A stretch of DNA of 64,000 nucleotides from assembly GCA_022818135.1 (NCBI GenBank), contig JAFMSR010000001.1, positions 960,421 through 1,024,420 on the forward strand. Reading direction: 5' to 3'. This stretch comes from Saxidomus purpurata (Eukaryota; Mollusca; Bivalvia; Venerida; Veneridae). Shown in pieces: positions 1 to 64,000 of this stretch. Each line of letters begins with the position of its first letter. Position 1 is the first letter of the stretch. Made by a program: the position numbers and the translations under genes. A model generated the notes under the pieces. It was not told the DNA's origin. It saw only the letters and a list, made by a program, of their open reading frames with translations, and did not search any database.

Positions 1-700
1 TGTACGTCCGTTCACTTTGTTCTTAAAACAGCCTGTCTGAAACAACTAGTGTAAATGTTGATGAAACTTGGCAGGGATGTTCTTTGCATGAAGCTCTGTC
101 AAAGTTATTTAAATACTTCCATTCCCTGTTCTTCTACAAAACCGGAAGTTAGTTATTTTTCATGCAGCGTTTTCTAGTAGACCTTTACCAAGATTGTTCA
201 AATTATGACCTCCCGTCCTGGGGTCACTTGGTTTTTACATATGGAATATTTATTCATGTAAAATTTTGAATCTTGCTGCTTTGCCAATACTAAACCTACC
301 TGCTGCAGTGTTACTTGTCGATCGTGCATCACGAAAACCTCAACATTTTGAGCCATTGAGGGGTTCACTGCCTAAGCGGACCTCGCGGACCAAGACTTGC
401 CACAAATGCTTAGTCTACCGCTTCGAGACTGAGAAATCTAGTTGTAAAATGAATAACGTCATATCGAAGTGTATAATAGATAAAGAAGTAGATGTCATAG
501 TTTTGCGTTGACCCCTTAATATACCGACATCTCCAAATATTTAGGAGCTCATGTTAGTCAAAAACAATTACGCATATAAAATTTAATTGAAAAGCATCCG
601 ACCTAATTATTCACGAGATAATGTAGTTGTCGCTCATATATATGAGTGATGTAAATACAAATAGGTAAAAGAGTAAATTTAGTGCAAGATTGGTGCTATT
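1..700. other. Non-coding flank, no gene seen
   Basis: AT-rich sequence with frequent stops in all frames. The open frame at 266-511 has no recognisable domain, no flanking splice signals and ordinary composition, so I treat it as chance. Confidence 0.5.
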
Positions 701-960
701 ACAGCTCACATATAGGATGACCCTGTCATAAAATCATTTGAATAATATTAATCAGGAGGGGTGCGCTATTAAAAGCATTATCACTGGTGATGAAATGTGG
801 TTGCATCATGCCAACCTGAGACAAAATCTGGTTAATTCAGTGGATAACGAGCTAGTTTCCCAACCCCGAAAAAGTTTTAAGATTTTTCCTTCTGCTGGTA
901 AGGTAATGTTATTTGTTTTCTTGGGTGCACATTGAACTGATAAAATTGCTTGCTGGAACC
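700..960 (+). pseudogene. Mariner-family transposase relic
   Basis: The frame at 738-935 carries the segment around the first catalytic Asp of mariner (D,D34D) transposases. It reads IITGDEMWLHH (compare the family's VTGDETWVHH), then a spacer, then KSFKIFPSAGKVMLFVFLGAH, matching the family pattern KxxxSAGKVMxxVFWDxxG. The first catalytic Asp is present in GDE, but the WD of FWD is replaced by LG. A TGA follows at once, so the second and third catalytic residues are not encoded in this frame. No terminal inverted repeats were found. This is a short, dead internal fragment. Family assignment rests on motif recall. Confidence 0.72.
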
Positions 961-1174
961 AAATACGAGTCTAGGTGTGCTTTGATTTCAGCTGTTACAC
1001 AGTACCAGTACCTTAGACATAGGTCTGATTCACGGGTTACAGAAAGAACGCAAAAGCTACCACGTAGATGGTAAAAGTACATAGATGCAGACGAAAAGTA
1101 CTTCGAAAAAGAGTAAACAGATTTTTTGAAAAAAAAATTTTTTGATACTTTCCGAATAGTACCAGAAGTCCACA

Positions 1175-1365
1175 TATTTTCCGACCGTCCCAAGTTTGAG
1201 AATACATACCTGTCCGGACTCATGTCATGTGTTTTAAGTATTAAGATATATACCAGTCCGGACCAATGCTTTCTCAGTATGGGTATAAATACAGGTCCAA
1301 ACCCATGCTTTTTAAGTAGGTTTGGGTATGGGAATACATGAAGGTTCGGTCCCATGCATTCATAA
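1175..1365. repeat. Degenerate tandem repeat, about 60 bp
   Basis: Four imperfect units each contain a GTCCGGAC/GTCCAAAC-like core followed by CATGC, T-rich sequence and a GGTATA/AGTAT stretch (about 1190, 1252, 1311 and 1345). The open frames through it on both strands are by-products of the repeat. Confidence 0.5.
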
Positions 1366-1979
1366 ACAAAACACAAAACAGCTAGGTCCTCATTTGTGTT
1401 ACGATACATTAAAAATATACGATAAAAAGGCAATGTCATGCAACAACTGAACAGGTTTGGCTAGAAAAGGCTGACGATGGCACTGGCTAATTATCATTCC
1501 ACAGCAAAATTTGCCCCAGTTGTATTATGATATATATTTGTTTTTCCATTCTGCCGACATTATTCAATAGAAAGTATTTGTGAGTTTCACTGAATAGTCT
1601 AGAACTGTTAGCTGTAAACATCAATACGTAATTATAATATCAGATAATTAGTTGACATTCAATTTTGTGTTTAGAAATTATCCCATGAATTTAATTATGT
1701 ATGAAGATAAAACGTCAGATCAATTTTCACACTGCACTTCTGACTGGTATTTTCCTGTACAAACACGTGGGATAAACATATTTCACAAAACATTTGGAAG
1801 GAACCATGCCTTCCGTAATATATTCATCGGATTGTAGTTTGCAATTTGCTTGTTTGTGTAGTCTAGTACACGTATGATAACAAGGGCTGTTTGTAAAACA
1901 TGTATGCCCCCTTTGATGCAATCATGTGGAAAAAGTCGAACTATCCAAGGACCCGTTTTTAAAGTAAAAGTCAGTGTGA

Positions 1980-2085
1980 AAAAAATCTTTTTTGGCCTTA
2001 AAAATACAATATTTGGCCTTAAAAATAAAAATAAGATATTTGACCTTAACCTACACAATAATAGGGGGGGGGGGGGGGGGGTTTG
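1980..2085. repeat. Short TTTGGCCTTAAAAATA repeats and poly-G run
   Basis: A TTTGGCCTTAAAAATA-like unit is repeated three or four times, then a run of about 18 G at 2063-2080. Simple sequence with no coding signal. Confidence 0.7.
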
Positions 2086-2094
2086 GCCTTAAAG

Positions 2095-2580
2095 CAATAA
2101 ATTTAATCCAAGATATTTGACCTTTTAACCTACTGACCTCAAATTCAATAGGGGTCATCTGCTGGTCATGACCAGCCTCCGAATCAAGTTTCAAGATGCT
2201 AGGCCCACGTGTTCTCGAGTTATTGTCAATAAACTGTTTTACTATCCAAGGTCACTGTGACCTTTGACATACTGACCTCAATATCAATAGGGGTCATCTG
2301 CTGGACGTGACCAACCTTCACATCAAGTTTCAAGATGCTAGGCCCACCCGTTCTCAAGTTATTGTCCGGAAACCATTCTACAATTCCAGGTTACGGTAAC
2401 CTTGACCTTTGACTTACTGACCTCAAAATCATTAGGAATTATTTGCTGGTGATGACCAACCTCCACATCAAGTTTCAAGATGCTCGGCCTACGCGTTCTT
2501 GAGTTATCGTCCGGAAACCGTTTTACAATTCCGTGTCACTGTGAGCATGACCTATGACATACTGACCTGACCATACAGAA
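2095..2580. repeat. Tandem interspersed repeat, about 140 bp x 3.5
   Basis: Three and a half diverged monomers share, in order: TGACCTTTGAC, TACTGACCTCAA, AATAGGGGTCATCTGCTGG, TGACCAACCTCCACATCAAG, TTTCAAGATGCTAGGCCCAC, GTTCTCGAGTTATTGTC, then CCGGAAACC. Unit starts are near 2120, 2262, 2405 and 2545. The pattern is typical of the short tandem repeats scattered through bivalve genomes. It is not coding. Confidence 0.8.
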
Positions 2581-2684
2581 CGATCTACTTCCTTTTTCTA
2601 TGATATGTATTCTTGGAAAATGCCATTTATAACACTGAACATTTCTTATATATACCTAAACGGTGTCCCGTAAACACGAAAAAA

Positions 2685-2890
2685 TGAAAGCACGACACTA
2701 CGATGTTTAAAAGTCGAAACAGCGAAACCACCATGCTGAATAGTCGAAACCACGATTGCGAAAACTCTAAACAACGAAACTACGATACTTTCATCATCGC
2801 ACTTTCGACTTTTCATCACCGTGCTTTCGTTGTTTCGACTTTTAACGTCAAAGTATCATGTTTCCGTTGTTTCGAGTTTAATTTGTGCGG
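2685..2890. repeat. Imperfect inverted repeat (hairpin/MITE-like)
   Basis: The left arm has repeated GTCGAAACxxCGAAACxACGAT units. The right arm has the complement, in units such as ATCGCACTTTCGAC, GTGCTTTCGTTGTTTCGAC and TTCCGTTGTTTCGAG. Together they form a long imperfect palindrome centred near 2800. The open frame at 2703-2927 spans the palindrome and is not a gene. Confidence 0.6.
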
Positions 2891-2929
2891 CGATGGCCCT
2901 TACGGACCACGGTATATATTTGGATGACC

Positions 2930-4270
2930 AGTTTCAAATATGAATCGATAGAGTATTCATAAATTTCAACTTATATGAAACCAACAGACATGAAGTGTGG
3001 GGTATTTTGTCAGAAGGATACGAAAAGGATGTAGCCCATTTAGGTAGTGACAATGGCCCCATTGTCGTGAAACATTCTCTATAGATACTAAGGGTTCTGA
3101 GCTTTGTAAGTTGAACATTGATTCCTTAGTAAGTACCTTCTAACCGGTTTTCATCAACTTTAACAATAATGTTGAGTTTCAACAACGGCAAATCCTACAC
3201 GCTTTGTTCCTTCGCTGAAACATAGCCAAGCGAATTCTTATTTCACAATTTGGACATTAGGTTCCCTTTCTCTTTGTGGTTGAGCTGACTCTGATGTTAT
3301 GAAATGAATTCCATCTACAGACCACGAATAGAGGAATAGTGTGCTTCTCTTCTACACATAATGAAGTGTGTTGTCAAAAAAGCAAAATTTATAACGCTTA
3401 CCTTTCGTCGCGAGGACAAATCAATTCGAGTTGTTTGCTTCACAAATGCAGATTATGCATGTGCTCATTGGTAATTGGCTCTTTTAAATTCACCAGGATA
3501 ACGACGTCTTGACTTTTCAGTTGTGGGACGGTTTGACATAGCAATGCTAGTCAGATTGATTTAAAACTTTGTCTGTTAATTATTCAATCACTCGTGCAAA
3601 TAAAACAACAGTTTGGGTCGATCCGACCTTCGTTCCTCACAAAATAAGTCTTAAAGCACCCTATACAAAAGACTAATGAAACTCTAAAACATGGCGCTTT
3701 AAGAAAAGCCAACATTCCACATTCACATTATTCACAGATATGCTTTAAAACGAAATGCTTTAAAATGTTGTAATTAACATGGGTTCTTGTAAAGCAAAAC
3801 ACAGTCATAAGTAGATTGGGCATCCAGCTGGGATAGGGTTGCAATTCAAAAACGTACCCCACCTACCTGTGTTAGAACATAAATGCCGCAACTTCCTTTC
3901 GTAGTAAATTTAAATGTTGTCCTTATTTTTCATAACTTGTGTGCGGCTTATACATACAGCGTTCTTTCAGAAAAGTACAAAAAAAAATGGAATTATATGG
4001 CCGTCACTTATGTGATCACCTGGAGTGGATCGGGTGATCATTTCATTTTCTGCATCTTTACAGCTCTTGGAAACCAATCTGCTCATTCAAGGAACGCTCA
4101 ATTAACAGCCCTTGAATTGCTAAAGATCAACAATACAACGCGTTATTCAAATAACAAAATATAAGCTGCAAGTTTATTCTTGTCTTTGTTTTAAGCTTGG
4201 TTCTTCCTTTTGCATGAGAAAAAACAGCATTGTGCAATGTATTTTATATCTAATATACAACGTAGAAGAA
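2930..4270. other. Non-coding stretch upstream of the receptor fragment
   Basis: No frame here shows a recognised domain. I looked for the upstream ligand-domain exons of a Cys-loop receptor (WxPD..L.N region) and did not find them. The frame at 3883-4164 is hydrophobic but unsupported. Confidence 0.4.
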
Positions 4271-4275
4271 TACAG

Positions 4276-4592
4276 TGGATCTGAACGCTCTAATCAGTGA
4301 CGAAGGAAACATCTCAATGTATGTGCCAATAATCACTAAGTCGTTCTGTTTTGTTAACGAGAGCCTTCTCAAGGAAGACACGGACATCCTGTGCACTCTC
4401 AAGTACGGATCGTGGACGTACCCAGCGCAGTCGCTGGATCTGAGGCTCCTGTCTGAACCGGAGTTATTCTATAATACGAATCGTGATTGGAATGTTGTCA
4501 ATGTAACAGCAGAAAGACACGAGGTGGAGTACGACTCCTCTACAGGAACATATGTACACATACAGTACACCCTTTGGCTTAGACCCATATAA
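4276..4592 (+). CDS. Cys-loop ligand-binding-domain exon fragment (nAChR/AChBP-like)
   Basis: An exon-like open segment preceded by an AG at 4274-4275 encodes the second half of a nicotinic-receptor-type ligand-binding domain. Seen in order: DEGNISMYVP and ITKSFC (compare DGxVxWVPPAIYKSSC), a Cys-loop, then CTLKYGSWTY (hallmark LKFGSWTY), DLRLLSE, DWNVVNVTAERHEVEY and IQYTLWLRP. A stop follows directly where the first membrane helix would begin (RRxPLFY). Oddities: the Cys-loop has 14 residues between cysteines rather than the usual 12-13. The usual FPFDxQ is replaced by LLKEDTD. The vicinal Cys pair of agonist-binding alpha subunits is absent (SS at that place). It may be the last exon of a secreted AChBP-like protein, or a receptor pseudo-exon. 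No companion exons were found nearby. Confidence 0.62.
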
Positions 4593-5390
4593 TTTTTTTT
4601 TTTTTTTTTTGTTTTTATGTATTTGAAATGGCCTCTGTAAAAGTAGTTAACAGATTATAATGGCACTGTATGCTTTTATCCCAAGCTGACTTGATACCTG
4701 TATCTAAATCTCTGATGTTAAGCGTACACATTTAATCGTCCAGAGTATCAGAAAACTGACCAAATATTTTCTATGGTACTGTGTTTTAATTCGCATGTGC
4801 ATTCCATCTGTATTGCCTTTAACCATACATTGAATACATTGGATAGAACATGTATAACAACAAAGAACAAGTACATGTACCCTGACGTATGGTTCTTTAA
4901 TACAGTCCATTTCCTGGACCAAGACACAGGTTAAATGTGAAAGGTACATTTTTTCTTTTTATTAAATACAATCGGTTTCTCTCAAATTGCTACCTTTCTT
5001 AAGTGTACGAGTCAACATATCAATCACACTGCTCAGACGTGCATGGCAAGCAGTGTAGACTATGATCTGAGTTGGTGAATGTGCAGACTGTCAGACAATA
5101 ACTGGGTCAAAAGTAACTGGATGAAGAATGTTGATTGTAGCTGATCAACTAACACTATAATTATTAATTTTGATTAAGGTCATACAGAGACAAAGGAATT
5201 TTTAACAGGACAATGTAGCTCATTAAAACCAATGTTCAACCAGAAATAATTGTAGAAACCTTGGTCTTGTAGAAAATTTAGTCAGAGAAGTTTATGTGGC
5301 GATTCTTTTGTTCAAGTGAGTACGCTTAATTTCAAAACTACTCTGTACAGATATGCTAGGGAGCTCTCAGATGCCAATATGCTAGTGATT
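4593..5390. other. Intergenic, nothing recognised
   Basis: A poly-T run follows the receptor fragment (about 4591-4610). The rest is AT-rich with no supported gene. Confidence 0.4.
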
Positions 5391-5392
5391 AG

Positions 5393-5800
5393 TACATTGC
5401 CTAGTTGTGCACGGTCAATGTTTCGGGTCTCTAGGTCAAGGGTCAAGGTCACATGGACTCGAAATAGTAACATTTTTGGAGGCTAAATCTCAAAAATCCC
5501 TGGTGAGAATTTTATGATACTTCACACAAGTGATAAGAACAATGTCTAGTTGTGCATGGTCTAAATATCGGGTCACTAGGTCAAAGGTCAAGGTCACAGT
5601 GTCGCGAGATAGAAATATATTGTGGACGCTAAATCTCCAAAACACCTGGTCAGAATTTTATGATACTTCACAAATGTGATAAGCACCATGCCTAGTTGTG
5701 CATGGTCGATGTTTCAGGGCTCTAGGTAAAAAATCACAGCAGCTCGAGATAGTAAAATCTTGTGCGTTTTTGATCTCCAAAACCCCTGGTCAGAATTTAA
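5393..5800. repeat. Tandem repeat, about 150 bp x 3, with AGGTCA-type motifs
   Basis: Three diverged monomers share GCCTAGTTGTGCATGGTC, GTTTCGGGTCTCTAGGTCAA, AGGTCAAGGTCACA, GGCTAAATCTCCAAAA, CCCTGGTCAGAATTTTATGA and TACTTCACA. Exact TCAAGGTCA copies lie at 5443-5451 and 5588-5596. The third monomer has decayed at this motif. Non-coding. Confidence 0.8.
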
Positions 5801-5809
5801 TTATACTTC

Positions 5810-6700
5810 ATAGAAACCACAAGTTGTGCAGGTCCAATTATTCAAGCATCAAATATTTTATAAATTTTATATACTGTGTCAGTGGGGTGTTCGGGGGTAT
5901 TCATCACCTTCAGTGATAGTTCTAGTTAGACTTTGTCTGCGTATATTTTTCTTTTCATTTGACATATCTACCTACTGAATACGTACATAGCTGACCATTT
6001 GCAAAACTGCATGTTTAAGACTGCTTTGACAAAAGTATGTGACCCAACCTTACCTAGCAATTTCAATCGATATTCTTGCTTGCTACCCTTATTTTTGTTC
6101 AAGCAAGAAAAACATCATATATAGTCACTATTGAAGCCAATCTACGTCCTGTTGTCGCTGTGAGCGTAATGAAAGAATAAAACTCCATTCATATAAATGT
6201 TAAAGTTTCATACACATGTACCAGTATCGAAAGTAGACGGATTCCCTGTTGTCACACAGTTTGAAATTATCGTCTGGTGATGATTAGGTGATTTGATAAA
6301 GAACGTGATAATAAGGTTGTACTCTGCAACAGTTAATTTTCTATAATTATAGGGGGAAGCTAACAAGTAGGTAGTTTGATTTCAATGAACATTTCAACAA
6401 CAGGGATCATTTGACAGTAGGCAGTTACCGACGACCAGAGTTTCAGTATTGAGCAAGCGACATCGTTTCTTGTGCAGAGGTCTCTGTATCTTTGACATAT
6501 GGGCTATTAACGTTAAAATGTATCCAATGTGCCTTCAAGTTTTATTATTTACAAGGTCAAGGCCCTAAAGTTACTTTGCAGCAAACGTAAGAAAACTGTC
6601 GTAGACCAAAAGTTACCCTTTTACAATCACACTATTTTGTCTTTTCATTACTTTATTACAGTTTCTGGTAACAGTTCGATTTTATGCCTGCAAAGGTGGG
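5810..6700. other. Intergenic, nothing recognised
   Basis: Stops are frequent in all frames and I see no supported gene or structured repeat. Confidence 0.4.
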
Positions 6701-6714
6701 CATATCAAAATCGA

Positions 6715-7490
6715 ACAGTCCGTCCGTCCATCTGTCTGTCTGGTGTCCGGGCTGTAATTTTGTCATGCATTGAAGGATTTTAAAATAACTTGGCACATAT
6801 GTTCAGTACATCAAGACAATGTGTCGCGTAAAAGATCCACGTCCCTACCTTGAAGGTGTAAGTCACAATTGGATGAAGTTATTTATATATGCACCCATTC
6901 GTGTCCCAACTGTAACTTTGTCATGCATTGAAGGATTTTACAATAAATTGACACAAATATTCAGCACATCAAGACGACGTGTTGAGTGCAAGACCCACGT
7001 CCCGTCCCTATCTCAGAAGTCAAGGTTGCACTTAGAGTTTAAAGGTAATCGAATCCTGTATATATGCACACATTCGTGTTTGATCTGTACCTTTGTTACG
7101 CATTGATGGATTTTAAAACAACTTGGCACAAATGTTCAGCACATCAAGATGATGTGTCACGTGCAAGACCCACGACCCTATCTGAAACGTCAAGGTCACA
7201 GATAGAGTTAAAAGGCAATGAAATCTTGTATACATGGTAGCTCATGCGTTGAAAGAATTACATTGCACAATTGTTGAGCACACCGAGATGACATGTCAAG
7301 CGCAAGTCCCGCGTCCTTACCATGAAGGTCAAGGTCACACTTAGAGGTCAGGCGTTTTATAATCATTTTTATTTGCACATGTTCATGTCCGGATTGTAGC
7401 TCTGTTATGCATTGAATTTTGTACAAATTGTCAGCACATAGAGATGAAGTGGTGTACGCAAGTACCTGGTCAAGCCACCGCTTTTGGGGC
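6715..7490. repeat. Tandem repeat, about 160 bp x 5
   Basis: Five monomers share TTGTCATGCATTGAAGGATT, then ACTTGGCACAAATGTTCAGC, ACATCAAGA, GTGCAAGACCCACGTCCCTA and a TCAAGGTCACA end (starts near 6757, 6916, 7090, 7240 and 7400). The opening carries GTCCGTCCGTCCATCTGTCTGTC, a common edge of this repeat class. TCAAGGTCA is intact at 7190-7198 and 7329-7337. Frames across it are artefacts. Confidence 0.8.
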
Positions 7491-7689
7491 ATTCGTCATT
7501 TATAAGGGAAAGCTCTTGTTCTATTTGGTATCCTCCAAGTTTATCGGTGTACACTAAGCTAATACGAGTATGTGTATGTGTATATTAAAATGAGATAAGT
7601 AGAATTTGCATCGTCACGAGTTTTAACTACATGTATTTAGATGTGACAATAAAATAAGGTATATTTATGGAACGCCTTTACTGTCTTAT

Positions 7690-8165
7690 TATGTTGTGTT
7701 GTATTATACGCAGTACATTTCCATGTATACGAGGTACATATTTCATTTGACATGGTACATGCACATTTAGATTGGGTAACTTTTTAGTGATATGCGGTGC
7801 ATTTTCTTTTATATATGGTGGTTAACCATTATATGTTGTACAAACGACGTTATATGCAGTACAAACAGCATTATATGCAGTCAGTTTTTCGATACATGAG
7901 GTGGTATTTTGATTATATGCAGTAGTTGTACCTTTATACGTTGTATGTTGATTAATAGGTGTGGTAGATGTTTAAATGTATGAAGTGCGTTCGTTTCATT
8001 GTATACGTGGTGAATTATTACATATACTAAGATAATAAATCAATATGTGTGGTGTATATGTCAATATACATGGCGTTAACAACTTTGTATGTAGTAAATA
8101 CTTTTTAATTATGTTTGTTGCAAACAGCTTCATAAGCTGTACATACGGCATTATATGCATTATGA
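7690..8165. repeat. Degenerate 22-24 bp tandem repeat
   Basis: Many loose copies of (C)GTTATATGCAGTACAAAC and related words (TATACGAGGTACAT, TATATGGTGGTTA, TATACGTGGTGAAT) recur with spacing near 24 bp. This looks like an old, decayed minisatellite. Non-coding. Confidence 0.5.
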
Positions 8166-10085
8166 TGATGATACTTGAAGACAGTCTCTAAAATACTCTC
8201 GGCGGAAATTACCGAGCGGTCTAAGTAAAACTTGCTATGACACCGTACAGCTAACATCGAGTAGCGCTTGCATGTACATTGTACCTCAAAGATAGTCAAG
8301 ATATTGAGCATAAACCGATTTTCTATCTTCAGTAATGGTGACCTTGACCTTGTACAGACCGGCACAAAAAGCAATCCCAAAGCGAGCTCTTCAAATGTTC
8401 TTACTAGACATCAAGTGGTTACTGAGATATGGACTTAAACATATGTCTAAGTCGAAAAATAATGGCCATAATTTGCATTATTTATATAGTTATATAGTTG
8501 ATAAAGTTATCTAACTTGATTATTGACGTAGGTGTGATGACTGGGAAACCTTGTATAAAGTTTAAATGCAATACATCAAGTAATTGAGATATGGACTTTA
8601 AAGCTGCTCGCTCTCAGATTTTGGCGCAAAAGTAAAGTTCTTCAAACTGTATGAAAATCATATTTTAGAAGAATAGTCATATAAAAAGGTTCAAGTACAA
8701 ATTCCTGTAATGTATATCTGTACACAGACACTTGGGTTCAGGAGAGCGATTCTGGCCCAATTGTGTCTATCTTGTATTTTTTTCAAATTCCACATACAAT
8801 AAGTACGCAAGTACTAGTCAGCACCGAACATTTGGGCTTAGTCACTTAAGGAACACTCTTGTTATAAATTTTTCTCCAATATGGTCTACTAAGCTAAACC
8901 ACAGTGTACGTGTATATTAAGTGAAAAATAAATTTTCTCTCACAGTGTTCGTTTAGTGTGACAAACCTGATCAGGTATATCACATTTTCATATGGATAAA
9001 TGATTTATAGATATACTAGTGCACATATGTAAAAATAATACAAGTCATTACACATGCAATAAACTGGGCAACAACGTGCTTTAATAATCAAAGTCCCATA
9101 CAAAACACATTATAAATAGAGGACAATTATCTACATGATGAAAAAATTGAAACTGTGATATATAATGCATTGAAATGGGCTATATTTTCAATACAATATC
9201 ATTGCAGCAACCACAAATAGCAACGTGCGTGCGCGCGTGTGCGTGCGTGCGTACATGTGCAGTGTTTGACATGTTAGAAGAAATGTTTCTTTTTCTGGTA
9301 TTTCAAAAATATTACGGTAAAATTCGGGCGTCGATATAACACAGGATTGAAATCGATGATATAAAATATTCCATCGACTGTCATAGTTGCATTTTTGAAT
9401 ACTTGGTTTCACGATGTATTTCAAAATGTTTTAACTTATCCTTGCTAAATTCTTCACAAATTAGATATCGTTATCGTATTCTGTCCAAATCAATCAGTGT
9501 TTGTGGTTATGATGTACCTTTGCATAGTTTGTAGATCTGTATTGTATAACAAACAATAGCAAATTGTGAAGGACAAGTGAAAAATAAATTTTAAAAAACT
9601 AGCTGCGTGATCATAAATAAAGGCTCAAAACATCGAGATTTGAAATTTCAACACGTTCAATTATTTGCTTTATAGTATTTGAGTAGTTGTCACAGGTACT
9701 ATCTGGGTGTTTTAAGACAAAAAAATAAACATATTTGTTTTCCTTTCCACTCTAAATTCAATGAGTGATTAACTGAAATGACAGGTTTAAAACGTTTTAC
9801 GTGGTAGAGCTAATGTAAATTTTAATGTTCAACTTGTCGGAGTCAAAAATGATGCCATATCGGAATTCGACATGCAAATATACTGACAAGCAAAAAAATC
9901 GTAACTTTAAAACTTTATCGTCACCTAAAATTTGTAAGAAATAAATACAAAAGAAAAACATTCACTAAAAGGGGGTAACGCTTTCGAAAACTAATTTCTG
10001 TTTACAAAGTCAACATCTGATTTATAGAAAATTTATACACTTTAAACTTAAATATTTCAGAAAAGGTGGATGTTCTTACAATAGC
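8166..10085. other. Intergenic, repeat traces only
   Basis: A TGACCTTGA motif at 8339-8347 marks a fragment of the mollusc-type tandem repeat. A GTGCGTGCGC run is at 9220-9260. No coding frame is supported. Confidence 0.4.
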
Positions 10086-10097
10086 TGGTACATGTAT

Positions 10098-10185
10098 GTA
10101 TGTGCGTGTGCGTGTGCGTGTGGTGTGCTTGTGCTTGTGCGTGTGCGTGTGCGTGTGCGTGTGCGTGTGCGTATGTACATGTATG
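10098..10185. repeat. (GTGTGC)n / GT-rich microsatellite
   Basis: About 80 bp of GTGTGC and GTGT units. The Cys/Val-rich and His/Ala-rich frames on the two strands are simple-sequence artefacts. Confidence 0.9.
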
Positions 10186-10329
10186 TATATTGTGTATGCT
10201 AGTACACGTGCGCACCCTTATTCGGCGTTGGAAACGGCAAATCCATTCCCATTCCAAGAAGTGTGGGCTTCCTGAACTGTCTGTAGCGGACTCGATCATA
10301 CATATAGATATCTACAGTTCTAACACAAA

Positions 10330-11565
10330 TTAAATATAAATGTTTCAAGGTTATTTCATGTACTGTATCTAGACTGATAAAGAATAGAAATTTACTATAT
10401 AAACGTTTTTGTTTAAAAGTATGATGAATTGTTCTATGAAAAAGAAAACAAAAATGAGAAAAACAGTTGCGTTTCTTTTGCATGTGACTATAGTTTAAAT
10501 ATCGGCATATCGTTTTTCCCACTTTATGATTAAAATACAGTGATTTATTTAAACTTAATTCTCTAAAATGTTTCTATTTAAGAAATACTAGGCCTTAATT
10601 AGTGCTACACAAAACACTATGAACACTTATAGAGGCCTTATAAGTAAAATTTACGATAATCTCATGTGTAACTTTGTATAAAATAAGAATAGATGTGGTG
10701 CTAAAATGCTGTTGACTAAACACTCGCATAAAATGGCTTCAAAAGAACAAAGCTTTAGATGTTTGCGCAGGTAAAATCATACCGAGGTAGGCAAACGTTA
10801 TTCAGTACCTGTATTTTGCAATTGGAATTGAGCCTCCAACAGACGACAAAGCATTTCGTGTATATACAATTGCTCAAACAAAATTAGACAAATGTTTGAT
10901 GAAATTATTAGCCTTTTTCGCAAATAGACATTGAAGTTTGTTTATGTTATCACTTTAATATAAATACGTGCTAGTTTGCTAACCCATGTTCTGTGAAAGA
11001 GAAAGGAGGCCCTATTTGAGACGTTTGGGGTGCTGGAATAATAAAAGTAATTCGAATAACACCAAAACCTAAGCCCAATATTCGAAAGTGGAAAATGGCT
11101 ATTTGTATGCCGTTTTTCGATTGTTATATAGGACCTACCTGATAAGTGCTCAAAATCGGAGGTACTTGGTGTACATTGGCCGGGTTGGTTTGAGACAATT
11201 AATTAATTTGGTGATTGTGCGAAGTTTCGACTATGATATGTGAGGTTAAGGTCAAGGTCGCAGAGAGTTTTTCCTAGGATCCTGATCTTGCTGATGATAT
11301 TGTTTATGGTCAGCAGATGATCTCTATTGATTTTGGGATCAGGGTTGGTAAGTCGAGAACGATTCGGCCGAGGATCCTCAAACTTGTTATGCATAATGCT
11401 TATGGTCAGTAAATTACCCATATTTGATGACATTATAGAAGAAACCTAAGCCGGAATCATTCAATTTGACTTAATCGAACAGATTTTTTAATATAACATC
11501 TAATTGATCATATTCAAACTTCGTATTTCTATATAACAAAATCCATAGAGCTAGCTCTATCCTCA
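10330..11565. other. Intergenic, nothing firmly recognised
   Basis: AT-rich. A decayed copy of the AGGTCA-containing repeat lies at about 11,210-11,420 (GTTAAGGTCAAGGTCGC; GGTCAGCAGATGATCTCTATTGATTTTGGGATCAG in pieces). No gene seen. Confidence 0.4.
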
Positions 11566-11571
11566 GACTTA

Positions 11572-11700
11572 AATTGCTCCGCACGGTGGCGCTCCTGTTT
11601 GCATTACTCCGCACGGTGGCGCTCCTGTTTGCATTGCTCCGCAGGTGGCGCTCCTGTTTGCATTGCTCCGCACGGTGGCGCTCCTGTTGTTTTTAAGAAG
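11572..11700. repeat. 30-bp x4 GC-rich tandem array with CTCF-like motif
   Basis: Four near-identical units (starts 11,581; 11,611; 11,641; 11,670). Unit three has a one-base deletion. The core CCGCACGGTGGCGCTCCTG is far more GC-rich than its surroundings and matches the animal CTCF core (CCxCxxGGxGGCGCT) at most fixed positions. The array ends about 390 bp upstream of the S1 TATA box. Regulatory use is an inference. Confidence 0.6.
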
Positions 11701-12087
11701 ATACGGTGATCATGTACAACAGTAAAAGACATACACTGTCAAATTTGACGCCCTGAATATTTGTTTCTCAGTCAGGTAAAAATTAACTGGGCGAATATAC
11801 CGGTGATTAAATACATGTATTAAAATCTTGATATATATATTGTACTTATTCGTAAACATGGCTAAAGATATTATTGATATACCGAATTATCTAACTGTTA
11901 GATTAACTGTATAATTATGTGATTTTTAAAATTGTTGAATATATTGTTCTTAATTTTATCGAGTTTCGTAAATAATCGTACAAATTTCCACGTGCAACTG
12001 AAGACCTGGGCCTCCTTCTCTTGTCATAGTTTTTATCCAGTATAAACACCCGTTAAGTAAATGTTCTTCGTTGATCCGCCCCAGACA

Positions 12088-12130
12088 CTATATAAAGCCC
12101 CAAGTATCCCAGTTTCTGCACACGGCTTTT
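12088..12130 (+). promoter_or_regulatory. S1 core promoter (TATA plus initiator-like block)
   Basis: A CTATATAAAG box (TATAAA at 12,091-12,096) is followed about 20 bases later by AGTTTCTGCACACGGCT at 12,111-12,127. The same pair, with the same spacing, precedes paralogue S2 at 22,954-22,995. The block after the TATA is about where transcription should begin. The 5' UTR then runs to the ATG at 12,180. Confidence 0.75.
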
Positions 12131-12179
12131 AGACAAGATAAATATTGCAAGACCTTTTTAGTTTACGCTGAATTTCAAG

Positions 12180-15100
12180 ATGAAAGGTGGGCTCGCACTT
12201 TTACTTCTTGTAGTCGTAGCCGGAGTGGCGGAGTGCAAGCCAAGTCTAGATCTCCAAGCTAGAGTACAGGCAAGGGTTGATGAACTCATTGCCACGAGAG
12301 GAAGGGGTAAGTAGATCTTATATTTGTTGCAGTAATCATATCATATCATGTCACAGCAAAGAGAGGAATAGAGGAGTGTTTTTTCCCCAGTTTTAAAACG
12401 ACTCGCGATTCAATATACATGTATATGTACATGTAATATTGTTTAATTCATAATTTCATTTTCAGTTGTAGTTTAAAAAAAAAATATTACAACAAAAGCT
12501 GTGTCGTTTGTATGAAATTGCGTTGTATACATGTTGGTGATTTATTCAAATAACATGTTAAAGTAGGTATTAAACGTAAAAATACCATTTGTAAATACTA
12601 TTTCGCATTGCTTTTTGGTTTAATCAATGTTTGGTTTTATTCAAATTTGCCAGCGCGAGTGCGTCAGCCGGACTCATGAACAAGTTTACTATCATTCTAT
12701 AAAAAAAGCCATTACATCTGAGATTGAAATAAGGTATTCAGTAAAACGTTTTAGTGAAAGACGTGCACGACACCACCTCATTGCAAACATTTAAGAAATG
12801 TTTTGTTTTTCTTCAACGAGTTCATAGACAGACTCACATTGTTTTGTCTATAAAAACAAGTTTAAGATTTATGTTAAGGGCTCATCTCATTTATTCATTT
12901 AAAGGTTTTTTTACATTTAACTGTGAACTGTACACATTGAGTTTGCTTTTAATACCGTATGGCATAAAATATGTGACCAACGTATGCATATTAAAGGCAT
13001 ATATACATGTACAATGTATATAGTTGCATTTTGGAACTATGATACATTCAGTCTTGAAGCTTGTATATGCTATCTATGACAGCTCCTTCTTTCAGGTGGA
13101 AAAGGTCGTGACGGTGATGGGAAAAGTCGTGACGGAGATGGAAAGAAAGGCGACAAGGATGAAACCGACTGGCCATATGGATGGATAGAATGTATGTTTC
13201 TTCTTGTTTTGATATATACAAAATGTAATATACAAACTTGTAAAAGTTCTAAATATTTCGCTTGTAAAAACAAATGTTTTGGATAACGCGAGCGTGCAAT
13301 GATCAAGCATTTAAACGCAGACATTAAAACACTGCTGATGACTTGGTTACACGTACACATTATATCAGATCTTTAATTGTAAGTCTTGTAAAATCTCTCA
13401 GATTATCGAGTGTTTTTATCTCAAAGCAAAAATATTTCAGATTCAGCACTGGTCGGCAAGTGTGTAGCCTCTTTGAACTGGATGGAAATACTTAAGATGG
13501 ACCCACGTAAGTTATCTCACACCCAGTACTTCTACCGACAGAGTCTGTTTGTTTGATAATCTTATACAGTACTATTAATAAAGGTTACTTTAAATAGACA
13601 CAACTTTGAATTAAAAAAAAGCAAGTGATTTACACTTATATACTTCGCATATTTTAATCATCAGTAAAAGAAATGTTATCTGCACATGATTCTCGACAAA
13701 ACCTTTGTATTCCAATAAACTAAAAGTACACACACATATTCGCTTGTTTATAAAAGCAACTCAATAAACTAAAAGTACACACACGTATTCGTTTATTTAT
13801 AAAAGCAACTATCTATACTTGATTTTATTTCACAGCTACCGAAGGAGTTCTAGCAGAGGCATGTCCTAAAGCATTCGAATGTGGTCAAGAATTGCTTGTA
13901 AGTGTTTTAGTGCTTAAACATTTTAACATATTTAATTGAAAGTTTACTCCATTTCTACAGGCCCAGACTGAAGCCACGCATGGATGACTTCTGTCTGAGT
14001 CAGATTTTATCATTTTAAATTTCAGGCCTTCTAAATCAGAGGAAAACTTAACTGTCCTCGTTGATTGAAAACCAATGTAAATCTTTTCTTAATAGTATGA
14101 ATCCAGATCGGCGAATATCCGCGGAGTCTAATCGAAATCCATACTGTTTGCATGGCCATCTAAGAAAACCTCAGATTCGTAAATCATTGTTGATTTCCGT
14201 CTCGCCATTACAATAAATGTTTATATATAGACGTGGGTGATATTTAATATGATTTATATTTTTATAGGGTGCATCAGATGAGGAACTTATGCAAGCCACA
14301 AAGTTTATGAGGGAAATATTCCCCCTTCTCCAGTGTAAGAACTAGTACATTTTAAGCTCTTCTCAAATATGAGTATTTTTGTTCAAGGAATCAATTTATG
14401 AAGTGGTACACTACACCTGCGTTTTTATAAAAGTTTTGTTATTTGGAAAGAAAACATTGTTTCATTATGATTTTATACCAATTTGGTTAGGCCTACTCTC
14501 TGTTGTGAAAACTGGCATTAATCGCTTTCGAGACCATCCCCATATGGAATCAATCCCAGGATGAGAGAGAGGCAATGTGGAATTATTGTGCCATGCCTTA
14601 AGCCACTACCTATACATGGCACTTGTTGGATTCGAACCTGGAATCATTCGATCCACAACGGAACACACTACCACTGCGCCATTCCGGATCTGTTATTTTT
14701 TTATATAGATATAGGATTACAATGCCATCCGCTTTATACTTAATAAGAACGCAAAAACGATTTTTAAAAAGTCGCTTAGATAAATGAAATATACAGCAAC
14801 AATGTTAAAAGATAGCTGGTGTCGTAAAACCATTTAGCATACACGTAGTTGATTACCTTGGTCAATGTTCAAAATAAGCGTAAAGGCCTTAATTTTACTT
14901 GTAAAAATATTTCGATTGGTCTTGGTAAAATTATTGTGTTTATGATTTTGTTTATATACAGGTGTCAACCTTCAGGCAGAAAGGGAAGAAATATACGTAA
15001 CTCTATCACTCAACGGCAAAAGCGGTAAGCCTATTTTCTTGTATAGTTGTGCCTTTTAGTTACTAGCATGCTTCTCCGTGAAGATTGTAGAAACAACATA

Positions 15101-16388
15101 CAATACCCTATTTGTAATGGCTGGCAAATTAGGCACACTATGTTACTGGTATAAATCGTATACTCATGTACCAGTGCTAACTTTAGAAAAAGGCTTAAGG
15201 TAGCCTCCATGCGGCATGGCTTGAAGACCAGCATGGCCAACGCCTTTGTTGTTGTAGAACTGGAAGGGGTTTAGATAAAACATTATGGAGGTTTTGAAGT
15301 ATTTATACATTGAAGTATGTATACTTACACATGTATATGCACACTTCCGAGGCTGACTGGTAATATAATGTATGACTTCTAATAATTAACAATTGAAATA
15401 TTACGTGCACAATGTCATTAACTTGTTGTTCTTAGATTTTATATGAACATTGTATATTACTTACATAGAGCTGCAGGTATCAAAACAGATACGCAACTGA
15501 AATAATATTGCATCCAGAACTTGAAAAAAGCTTGACAATCTATCAAAAAGCTATCGGTGCATGTTCTGTGCAAATAAATTGAGCCCTTTTCTATTTGTAA
15601 CAAGCATGTCAAAGTCAGAATAACAAATGCCAAAGTATACAAGATAGTTGTATAAGTCCCCCACATGTTGCCCTTGGGCTATATTTTAACTGATTGATGA
15701 TGATGGCCAAGTTGTCCAGTTTGTCAAAGAAAAAGATTTTAGAATGTAACTGTCCTTGCAGCTGAGGAAGACCTGTATCTAAGTGAGAGTGCACCGCTTT
15801 TTGATGTATGTGAGAAAGTGTTTGAAAGCGTTGATGAAGAAATCAAGAAACTTGAAGAAGATGTAGACCAGATTAAAAACGAGGTTAAAGAAGGGAAACG
15901 TGACGCCAAGATTAAAGCTCTGCTTAGAGAACTCGTCAATACATCTGCAAAGAAGGTATCTGAATAATATAAAAAGTCTAACCGATTCTTCAACAAAAGG
16001 CTATTATGCAGCTGCTGATACACTGTCAAAACCGTATGCAGTATTAGTAAAGTTAAAAAAAGAAAAGTTGACATCTTATTATTGACTTTTTTCGATTTCG
16101 TCAAACACAAACGAATCTGAAGTGCGTTCTGCTTTTCCTACTGTCAAGTGTGCGTTTGAAGTTTCTTTAAATGCTATGTATAACAATATTTAAATCACAA
16201 ATTAAATCATACTGTTCCTTACAATTGTGTGTTTGTTAGCATAGATCTTGGTTTTTAGACTACCGAAGCGTCGAACCAGCTTTCCAGGCGTAAGTTTCAT
16301 ACAACATATTCAAGCAGGTCTAATTAAGATAAAAGACAAGTTTCTAAAGGAGAAATTCTTACAACGTTTTCTTTCTTTTCAGCGTTAA
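12180..16388 (+). CDS. S1: secreted five-cysteine protein with Gly/Lys/Asp spacer (unrecognised family)
   Basis: Eight coding exons: 12180-12306, 13096-13191, 13441-13506, 13836-13897, 14268-14334, 14962-15024, 15762-15955, 16383-16388 (226 aa). All junctions are GT/AG and phases agree. Residues 1-19 are a signal peptide ([19 protein letters not shown]), followed by a helical stretch, then a Gly/Asp/Lys spacer with two RDGDGK repeats. The conserved domain follows: [33 protein letters not shown], and DVCEKVFESV, giving five cysteines after the signal. The tail is an acidic/basic helix likely to form a coiled coil, ending NTSAKKR. The final exon supplies only Arg and the stop. The role is unknown; I infer secretion. 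Sequence is strongly conserved with S2 except in the spacer. I do not recognise any named family. Confidence 0.85.
14540..14700 (-). repeat. tRNA-derived SINE in S1 intron 5
   Basis: On the minus strand an A-box TGGCGCAGTGG (complement of 14,671-14,681) and a B-box GGTTCGAATCC (complement of 14,628-14,638) fit the RNA polymerase III consensus at tRNA-like spacing. No clean clover-leaf forms, so it is a SINE head rather than a tRNA gene. Confidence 0.65.
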
Positions 16389-16543
16389 TGGTCTCTACGC
16401 AGACACCAAGATACGGAAACAAAACGATAACAAAACAATAATTGACTATACTGTGTGTGACATGGAAATAAGGAGACTAAAATCAAACCATGAAAATGTG
16501 ACTCATTACTTAGCATACAAACTGGTTTATTTCAAAGTGTAGA

Positions 16544-16549
16544 AATAAA
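16544..16549 (+). terminator. S1 polyadenylation signal
   Basis: AATAAA 156 bases after the S1 stop codon. Confidence 0.6.
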
Positions 16550-16559
16550 TCATGGCATT

Positions 16560-19500
16560 TCATATTGACTTCTTTTATATTTTCTATCATATATGATCAT
16601 GGTTTCAGTTGTCGGGTTCTTGTGTGAGAATTAGTTCATCTGTCACAGAGTCGTTGCCTCTACTTAGATGGCCTTCCGTTGGTAAAAAACATTCAGACCT
16701 CAATGTTTAGTTGTTATTAATGTTTCAAACCCTCTGGGACTTGAACCTACAGGTATACAAAAATAAGTGTTTAGTTATAAAGTTTATGCGGAATCACAAG
16801 AAATAATAGTCATTTCTATGAACTATTTCGTTCTTGGCTTTATCCTCTACGAAATCACATTGTATTTCTTCTACATACATAGATCAAGTCTCTCTAATTT
16901 ACTAATGCATAAGATTTATATATACTAAACCGACTTTTCTTTTTTTCACATTTGCTTTATGAATATCATAATGTAGATAAACATACCATATTTGAAATGA
17001 AAAGCTGGTTTCAATATATCTAAGCAATTTCCGTAGGATCAAATGAAAAAAAAAATGAGTTTGTTGATTACTGATTCTCTCAGCACAGGAAAAGAGGCCG
17101 TTCATGTATGGATATAGTCTATCCGAGTCGACCCTGAGATCGCAGGTTACTCTGGCGGAATTTTATAAAACTTGTTACAATACTTTTTTTGGTGCAAGGA
17201 TTTTCCCGCTACTCACGATAAAAGAAACACACATTGGTGATAAATATAGCAACACGTATGGCCTACAAACTGATTCAATATTGAGAGTTTAAGTGTACAA
17301 AAGAGATGAATGTTCGACTAAATAGTGTCAATGACCAGGTGTGTTTCTCTGAGGCAGTTGTGCACTCCATCACAGGGTGCATCTGAAGAGAGAAGCAAGT
17401 TCGAGCTCCTTTCGGTTCATACAGGGAGGCTGACATAATTTTGCAATGGTGCTGTGGTTATAAGCCAAACACTTGTCTTGGCCACCATATCTTCATGGTA
17501 TAGTGTGCCAAATTTCTTGACAATCCGTTAAAACTAAACTTGAAAAAAATAGTTTGAGCCACCAATACTATCTCTACCCACTATCGAAGAAAAGCAAGGA
17601 GGGAACCTTAATGCAAATTAACAGTTTATTGCCCGGTCGTGATAGGTTCATTTGGACCATGGGGTGCATAATCAAATAGGGAGCAGTCAACATTATTTTG
17701 TAAATCAAACTAGTTCTATAGTATGAAAAGACTTTATGAATCATTAAATTGTTTAAGTCATTAAAAAATAATAAAGTACAAAATACTTACGGGTTTTTTT
17801 CCTTATTACAAAACTTGGACACATTTAATGGTATTTATAACTTTTCCACAAACTCGCAGACTACGGGTTTTTATAGCTTTGTTTACGGACCTTACGACCC
17901 GATTCATCAAAGCTCAGAAAAAAGATTCGGAAGATGTTTTGCTACTTAAACCACTCAGATAATAGAATACATGGCGCCAACGCGTACAATCAAGAAAACC
18001 CATTTTAATTACTACATATTAGACTATAAATTGAAACGTAAAGAAAAACCGTTCACCCAACTATGCAATACGTAGGGCCCTAACGGAATTCCATTCCATC
18101 ATTTGTAAATAAAAACAATACTCAGCCAATGGAAGTTCTGTAAAATGTATACGTCACAGCATAATTAATCATGGGATTTCATCTCTTTCCGCCATATTGC
18201 TAGAGGTATACGCTTCGGGAATAGAAAGAAAGAATAATCCACATTACCAGCTACAGGGAGGAGGGGCTGGTATATCGTTTTACAAATAGTTATTTTTCAC
18301 AAATTTGGACCCGGTGTAAATTATATTTGCACAGGTTTTTTTGCCTCTGCTTCCTATAAACCGACCTGTAGTCAGTGAAATTGTGGGAGGAGCCATGGTT
18401 ATAAATAGTTTTGTCTATCTAAAAATAGCCCGGTGTAAAATTAGCATCCGAAAATAATTAATGTTGTGAAAAAAGGGGTATTTAACAATATGGAAGTTAC
18501 ACAAGGATTTAGCATTATGCTAGTTACTAATAAAAAGTTTATTTTATGAATCAGTTTCATAAACAAAAAAGTACACAGAGGTAATGATCATTTTATGTAG
18601 TAAAAAGGGTTCGCTGATTTTATAGAGAAACCTGTCCAAGTCATGCTTCTAAAACATGCGCGGCGTCTTTGATGCTTTGCATCAAAATTCGTCTTGTGTT
18701 TACTGTGTTTGCCAGAAATATTTGCTATGTCTTGAATTTTGAAGGAGACATGTATGTTACTAATGTATATCTGGACATCGTCTGCTTAGGTATTGTGATA
18801 AAGATGGAAATCTTGAAATTAAAAGCTGCATATGTATAAAGTAGGTTTTTATTAGAATCGTCTGAACGTTTCTCTTTCCAGTTAACCTTGGATTATAACT
18901 CAATTCAACTGAATTGTTTTGTATATCGAGTGCGGTGTATATTTGGCAGGTAAGGGGGTTGTGTGTAACAAAGTAATACTGCAATAATCAATAGTATATG
19001 AACACAAGTTTGGAATGTTTGTACCTTTTGAAAAAGCCTATTTCCACTAGTAATTCATTAAAATAATATACTAAAATCGTTTTGCAGACGACGTGTGTAG
19101 AACTCAAATAAATGGCGTCACAAGTCAAAGCGCAGATAATTGCATTGTTACTCGATTCGAAATGAGCACATTTCAAATATCGATCGAGACTTCTTTACGA
19201 GTGTTTTAGTGGCTCTTCTGTTCACTGGTTCTTTAATTATTATTTTTTCATCAAAGTGAACAATAACCAATCAAACCCAAGAAATTCCCACATTAGATGA
19301 GACAGCAGTTATGGTCGACCTCTTAGGCGGTCCGCTATAATCGGTATATCTATGATATCGACTACGGTCAATAGCTAACAAATAATAAATACGGTCGACC
19401 TCTTATTTGCGCCTGGTCAGCATAAACTTTCATTATGCAGATTTTATCTGTTGACCATCTATCGTTTGTCTACCGATTGGAAATATTTTTTCTTTGATAC

Positions 19501-22500
19501 CTTTTCCATCCTTGGGGCCGAATACATTTGTTCAAGATTATTCGCATTAAGGTGTAAGGTGTTCGCAATGAAACAAACAGAAATTTCAACTGTACTAAAG
19601 GCGTCTGTTTACATAAAATACTTCAATTTGATGGGACAATATGTTAGGTGTTTCAAAAATGAAAATTTTATAGATTAAGTTCGGCATGACATAAATTTAA
19701 GAAAAAAGAATAACGCCTAATAAGGAGAAATATTTACACCGAACTTTTACAACTGAGATTAGTCGCGTTCAACACTCACTCCTGATGAAATCAGTCTCCA
19801 AGAGGGACTTAATGTACCTTGTTTGAGAACACTACCCTGATAAGCATAGATGCTATAAATTCAGTCCGATTTAATAGATAGTGCAACTTGCCTCCGTGTT
19901 TAAAAGCTATTTCTATGCATGAACTTCAGTCGTTAAAAGGACCAATTGTAGGTGATTTTAATCCATATTAGTGGCCTGTGTGACTAAACCTATTGTGACA
20001 GCTAAACCGAAGAGAATATATGGATATTCTTTCATGTTTCATACATTGATGTTGTTAACATCACATGAAACTGCATCTTTCATAAGTAAACATGAAAATA
20101 TCCGTAAAATTGACAGAAGTTATGATAACTTTTAGTGGTGAAGGACTAGTTAGAATAATTGTAAAAATGCACCCGATTATTAGTACGGCGATAAACTAAA
20201 CGCATTGCTGTTGTAGCTTTTACAGCTTGTCACTTCAGTACAAATATTTGTTACATTTGGTAAGTAGCACCAGGGCGTATTTAATGTAAATCGGATGAAG
20301 GAAAAAAGTCCTGTCATTGTTGATGACACATGTAAATACCCAGTCATCTTGATTTTCAGCTTTGTCATTTATTCAGAACTCAGACCGTCAGTAATCACAA
20401 AAAATAGCATCTGTTCGACTTGATTACATTAAGCCTTTAACAGTCGTGGCTCAGTGGTTAGGGCGTTCGCCTTTTGAACGAGAGGTCCCGGTTCGAAACC
20501 ACGACCAGGGCACAATGTGTGTCATTTACCCAGCTGTACATAGTTAGCAGCAATGAAAAAACTCACTGCCTCTCTCGCACGAGCCTGGTATCATTTGGAA
20601 TGAGTGTTCCAGAGCGATTCAATAAGCCATGGAACCTTTCTTAGTAATCAAACTGAAACATATTCGTATAAACTAATCAAGCGCGTTTGTGAAACAATAA
20701 CTCGTCATGAATCCGGCCTTTTCCAAATATATCAATAAATAAAAGTAAAAATTTGGTTTGAATAAAATGTTTCCCTCGGCATTAGGGCTCCGACATACAG
20801 CACAAAGACACACCGCTTATGCCATTGTACAGGATATGTTGTTGAACGAACTCGCAGAGTAAAAAGTGTTGCTAATTCCGCGTTGGTAATGATAACGACA
20901 TAGTCAATCCAAGCACTGTTAAAGTAGTCCGCCGCATATGTAGAACTCAGCTCTGCTGTACAGAAATGTTGTACTGGTAAAGCGCCATTGTCCTTGCACG
21001 CCCGCTGAATAATTCTATTCCCAATCTGATGGTACCATGTTCGCAAAGAATATAAAACAAAATTTTCCATTACGTGAATTTGAGATATTAATTGTCCAGC
21101 GCTAGTACTAAGAATGAAGGAGTTTGTCCACGAAGGTTACAATACTGCCATTTTATGTATGTTTGAAAAGTTGCTGCTAGAATATCAATAGAATATGACT
21201 TTTCACTGTTGCCGCAAGTTGACATGCAGTGTTTGATTAACAATGCCGGTCAGAGCAAAAAATAACATTGCACGAGATGGTCCCGAGAGTCTAATAAACC
21301 TCGCTTTTCAGCAACTATTACATAAAGCTGCGACTATTTCGCCTTTCGGGAGATCAACGGTAGTTTTGTTTTAATTTGGCATAAATGACTACCCTTAATT
21401 AAAGCGTTTCATTATACTTTCATTGTATAACAAAAAGTTACCCTTATCCCTTCTGCTTTATGAAATATAGTGAGGACTTGCTGTAAATTTGTCGACATTT
21501 TTTGTATCTTTTTTCGATTATCTTAATAAAGAAACAGGGCATTATTCCATTGTCTGAGCTAGTGGGGTTTCCATGACAATAACACTTCAAAAAGCCTTAA
21601 GCAAGCTGTACAGTACATCGGTTCAAAAGTACAGAACATAATACAAATAAGTTATATAAAAATTAGGCATAACCTGTCAAAATGTAGGACGATAATATCC
21701 TTTGATAGTCACGCTGTTTGCGCTAAAATTAGTTTCATTTAGACCCTACTTTACTTGAATAAGTTGCAATTACCGCTGATTAAACAGCTTCAAACGATTA
21801 TAACTACAGATCTTTGCGTAGGCGAAGCCATATTGTTAGCTGATCCGTCGTGACCAATTACATAGACTTGCTCTATTTTGCAACAAATTTAATCCCTAAC
21901 GTAACAACACCCACTGTGTACATAATTGCTGCATTCGGTAATGCGAAAGTATGTGAAGAAAAAATTTAGACTTTTTCACACAGAATTGAAGTTTATTTGC
22001 GTATCGGTAGATATTGGAAATAATTTTGCTTATTTGTTAAATCTGTGTATTTGTCAAAGAGCGTCGAGGCCCATTTGGGTACCTGAGATTGATCGATCTT
22101 AACTGGCGACCATCTACAATTACCTGCTTAAGTATAACTCAAAAAAGTAGAGGAACCAACTCCATTGCACTTTACTTCATAACTGATATTCAGCAGAGAA
22201 GCATATTAATTTGATTTGGTTCACTGTGTATAACTAGGGGGACTAGTACACACATGTGCTGCTGTTCTGGTAAAGTGCATCTCGAGAGTTGAGTGTGTGA
22301 AGCTCTTCGTGGGAAATGTCATCACGCAATCAATGAAAAGCTATGCAATCTATCAGCACAGCCCCCTCGAAACAAAATAAACTTATTTAACAAAAATGAA
22401 ACCTCACAAAATAATTCCACCGAGAAAAGAACGTTTTTGAATGTTGTATGAATACTATTTACAAATACGTATGACGTCACGACTGAAGCAGTACGATGCC

Positions 22501-22940
22501 AGATTTTCTCACTATGAAATGCGGACAATTTTATTTCAGACTGAATGAATGCATTTCTTCTTTTATCAGAAGTCATAGAAGGCAAGTACTTGCCGACTTG
22601 CTTCATAAAAAAACTGAAACTGGTATATAACAGCTCTTCCATCATGTACATGTATAAACTCCCGATATTGGTAAATGATGACATGCATTTTGGGCAAATA
22701 GTTAACTTGATTTGATTAGACTGACGACTCGTTCATAGAGTTTCATTGATTTATCACCACTGATTGTAACTGTTGCATCCTGTAATAGTCTTGTTAAACT
22801 TATATCAAATTATTTATCTTTCAGTTCGCCACATGTAGACAAACTATCCGGGCCTCTTAAGCTCTTTAAAGTATTTGCCTATTTTAGTTTATCACATTAG
22901 TGATGCGAATGGACGTTCTATTGTTAAACCAGCGGGTCAA
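16560..22940. other. 6.4-kb intergenic region between S1 and S2
   Basis: No supported genes. The longest frames (20,732-21,070 and 22,322-22,684, both minus) have no domain, no splice context and ordinary AT-rich composition. The only structured element I see is the SINE near 20.45 kb. Confidence 0.4.
20443..20640 (+). repeat. tRNA-derived SINE
   Basis: A-box TGGCTCAGTGG (20,447-20,457) and B-box GGTTCGAAACC (20,490-20,500). An anticodon-like stem CGTTC/GAACG closes a 7-base loop. The loop lacks the expected T33 and the T-stem does not pair properly, so this is a SINE head and not a working tRNA. A non-tRNA body follows to roughly 20,640. Confidence 0.65.
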
Positions 22941-22953
22941 GGTAATTTAAAGG

Positions 22954-22995
22954 TATATATAAAGGCCCAAATCTTTCAGTTTCTGCACTCGGCTA
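22954..22995 (+). promoter_or_regulatory. S2 core promoter (TATA plus initiator-like block)
   Basis: TATATATAAAG (TATAAA at 22,958-22,963) followed by AGTTTCTGCACTCGGCT at 22,979-22,995. The second block matches the S1 block at all but one base, so the duplication that made the pair included the promoter. Confidence 0.75.
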
Positions 22996-23044
22996 ATAGG
23001 CAACACTTACATCTCAGACACTGTCATTTATACTGAATTTCAAG

Positions 23045-26000
23045 ATGAAGAGTGGGCTCGCACTTTTGCTTCTTGTAGTCGTAGCGGGATTGGTAGAAAG
23101 CAAACCAAGTCCAGATCTTAGATCCAGAGTGCAGGCAAGAATTAATGAAATCATAGCTAAAAGAGCAGAAGGTAAGAAAACCATTTATTTATATTTGGTA
23201 TATAGTGATAAATTGAATTATCTGATTTATAGTCATATTTTAACTTTTGCTTAAACGAAACATAAACTGTTGCAGAGAATAACAATGGACAATAGCCGAT
23301 TTGGAAAAAATTGTTATATTTTTTTCCAAGTACGTGATAGGTTAACGTTAAAACTGGAATGGAGTAAAGATGTAACTGTTTGTAGATGTGTATGTGAAAC
23401 CTTCTCCACATTGGTTTAGCAATATCATGTCATATATGTATCTACACTGTTATTATTTACTGTTCGCCATAAAGTTTGTATATATGTGCCTCATGGGCTT
23501 TTTAGCCTAATGGTTTTGCTTGAAATAAAACTTTGAAACTTATCAAAAGCTCGAAATGCTTATAGACGGTTTCGTGAATAAAACGTTAAAAGCGAAAGAT
23601 TCTAATTTTCGACAGTAAATTAATGTTTCATTTATAATTTTCTTCTGTAAAAAAGGTGTTCGCATGACACACACACTATTTACTTTAAATGCCCAGGATC
23701 CTTTTTGTTAATTATGGCTGAAATGAAAGAACCACTCTTCACTCTAAAACAAGTGACAGGCTTTCTTTCGTATTCAAGTCGTTTTGTCATGAGAAATAGT
23801 TGTCAGAAAGTCTCTTATTTTTTGCAATATCACTGAAAAAATACTGCGCACAATTTCTTACATGTACCTTTCGATTCAAAAAGCAAAGTTATGAAAGTTT
23901 TTTGGTCATTTCTGCCGGTAAGACATCTTTCTAGCTAAGATCAGACCTACTTGTAATTGTGGTCCTGGGACTTTAATGATTACACTATTTTACAGATTAT
24001 TTAAGCATTGTGAAACGCTTTCAGATAATAATCATAAAAAACATGTTATACGACAACTTGACCGTTACGACAGGAACAAATGCTTTAAAGACAACACTTT
24101 TTTGGGGGTAGGGGAGGCGAGGGGGAGGGGGCTGCATGTACAAGATTTGTCATTGGTGTAATACAATATGAATACAATGCCCACATACTTACTACAACTA
24201 GCATGTCAAAACGTATGTATACTTTGCAATACACATAGAGATGCTTTTTCAAATTATATGGGACAATTCTCTTTTAAAATTTAATTGAAAGAGACAAAAT
24301 CAATCTTGCTAAACATACAGTTGCGTTAAAAAAAAGTATTTACTTCTATATTAAATAATGTTAAGTGTTTTGTCGTAAATAAACGAAATGTTCAAAAATC
24401 ATTTACTTTCTACATGTATTTATATCAGAAAAAACATTTTAAGCATTTTGTACTTATTTCTGTCAGTCAACTCTTATAATATTTTTAAAATGAGGTGATG
24501 GATTGGGAGAGGAAAATGGAGAAGGAAAGGGAATGGGAAAAGGAGATGGAAATGGAATGGGAAAAGCAGACGGAAAGGGAATGGGAAAAGGAGATGGAAC
24601 GGGAATGGGAAAGGGAAATGGAACGACAGAAGGAGATGGCAAAAAGGAAGGAAAAGGAGGAAAGGACGATATCACCTGGCCATATGGATGGATTGAATGT
24701 ACGTTTGTTCTTGTTATTACATTCAGCCTTTTTCAGCTACAAGTTTAGCCGGCGATGAAAATGCATGTACTTTCTTTCAAACTCGCATCCACATTTATTC
24801 CAAAAAATAAAATTTAAACAATGTTTTACTATTAGCGTCCACTGTTTAAAATTTGTTAAAAATCGGTGTTAAAATCTTTACGTAGTCACGTGATATGATA
24901 AATGATGGTGATTTGATTAAAATATTTCAATGGTTACCGTGTCTATTCGTTTAGACGCTATGATTTTAAAGAGATTGTTTAACCTTTACCTGTAACCCAG
25001 TAGTTACATAAGCTCAAACACGGTTGACAGAATACTTAACTTGCACGTGCTATGGAGAGTAATTTTGGCTGTAATTGTGACATATATATATGTCTTAAAT
25101 CTTCAAAAGAATTACGTTAAAGATTATTTGTTGCCTTTACCAACACTGTTTTCAGTTTCTTCACTCGTCGGCAAGTGTGTAGCAGCTCTGAACTGGTTGG
25201 AAATTATTGAGATGGATCCACGTAGGTTATCCTTCATTTGTCTCTACATATAGTATGTTCTTTTCAACATCTAGTGTTCTTAAAGCGCCGGAAAAAAAGA
25301 TATTACTTGCACGTAAGATATAAAGAGATAATGAAAAAATATAAAGAAGTAATATCAAATAGTTTGTCATGTAAATTATAATTTTATTAACAACTGCAGT
25401 GGTTTAGTAACACTTACAGTACAGTTAACTCCTTATAAAGCGACTCTGGATAAAGCGAGAATTCGAATGTAAGGAACAATTTTTCTGTGCCCGAGCTTTT
25501 TTCTTAGTTTATTCAATATGAAAATGTTATGTGGATATTACGAACTCTGGATATAAGGAACATATTTAAATGGTCCCAAGGAGTTGGTTATAAACGGAGT
25601 TTGCTGTATATATGTATCTTTATTTCACAGCTACTGAAGGTGTGTTGGCAGAAGCTTGCCCTAAAGCATTTGAATGTGGAGAACACATGCTTGTGAGTAA
25701 CTACAAATTTTAACCAGCAGGGCGTGACGATATTTTAACCATCATGGCGTGACGATAGTTTCTAATTTGTTCTCTTTTTCTTTTGTCTATTTTTTTCTTA
25801 TTTATCATTGCAAATTTATTTTATTTTGTGTTAAAATGCGTGTTTTGAAAATAACTGAACTGCAATTGCAGAAGATAATAGCTGTATGAAAAGCCGTATC
25901 GCTAATGACGTCATCATGGTCATGTCAAAGGGTGCATTTGTGACATTTTATCAGTGTTTTTTTTCTATGAAACAATGTAACGTTATGGATTTGAATTCAC

Positions 26001-28126
26001 TCTTTGAAATGGACATAGCTACAGCAAAAGCGGTGCGAAATTTGTAAAAGTTGCGTCGCACAAAGTTCATTCAAAGTACATATGATACAAGATGATACAA
26101 CATAACCCAAGCCAATTTCTTTTTCAGAATGCCACAGAGGAGCAACTGAAGGAAGCAGCAAAGGTTTTGAGAGAAATATTCCCCCTCCTTCAATGTAAGC
26201 ACATATAAAATTTGTCTAATCTAAAAGTTATAATATTAACAGAAAAGATAGACCGGCTGTTTAGCTTAAATCATGCAGACCGTTGTCCACAAAGCGTAAT
26301 GTAGTAGACCTTTTAAATTAGTGTTTGTATAGGATAGTTCGTGTTAATGAACACAGGTTAAGGTTTTCTCTTGTCATACAACCATGATAACGCTTCACTG
26401 TGACATGATTACTTTTATGATTGGATTTTACGAAATGCCAGGACTTTTTTATTTCGTATTTTAACATCGTATATTTTGACCAGTATATATGAAGTGTTAT
26501 AGTATTAGTTCAAGGTAGAACTCACAGAACATAGTATATAGACTGTATGTATAAAAACATCACTATAACGATACCAATAGACCAAACAAGTTCATCTCAT
26601 TCAAAATATTCCCTAAAGAAAGTTTCATTATAAATTTGCTATGGTGAACTAAGCAACTATGATAGATAGATAGAACTTTTTCCTCCAACATATGGAGAGC
26701 AAAAGTATAAACATTATAACATAAGCTTTAAACAGAAAGACAAGACATATAAATACAGTATACGGAAATAGAGGCATAAGTGATTCATACCTTATTTGAT
26801 ATGAATTTGTTTTATAAAAAACGCCTGGTTGCTGATCAAACTCTAAACTCCTATTTCAAGATGAGTTAAAAGACAGAACACAGAACATAGATAAGATATA
26901 GACTATATGTATAAAAACATCACTATAACGATACCAATAGACCAAACAAGTTCATCTCATTAAAAATATTCCCTAAAAGAAAGTTTCATTATAAATTTGC
27001 TATGGTGAACTAAGCAACTATGAAAGATGAAATCAACATGATCTACTGTGGGAAAAGCATTGCAGTTTTTTTCTTCTATCCGTATAATTGCAGGCGTGAA
27101 CCTTCAGGCTGAGAGAGAAGACGTACACGTGTCTCTTTACGTGTTGGAGAAAGAAGGTTGGCTACTTCCTCTTTTATTAATGTTATTTACATTCTTTATT
27201 TGCAATCCTTCCTCAAAATGTTTATATTCAAATGTGCAATTGATTATCAGGTTACTCAGTTCATTTTTCGTTTTGTTTACAATTAAATTATCAAGTCGAT
27301 TAACCGTGACAATCGAGGGTTCTTTTGCTTACACCAATAAAGCATAATATTGCCTGACGAAACAAACCATTAGCGTAATGGGGACCGCTAGATCACAAAT
27401 CAGGAGTCCACTTTTTCTTTTGTCAGAGCCGGACTCAAACCTGCACCCATACAGTGCAACAACAAATGCAGCAGCACTACCAGTTACATATTAGCCCCAT
27501 TCTTCAAAAGAGATACTCTATAATGCTACTAGCACTACATTGTAATAAAGCATGGCCACTGCGGTTACTGGGAAAACTCTTGATAATATTTGGTGACAGC
27601 CAGGACACGAACAGTACTGGGTCATCAACTTAAACCGAAAGAACATGACTGAGCTCCTTGTTCGAAATTAATTAATTAATATGATATGATTCATTTACAG
27701 CTGAGGAAGACCTGTACCTTAAAGAGACTGCACCAGTTTTCGCTGTCTGTGACAAACTATTTGAAAGCGTGGACGCCGAGATAGAGGAACTTGAGAAGGA
27801 TGAGGAAAAAATTGAAGAAGAAATTGAAGAAGAGGAACGTGAAACTAAGATTAAAGCTCTGCTTAGACAACTGATCAATACCGCCGCAAAGAAGGTATGT
27901 CTGTTATTATAGATTTAAATCTATTCTTAAAAAATGAAAATATCTTAAATGAGAAGAAAGAAACAGAAAGGCAATTTATTGGTTATTACAAAATTTGTTA
28001 TAGTTAGATTTAAGACGAGTGCACAATACATGGTAATAACAAAATAAAGAGACAATTTTTGAAACCCTGATCGTGTTCCTTGAGATCAAACAATGTTATG
28101 TGTCTGTTTATCTTTTCCAGCGTTAA
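23045..28126 (+). CDS. S2: paralogue of S1, secreted five-cysteine protein with expanded Gly-rich repeat
   Basis: Eight exons: 23045-23171, 24495-24698, 25156-25221, 25631-25692, 26128-26194, 27094-27156, 27701-27894, 28121-28126 (262 aa). Seven of the eight exon lengths are identical to S1 (127, 66, 62, 67, 63, 194, 6). Only exon 2 differs (204 against 96). Signal peptide [19 protein letters not shown]. Exon 2 carries four octapeptides of the type GMGKGDGN. Then come [19 protein letters not shown], an NAT glycosylation sequon absent from S1, [16 protein letters not shown], and a Glu-rich tail with [12 protein letters not shown] ending NTAAKKR. The intron 6 donor (GTTGGC) and the exon 2 acceptor (AAAATGAG) are weak, so those joins are less certain. 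Function unknown; probably secreted. Confidence 0.83.
24104..24135 (+). repeat. G-run cluster (possible G-quadruplex)
   Basis: Several runs of three to five G within about 30 bases, inside S2 intron 1. Structure is only inferred. Confidence 0.4.
26522..27024. repeat. Direct repeat pair, about 145 bp, in S2 intron 5
   Basis: The segment at about 26,523-26,664 recurs at about 26,880-27,024 with few differences. Shared words include ACATCACTATAACGATACCA, TAGACCAAACAAGTTCATCT and GCTATGGTGAACTAAGCAAC. The near-identity points to a recent local duplication. Confidence 0.85.
27360..27500 (-). repeat. Decayed tRNA-derived SINE in S2 intron 6
   Basis: On the minus strand a B-box-like GGTTTGAGTCC (complement of 27,431-27,441) lies downstream of an A-box-like AACTGGTAGTG. 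Less complete than the copy at 14.6 kb. Confidence 0.4.
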
Positions 28127-28281
28127 TCGCCGACTCGCATCCCATTCTAGAAACGAACAACGGACACCGAATCTCACGAAAATGACTTTGTTTGTGACAT
28201 ATTATATACGTTTTTTAATTATGCTATAGAACATGTTTAGAGCACTCGAAAAGCTATATGTTTAAAGATTATTCTACAAAA

Positions 28282-28287
28282 AATAAA
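28282..28287 (+). terminator. S2 polyadenylation signal
   Basis: AATAAA 156 bases after the S2 stop, the same distance as in S1. Confidence 0.55.
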
Positions 28288-28299
28288 GAAAAAAGCAGC

Positions 28300-31100
28300 T
28301 AAAAACAACTTTTTTATATTTTGATTCACCTCTCAATAAATGAATATCTCGTTGTAAGCTGATGTGAACATCATTCTTTGCACAGTGTCTGGTTTTGCTC
28401 AAATGTAGCAACACAGAATGTGCATACATCGTTTAAACGCACTCCGATAGATTCCTTAAGTCCCCGAGCTCTGTACATAGTCGAGTGCTTAAGTTGGCAT
28501 GATATAACATTAAACCTCTCACTTATTGAGGATTATTGGTTCGAGCTCCTCCATCGAACTGACTGTGTAGGTAAGGAAGTTCACACATGTTATTAAGGAG
28601 GATGGGAGTGTAATGCCCGTATTTTCCAGGAACAATCTTTGTTAAAACCTTTGTGACTAGAATTCGCTAACGCTTCCAAACCCTTGACTTCAACTAAAAT
28701 GCCCTTTAATCATTCTGCTAATCATGTGACACCGGCGCATTGTGTCAGTAGTCATAGGTATTCACATATTGAACCATCATTGATCAGAGATAGAATTACG
28801 ATCTGAGAAAAACAAAGTATCAGCATTTGTAGTTGTAAAGAAATATATAAAACGTTCCAGTAAAATGCTGATCTCTTTAACTTACGAATATCTATCACAC
28901 GTTATTTGCCAATAAGGGGAAGTAACTCAGTATGGCTAATTAATTATAACTGATATTGTGAGAATGCATTGTATGATTTGTTTGAGAGTACTACATTATC
29001 CTGGGGTATCCGACGCTTAAAGCCCTCGTGATTATTTTCACCCTAAGTCTCTGGTAAAGGAACCCTCCTTGGTAACACAGGGGTAACTTGATTGGGATTC
29101 TAATCAGCGGACAAAAGCTATTTAGGCATCAGTAAATACCCACCAAGAAAAGGTGACGATGAAAGACTCCTACAAAAGCGAAGACACACATGACTATAAT
29201 TTAGTGCAACTCGAGGAATATTTATTTATAAAATCCGGCTTGAAATAGCATTGATACATTGTACGAATACACAATATTACAAGCTCTGAAAAGCTTTTTT
29301 AAAGCCGATTTATAACATATTACATAAATAATACAATACATGAATATTAATAAGACATCTTTTATCACATGGTTATAACACAAACAGAAATAAATTGATG
29401 GTTTAAGCACAGTAAAACCATTGATATAATTAAAAATAAAAGTTGTGTGAAAGATGCTGATTCTGACGCGAGTCTAAGAGCTGCCTTAAACGCTGTAAAT
29501 AAAATTTACAGATGGGCAAAAATAACACAGTTCAGACTTCGAACGAGAACAACAGGCATGTCGCTAATTGCGCATGCAAAATAGAATAATCAACAGTTAG
29601 ACCTTATTTTATATACGTGTTCTGTATGAACAGATATGGTTTCAGGGTTTATATTTTATTACAGTCTCATCCATATACACACATAATACAATACATATAA
29701 AAACATGTCAAATATAAAACAGTATATGGCCATTCCATACAGAATTACAAGAGACTTTTTTAATATCATATAATTATAAACATCTGCATATGTGTATGGC
29801 CAGAACTACTATCTACGACAGGAACGAAGTACTCGGAAAGACAGCTTCATTGTTGTGGTCAGTTTGACAGTGCAGAATAACTTTGCACTTAAGTAGCTTT
29901 TAATTGTTGTATTCATTGTAACTTTCTCAAACTTCCTGATCATTTCACATCAAATATCTGTTGCTGATAAATTAGTACAAACATTGCACTAGGTTCGTTT
30001 ATCTTCAGTCCAGTTTGATTTATTTAGCGGGTAGGTACAAAATAAACGATTATGGTCTCCCTTTGTCTGCTATAAGTAGTCCACACTAACTCGTTTCTGC
30101 AACAATAATTCGATTATTTATTATTGTACGCTTGAGTCTTAAGTTACAAGAAAATAAAATCAACACACATGCTCCTAGTTGAAATATATGTTCAGATTGC
30201 TTTTTATCTATTCAATTTATCCGAGAACAAAGAGTATAAGATTTAATAGCCTGATTAAAATAAAAGCATGTTACACTTTTAAAAGTGTTTAATATAGACA
30301 ATATACGTGAAAACAAAAAGCTAACGAAATCTTCAACCTTTTCGTTTTTTGAAGATGAAATGACTTTAAGACATTACTTAATCATTGATCTATTAAAAGT
30401 CTATTTTGAGTAGAGCTCTACATGTATTTAAAAAAAGCTTATGTGATTATTTAAAATGATGTCGTTTTACACCATTAAGCACACCAAATCTTTTTAACTG
30501 GTAAACCCGTCATCAAAAAGATATTATCGTTAATTGTTTCCCAGTTTGGTTTACAATATACTGGCATTTAGCTTCAATATAAATGGAATATAAATGTAAG
30601 ACAAACAAAGTTGTCCAAAATATTTTCAACAAGAAAGAAACCTTATCAAAAATTTTCATTTTGATCGGATTTCACCGAACTAGGATTCACATGCAGAATT
30701 AAATAACAATCTATCTTCAGAAACTAAGCAGAAAACGGAACCGTTTTTTTTTCACTCTGTTACACGTCCTATCTCTCTATATCCTTCTCCGCACCTTTTT
30801 GGGGGTTGTTGCCCTCGTTGTTCTTGTTGTTGTTGTTTTGTCGCCACTTCCTGTCGGTATTGTATTGTTAGTCTTCCGCGCTAGTATGCTATACGAGATG
30901 GTATACTTGTTTAATCACGATACGTCTTCTGTCGCATTATGACAATGCTCAACAATTGACTGCACTTAAACAATATATTTGATATAACTTTATCTCCCCA
31001 TACTACAATACCATGCTAGATGTACAAGGATAGGTTTATTAAATTTAGTCAACTATGAATTAAAGACCTAACGCATTTCTCACGCGGACGTTTATGAAAC
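28300..31100. other. Intergenic between S2 and CaM-A
   Basis: No supported coding exon. The CaM-A promoter and 5' UTR must lie toward the right end, but I could not identify a TATA box or start site. A T/G-rich (GTT)n tract is near 30,805-30,840. Confidence 0.4.
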
Positions 31101-31116
31101 AGGAATTTATTTCAAC

Positions 31117-33441
31117 ATGGTAAGACAATTTAACATTATTTCGTTTATTCGTAATTCTGCCTCATAAATACAGATTTTTTCGGGATATTTGTTTCCTGAA
31201 AATTAGACAGCGGTCATCCATTACAAGATATGCGAAAGCTCACTTCTCCCGTAGATCACTCTGTTTCAACGTGTACATACATGTGTTATATTATAAATAT
31301 TAAAATCGTATTTCTTATACAAAAGACAGCCCCGGCTTTTAAATATTTCCAACATCAGAACACGCGTCAACTTTTCATTTTATGATTTTATTTTCTATCC
31401 GATCATGAAGGAAGGAAGAATGACAATAATAAATTGATAACTTATTAAGGATACATGCACGAGACTTTCATTTTTATAGGCTGAGCAGATGACAGAGGAG
31501 CAGATTGCGGGTATGATTTTGAATATTTTGTATTGCAAACATAACTGAGTTAGCATTAGGCTTAGTGTTGAACAGCAAACTTAAGCAATAAGACTCTATA
31601 GCAGTTTAGTAATGTCAATCATTCATTGAAATATAAATATGTTTAAAACTAAACATCCATAATGATATTTAACTAATATTCTCCTTTTCCGGGTAGTTTG
31701 TAAGCCGTTCGGCACTTCTCTATCTGTTAGACGTTAAGAGAAAACGCGCCATTCTGGTGCATACGCCAAGTGTTTAAAGTAAGAAAGACTTGTAGCGTAC
31801 ACAAACAAATAAACAATAAAATCTTCATATACATTGTACCTTATTCGCTTTTATTCTTTATCTCGTACCTACGTTGTTAATTGCAACTGCAATAAAAGCT
31901 GTTAGAGCAGAGGTGTGTTCTGTGTTGTGATTACGCCATTTACTACTCATACACCTTGCAGTGCCGAGAATGATCGACTTTAGTATATGAATAGCCGTGT
32001 GGAAACGTTTAAAAATACAAAATGCGCATTAGCGATGACACTATAACTTCTTTCAGAATTTAAAGAAGCTTTCAGTTTATTTGATAAGAATGGTGACGGT
32101 ACTATCTCCTCCAAGGAGCTTGGAATCGTTATGAGATCGTTGGGCCAAAACCCCACAGAGGCAGAACTAACAGACATGATCAACGAGGTGGACGCAGACG
32201 GTAAGTAGTTTGTACTATGTGCCATCGACGCAGTTTGTGATTTTTTCACGTAATACGTCATACAGTCACATAATTTTACTAAGGCATCGAGCTGAACAAA
32301 TAAGCGTCGCAGAGTGTAATTTTGACACATTACATGCAAAAGTCATATATACTAGTAAATACATTGTACTGCGTTGCAACAGCGCCGTTGTTTTCGATAT
32401 GCCATAGCCAAAGGATTTGAATTAGATATGTTATGAACTACTCTGATAAACGGCTGTGATCCTATGATCACTCGTACTCTAGTTATGAATTTGTATTGTG
32501 ACAGAATCAGTTATTTTTAAGAAACCCTGATGCATTCTAGTACAAAGAAATCAGTCCGTCGTTTGTATTTAGTTAACGGTGCATTGAACCATAGTCGTAA
32601 GTTCCTTTCGGTATGCTTGGATTACTCATCGAAGTACTGGCTTGACACGAAGACAAGATTGTACGTCTGAAACAGAGTTTATAACAATGAAACGTGTAAT
32701 CCACATCATCCTTCCGTGATTGCCAGCGTCCGAAGATCGTTCTTTTCATTACATATATTATGTAGTTTATTCATACATACATTGATATTTACAAGATATT
32801 TACAATTTGAAAGAGTTTGTTTGGTAAACATATTTGATAACTTGCCATAAGATTAAGCGCTCATATATAACTACATGTATAAACATTAAACAGAAGGGGT
32901 AGTTAGCGACTAGTTGTAATTTAACATTTCAGGAAACGGTACTATAGATTTCCCAGAATTCCTGACAATGATGTCACGGAAAGGAAAGGATATTGACAGT
33001 GAAGACGAGTTACGAGAAGCATTTAAAACATTTGACCGTGACGGTAATGGACTAATTAGCTCTGCAGAATTACGTCACGTGATGACAAATCTCGGCGAAA
33101 AACTTACCGACGAGGAAGTAGACGAGATGATACGAGAAGCAGATCTCGATGGAGACGGAAATGTCAATTATACAGGTAACAGACGACAACTGGTCAAACG
33201 AATTGCTACTAAAATCTTTTAAAGAAAAGGCTGCAGATGTGTCCGTTTTTAATAACTTGTTTGAATATTTTGTCAACTGCTGTCTGTTGTTAAAAATGAG
33301 ACAAATCCTCGAGCACACAAGCAGAAGCCTTTAGAAATATTTACCATTCTAAAATATATATATCATAATTTTATTGATGCAATTTTATCATTCTGTTTGT
33401 TTCTTTCTACAGAATTCGTTCAGATGATGACGAGTAAATAG
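31117..33441 (+). CDS. CaM-A: calmodulin-like four-EF-hand protein
   Basis: Exons: 31117-31119 (ATG alone, donor GTAAGA), 31480-31510, 32057-32200, 32933-33175, 33413-33441 (149 aa, the length of calmodulin). It binds Ca2+ and should signal by docking on target helices. The loops are [36 protein letters not shown] and [12 protein letters not shown], all with acidic or Asn/Asp ligands at 1, 3 and 5 and Glu at 12. The N-terminus is [20 protein letters not shown] and the C-terminus EFVQMMTSK. Changes from canonical calmodulin include the linker ([14 protein letters not shown]), which loses one target-binding Met. EF3 and EF4 are in one 243-base exon, where CaM-B and CaM-C have an intron. Likely a calmodulin paralogue rather than the main gene. 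Confidence 0.93.
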
Positions 33442-33476
33442 AAATGACGTTAGCATTGATTAATTAATTATTGAAA

Positions 33477-33755
33477 TGTAAGTGTACAATTTCTTGTTGC
33501 ATTTAACATTATTTAAACAGGCTCATTTCACCTTGGATTTGCTTTAAGCGTCGAAAGGAGGTGACAATAAAGTTATTCCTTGACAGCCACCGCAACTTGT
33601 TTTCTTCTGCAGTTTAACTTGTGTATTTGTACAATGTCTTGTTGCATTTAACATGATTTACACAGTCTCAATTCCCCTCAGCCTTGCTTTAAGTGTCGGA
33701 TGGAGGTGACAATATAGTTATTCTTTGACAGCAACCGTGACGTGTTTTTTATATA
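33477..33755 (+). repeat. 145-bp tandem duplication in CaM-A 3' region
   Basis: Two adjacent copies share CTTGTTGCATTTAACAT, CTTTAAG.GTCG, GGAGGTGACAATA.AGTTATT and CTTTGACAGC (or CCTTGACAGC). Starts are about 145 bases apart. Each contains an AATAAAG/AATATAG site, so the second copy has lost that possible poly(A) signal. Confidence 0.75.
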
Positions 33756-33988
33756 GTTTTACCGGCGAAACAGATTGCCTTTATTTAGCAGTTGCATGCT
33801 GTAACCAGTCACATCTACATGGCAGCTGCACGCTATGTTAGACCAATGACCCTTATGTTTCTTTTATAAGTTTTGACCATTGGTACGCAACGAAACATTT
33901 TATTTACGTAATTACGTAATTACGCGCTTTTCAACACTTGGTAATTTATTTCTTTTTCAGAAACTGTCAGGGATGTATGACGATGTTG

Positions 33989-33994
33989 AATAAA
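33989..33994 (+). terminator. Candidate CaM-A polyadenylation signal
   Basis: AATAAA in TGTTGAATAAAAACTAG. A pyrimidine tract plus CAG just before (33,950-33,960) could be a 3' UTR splice acceptor. Other AATAAA sites lie at about 33,565 and 34,366, so the true end is open. Confidence 0.35.
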
Positions 33995-34399
33995 AACTAG
34001 CTTTAAAGGGAAAAAAAGAAATACATGTACTGCGATACACTGAGTTTCACTGTTACACAAAATTTGATATCACTGCTGAAAGAACATGCATATAATCTGT
34101 TTGACTTTTTTTGTAAGATTTCAATTAAATGACATGGTTGTTACCGTAACTTGCGTAAATCTAATGCATTTTTGAAAATGCCATTACTTGGCGAATGGAT
34201 TGGAGCATTTTCAAACTGTTGCATCGACTTTGCTAATACTATGTGATAAACGGTCTGTGGTGATACAATCATAATGTATCTAGTATCTCTTTTGTCCATT
34301 TGCTTCTGCATTTTAAGAGGTCTATTTTGTTGTTGGATATTAAAAACTTTTGTATACGTGAAGAAAATAAATGTATGTCAAATTATCGTTGTATTTATT

Positions 34400-36220
34400 A
34401 TTTATTTTTTATTGATATATTTATTATTTAAGGAGTCAGTTGTTGTCCATTAATTATCGGTTTAAAAGCAGGTCTCATCAAGGAAAACAGCACCTTCTTC
34501 AAAATATTTGCAACATATGAATTGTTTTTGGCCTGGGGACTGAAAGTCCCCTAGGCCTAAGTTAGCATACCACATTTCAAACACTGCAGACAATTTAACT
34601 GTGCTATGTGCGAATAACAACTGTAAAAATGCGCTATGTGAAAGTAGTGCAAGACAGACCATTGAATGGCGCATATGATAAGAACATATTACAAATAAAA
34701 AGAGTACATACAACTTCAAACGATTGCAGAAAGGTATATAGCTTACGGGCTACATTACACATTTTTTATGTTTTAGAAATTAATGCGCTGTTAGCCGATT
34801 ACGGAAGATAATCATATGCATATCACGGAAAAGTACGGATATTTACGGAAATTTACGGAAACGTACGGAGCTCGATATAAGAGTTTGTAGTTTGATTTTT
34901 AAATTTCCGATGTTATTTCATTGACAACTTTGTTATTTACGAACGATTACATGTATATTTACCTAAAAATAAATTTCTCTAAAAAAAAGATATTATTTTT
35001 ACGTACATTCCCGAGAAGGAACTCACGTGATCAAAATCACCCGCCATTTATCGAGGACGCTGCATGTCAAGGCCCAGTGAACGGTTTCACCGATTACAAC
35101 TACTGTACAAGGTAACCCAGAATCATTTTTGGTTTTCTCTGTTATACACATTGTACAGTACTGTATTTATATTTCATTGCTGGTATTGCTTTGTTTATTT
35201 CTGTTTCAAGGTCTTGTCCTTGGTACACAATAATTTTCGATCCACATCATCAGATCATCATTGAAGTTGTACAAAGCGCATATCGAATTATTTTTATTGG
35301 TTTTAACAATTTATAATGTTGACTATGTGATTATTTTTCATTTAACGTACGTTTTATAATAAAACAAACTTCCCTGCCACCCATATATTTGTGAATCATT
35401 CATTCTGTGTCATATATTGAATTTCGTCGGAAAATACATTAAAAACCGAGTAAAACAACTTCAACGTACCTGGTATATATGCTTGAAAACGGGTAAAGCC
35501 ATATAAAAGACAAAATATAAAAAAGCGGTATTTAAAGTTTTGGAAGCCAGAACTATTAATTATATGATGACACCCACTGGAATGTCATGTCAATCCATAA
35601 AGATGGACGATAAGATTTTAAAAGTCAATGATTTATTGAATAAGTTTTTTTTATTTAATTTTCTCAAATATTATTATAAAAATCTGGTTTAATTGTAAAA
35701 CCGTGTCTGTTTATCTTGTTTGAAAGTCACGTGTCATTCCAGTGTGTGACATCATGTAGCTTCGTGCACGACACATTTCTCAAATAAATCTTCGTTCAGT
35801 ATTTAATAATTTGAAAGACAATCACTTTTTTCACCAGGATTTCACCACATCTTATTTTGAATAAAATAAACAGTATATTAACACTACAATTTGTTGTAAA
35901 GAGCAAGAAAAATCATTCTATGAAATAATATCCGTTCCAGCGCAGTTCAACGTCTAATAAACAATGATTTCAAGTGCTGATACGCATTAATTAAAAAACG
36001 TCATTTGTTCGAGTGTTTTATAACTACGCATGAGAACAACAAACAGTTGTTTATTAGACAGTATAACAGCACTGAAAAGAATAATAAGAAAGAACGGGAT
36101 ATTTAGTTATATAGTCAAGTCCATAAAAATTACACAAATAACTAAGACACTAAAAATTTAGAAAAAGAATTAAAAAATGATAAATATTATTCCTTTACCT
36201 CCATTTATTATGTTTATTAT
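34400..36220. other. Intergenic, repeat traces
   Basis: TACGGAAA short repeats occur at 34,820-34,870. A small coding-like island around 35,010-35,112 ends in a GTAACC donor and contains CQGPVNGFTDYNYC, but I could not link it to any gene. Otherwise nothing seen. Confidence 0.35.
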
Positions 36221-36224
36221 CTAG

Positions 36225-36888
36225 GCAAACCAAGACTCGCACTGGAGAAGATGTTCGTGTTCGACGAAAAGGAGGCAAGCCAGCCATGTTTGCAGAACCT
36301 GGAAAACCTCCAGAGCAGTGCCCTGTCCACATATACAAGGAATATGCAGACAGACGGCCCATCTCAGCCCTACAACCAGACAGCCCTTTTTACTTGGCAT
36401 GCAATACAATCCGGTCACGGCCACTTCGTGCCACTGAGCGTTGGTTCATAAATGGCGCAATTGGTGCGAATAAAATCTCTGGTATCATGAAAACAATGGT
36501 AGCTAATTCTGAACTACCATCTCTTGTCATTAAAAGGTTAACCAACACCAGTGTTCGAAAACATGTTTGCCAGACACTACTTAACAATAATATTCCCGAC
36601 TCTGTTGCAATTCATGTTACCGGGCACAAGAATCCTGGCACTCTAAACAATTACAGACAGTTAAACAACGAACAAAAGTATCAAATGTCCCATATGCTGG
36701 CAAACTCTAAATCAACAGAAAAGTCCGTCGCGAAAACACATGAATCTGCAGAAAAGGCACAGTCCCAGATAGAAGTTCAATCTTCTAACATCATGGAAGC
36801 TAACATTAATGAAAAAATACATGCCTTGTTTGCTGGCAGCACTATCAATGGTGGAACCTTCAACATAGCTATAAATATTCCCAAGTAA
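36225..36888 (+). CDS. Crypton/DUF3504-type tyrosine recombinase C-terminal exon
   Basis: An open exon begins after an AG (36,223-36,224) in frame with QTKTRTGEDVRVRRKGGKP and continues through RCPVHIYK-like (QCPVHIYKEYADRRP), FYLACNT, TNTSVRKHV, GHKNPGTLNNYRQ and a tail ending LFAGSTINGGTFNIAINIPK. This matches the catalytic part of the domesticated or Crypton tyrosine recombinases (DUF3504; KIAA1958/ZMYM-like). Seen active-site residues: Arg in VRK (36,556-36,558), His in GHK (36,625-36,627) and Tyr in NNY (36,652-36,654). The His usually preceding the Arg (HSxRK) is Thr here. The N-terminal part is missing, so it is either a last exon whose partners I cannot find or a fragment of a mobile element lying between CaM-A and CaM-B. 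Confidence 0.72.
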
Positions 36889-36889
36889 A

Positions 36890-37870
36890 TCCAAACTTTG
36901 ATGTGTTGAAATTGACGCGCATTGACCTAAATTTAACTCGTATGACTCATGTCAGTGTGTAAATTTGGAGATTCTGATTTAAAAGAATTGATTTATAACG
37001 TCACTTTTTGATTACAGTGTTCTGTTTCGAATAATTTTAGTTGGAAGTGTTTGTTGTTTTATTGATTAAAAACATACCTGTGTGAATTGTTTTGTGTATC
37101 GGAGAATGAGTGCTTCGGCTCAAGTAAGTATTATTGCGCAATACACAGAATAGAATAGAATAGAATAAAGTAACAATAATAAATCACTCTTGTCCCTGCG
37201 CTTAAATGCGATTAAAAGGTGAGAAAATAAATCTACCATGTCCATTGAGTTGCCATACACATGTATATCTTTCGAATTATAATAAATGAAACGAAAACTA
37301 AATTCCTATAACATTGCGTCGTTTGAAAGGGCAAGTTGTGTATCCCACGTTTTCGATAATGCCGTAGCTGCAAAGGGCGTAACCCCAAAAAATGAAAAAG
37401 GACTAAACAAAAATTACTAACCATTCATTGACTTTTTATCATGTAATGGCATGATGTGTACGTTAATATAAAATAAATACTAAAATCTATTGTGAATTGA
37501 TCCTTGTTAGATAATTTTCAATGATTCAATTAACTCTACACGAAGGAGTGTTTTAATTGTGTGTTGTATTACAACCGGATATATGTTGCGTAAATAATTT
37601 CAATCATTGAATTACCAACAGTTGCGTCATTAATCCGTCACGTATTGTGGCTATGTTATTAAAATTACGCCTGATTTGTAGATATCGAAATGCTCCGTAA
37701 CTTTCAATAGAGAGAGTCGTAAATATACCTTGCACAAAAAATGCCTTTCGTTGAATACGAATTTCCGGTAGGTTTTAAGTTTGAAGTTTCGCCTCAAGAG
37801 TAAGATTGTTTTTCATACATAAGTGGACTAAATATAAATTTTCTGTTCGTAAAAACCTTTAATATTATCG
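36890..37870. other. Flank between recombinase exon and CaM-B
   Basis: A short (AATAG)n run occurs near 37,147-37,168. An in-frame stop at 37,801 bounds the CaM-B N-terminal extension. No gene seen. Confidence 0.4.
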
Positions 37871-37878
37871 TATACGCC

Positions 37879-40870
37879 ATGCCAAAAAGGGCAGCAAAAG
37901 TGTGCACCAAATGGAGAAATCCATATAGAATTCCGAAATGGGCTCGCTTGGTAAGTTTTCTTTCTCATAAGTTTCTCCTTTCATCAACATATTTATTTCT
38001 CAGTTTATATATTTCAGTCGGCTCTAGCTATTCGATTTATTCATTTATGTAATTCATACTGTTTTCTAACAAATAAAAGTTCAAGCCTATTAGACAAAGT
38101 TTCTGGAAGGAGCAGTGAGTTAGGAATCCGTGCAGTCCACTGTTTTCAAAATTTTCAGTGAACATCTTTTTAAACTGTAAATGGTATGCTCAACGTGTCA
38201 GTTCTAGACATTGAGCATGTACAAATTAATGTTACTAAAGTGAGTACATGTGACATGTTTCCATTTGCAGGCAGACACTTTGAGCGAGGCACAATTAAAC
38301 GGTGAGATTTATACAAATATAGAATAACACTTTGGAAGATGTTTGTAAATTGTCTTGCCATATACAATTGTACGAAGACTGCAAATATATTAGCAGGCTG
38401 TGTGTAAATGAAGTACCGAAATTTTTCTGACCATGCAGATTGAAATTACAAATGTACTTTGCTATAAAGGCAGTTTCTTACATGTTTGAGGACATGACGA
38501 ATAAGTTAGGTTGTAATTTTGTTTTCTCCCATAATATCTTGCACGAGATATAGCATCAAATCAGAAAAGCCACACAGCATAGTTAGATACACAGAAACTA
38601 AATGTAACTGAATATTTGTGCACAGATAATGCCGTTTGAACTTCAAGCTTACATTCAAAACATATGTGTTGTCAAAAAAAATTTGGTTGAATATTTGAAT
38701 TGAATAGAATTGAATTTGTAACTTTTTGTGTGCCGGATTGGTTTGCAGAATTCCGAGAAGCGTTCAGTTTGTTTGATAGAGATGCGGACGGAACAATTAC
38801 AATAGCAGAACTCGGGACAGTGATGAGATCTCTAGGACATAAACCCACCGAGGAAGAACTTCGCAAGATGATGCAAGAAGTAGATGTGGACCGTAAATTT
38901 ACCAAACATTACTTTTATTGCGAGTTTAACGACTTCAGTTATATACAGGTGGACTAAAAAGAAGAAACAGATTTAGAAATCATTCCTAATTCTTCATCTT
39001 CCGTCAAAATTTTATCTCAGTTTATCTTTTAATCAGGATTACTTTCTTAATTCAGCTCTGACCCGAAATTTCTGATCTCTGCCACCAATTTATGGGGATC
39101 TTTACAGGTCTTTTTGGTTTCATCTTATTTTATTTCCCGACCTTTTTACTTGTTGTTCTTATACTACATTGTCCTTACGATAACATAAAATGTAATAAAA
39201 TCAGCTATGACTGATTATATCTTAATACCCCTGGGGTAAATTTGTGTCTAAGCTACCGTACTGTAAAGCTAGTACTTCAAAAGTCATTAATAATAATCTT
39301 TAATAACAAGCTCGTAAAATTGCGTCTTCTGGATCACATTATTATCATGCTGTAACTGTTAATATTTAAAAACAAACACTTTAGTGTCCGAAGGTATAAC
39401 TGATTCAATATTTTTTTCATCATGTAATAAACATATTTACATGTATATGTCCAGTTCGACAAAACTTTGTTCGGAAAAAAACAACTGAAAAAGGATCCAT
39501 ATGTAAATGAACTGCCGCATGCCCGCTACAAGAATCGACACCACAGCATTGAGATGAAAATAAATATACAGTCCGTTCCAAAAGAAAGCATTATCGAAAG
39601 ATCCTTTATTCCGTCTGTTTCTCCGGTCATATATATACATTTCTGTGTACAGTTAAGGTGATAATTTTTTGTTGAAATAAATACATACGTTTTATATTGG
39701 TTTTTATATACGGTAACTCAGATTTTTAAAACTTCAAATTGCTTCAGAAAACCTATCGATAGATTTCCAAGAGTTTCTGACAATGATGGCAACCAACCTG
39801 AAGAGCAGTGAAGAGGATGACGATCTCAGAGAAGCTTTCATGGTAGCATCATATCTATACATCCATATGAACAAGGAATTCTTTTAACGGGACATACCCT
39901 ACATCAAGCCGATTATATTCTAAAAAGATAAATTATGTGTTCAAAGAACCTGAAATAAATAATAAATACAATTTCAAAGAAGAACCTATGGCGAGAAATG
40001 CCTCATTTTACCACATTTAATTAATATAGAGGCCTTCTGTTATAAATCGCATCCACACATTTATTGTACAACAACAACAAAAAGATTATTGAATGGTTTA
40101 CGGTACTGCAGAATATCATAAACCGCTGATTTCATCGATAATAACTAAAATGCATAGCTGAAACTTTAAAGTTATAATACTTCCAGAGATTCTATAATGT
40201 ATGTTTTGCATGTTATTTAGTCCGACATCAGTTATAGGGTATGTCCCTTTGAAGCTGCGAAAAAATAAAGTTCTTCAAACTGTCCGAAAATAACATATCT
40301 TAAAAAGAATGGTCAAACAATAAATTCCAGTATAATTTCTTGTAAAGTATTTCTTTTTTTACATTTGAAACTATACGCTACCAAATTATAAAGCGTAACA
40401 AACGCAAAGTTGAAATTTAAATATCAACATGTAGTGTAGCGGTGCCGTAAAATCAAGCTCATCAACCTTTTAAACAGGTTTTTTCAACTGGTACCGTGAT
40501 TTTCACTTCTTTTGTTGATCTAAGCACTAACTGTTACATTTATGTTTAGAGAATTTTATTTTTCACCAAAACCTTTGAACGAAAAACAGCTTTAAAGGAA
40601 TGTCTAAAGGGTTGAGTTTAATTCCCCGAACTTCACTCTCCGGAAATCGCATCTTTGTGAGATTCAATAAAATTTTAAGCATTTCGTTACAATTGAGACA
40701 AAAATGTTTAATATTTCGATGTGCGTAACATACAGGATCGATAGGGCAGTAAGATATTGAATATGAACAGCTATAATTGAATAAAACCTTTTACTTTTGT
40801 AAAAAATTGATATATTGAATTGCGAGTATGATACAAGCACTGGAGATGATGATGATGGTGGTGGTGGTGG

Positions 40871-40902
<32 letters not shown>

Positions 40903-41706
40903 CTATAAATAACAAAGCTTATTACCAATGTAGAAGTTGGTTTTTTTTGGCAATTTCAGGTTTTTGACAAACAGAAGACCGGGCATATTGGTGCAGCTGA
41001 ACTCAAGGCTGTTATGACAAATCTTGGAGAAAAACTAACGGACGAGGAGGTGGAAGAAATGATTAAAGAAGCAGACACTGATGGTGATGGACGGATCAGT
41101 TTTGACGGTTTGTAGAATGCGTAATACACACGCTTATTGTAATTCATAAGTATCTCTCGCGAAAAATTTAAAATCATGGAACTTTCAACAACAAATAGTT
41201 AATTAAATCTACATCAGTGCAGCATTAAAGCAGTTGGTATCTGCAAATTATATGTCTTAAACTGCTGAAGTAATCGGATTTTGATTTGGAAATCGTTTTT
41301 GCCATGGTACAGGTATATGATGATATCTGTTTCGAAAGTATTATATTCAGAGCAATCGTAACAATTCGAAGTAATCATGTGGAACGAATCAAAAGTAATT
41401 AACAGTAATCAGCAGTTTTTAGAGAAGCAGTTTCGAACATAGAACTATAAAAATTATTACTATTTTTTCCTGCAAGACACGCATGCCTTCAGTGTTATGA
41501 AAATAACTGCACAGTAGAATATTTTCTAAAGTACAGTCTTAGATTTTTATGACAGTATTTTGTAAGAGAATTCTCTCAATTATATAGTTTCTTTATTACT
41601 TTTCCCACTCACTGATATAGGCTCCTTGAATATTTCATTGTGCATATGTATGTAATAATCTTATGTTTCAGAATTTGTAGAAATGATGCAGAAAAGCAAA
41701 ATTTAG
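37879..41706 (+). CDS. CaM-B: divergent calmodulin-like protein, possible basic N-terminal extension
   Basis: Exons: 37879-37950, 38271-38301, 38749-38892, 39748-39842, 40960-41107, 41672-41706 (174 aa). The first exon adds 24 residues ([20 protein letters not shown] then WARL), with eight basic residues and two Trp, and a strong donor GTAAGT. An alternative start is an ATG at 38181-38183 followed by GTATGC. That would give a normal-length, 151-residue protein but needs an intron of only 87 bases. EF1 ([12 protein letters not shown]) and EF4 ([12 protein letters not shown]) look functional. EF2 ([12 protein letters not shown]) lacks the central Gly, and EF3 ([12 protein letters not shown]) lacks acidic ligands at positions 3 and 5. 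It ends [11 protein letters not shown]. Probably binds fewer than four Ca2+; a specialised calmodulin-like paralogue. Confidence 0.88.
40846..40902. repeat. (GATGAT)n/(GGTGGT)n microsatellite in CaM-B intron
   Basis: Trinucleotide GAT and GGT runs, about 55 bp. The Ser/Pro-rich minus-strand frame here is an artefact. Confidence 0.9.
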
Positions 41707-42405
41707 ATACCCATGCTAATGCAAATTACAATGAAGAGGAAAAGACAGACTGACTTTGTGGGTGATTGTGAGAGGACAGTCCAATATGATACTCAGACCA
41801 GTTTTTTGGAAAAACGTTCAACAGTTTTACAATGTAAATTAGTTTCTCAGAGGTGGATATTAAGTGAGATCATGGTTCCTAAGCGGTTCAAAGTTCAATC
41901 GTTTCTTACATCAGATCTTAGCATACCTTTTTGCATTATTTCGACAATTAGAAATATGAACTACACAAAGGTTTAAAGCTAGATCATGGCATTCAAGGGA
42001 CGACCATTTTACTCATACATGTATTATTGTAATTTGCCAATTATGTATATGTTATATGGATTTTTTTGTCAATTCAGGCATATGGAGAGATTAATTTCAC
42101 TTTTACCCATATCAATTGTTTTCTTGTTCAGTATTATTCTTATGCAAATAATATATATTTTTTGTTGAAATTAAGTATTCTAGATATGTATTTATGTTAT
42201 AGGAATATTGAAATTAGTGATGTTTGCTGTGTGTTTCTTGTGTTATAAGTATGTGATTGTCTTGTACGAATGTAACATAATCATTATAGTTATAAAACAG
42301 TTTAAAACAAAAATGCATTCTTGTTAATTTCAGAAATACTTATTAATCTGAAAGCCAGCAGGAAAACTGAGTACAAGTTAGTAACTTAACAAAATATGGT
42401 GTAGT

Positions 42406-42411
42406 AATAAA
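42406..42411 (+). terminator. Candidate CaM-B polyadenylation signal
   Basis: AATAAA 700 bases after the stop. No closer canonical site was noted. Confidence 0.4.
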
Positions 42412-42535
42412 CACAACGTGTCGAGAACGTTATTTATACAGGTTGTGCCCAAATGAGCAGTCACATAAGTTTACAGTTATTAGAAATATGTACATTTATT
42501 ACCCTTCCATGAAATTTGCGGTCTTCTGATTGGTC

Positions 42536-42625
42536 AACGATCCGTAAATAGATATTGATATTTACGGGCAAGCCGGTAATATACACTTGACATAACCCCG
42601 TTACTGTACCCCATGCTGAACGCGA
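42536..42625. repeat. Left copy of an inverted repeat pair, about 85 bp
   Basis: Contains ATTGATATTTACGGGCAAG, then CCGGTAATATACACTTGACA, TAACCCCGTTACTGTACCCC and ATGCTGAACG. The reverse complement of 45,715-45,798 matches it along its length with scattered differences. The two copies are about 3.1 kb apart in opposite orientation. Confidence 0.7.
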
Positions 42626-42817
42626 GCTTGTTCGCCGCGTACACTACGTCAATGTATAAGCCCGTGCTGTTTTGTGACGTCACGTAGTGACATTGAGGTA
42701 TCATAAGGGGATTTGAAGGTCTGGTTACGTTCAGCCGTTAAATATATAAAACATAAACAGAATCTTTCAATATTTAAGAAAGGGAAGAGTAATAAAATTG
42801 TTATTTGTTTTTTGACG

Positions 42818-42918
42818 TGCTATATAGGGATATATTACCCGCCTCGACATAATATTACCCTCGCCTAACGGCTCGGGTAATATAAGTCTAGGCGGGTAAT
42901 ATATCCCCATATACCACT
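42818..42918. repeat. Near-perfect palindrome (MITE-like hairpin)
   Basis: The left arm TATAGGGATATATTACCCGCC is mirrored by GGCGGGTAATATATCCCCATATA, and the inner TAATATTACCC by GGGTAATATAA. The loop is around CTCGCCTAACGGCT. Total span about 95 bases. Confidence 0.8.
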
Positions 42919-43785
42919 TCAAAAACAAAATAACATATAACATATACATAACGCCGCTTTGTGCAGGACTTGTTGCAATCAGATCCGTTGAAGACTTGAA
43001 AATGTAAATGTAGATATATCTTTGCATAAAAAGGCTCTATATTGATTAATTGTGGTAAAATGAAGCATTTTTCGCCATAGGTTCTTCTTTCAAATTGTAT
43101 TTATTTATCATTTTACGTTCATTGAACACATAATCTATGTTTCGGGAATATAATTTGCTAGATGTAGGGAGTGCCTCTTTAAAAGTTTTACTGGTTAGAA
43201 AACAGTGCGTAATAGCCAGTAATGATTATTTCATTGGTACAAAACAATAAATCCGAGTACAATAATAAAATAATGGTTTTCCAAACAAGTGGCATCATAC
43301 ATAATACTCAAAAAGCAATAACCACTAATGTATTTAACATTAAAACATGACCAGCATACACACACGTAGATCTGAGAGTTTAGAGAATTGAAATACCGCA
43401 GGCAACTTTCTTACTCCTAATACAATCTTCTCCACCTGAGATTCCACAGTTGTCATTCGAGAACTGTGGAAGAAAAACACGAGAATACTGAATAAAATAG
43501 TGTCGAAGTAAATATGATGAACACTAGAATTTCAGAAAAAATATCATTAGACAGATTACGAAATGTGTATTTTGAATATCATTATTTGAATCAGATTAAA
43601 ACTATGGTGGCATACTTCTGCCACCACAAAACCACTAAATTATAACGTTATATAACTAGTTAGTCACTTAATTATCATGAAAAATATACTAATATCAGCA
43701 CAAAAAGGTGTATGTTACCGCCAGCTACTGCCAACAAATACCTACATAATGATATTTTAGATATGTGGACACGTGTTATGTAACT

Positions 43786-44140
43786 TAGTTATTCAGATAA
43801 GTATCGTGATAATTATGTGGTTAACTCTTTAGTCAGATAAGTATCGTGATAATTATGTGGTTAACTCTTTAGTCAGATAAGTATCGTGATAATTATGTGG
43901 TTAACTAGTTAGTCAGATAAGTATCGTGATAATTATGTGGTTAGCTAGTTAGTCAGATAAGTATCGTGATAATTATGTGGTTAGCTAGTTAGTCAGATAA
44001 GTATCGTGATAATTATGTGGTTATTATGTTACGTAACTAGATAGTAAGATAAGTATCGTGACAATTATATGATTTACGTGTTATGTAACTAGTTAGTCAG
44101 ATAAGTATCGTGGTTATTATGTGGTTAACGTGTTATGTTT
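43786..44140. repeat. 40-bp minisatellite, about 8 copies
   Basis: GATAAGTATCGTGATAATTA followed by TGTGGTTAACTCTTTAGTCA recurs every 40 bases at 43,796; 43,836; 43,876; 43,916; 43,956 and 43,996, then in diverged form at about 44,048 and 44,100. The first copies are virtually identical. Confidence 0.92.
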
Positions 44141-44419
44141 ACAAGAGCAATCATGAAACTACGGAAGCGTATAATGATCGCCAGTTGCTAAATATCTATG
44201 TATATTTGATGCGATAGTATCGCTTTATGTTTGAAATCTTATGAAGAAAGTGCAAGATAATAATAGAAATAATTGCATGATAATTGTAGCATTCGTAGCT
44301 AAAGAATCAGCGAGAAAAATAATTTTAAACGGTGTAGCTTTTTAATGAAAGATTTATCTTGCTTGTGTAAGATAATTTATGGCTAAAGATGAGTTATTAT
44401 CTAGCTCCAACATCAGTGG

Positions 44420-45125
44420 GATTGAGTAGATGAGTGATGAAAATGTTCCCATAAGGCTCTTAGGTGAGCTATTGTGATCATCCGATTTCTGTCTATTTGT
44501 CTGTCCGTCCGTTCCAATGTCCGTCCACCCTTACATGTACCTTATGAAGTCTAATCATCATGAAAATTGGTCAGATTATTTGTATTGATGATTGAAATCG
44601 GGTGACGCGGGATTAAAACCAAGATGCCTATGGCAAATGATAGAAAAATAATTGTGAATTTTGTGAAGCCACATTTTGTACCCAGTCGTATTTTAACTTA
44701 GTCAGAGTGTTGTCTTGATGAAATGTAGGTCAAAATAATTACGTGGGATCAAAACCTATGAAATTGGGTCTCGTGGGATCAAAAACTTGTACTTCAGGTC
44801 GATTCATAAAAAACCTACGAACACGCTAGAAGCCACATTTGACACACATGCATCAGTAATTTTGAAAATAAACCAGAGTGCTTGTCGTGATGAACTTTAG
44901 CATGATCGAAACTGTGTAACATGTTGTCAAAAGTAAGGTCACCGGTTACATTGTTTTGAAGCTACACTGAAATTTGGGCTGCGTGTATATTTTTTGCAAG
45001 CAGATTTAAAGAATTGTCCTTTGCTGACCTTGAGCATGACCTTTTTACCTACTCCTTGCCTTTTGGAGCGATAGTGCTCAGTTGAGCGATATAGAGCCAT
45101 CTTAGCCCTATTGTCAGTAAATGAT
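44420..45125. repeat. Mollusc-type interspersed repeat, decayed
   Basis: It begins with GGCTCTTAGGTGAGCTATTGTGATCA and GTCTGTCCGTCCGTTCC and ends with TTGAGCGATATAGAGCCATCTTAGCCC. In between are spaced TCAAAACC and GTGATGAA words in a loose unit of about 150 bp. This matches the same class as the 6.7-7.5 kb repeat. The minus-strand frame at 44,939-45,298 crosses its edge and is not a gene. Confidence 0.6.
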
Positions 45126-45714
45126 GATATTCGCGGTAAGCTTGGCGTGAGAAAACAACAAATGTACGTCAGATAAAAACTTGATTTGCCGGACAATATG
45201 TGTCGGACTCCTGAAAACATCTCTTTAGTATTTGTTTTAGCAAGATATAATATTGCGCTTGTTTTTTTGACGACTAACGTGTTGCGGAAACAAAGCACTT
45301 TGCTTTTAAGCAGTCGTTGTTATTTCATGGAATAACGCACAACTTCTAAATAATATCAAGCAAAGTCAAGATATTGTCACACACATGTCTAGATGACATA
45401 AACAGTAACTAGCGACCATTATACGCTTCCGTATGAAACACATTATAAGAAAGTACATAAAAATTGCTTTCATTTGAATACATATACATCCCTTTAAGTC
45501 AGACTTGGGTCCCACTTGCCGACTTCGGAGATGTGTCAATTGTTCCTTATTATGCAATTGCTCTCACAACTTAAGGAGGTCCACTGTTGTAAAGCAGTAT
45601 AACAAAACATTGTATTGTTCCTTTATAGAGTAACATATTGCGAGTCAGTTTCTGGGAAAAATTATTGATGAGTCTTTGATTTAACTTTCTTGCAATATTA
45701 GTCTTTATTGATAC

Positions 45715-45798
45715 ACCATTAAAGCGTGGGGCACAGTGACGGGGAATGCCAAATGTATATTACCGGCTTGTCCGTTAATATCAATTTCTATACAAAAT
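45715..45798. repeat. Right copy of the inverted repeat pair
   Basis: Reverse-complement partner of 42,536-42,625. It contains TATATTACCGGCTTGTCCGT then TAATATCAATTTCTATA. Confidence 0.7.
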
Positions 45799-46357
45799 AA
45801 AAAGTAACTTGTTATCACTGTCTTTTTATATCATGGCAATCCCCTTGTTGTAAAGTTCGAATTAACTGAAACATTTTTGAGAACCACTATGTGTTGTATT
45901 CCTATCCCCACTTTGGCGTATAGCGAAATTTATCGATTTTAGTCACAATACGCTAGGACAAGAAATCTAAATTTTTTAAAGTTTTTTGCACTGAAATATT
46001 GTGCCTATTTCCAGTTGTTCTGTCCAGTCTAATTAAAAGTTATGAAAATTAACAAATGCAAATTTCCGGAAGTGCTAAAATCCGGGCTCCCTTAAGAGAT
46101 TCGTCTCCAACTTATGAATTGTGTTACAACATTTTACCTTGTACAGTCAGTTTCGGTTTCATTTCGAAGAAGCTTGCCTTTATTGCCAATTACATAACTT
46201 TCTTATCTATATTTTGGTTTTGGAATTTAGTTCTGCTCAAATTAAGCTGGTAAATTTGTTATTGTTGTTTTGTATATACTATATGCATTTCATGTTAGAT
46301 AAATTCTTTTTTAAACATACTGATTTAATGAGTTTTTACCTTCTTTAAATAAAGATT

Positions 46358-46358
46358 A

Positions 46359-46399
<41 letters not shown>

Positions 46400-46400
46400 A
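46358..46400. repeat. (TTA)n microsatellite
   Basis: About 13 TTA units following an AATAAAG site. Simple repeat. Confidence 0.95.
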
Positions 46401-47235
46401 AAAACTCTCTTTCAATATATTTCCATTTTAATAATAGTTTAGTTAATTTGCTTAAGTTTCAAAACAAGATGACAGCGGCTATCCTATTAATTGCAACTTG
46501 TTTAGATTTGCTAATATGATTAAATATAATTCAACTGTGTCATAAAAAATTAATTGCCTAAGTCTATTTACTTCGTGGTATAAAAAATTATAAAGGATTT
46601 TAGTACAATACGTTTGTTCAACATTCTATAGACAAAACATTATGCTTATATCCACTAAAAATGTAATGCAATGTATATATAATTACAGCTGAGATCGATT
46701 TAATCATTTCCACTACACTAAATGTAAAGATTATATTCTTCAACTATCTTTTTGAATTAATCAAGTAATGCTGGCGGTCCAAATTCTATGTACAATTGTA
46801 TTAACGGTCGTGTTCTTTACGCGTTTTGTGTATACTATTTGTAAAACAACCGCGATATACTCGAATTCCAACTGTATCGCGATGCTAGTCTTAAACAATT
46901 GTAACGTAAATTCAGCCATGGTTCGTTTAATATCTTGTTTGCAGTATGATTTTATTTGAATGTTATCTCGTTTTTTTGGATTTAAGAAGTATACGATTTT
47001 ATAATGAAGAAGGTTAAAATGATTGGCAAGCTATTTACAAAGTGTAAAACTAAACACGGACCGCTTTAAAAATCTTTGAAATTATTTATATAGGTAAATT
47101 TGTATAGATACGATCGTTCAGAACTGACTAATTAGCTAACATGCTTTTAATTAGGATAACATGTGGAAAAGTTTTTTAAAACTCATGGATATTAATTTCT
47201 TTAAGGGATAATGGATAATTAATAGTAATTTAAAA

Positions 47236-50200
47236 ATGGTAAGTGTATCTTAAATTTCTTATCCCGAGGCGAATGGTGTCATTTTGTGAACTGTTCCATA
47301 TTTAATCCATGAAATAGTCAATTTTAGTACTTGATGTACCTCTATCTGTGGTGGGGAAGTTTAACTGCAAAGAAAGTAAGAAAACAAGTACTGATGTGCG
47401 GGGAGCATCGTCTTGGTCTTTACTTGAAGCCATGAAAAACACTGTCATCGAATGACATTATACTTTTAAATACACATGTCAGAATCGACAAGCACTTCCA
47501 GACAGTGCAAGTATTTGTAACTTATCTGCTAACTCATTTTGTGTAAAGGGTACAAAAATGCGATGCCATATAGATAGATCACTACATTTAATTCTAGTTT
47601 ATATCATACGTGTTTTTCTATTTTGAATTATTTTCGCCTGGTGTGAATACGAACTCTCAAGCAGCTATTCTCCTGAGATACCATCATGAAATACGTATAT
47701 TTAACTTACCTATATAAAACTACAGTATGATAGGTGTTCCATTAACCTACTTCTACTGTAGGTATTTTTATCTCAATATTTCTTTCAGTAAGGATTTTTA
47801 CAACTTTCTTTTAATTAACATGTGGTGGCTGTTTTCGTTTGATTTTATTGTAGGCTGAGTCGCTTTCTGAGGAACAAATTCACGGTAATAACTTGTTCAC
47901 CTTCACCTTACAATTCTAGCTGGTGTTTTAATTACTCTAATTTTATCATAGATTGTAATTACATACGAATTATTTATTACTAATACATGTATACATAAAT
48001 ACCTGAGTGTGCTTGTGAGAATAAATCTTGGATATCAGTTATGCGACCTCACTCTATGTGTTTTTGATATGACTTATAGAAAAATTAATGTTTAATTGTA
48101 TCTAAGGAAGATGGTCGTCCTTCTTTGTATGACTGGATTCGAACACAGGATCTCCGTTGAATCCGTGTCATTTTTTACATAAGTAATCTATAGGCCTACA
48201 AGGTTTTCCAACATTGACGCTAAAGTACAAAAAATTATAGCAGTTTAGAATGAATAGACAAACCAAGTAACTAGGTCGTAACTATAAAATGGGAAATTCA
48301 ATTGTCTTTGATTTACAATACAATCCGTTCATCAGTTGATGCAATATCAAGTTTCAAGAACACCAAAGTAATCATGTCAAAGTCGAAGATAATATGAAGG
48401 ATATGTTTGATTATATTTTGTGTATTACTGATTTATTGACTATTTCAATTGACCAGAATTTCGAGAGGCCTTTAACCTGTTTGATAAAGACGGAGACGGA
48501 TGTATCACAACGAAGGAGCTGGGCGTGGTAATGAAGTCCTTGGGACAGAAACCTACAGATAATGAACTTAAAGACATGATACACGAAGTCGATATAGACG
48601 GTATACTATACTTGAAAACTTCTCTGAAAATATCGATTAAGTATCATAGAAGCTAGACATTGATCAGCCCGAAAATACATCGTAGTTAACACTTAAATTG
48701 AAATTTAAATCAATGAAATATTAAAAAAGAAAAAAATGCATTAGGCTGATACCCTGGCAGAAGAAGTATCTTTATCGTTTTAATCGGTTGATCCGTTAGA
48801 TCAAAATATCTAATTGTAATATATTAATTGCCTACTCGTATGTGCGATGAACGTAACTATGTTCATTTAAGGCATGCCTACCTTCAGACGTACATTACAG
48901 ATGTATACATGTATAGTTTTATCAATAATTGGTTCATCTCATTTTCTACATGTGATTTTTTTCTTCCCTCCCTCTCAAATACAATTCCCGCTTTTATCTT
49001 TCCCAATGTTTCTATGCAAAATTCAGAAGAAAAAACGATTACCGGTAGTGCGGCAACACAGCATTAATTGTGGGTTGTTTTTTTTCTCGTTTAATAAACT
49101 TTTTTAAAATTCCTTGATATTAATCAAGGCTTAAAAATGAAGACTTTACGAAGTTCAAAGCGAATTGTATAATATAAGCACCTATACTTTTGAGAGCGTT
49201 TCAGAGAACTAGATATTATTGATGTTTACTAACGTTAAGAGGTTTAAATAGAATCTTTCTACAGCTGCAAACAGTTGTGTTTGTGGGTTTTCAAAGTTTA
49301 TGATTAACATATGCGTTTGCTGTATATCTATTTTTTACTTACTAGAAAATGCATAAGCATTTAATGTTGCAAATGCATATTTATTGATTATGTGAAGGTT
49401 GTCTTATAATACACGACCTTTAACTATGTATCTTTAAAACAAATAGTGTCAAATTTCATTTAGAACAGTTGAACAGCTGTAACAGTTTACCTTAGGCAAT
49501 GCTTAACCCATTTATTGTGTGTTTCTAAAAAGAGATTTAAAATTTATTTTGATTGTGATGCAAATTATTCTTTTGTTTCAGGGAATGGAACTATAGACTT
49601 CCAAGAATTCCTGACAATGATGGCAAATAAGATGAAAGAAGGCGACCAAGATGAAGAGCTGAGGGAGGCCTTCAGGGTAAGATTCCTATTCAACAACATT
49701 GTACATTTAAAATACACTAGGATTAATACAGCTTCATCGGTCTTGACTTCCATAGTTATGATACCGGTATATTATACACGTTTTGCTATGACTTATACAA
49801 TATACATTGTAGAAGTTAGCTAAATTGACATTCACTTTCAAACTTCTAAACCAGTCATGTGCATATTTAGGTTTACAATTACAATAAACGGAACAGCGGA
49901 ATGTTAAGTGGAAGTTAAGAAACAGTGCAAATCACGATCAGACTGCACGGATTCTATGTTAGAAATATAAACCAATAACAAAATGCATAGCCCATGAACA
50001 GTATGCCCTGTTTGCAAGTCTGTCATGGTCCACAGTGGATATAAAGGCTTGTATGTCTAATGGGAAAGTTACGAGACGTCTACCTAATATCGATAACAAC
50101 ACTGTTTAGGCTTAAGTATACACATGTTCTTCTTTCTTTTCTATCACCGGTATTGTGTACTCAAAATCAAACTTAAACCAAATGTAAGGAAATAACATTA

Positions 50201-51105
50201 AACGTATCAGCCAGATCTGACAGAAATATTCTAAGTAGTTAGTAATTATAATGAAATCTCTTCAAATGCATATATATATATATTTAATTATTAATTGGCT
50301 AACATTTAAAATTGTAACAGGTGTTCGACAAGGATGGAAACGGGTCAATAAGTGCAGCAGAGCTAAAATATGTTATGGCTAACCTAGGAGAAAAATTGAC
50401 TGACGAAGAAGTTGATGAAATGATTAAAGAAGCAGATCTCGATGGAGATGGCCAAGTGAACTTCGAAGGTGAATTATTTAACTATTGTGCGAAAACAATC
50501 CAATAAAATGGAGGACTGTTTTATCAAGCAGACATTGTGTCGGATATACTGCAAATGATACCCTTACCGCATTGTCCTATCAAAAGTCATTTAACATCAA
50601 ACGGCTGCGTAGTAGTGATGTTAAATAAGATATATGTATAATAAACCTGCGTCATGCGTTCGTCAGCACGTTTCTGTTCGAAATTACTTCACAAAAATCT
50701 TTATTGCTCAGACATGCAATACCTTAATGAATTAAATTATACTTGACTGGTTATTTCATGTATTCAAATTGGTTGAAGTAGTACTACTTCATACTATCTT
50801 CCTGGTTTTCTCGTTGTTGCTAAGCAACCAACGCTTCAAAATTCAAAATATTATACTAAATTTTCGTAACTAACAATATAAGCACAAAGATGTCCACACA
50901 CAACACAATGCAGTGTCCTTTCATTGTTTTGAATAATCACAACTACTGTTATACCATCATCTGCAGAAAGTTAACTTTCAAGTGGTTCGATTCCAAAGAG
51001 ACTTTGTAAATTGTAGCAACGTTTTTAGCCTAATTTGTAGTTATTTTATTTTGAAATATTTTCTTTATTTCAGAATTTGTTTACATGATGCAGACAAACA
51101 AATAG
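47236..51105 (+). CDS. CaM-C: calmodulin-like four-EF-hand protein
   Basis: Exons: 47236-47238 (ATG alone, donor GTAAGT), 47854-47884, 48457-48600, 49582-49676, 50321-50468, 51074-51105 (150 aa). Internal exon lengths 31, 144, 95 and 148 equal those of CaM-B, so these two share the full intron pattern. The four loops are intact: [36 protein letters not shown] and [12 protein letters not shown]. It starts [20 protein letters not shown] and ends [10 protein letters not shown]. The central linker is [20 protein letters not shown]. It should be a full Ca2+ sensor. It is close to, but clearly not identical with, animal calmodulin, which is normally almost invariant, so it is a calmodulin-like paralogue. 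Confidence 0.93.
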
Positions 51106-52495
51106 CAATGGATTGTGTACGTACATATCATATTTCTAATAGTTGTTTTGAGTTCACAATGTTGAAATTAATTTATTACTTAAATCATTTTTATATTACG
51201 TAGACATGAGCAATATTATTATTACATATATATTTAGTTATTGTTCTATGCAGTATCGATCTAATAATCGCTTTTTTATCGTTTCCTATTCGCTTTTATT
51301 TCGCCTCAGTCCCATAATTCCAAGAATTACGGTATTTTGCAAGTATAGTTCGTTACTCTCTGTCTCTTTCCAGGTATCGTAAAAATTCCAGTATTAATAA
51401 AAGGCACTCTTCATACGTATACTTCACGCCAAACTAGCATCATTTCATTGGTCAGACTTCGATGTGCATGGATTTTACAACGAGCTTCAAAAGCCGTCTG
51501 TTCTATTAATGAATTAATTTTGAATAATGACTACATGTATGTGTTTTTCTTTCATCTGCTTTGTAAAATGACGTTTTTCTTTTTCATTTTATCCTGACCG
51601 ATGTACAAAATTGAGGTTAGATTAAAATCAACACTGTTGGTGTGGAGTAATGATAATTCCAAACTGGAATGAAACTTAATTTTATGTCGTAGTATCTTCA
51701 TTTAATTTTGGGGGTAACAAATAAATAAAGACGTAAAGACTTGCATAGAAAACATCTGCCGATCTACTCGTTCAAGAATCACTTTTTACATATATTATTA
51801 CCTTGAAACTATAGTTCTCATGTCAGTTAGATGTAACAAGAAGGATACTTCGGTAACGTTAGTTTTTTAACAAAGTGAATAGTTCTTTTTGGCCGGTAGA
51901 TTTCCTTGGTACTAGGTAACTAAATTCTCTTTAAGATGCCATTCATTCTTCAGATTTCAAAATAAATTTTGCAGAAATCTACGATCACTGTCTTAATGTT
52001 TCACTGCTGATTATTGAAACCTACTTGATTGCCAGATGAATATGTTTACTTGCTTCGTAACTGTGTAAAACTTTACCCACTCATGAAATTCCGGGTAAGA
52101 ACTCAAAAAGTAACACGGATGTGCATAGTGTTAAAGATGTTTATCTTTCAAGTGTGTTACAAACACTTGTAAGAAGTGAGTGGGCTTCCTTTTCCATGTG
52201 AATACAATTGAAAATTCGACAAATAACGGTGAAGTGTCTAAGGAAGGCCGCCTAGTATACCTACTTATAATAACTAAAAATGATCTCATTTAATCATTTC
52301 CTATCATATTTTGGGTTTCAAAACAATCTATATCCTATGCAGCGGGTGAACGAAAAAGTGCGTCGACTACATACTTTATTTCAATTAAAATATATAAAAG
52401 TTAACTACGACCTTTCATGCGATTGTTTTGTCGTTGTTGACTAACTAAAATATTGTTTTTAATTTTTGTACAATGTATGACTTAAAATTGTATGT

Positions 52496-52501
52496 AATAA
52501 A
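52496..52501 (+). terminator. Candidate CaM-C distal polyadenylation signal
   Basis: AATAAA in TGTAATAAAGTG, followed by a T/G-rich stretch. Nearer AATAAA sites occur at about 51,395 and 51,722, so a long or alternative 3' UTR is possible. Confidence 0.35.
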
Positions 52502-52509
52502 GTGTTATT

Positions 52510-53905
52510 TTTATTGTGTCATTTAATTTTGAGTTTGAAAATGGATGTTGTTTCTCCAGTTTAGTTTACCGTATAGAAAAGTTTTGTCTGTTGGCCAGCC
52601 ATCAGAATCGACAGCTGGTTGTGCGTTGGGCTGTGTAAAGAGATAACGATATAAATTCACCTTGAATGCGCGCATGAGTCTCGTTTTGAAATCACCAATC
52701 ACTTTACAGCTCTTATTCCATTGCATGTATTTAAAATATGCGATAATTCTGCTCCTGTTCCAATAGCATCTCTCTCAAAACGACAATAAGAAAGCATATT
52801 GTGAATTGCAGCAGCATTATTGAAGATAGTGTTTATTGATGATGTAATTATGCGCAAAGTACATATCTACATATATGACATTTTAACTGCGATTTTAAAA
52901 GCTTACACCATGAAAGCAGCCAGCTTTTTTATATATTTAAATTCATGAAAACCCATATGTTCTTAGTATTATGTTTTGTGTGTTTTTCAAATATTTGAGG
53001 TCGTGAGATCGCAAATGTTCTTTGACTAACGTATTTAATACCTGGCATACCTCTACATATATGCCATAATCATAACTCGAATTTAGTTTTATGTTATATA
53101 TACTTTACTAGAATTTTATTTCGTTCATGAAAAAATAAGTAGGATAACACATTTGCTGGTTTTCAAACTTGTCTGTGCCTAGAAAGCGTTTTATATTTCT
53201 TCACAACAATGCTTTATTAAATTATCATGTAATAAAAGTACAACCGTAATGTTTTTGTAAAATGTATTTGACAAAATACTGTAACAGTTCAAGTAAAATT
53301 TTGAAAGCAATTACAAACGTTTTGGTCAGGAAAAGTCACACAAAATTACTATGATTGAATATCTGCCAATAAAACACGTGATTACTGAAAGGTCAAGAAT
53401 ACTCCCGCTTTCACAAGCATTATCATTCCATTATTACATATATGAAGAAGACAGATGTTAAAGTTTTCGATAATATTTATTCAATTGAAAATGATATATA
53501 AATAATCGTTACAATGTGTGTATATTTATCACATTATTAAGTATTGCACTTTAAATCATCCCAATATTGCATATTGTATACATTCAATTAACATGTGTAA
53601 ATAAAACACGAACACTTGTCATAAATTGTAATCTCAAATGGCATATATTTTATATCAATATTATGTGGTACATCAAAGCATTATAATAATAGTACAAATG
53701 TACCATGTAACTTGACTGTGATATTCTCTGGTATAAAACGCGTTCACAAAGAACACTACAGACAATAAAGTCTTGTAAACATGTTTCATATAAACAACCC
53801 GTTTGCTTATTTTAAATGCAGTCTCTATCATAAATAGACTACAAAATAAGTCTTCTTCTGAAATTTTTTTTTTTCGAAACTCTTCTCAAATATGATTTTT
53901 TTTCA
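52510..53905. other. Convergent intergenic region between CaM-C and the cyclin gene
   Basis: AT-rich with no coding frame. It must hold the 3' ends of both genes, which face each other here. Confidence 0.45.
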
Positions 53906-53910
53906 AAGTT

Positions 53911-55423
53911 TCAAATTTTGTCCATCTCCTTGAAGTACAACTCGAGCAGTCTACAAATATCTGGTACAGGGTACTGTGTGAAATCAGCCACCGCCATATG
54001 CCTGAAATATATTGTAAATGTATTTAAGAAAATGCGCCATGAAATGTTGTGATATAAGTATTTGTTTATACATATAAAACCATGCAAATAAAGCACACTA
54101 GCCTATATGTTTTAAGATTTTCAAGACAAACATGATATACTGTGCAGTTTGATTCTCGCTTTCAGATGTAGAATATTTTGTCTTTTATTTCTTATTTTTA
54201 TTTTAGCGGAGGCTAAATTGTATTCATCTTTGATATTGAACAGACATTTGAAATACATTATTACAATTTAGTTTGAATAGAAGCAGTGATCTTCAAAGTT
54301 CAAAACAGTCCGATAACAATTTTTTGAAAGTTGTTGGCTTTCATATCGTTCTTGAACGTGTTACAAAAATATACTCTGAACAACTTTATAACTGTTTGGC
54401 GAGCAGAAAAATACAACTTCGATATTGAACTTACCTTTGTTTTCTGTACTTGCTCTGGAGCTCCCCCTGGTGATCTTGAGAGAGTTTGTAATCGTCATAT
54501 AGACTTCTTAGACTTCCCAGAAAGTCTTCCAACTCATAACCAGATCTTTCAAGCAACTGCTTTGTCTGCAAAGGAGAAAATTGCAATTGGTGTCTTTCAG
54601 GGACTGACCTCCAACAACCAAAGTATTTCAAGGTAGTTTACTGATACAAAACAAGTTTCCGCTTGAACTAAACGCCTTTCTTTGAGACACAAATTTGATT
54701 TGCAACTGTTACCTTGTATCTCATGTCTAACACAGTCACATCTTAATTACCATCAATATATCTTCAATGTAGTCACAACATAGAAAAATGTCCTCCATTC
54801 AATTGAGTATTATTTTATTCAGCAGACGCCTAAGTCTTATAATTTAACGGAATTCCAATAATGTCATTCAAAGCAACTTAAATGTATGCAAGATATAGTG
54901 TTCATAAAATTGGTATTTCAGAATCATCAAATCTAGCAAAGGATTTAAACATGACATATTTACAACACAAGATTCGCATATTTCAAGCCCATTTATAATA
55001 ATTGCCCTTCTGAAATTCAGGGATCTGCAATTGTATAACATTTAATGGCATATTGGAGAAACCATTCAAATGCTGAGACTTTTTCTATCTCGAAAAGTGA
55101 GAATGCCTGATAGCCGATGCCACGAAAAGTGAATGAAAAAGAATAATTGAGAAAACCTACCCAAGGTGGAAGTCCAAGACTATATCTGGCAATACATAGT
55201 GCTGCTGCGGCTACCTGACTTGGTCGGTAATTTAAATAACGCGTTCCCAACGTCGTTAGTTCGACCAGGTACTGAAATGTAGTAATCATATATATGTTTG
55301 ATTAAAATAGTCAATATCTATGGTTTTAGATTATTCAAATAAATCGAACAATACAAAATACATACAGCCTTATAACATCTAATGAAAATGTATCTTGAGA
55401 ACGCAAAATTCTGAACTAAAAAG

Positions 55424-55493
<70 letters not shown>

Positions 55494-57024
55494 CCGATAG
55501 ATACTGATTTCATATGAAAATAAGAGCACTGAAAAAAAAACAATGTGTAAAACCTACCTTCGTCAAAGCTCGCAGTGTATCATCAGCACTACAGACATCG
55601 AGCAGTTCTTCACAAAACCATGCCGCAGTTGGCACGTGAAGATTAAAATCTAACGTGGTCAGAATGAGCTTCTCCATTCCAATGACTTGTTGTTTTGTGT
55701 AAGCGTGTCCTATTGTTAATAGCCACACGTCAATACTGTTGTAACACATCACTTCGAATTTCCTGAAATCGGTAAATTACAAAATAATAAAGCCTTCAAC
55801 ATCTAGAGGTATGCATGTACATTTTTCATGTAATTAATTTTTCAACTAAGAATGTTTAACTTCAATTAAGTAACCTTTCATTGAATGTCGTGACGTTGTT
55901 CCATACAACAAGTGCAAAACATTTAATGACAGAAGTTTCTGTACGATTGGTCCAAAACTGTGGAATGAACTGCTGTTAGAATTACGAATATGTAAATCAC
56001 TCGATACTTTAAAAAAAAAATAAGACACTGTATTTTAGAACCTTCATGGCATTTTTTAAAATTTTATGGGAGTTTTTACATTTTACTACTAATATTTTAA
56101 GGTTTGTTGTATCAAATGTACAACGCTATTGAATATGTCATTGTATAGAAATAGGCGTTTTATCAAATTGATCAGTTTCAGTTTCAGTTTTCATAGATAT
56201 AGATCTCAAATAGTGTGGTACAAGCTTCCGACTTGTAGCTGTCAAGCTGTGGATTTGTCACATAAAAGCAAGCGTTGCACAAACTGATATCTATGAAATA
56301 CCCGGTACGAACACTTTTCTAGTGAAATTCAAATTTCAAATAACGAGGAACAGGAGAGCTTGATCTAGTAGCAGAAAACTAAAGAAAACCACTAACTATT
56401 CTAGAAATATGATGTAGAATCTAGGCAACGTATACAATACTTACGCGACGCTGAACATACACGTCACGGCTACAAGCTTCATCATCTCCTTCTGTACACT
56501 ATAACGAGAAAGAAATCGGTCCATCAAGTTGACAGCCAGTAGTAGGAATGATGTATGATAGCCTGCCATCTCAACTATATGCATCATCCAGTTAACCTCT
56601 AGCTGTCTTCGGCCTATGGTGATGTCTGTTTGTCTTCTCATGTATTCTGGATCTGCTCGATGCTTATTCTGAAATAACAGTTTACATGGTCACAAATTGT
56701 TATGCTTATTCTGAAATAACAGTTTACATGGTCACAAATTGTAATGCTTATAGTTTACATGGTCAGTAAATGTTATGCTTATTCTGAAATAATAGTTTAC
56801 ATGGTCAGAAATTGTTATGCTTATTCTGAAATAACAGTTTACATGGTCACAAATTGTAATGCTTATTCTGAAATAACAGTTTACATGGTCAGTAAATGTT
56901 ATGCTTATTCTGAAATAACAGTTTACATGGTCAGAAATTGTTATGATTATTCGGAAATAACAGTTTTTTATATGCATTTGTTGGACGTTCTGCGTTTATA
57001 CTCGTAACTGGATAATACTAACTA

Positions 57025-57072
<48 letters not shown>

Positions 57073-60000
57073 AGTACCTCAGTATCACGCATTAGTTTAT
57101 ATGTTTCAGCATTGTAGCCCTCAAATGAGTTTCTCTTTGTCTTGACTATATGGAATGGTCGGGATTTTGTGTTAGGTTTGTATGCCAGGGGTGTGTATTG
57201 ACCTCCGAAGCAAAGGTATCTCCACCTTCTACTACCGCTCCTGGAAGGGGAGACAAACTCTGATGCACCAAACTCTTTGCATTTCTCCTCTAACACGGGT
57301 ATGTCCTGTTCTGGGTATTTTAAGGTATTGGCTATCTCTAGGTACCTGGTGATGGTGAAAAGAGCAAGAATCATAATTTATACTAGTTGTCGCATTTAGT
57401 CTTAAACTGTAACAAAAGTTGAAAATAATATTCGATTTTGTTAAATTGGTCACTTTCTTTTCTTTATAGATTAATAATTTCTATAACATCTTACTTTTCT
57501 GCACTATATTTTCTCAGAATGCCCTGTCTAGTCTGATCCTCGGTACTTTGGTAGAAAGCGCGTGACTCAGTAATACATTTGATGCAAGGCATGAGATCTT
57601 CAGGGAGGTAGTGTGATCTTTCCCATAATTCCAGAGTCTGCACAAGATAAGAAGATTTTCTTTTAACATTCAATAAAATGTAACACTGGCAAATTCAAAT
57701 ATAATGAAAAGACCGATGGTTATTAGTTATCAAAGTGTTTTTTTAATGTTTAAAAAGTATAGAGAGTATTGCAATAACTCTCTTATTTACACATACATGT
57801 ACTACATATATTAAATAATATACCTACCCATACAGGAAGTCCTAAATTATGTCTGGCTAGACATAGTGAAGCTGCTGCTATTATACTAGGGTTTACACTG
57901 AGGTAGGATACATCAAGCATTGTCATTTCTGCTAAGTACTGTAAAAAATGTAACACTGGTTACCTAGCATTCTTTTAAATGGGCAAGTCATGTCAATAAT
58001 GATGTAAGTATATACAAACCGTATATACAAGCCGTATATTAAAGTACATTTTGTATATAAATGTACAAAACCAGATGGAATAACATGCCTGTTATGTCGA
58101 TTGACTTAATATCGAAGTATGGCTGTAATTATGATTAATTGTAAATTATATCACATGAAAGGCAGATACTAAAAGACTTAAGATGTGACTGTCGAAAAAT
58201 GGAAAAAAGGTCTTACCATTGTCATGTATTTTAGTTTCTCGTCTGCTTCACAGACGCTCAGCAACTCTCTGCAGAACCATGCTGCAGTAGGGACAAACAT
58301 ATGGAATTGCAGTTTCTTCAGTATCAGTTTCTCCAAACCAAATATTTGGTCACTGATGTAGGTACCAGCTGTAAGATACACAAAGTCATCTGCTGCTGCA
58401 GCTTCATCGCCCTTCTCAACCTTCCTGTAATCATAAAGCATACATTTGATATTAGACTACTGATACTGTTTTTGGTATTTTGACAGTATCTCTTTATAAA
58501 TTATAGGCCTTTGCCCAATAACAGTTTTCCCTTAGCAGTGCTTTAGCTATCTGCTTTTGATGATTCTAATGAACTATTTAGTAACGACTAGTTTATTTCA
58601 ATGTTCATTTTTACTATAAGTATTGTACGATAAAGTATTATACATGTAGTATTATAGTACTTATAAAGCATGGGAGTCATACTGGGGTCTTGATGAGTTT
58701 CCAACGGTTGGCCGGGACTATAAACAGTAAAAAAAAGTACTAATAAAAATTCTTTGAATCCCAAAACACTTCTCTTCAAACTAGTCGGTCGTTAAATATG
58801 AACAAATACATTTATGTATCAGTATGGTATTTACCCTGCAATAAACATACAAGTCACGGCCACCAACTGTAGATTGTTCTTCGTAACGAGACATTGTGAC
58901 AAAAACCTATCAAAGAAGTTCACGGACAGCACCAAACTTGTATGTGACATCTCGACATAGTCGGCAATTTCCGCCATCCACGATATTGTTGCGCCTCGCA
59001 TCTCACTGGTTATATAACTCTGACGTTCTAGGTAGCAGTGGTCAGCTTTGTATTTATTCTGCAAAGTCATATTTAAAATAGTTCGGGGCAAAAAAAGTGA
59101 CTGGGTCTAATACAAGTTACACTCTAATTACTACAATTTAAATTTGAATAGGCGCAGTGACACCGTGTTCACCGCAGGGTCGGGTTTGATCCCCGCCAGT
59201 GTCATGGCGGTACAATACATAAATATTTCCACATTACCTACTCACTCTTCGAGATTGATTTCATCTGGAAAGAATCGCGAGAGCGATAAATTTAATTTGT
59301 TTAACTTGTTTCGCAATCGAGAATAAATAAATTAGTATTTAAAAAATAATTTCAATATTCAACTTGTTAGATATTAGTCCTTTGCTATGTTTTGCAGCAA
59401 ATCAATAGAAAGGTGAGATATTCATTCGTGCATAAGCTATCATTGACTAATTACCTCATTTTGGCGAAATATCTGGAACGTCTCTTTGTCATATCCCTCT
59501 CGGTTTCTTTGTAATCGAGCTGCAATGCGTAGTCTTTGACACTCGCTACTTTCAGGCTGGGTGTCTGTGCTGCATTCCACTACACACTCCTTGACGTCTG
59601 CTACTGGGGAACAGCCTAAAAATGTCGCTATGTAGCCGTCATCATTCTCTGTGTGAACATGTGGTTTCTCGTTTTCATTTTCTGTTTCTGTGCAATGTGG
59701 TACTAAACTGCTTCCACAAGTAGCTACAGCTGCAGCTCGTTCGTGGATACCATTGGTGATGAGATCTTCGGAAGTAGAAAACATTGGAAGCCTTGAATCA
59801 TCTGCTTCTTTACTCAGCAAAGTCGTGTTTTCATCGCTGGTATTGTAAGAAGAACTCTCCACTGTAGCATGGTTTCTGTTTTCTTCAAACATTGGTATAA
59901 ACCTGCTTCCACATGTTGCTATTGCATTTTCTTGCCTAGCGCCAGTTCTGGTGGCATTGTCAAACCCAACATGATTCTGACTTGGATATGCTGAATGCAT

Positions 60001-61908
60001 TTGCATCATCTTTCCTTCATCTGTTGTCACAGTTACCATATGCTGTGGAGGTTGATAAGTGACAGGTAGGCCTCTATCGAATAAAACCATATGTGATTTC
60101 TTATTTTCTTCTGGTGTTGTACAAGTAGTCATTGCCATGCCTCGAGAGAATCCACCGTGAACGTGGCTTGCGTATCGCAAAAACATTGACAGGATGTTCC
60201 TCTGTTGTGCGCTTATTCCACTTCCGGCAATCATTCTTTGCTGTGACAGTAATATCGATGACCGTCGATTCTGCATTTGTATAGCACGATATAAGCTCCG
60301 CATTAAGTGTCCTGAAAACATCGGCATCTGGCCACCCACAGGTAACAGTGTCGTCCTATGATCTGGTGGAAGTACGCTAGCTACTATTATCACATGCGCT
60401 GAAGATATGAACAACGGATGCCTGTCAATGGAAACATCAGTGAAATACACTAGGTGTGGTGCAATATCTGTTGAACATCCGTGTGATGAACACATGTAAA
60501 TCATTCTGTCGTATTTTGCAGTGCATACCGGATGTACATGCGCTGAACATACTGCCATCATATGATTGCAATTACTTGTAGCAAAACTGTACACGTGCAA
60601 CCACTCCCGATTACTTCGAGTTACCTTATGAGTAATGCTTTCCATAGCGGTTACATTTTGCAGATTCAGACATACACCAGATAAAGAGAAGGCAGTAATG
60701 ACCACACTCGGTGTTGTTACTTCTGACCGCCTTATAACAGATGCAATAACTACCGGTGACATCAAAGTTGGTAACACAGGTCTCGATGAAGACGACCGAG
60801 CGAGTGGCACGACTTCATATGGCGATACTGTTGTTGGCACAAGTGCAAAATCTGCGTATGCAAGTGACCCTGTCATCGCTGGCTGTTCTGCAGTAAACAT
60901 CATCGGCCTTGCTTCGGACAACATTGTGAGGAACTCTATTATCTTTGGCAGCAACATGGACAGTGAGCTAGCAGTGGACATGAGCGCTGATGACTCAAAA
61001 ACATTTGGCGGTCTGACAGATGTTAACCCCGCAGATGTAGGTGGTGATTGATATAGGGACTTCACGGATGCAAAGAATGACATAGCATCAAACAATTGCA
61101 CTGGTGGTTTCCTTATCGAAGATCTCACAACTGATACTGGCGCTGACATATCTTTGCACATCAATGCCTGTGTCTCATTCACCGTTGCTGTTAGATCTGG
61201 CGATGCCATGGATGCGAAGACAAATCCAGCTGCATATAAGTGCATGGGTGATCTTGTTATCAATGGTGTTATTGCAGATTGGAACAACTGTCTTGCTGCT
61301 GACATAGAGGTTGCTGTATTTACCCTCACTCCGCAAGCAAAGGTGGATCTAACTGGTAACATCAGAGCTAATGGTTCTGCTACTGAACTCGTGAATACTG
61401 ATCTAAGTGAAAGATCTCTTGGTAAGCTCATCCTGATAGATGGAATCACAGCTGCTGTTACGGCAATTTCATTTGAAGACACCTTGCAACACACAAGACC
61501 AGCGGTTGGTGTGATAATCGGCAGGTTCTGTCTGCTACAGAATGAGCTGAGGGCTGCTGCTGCTGCTGGAAACATCACACTCAATGACACTGTCACTGCT
61601 GGCGGAATCTTTGAAAACACTTTGCAGCTTTCAATACTGAGTGGCATCTGGGTCTTGGTTTTGACATGTTCCTCTGGAGTTGCACGTACCACGTCTGTGG
61701 AATCTGGGAAGAATGTGCTCCAGATAGAGAAATCCGTCTGGGTATTCTGGATGTCTTGCTTTGCACGAGTAGCACGTGCCACATCTGTAGAATCCGGGAA
61801 GAATGCGCACCAGATAGAGAAATCCGACGGAGTAAGAACATGTGGTGACGGCAGATAAGGCTCATATCCACCTGAAAATGCAGCGTGATATGCTGGTCTT
61901 GACGGCAT
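53911..61908 (-). CDS. Double cyclin-A-like protein with long N-terminal exon
   Basis: Eleven exons, read from the right: 61908-59455, 59058-58835, 58424-58217, 57938-57828, 57637-57495, 57345-57078, 56668-56445, 55762-55558, 55271-55161, 54565-54435, 54001-53911 (1,389 aa). All junctions are GT/AG with matching phases. An in-frame TAA lies two codons before the ATG. Residues 1-800 are Ser/Ala/Val-rich with no domain I recognise; residues 29-88 are two 30-residue repeats (DFSIWxxFFPDSTDVxRAT). Two cyclin modules follow (about 802-1060 and 1120-1385), each with both cyclin folds. Best likeness is cyclin A (EYMRRQTDIT; RSGYELEDFL). The five residues conserved in cyclin boxes are kept in both: R839, D868, L883, K894, E924 and R1157, D1186, L1201, K1212, E1241. 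The MRAILVDW docking patch is altered. Likely a CDK partner, if expressed as one chain. Confidence 0.87.
55424..55493. repeat. (GATA)n microsatellite in cyclin intron 8
   Basis: About 17 uninterrupted TAGA/GATA units. Confidence 0.97.
56660..56970. repeat. 42-bp minisatellite carrying copies of the exon-7 splice acceptor
   Basis: The unit starts with TGCTTATTCTGAAATAACAG, followed by TTTACATGGTCACAAATTGT. It begins at 56,661; 56,703; 56,745 (shortened); 56,776; 56,818; 56,860; 56,902 and 56,944. On the minus strand most units read TGTTATTTCAG then AATAAGCA, identical to the true acceptor and first bases of cyclin exon 7. Extending exon 7 into any upstream unit puts a TGA in the required frame within seven codons. 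Confidence 0.9.
57027..57070. repeat. (TAA)n microsatellite in cyclin intron 6
   Basis: About 14 TAA units ending a few bases from the exon 6 donor (57,076-57,077). Confidence 0.95.
59140..59215 (+). repeat. tRNA-derived SINE fragment in cyclin intron 1
   Basis: A-box-like TAGGCGCAGTGAC and B-box-like GGTTTGATCCC (59,183-59,193) lie at roughly tRNA spacing. The rest of the tRNA fold is not convincing. Confidence 0.45.
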
Positions 61909-61919
61909 GACTTACGAGT

Positions 61920-62420
61920 TACAGATTGTATATAGATCTTCAATGATAAATTGATAAATCAGTAAATAACTTTAGATATGACTTGTAAGCTGTTGTCGTC
62001 AAAGAGCAGTGGACTAACAGTTTTATATCCTTCCGACTTTACCTACGGATACTCACAGAAAACTGGTAGTTGGGAAATAATGTAATATACTGCAAGCCTA
62101 TATTTATGCATATGTCAGGTATGAACACAAAATTGGTCTGAGGTGAAAGGGTATTTTAACTCGTGGTGTACATAATTTGATGAACATAAATTCTAAATTA
62201 TGTAAAGCAGCAGTAAAAATGCTATCGTAAAAGAATCTGACATTTCCGTTTCTGGTTGTTATGCAGTACTAAGGAAGCTGTTCAGATATTAATCAGATAA
62301 GTAGATCGGGGAACTCCGTACTCGTTGTTAGTAGTGATAGAAAAAAAACAAGGATGACACTATTGCAGAGACATTGTTGCCTTAGATCAATGCTGTTACT
62401 AGTATTCAGCTTCTAAAATT
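61920..62420. other. 5' flank of the cyclin gene
   Basis: No coding frame. The minus-strand promoter should lie here, but I found no clear TATA box or binding sites. Confidence 0.4.
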
Positions 62421-62424
62421 TAAG

Positions 62425-62990
62425 AGGTTTTGAGTCCTAGGTGTGACATTAGCCTAGGAGATAGCTTCCTGGATGTGTTGCATGTCACATCCTTGTGTTG
62501 AGGGCAAAACTGTGTGACGTTATTTGGAAATTTGTCCATACATGAAGACATTACAGTCCGGACACAGCGCATATCTATATAACCCTATATAAGTGATTTT
62601 GAGTCAGAAGTGTGACCTTGGCCGTGGTGGCAGCTTCCTGTGTGTACTGTATAGTACATTTTTGTGTTAATGGCAGTGATAGTGTGAAGCTATTCTGAAA
62701 TTTGTCTGTGAATGTAGACGTGACAGCCAGGTAACCAGCTATTGCTATATAATGCCATAAAAGAATCATTGAGCCCAAACTATGACCTTGACATTGGAGG
62801 TAGCTGCATAGATGTAGGGCATAACACACATCGGTTGTTTGGTTGTGGGCAACAACAAAAATGTGTGACGATACTTGAAACTGGTCCATATACATTATGT
62901 TAAAGTTACAACCCGGACATGAAAGTGCAGTCGGATTGATAGGCGGGCGGATGTACAGACAGATCAAACCTATTGTGATGAAGAATGCTT
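62425..62990. repeat. Tandem repeat, about 170-180 bp x 3
   Basis: Three diverged monomers share GTGTGACCTTGGCC/TATGACCTTGACATTGG, AGCTTCCTGGATGTG, a TTGTGTTG.GGGCA word, TGTGTGACGTTA.TTGGAAA, TTTGTCCATACATGAAGAC and ACAGTCCGGACA. The last unit ends in GGCGGGCGGATGTACAGACAG. The minus-strand frame 62,575-62,994 is a by-product. Confidence 0.7.
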
Positions 62991-62999
62991 TCACAATTC

Positions 63000-64000
63000 A
63001 AAATTTTAAATAATGAAATTGAAGAATTATTTTGCACAGTTCATGTATATCTACCTACAGGGCCACATATGTATGTTTCAAACTTTTATAATAATATGAA
63101 GTTATGAACACATTGTAAATAGTATTTTAAGTTCCGATGAACTTTAATTCTTAAATCTAAATTGTTTAAACTTGTACTTTTCAATTGCATGCAAATATGA
63201 ACAACATGTCAATTAATTATATGTTTAATTATCCTCGGCGATAACTGTTACTGGGGCTGAACAGAACTTTACTGAAAACCGAATTAATTTGATGAATAAT
63301 TTTGGCAAATTAAACAGCAAAGTATGTTATAATTTCTCTGTTATTACATTGGAAATATGGAGCGATTGACTTTGACGTTAACCGTAACCCTAATATGATG
63401 TTGTCCGTGTGTCTGTTTGATATGCTGGACATTGATTCAAATGCAGGACACTAGCTTTTAAACCTACAAGGGCCTTAAACAGACACATCTTGGCCTATAA
63501 TATTTCTTTTACCTTGAAATTGAATCAATGTGGTTAAAAATTCATATTCTAGTTTTGATTAATTATTCTTTATGCCGAACTATTTCAAATCACCGGAGCG
63601 AGGATATCTTACATATAATCCGACATGCATCATCTGTGAAAGCTGACGTTCACAGCATCAAACAAGCCACCTAGCAATACGAGCGCTGACATATCAAACT
63701 ATTCCTATTTTTTTATGCATTTCAGATATCAAAATAACCTTAACTTCACATTTCTGCAACAATACTTGCACCCGGTATGCAGATAGCAGACATACGGCAT
63801 GCAGAGAGCTCTTGAAAATGTGTCGGTGCTGGTTCAAACCACGCATACTTTTACATAAGTAAAGTATCTTACCTTCCAATCTGTTTCGTGGTTTGTTCGT
63901 CCGTACTAACTTTGAGTAACCAGCCTTTTTGTCGAAAGTGTTTGGCTCTGTGCTTTCCAGACACATAGTGTTTCCACCAAAAGCTTGACACACTCTCTCG
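63000..64000. other. Right edge, nothing firmly recognised
   Basis: AT-rich. A minus-strand frame at the edge (63,873-64,000) runs from the window end to a good donor (AAG then GTAAGATAC), so it could be an exon of a gene entering from the right. It has no recognised domain. Confidence 0.3.

Follow-up and report, generated by a model that had tools for sequence, protein, structure and literature searches.

Cyclins are known as single-module CDK partners, and the locus described here raises the question whether one gene can encode two complete cyclin modules in a row, or whether two neighbouring genes have been joined on paper only. The locus lies on the minus strand of the window, i.e. the stretch of 64,000 nucleotides that was analysed (C1:960421-1024420, on a contig of 70.6 Mb that also carries a second copy of the gene, within a genome of 1.135 Gb and 4,232 contigs). 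It appears to encode a single protein with two complete cyclin-A-like modules, in a gene that is conserved in two copies, and on the sequence evidence we consider this architecture, together with its origin, highly probable.

A single chain with two modules, each of them subject to selection at both loci, would constitute a natural double cyclin in an animal lineage. Such a protein lets one ask whether one cyclin chain can join two kinases, and it provides a case for a cyclin that works with an altered docking patch and without the known destruction boxes. Taken together with an unrelated diatom protein (see below), it suggests that tandem duplication of whole cyclin modules can occur repeatedly.

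Gene model and cyclin modules

Splicing of eleven exons (Table 1), from window position 61908 down to 53911, yields one open frame: the coding sequence of 4,170 nt comprises 1,389 codons and a stop, there are no internal stop codons, and ten of ten introns start with GT and end with AG. A preliminary description of this stretch had reported the uninterrupted 1,389-codon frame, exon lengths of 224/208/111/143 nt in module 1 and 224/205/111/131 nt in module 2 with the same phases, and a linker exon ending in GYNAETYKLMRDTE; frame, lengths and phases were all reproduced, and the linker exon had been placed correctly.

Table 1. Exons of the double cyclin gene and the repeat array at its exon 7 acceptor (window coordinates)
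Feature	Position	Strand	Remarks
Exon 1	59455..61908	-	long N-terminal region; GYDKETFQIFRQNE at its end, before module 1
Exon 2, 224 nt	58835..59058	-	module 1, start of cyclin fold
Exon 3, 208 nt	58217..58424	-	module 1
Exon 4, 111 nt	57828..57938	-	module 1; same sequence in second copy
Exon 5, 143 nt	57495..57637	-	module 1
Exon 6, 268 nt	57078..57345	-	chimeric: end of module 1, linker and GYNAETYKLMRDTE lead-in of module 2
Exon 7, 224 nt	56445..56668	-	module 2, start of cyclin fold
Exon 8, 205 nt	55558..55762	-	module 2
Exon 9, 111 nt	55161..55271	-	module 2; same sequence in second copy
Exon 10, 131 nt	54435..54565	-	module 2
Exon 11, 91 nt	53911..54001	-	last part of module 2, with the stop codon
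42-bp minisatellite over exon 7 acceptor	56660..56966	-	five decoy acceptors before the real one

Each half of the predicted protein carries a complete pair of Cyclin_N and Cyclin_C, which is a feature of cyclin A (Pfam E-values of 1.6e-33 and 1.1e-23 in the first half, 9e-30 and 2e-23 in the second). According to a profile built in this analysis, the modules occupy residues 805-1064 and 1123-1378. BLASTP aligns the two over 263 columns, 118 of which are identical (45%; E-value 2e-69), a sequence likeness that is far above chance, and cyclin A2 chains top the lists of both modules in a search of the PDB. The five residues that had been described as conserved in the cyclin box, i.e. R, D, L, K and E, which we take to be R211, D240, L255, K266 and E295 of cyclin A2, are indeed found in both modules at both loci. 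The Pfam pairs and the single frame, as well as a second locus with the same architecture, uphold the initial claim of two complete cyclin-A-type modules in one gene.

The first exon is open over 818 codons in the window, and it is also open, within a frame of 846 codons, in the second copy. The start codon is uncertain and may be either ATG 61908 or Met88 at 61647: the former is out of frame in the second copy, with a 1-nt insertion at 61891, and the first in-frame Met of the second copy's open frame corresponds to the latter. From 61890 inward, the net indels between the two copies of exon 1 are multiples of three (9, 6, 15, 13+20, 30, 27 and 6), whereas those upstream differ. The constraint on exon 1 appears weak, with a dN/dS of 0.82 for one half and 0.68 for the other, the exception being the final 96 codons of the comparison (0.21). 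Pfam yielded no family in exon 1 up to an E-value of 1, Cyclin_N2 included, and an origin from a transposon or repeat was rejected, as its only two matches in the genome are the two loci. The 5' half of the exon is overlapped in antisense by two plus-strand ORFs, of 139 and 268 aa (60632-61858); they contain no Pfam family above cut-off and also match the two loci only, and phage records gave no match for the plus-strand ORF. A separate antisense gene in this region (61908-60650) was rejected, given that stop-bearing codon pairs between the copies number 5 of 405 on the plus strand versus 0 on the minus strand, and that no Pfam family scored above cut-off.

The second locus and the constraint on both modules

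The second copy of the gene lies inverted on the same contig, at approximately C1:498703-507424, about 0.5 Mb from the window gene. Its exons 2-11 have lengths identical to those in the window and GT/AG borders, and both the acceptor and the donor of exon 6 are retained. The introns differ in length (for instance 396 vs 190, 149 vs 710 and 409 vs 950 bp, window vs second copy) and are 67-97% identical over ungapped columns. Open and selected frames, differing introns and an inverted position some 0.5 Mb away imply that the loci have diverged separately while keeping the same architecture. A third two-module locus was searched for and rejected: of the 27 matches in the genome itself, 22 fall on exons of the two loci, three on the cyclin A gene of contig C8, and one each on C18 and C15. 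Likewise, a candidate on C1496, where Cyclin_N matched three times, appeared to consist of the pieces of one ordinary cyclin, presumably of type E.

Between the two loci, dN/dS over exons 2-11 equals 0.173 (dS 0.113). The ratio is 0.151 for module 1 (Fisher p 1.3e-7) and 0.051 for module 2 (Fisher p 2.3e-8), the latter having three nonsynonymous changes versus 13 in the former (p 0.012). The linker of 54 codons, with nine nonsynonymous and two synonymous changes (dN/dS 1.28, Fisher p 1), is unconstrained by this measure. Exons 4 and 9 show no difference between the loci, and the dS of the exons falls below the divergence of several introns (identity as low as 67%), so that gene conversion between the loci is possible, and either this or a misalignment of introns may blur the ratios.

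A 42-bp minisatellite covers the acceptor of exon 7 (Table 1). Its units repeat this acceptor together with the opening bases of the exon, out of which the array has grown, and the real acceptor stands at its end; the second copy has its own 42-bp array (L009:7129-7755). The AG is retained in five of five decoy units in the window and in 11 of 14 in the second copy. Those decoys that read TTTCAG (five in the window, six in the second copy) closely match the real acceptor, and each is followed by six codons and then a stop. In the second copy, about 19 units of 31 bp form a further array, which begins at the donor of exon 5 (L009:5800-6394), and GTAAG occurs 18 times in intron 5 of this copy versus once in that of the window. 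Either array may tune the amount of two-module protein.

Origin and known relatives

The genome also contains an ordinary cyclin A gene, on contig C8 (modelled exons within 4347059-4350127), the cyclin exons of which measure 224, 205, 114, 134 and 67 nt (67 being the coding part of the last), preceded by an exon that ends in ...YNYLREAE. Intron positions and exon borders are common to this gene and to both modules. The modules are 38% (module 1) and 44% (module 2) identical to it, and both lack one codon of its 114-nt exon. A tree of 21 rows unites all four modules from the two loci in a single clade (100/100), next to this cyclin A; their placement inside the animal cyclin A rows has a support of 94/96, which falls short of the program's mark, and the branches leading to the modules are long. 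Trees in which only one of the modules groups with cyclin A were rejected (p-AU 0.0138 for module 1 and 0.0159 for module 2). The common intron positions and the clade beside cyclin A together indicate that a paralogue of cyclin A underwent a duplication of its cyclin unit within the gene, and the intragenic tandem duplication that had been proposed at the outset is borne out by these data and by the second locus.

Exon 6 bears on the same event. Its start, KYLEIANTLKYPEQD, resembles the start of the last cyclin A exon, KYHQVSDFTKNPVPH; the frame then reads without stop into the linker and arrives at GYNAETYKLMRDTE, which is like the end of the exon preceding a cyclin. The simplest reading is a duplication within the gene after the split from cyclin A, of which exon 6 would be the scar.

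Protein searches were performed with a two-module query of 594 aa (51 matches), with the 1,389-aa protein and its region 1137-1389 (no matches) and with a query of 991 aa (three matches). A profile scan of the 54 matched proteins revealed a single stretch in 52, one module split in two in P0037, and two modules in P0054. There is no named mollusc among the 54, several of which are unnamed, and the sensitivity of the search for close relatives is unproven. P0054 is a hypothetical protein of 639 aa from the diatom Thalassiosira exigua in which, as in the window gene, Cyclin_N and Cyclin_C each occur twice within a single chain (Pfam agrees). However, the identity between its own two modules is 58%, as against 23-27% with the window modules, which points to a separate origin or to a fused gene model.

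The statement in the preliminary description that known cyclins have one module is too strong in view of P0054 and of the retinoblastoma (pocket) proteins, which, according to the accessible part of PMC2475671, contain four cyclin folds in two tandem pairs per chain, ascribed to successive tandem duplications. The latter resemble the window gene in having tandem cyclin folds within one chain. Nevertheless, the window modules derive from cyclin A in the tree, and Pfam up to an E-value of 1 yields only Cyclin_N and Cyclin_C in them, and no Rb domain. Cyclins are defined by one or two cyclin box folds (PMC6170502, accessible part); the window chain would by homology contain four. Diatom cyclins are described as expanded in PMC2872877, the text of which contains neither 'tandem' nor 'two copies'. 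In the accessible parts of PMC13360074 and PMC3907801, which cover soybean and tomato cases, the 'two cyclin domains' of soybean denote the usual pair, and the same phrase for tomato SlCycB3;1 is left unexplained. Searches of an open-licence library of papers yielded no animal cyclin with two modules.

Cyclin A and the window gene have in common the Cyclin_N and Cyclin_C pair, the five box residues and the intron positions, and cyclin A is the nearest branch in the tree. Yet cyclin A has one module per chain, where the window gene has two, and the window gene has an altered docking patch, with no strict D-box, KEN box or Cyclin_N2 detected. Given these differences, the double cyclin would be a derivative of cyclin A and not an ordinary member.

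Function, rival explanations and neighbourhood

At seven of the positions that we take to form the MRAIL / RxL substrate-docking patch (positions not derived from a structure computation), the residues are M I L W E L Q in cyclin A, M A T W E L Q in module 1 and R L E W H M K in module 2. Judged by sequence, module 1 thus has an altered patch, whereas module 2 has lost most of it. A motif scan of both loci detected neither a strict D-box (R..L..[LIVM].N) nor a KEN box, and the presence of 11 loose RxxL motifs makes a weak degron possible. The cyclin A on C8 has one strict D-box match, and Cyclin_N2, absent from exon 1 up to an E-value of 1, is present in P0002, one of the matched proteins. The choice of substrates by the RxL patch appears altered or lost, as does destruction through the usual APC/C boxes. 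Among what we presume to be the CDK-contact or CDK-facing positions, K266, E295, L299 and F304 are retained by the two modules at either locus, and the altered ones are I182 (to T, both modules), Y185, L263 (to S, module 2) and F267 (to V, module 1).

The explanation that we prefer starts from a fast-evolving cyclin A paralogue, in which the whole cyclin unit would have been duplicated within one gene, such that the coding end of copy 1 became fused to the coding start of copy 2 and gave rise to the chimeric exon 6. A later copy of the gene, made as a block, would have come to lie in inverted orientation about 0.5 Mb away, with purifying selection maintaining the two loci. Module 2, being more constrained and closer to cyclin A, would be the better candidate for CDK binding, and module 1 would act as a second CDK-binding or docking unit. 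The resulting double cyclin would select its substrates and be destroyed differently from ordinary cyclin A. At the level of sequence, the architecture, the cyclin A origin, the constraint on both modules and the freedom of the linker are established, and we regard the explanation as a whole as probable, the architecture weighing most. The mechanism itself, namely a tethered double cyclin that binds CDK through at least one module, we infer tentatively. The changes at positions presumed to face the CDK, the clade support of 94/96, the long module branches and the weak constraint on exon 1 count against the preferred explanation. A more elaborate form, in which one chain would hold two CDKs, or one CDK and a docking or inhibitory module, with splicing at the minisatellite toggling between one- and two-module forms, is unlikely.

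The close rival is a single gene for a divergent, non-activating cyclin, the modules of which would serve as protein-binding scaffolds like the cyclin folds of Rb. The state of the docking patch in the two modules and the several changed CDK-facing positions would fit such a role, and Rb proteins contain four cyclin folds (PMC2475671, accessible part). However, the retention of K266, E295, L299 and F304 and of the five box residues in both modules at both loci, under strong selection, speaks against it, and we find a scaffold conceivable but rather doubtful. It is quite improbable that the gene mostly makes a one-module protein, its chain ended after module 1 and the linker by the decoy acceptors of the intron 6 minisatellite. 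These decoys (five in the window, six in the copy) do lead to a stop after six codons and nearly match the real acceptor, and AG is kept in 11 of the 14 units of the second copy; nevertheless, no part of the gene is more constrained than module 2 (dN/dS 0.051), which would be unexpected if this module were mostly skipped.

The possibility of two tandem cyclin genes with separate transcripts finds some room in the Met of KLMRDTE (57092-57090), the sole Met in exon 6, at which a stand-alone module 2 could begin. Exon 6, however, is flanked by an acceptor and a donor and carries the end of module 1 and the lead-in of module 2 in a single open frame; both splice sites are also present in the second locus, and introns 5 and 6, of 149 and 409 bp, reveal no exon of a separate 5' end; we consider two genes very unlikely. 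Least credible of all is a pseudogene, an assembly error or a haplotype duplicate. Although similar loci on one contig can result from assembly, here the frames are open and under selection in both loci, the introns differ in length and sequence (67-97% identity), and the loci are inverted about 0.5 Mb apart on one contig of 70.6 Mb. Judged from the sequences, the second locus thus argues strongly against a pseudogene and an assembly error as well as against two separate genes, and the assembly error that had been named at the outset as a possible refutation is not supported, as the inverted locus keeps the same architecture.

Some further features were observed in the window, in which nothing reached the gathering score of Rfam. 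On the plus strand, an ORF at 36184-36888 has matches to DUF3504 and weak matches to Phage_integrase, and presumably represents a Crypton-like tyrosine recombinase. The same strand carries EF-hand exons at 49473-50506 that look calmodulin-like by eye, and at 4266-4592 an exon-sized frame with the ligand-binding domain of a neurotransmitter-gated channel.
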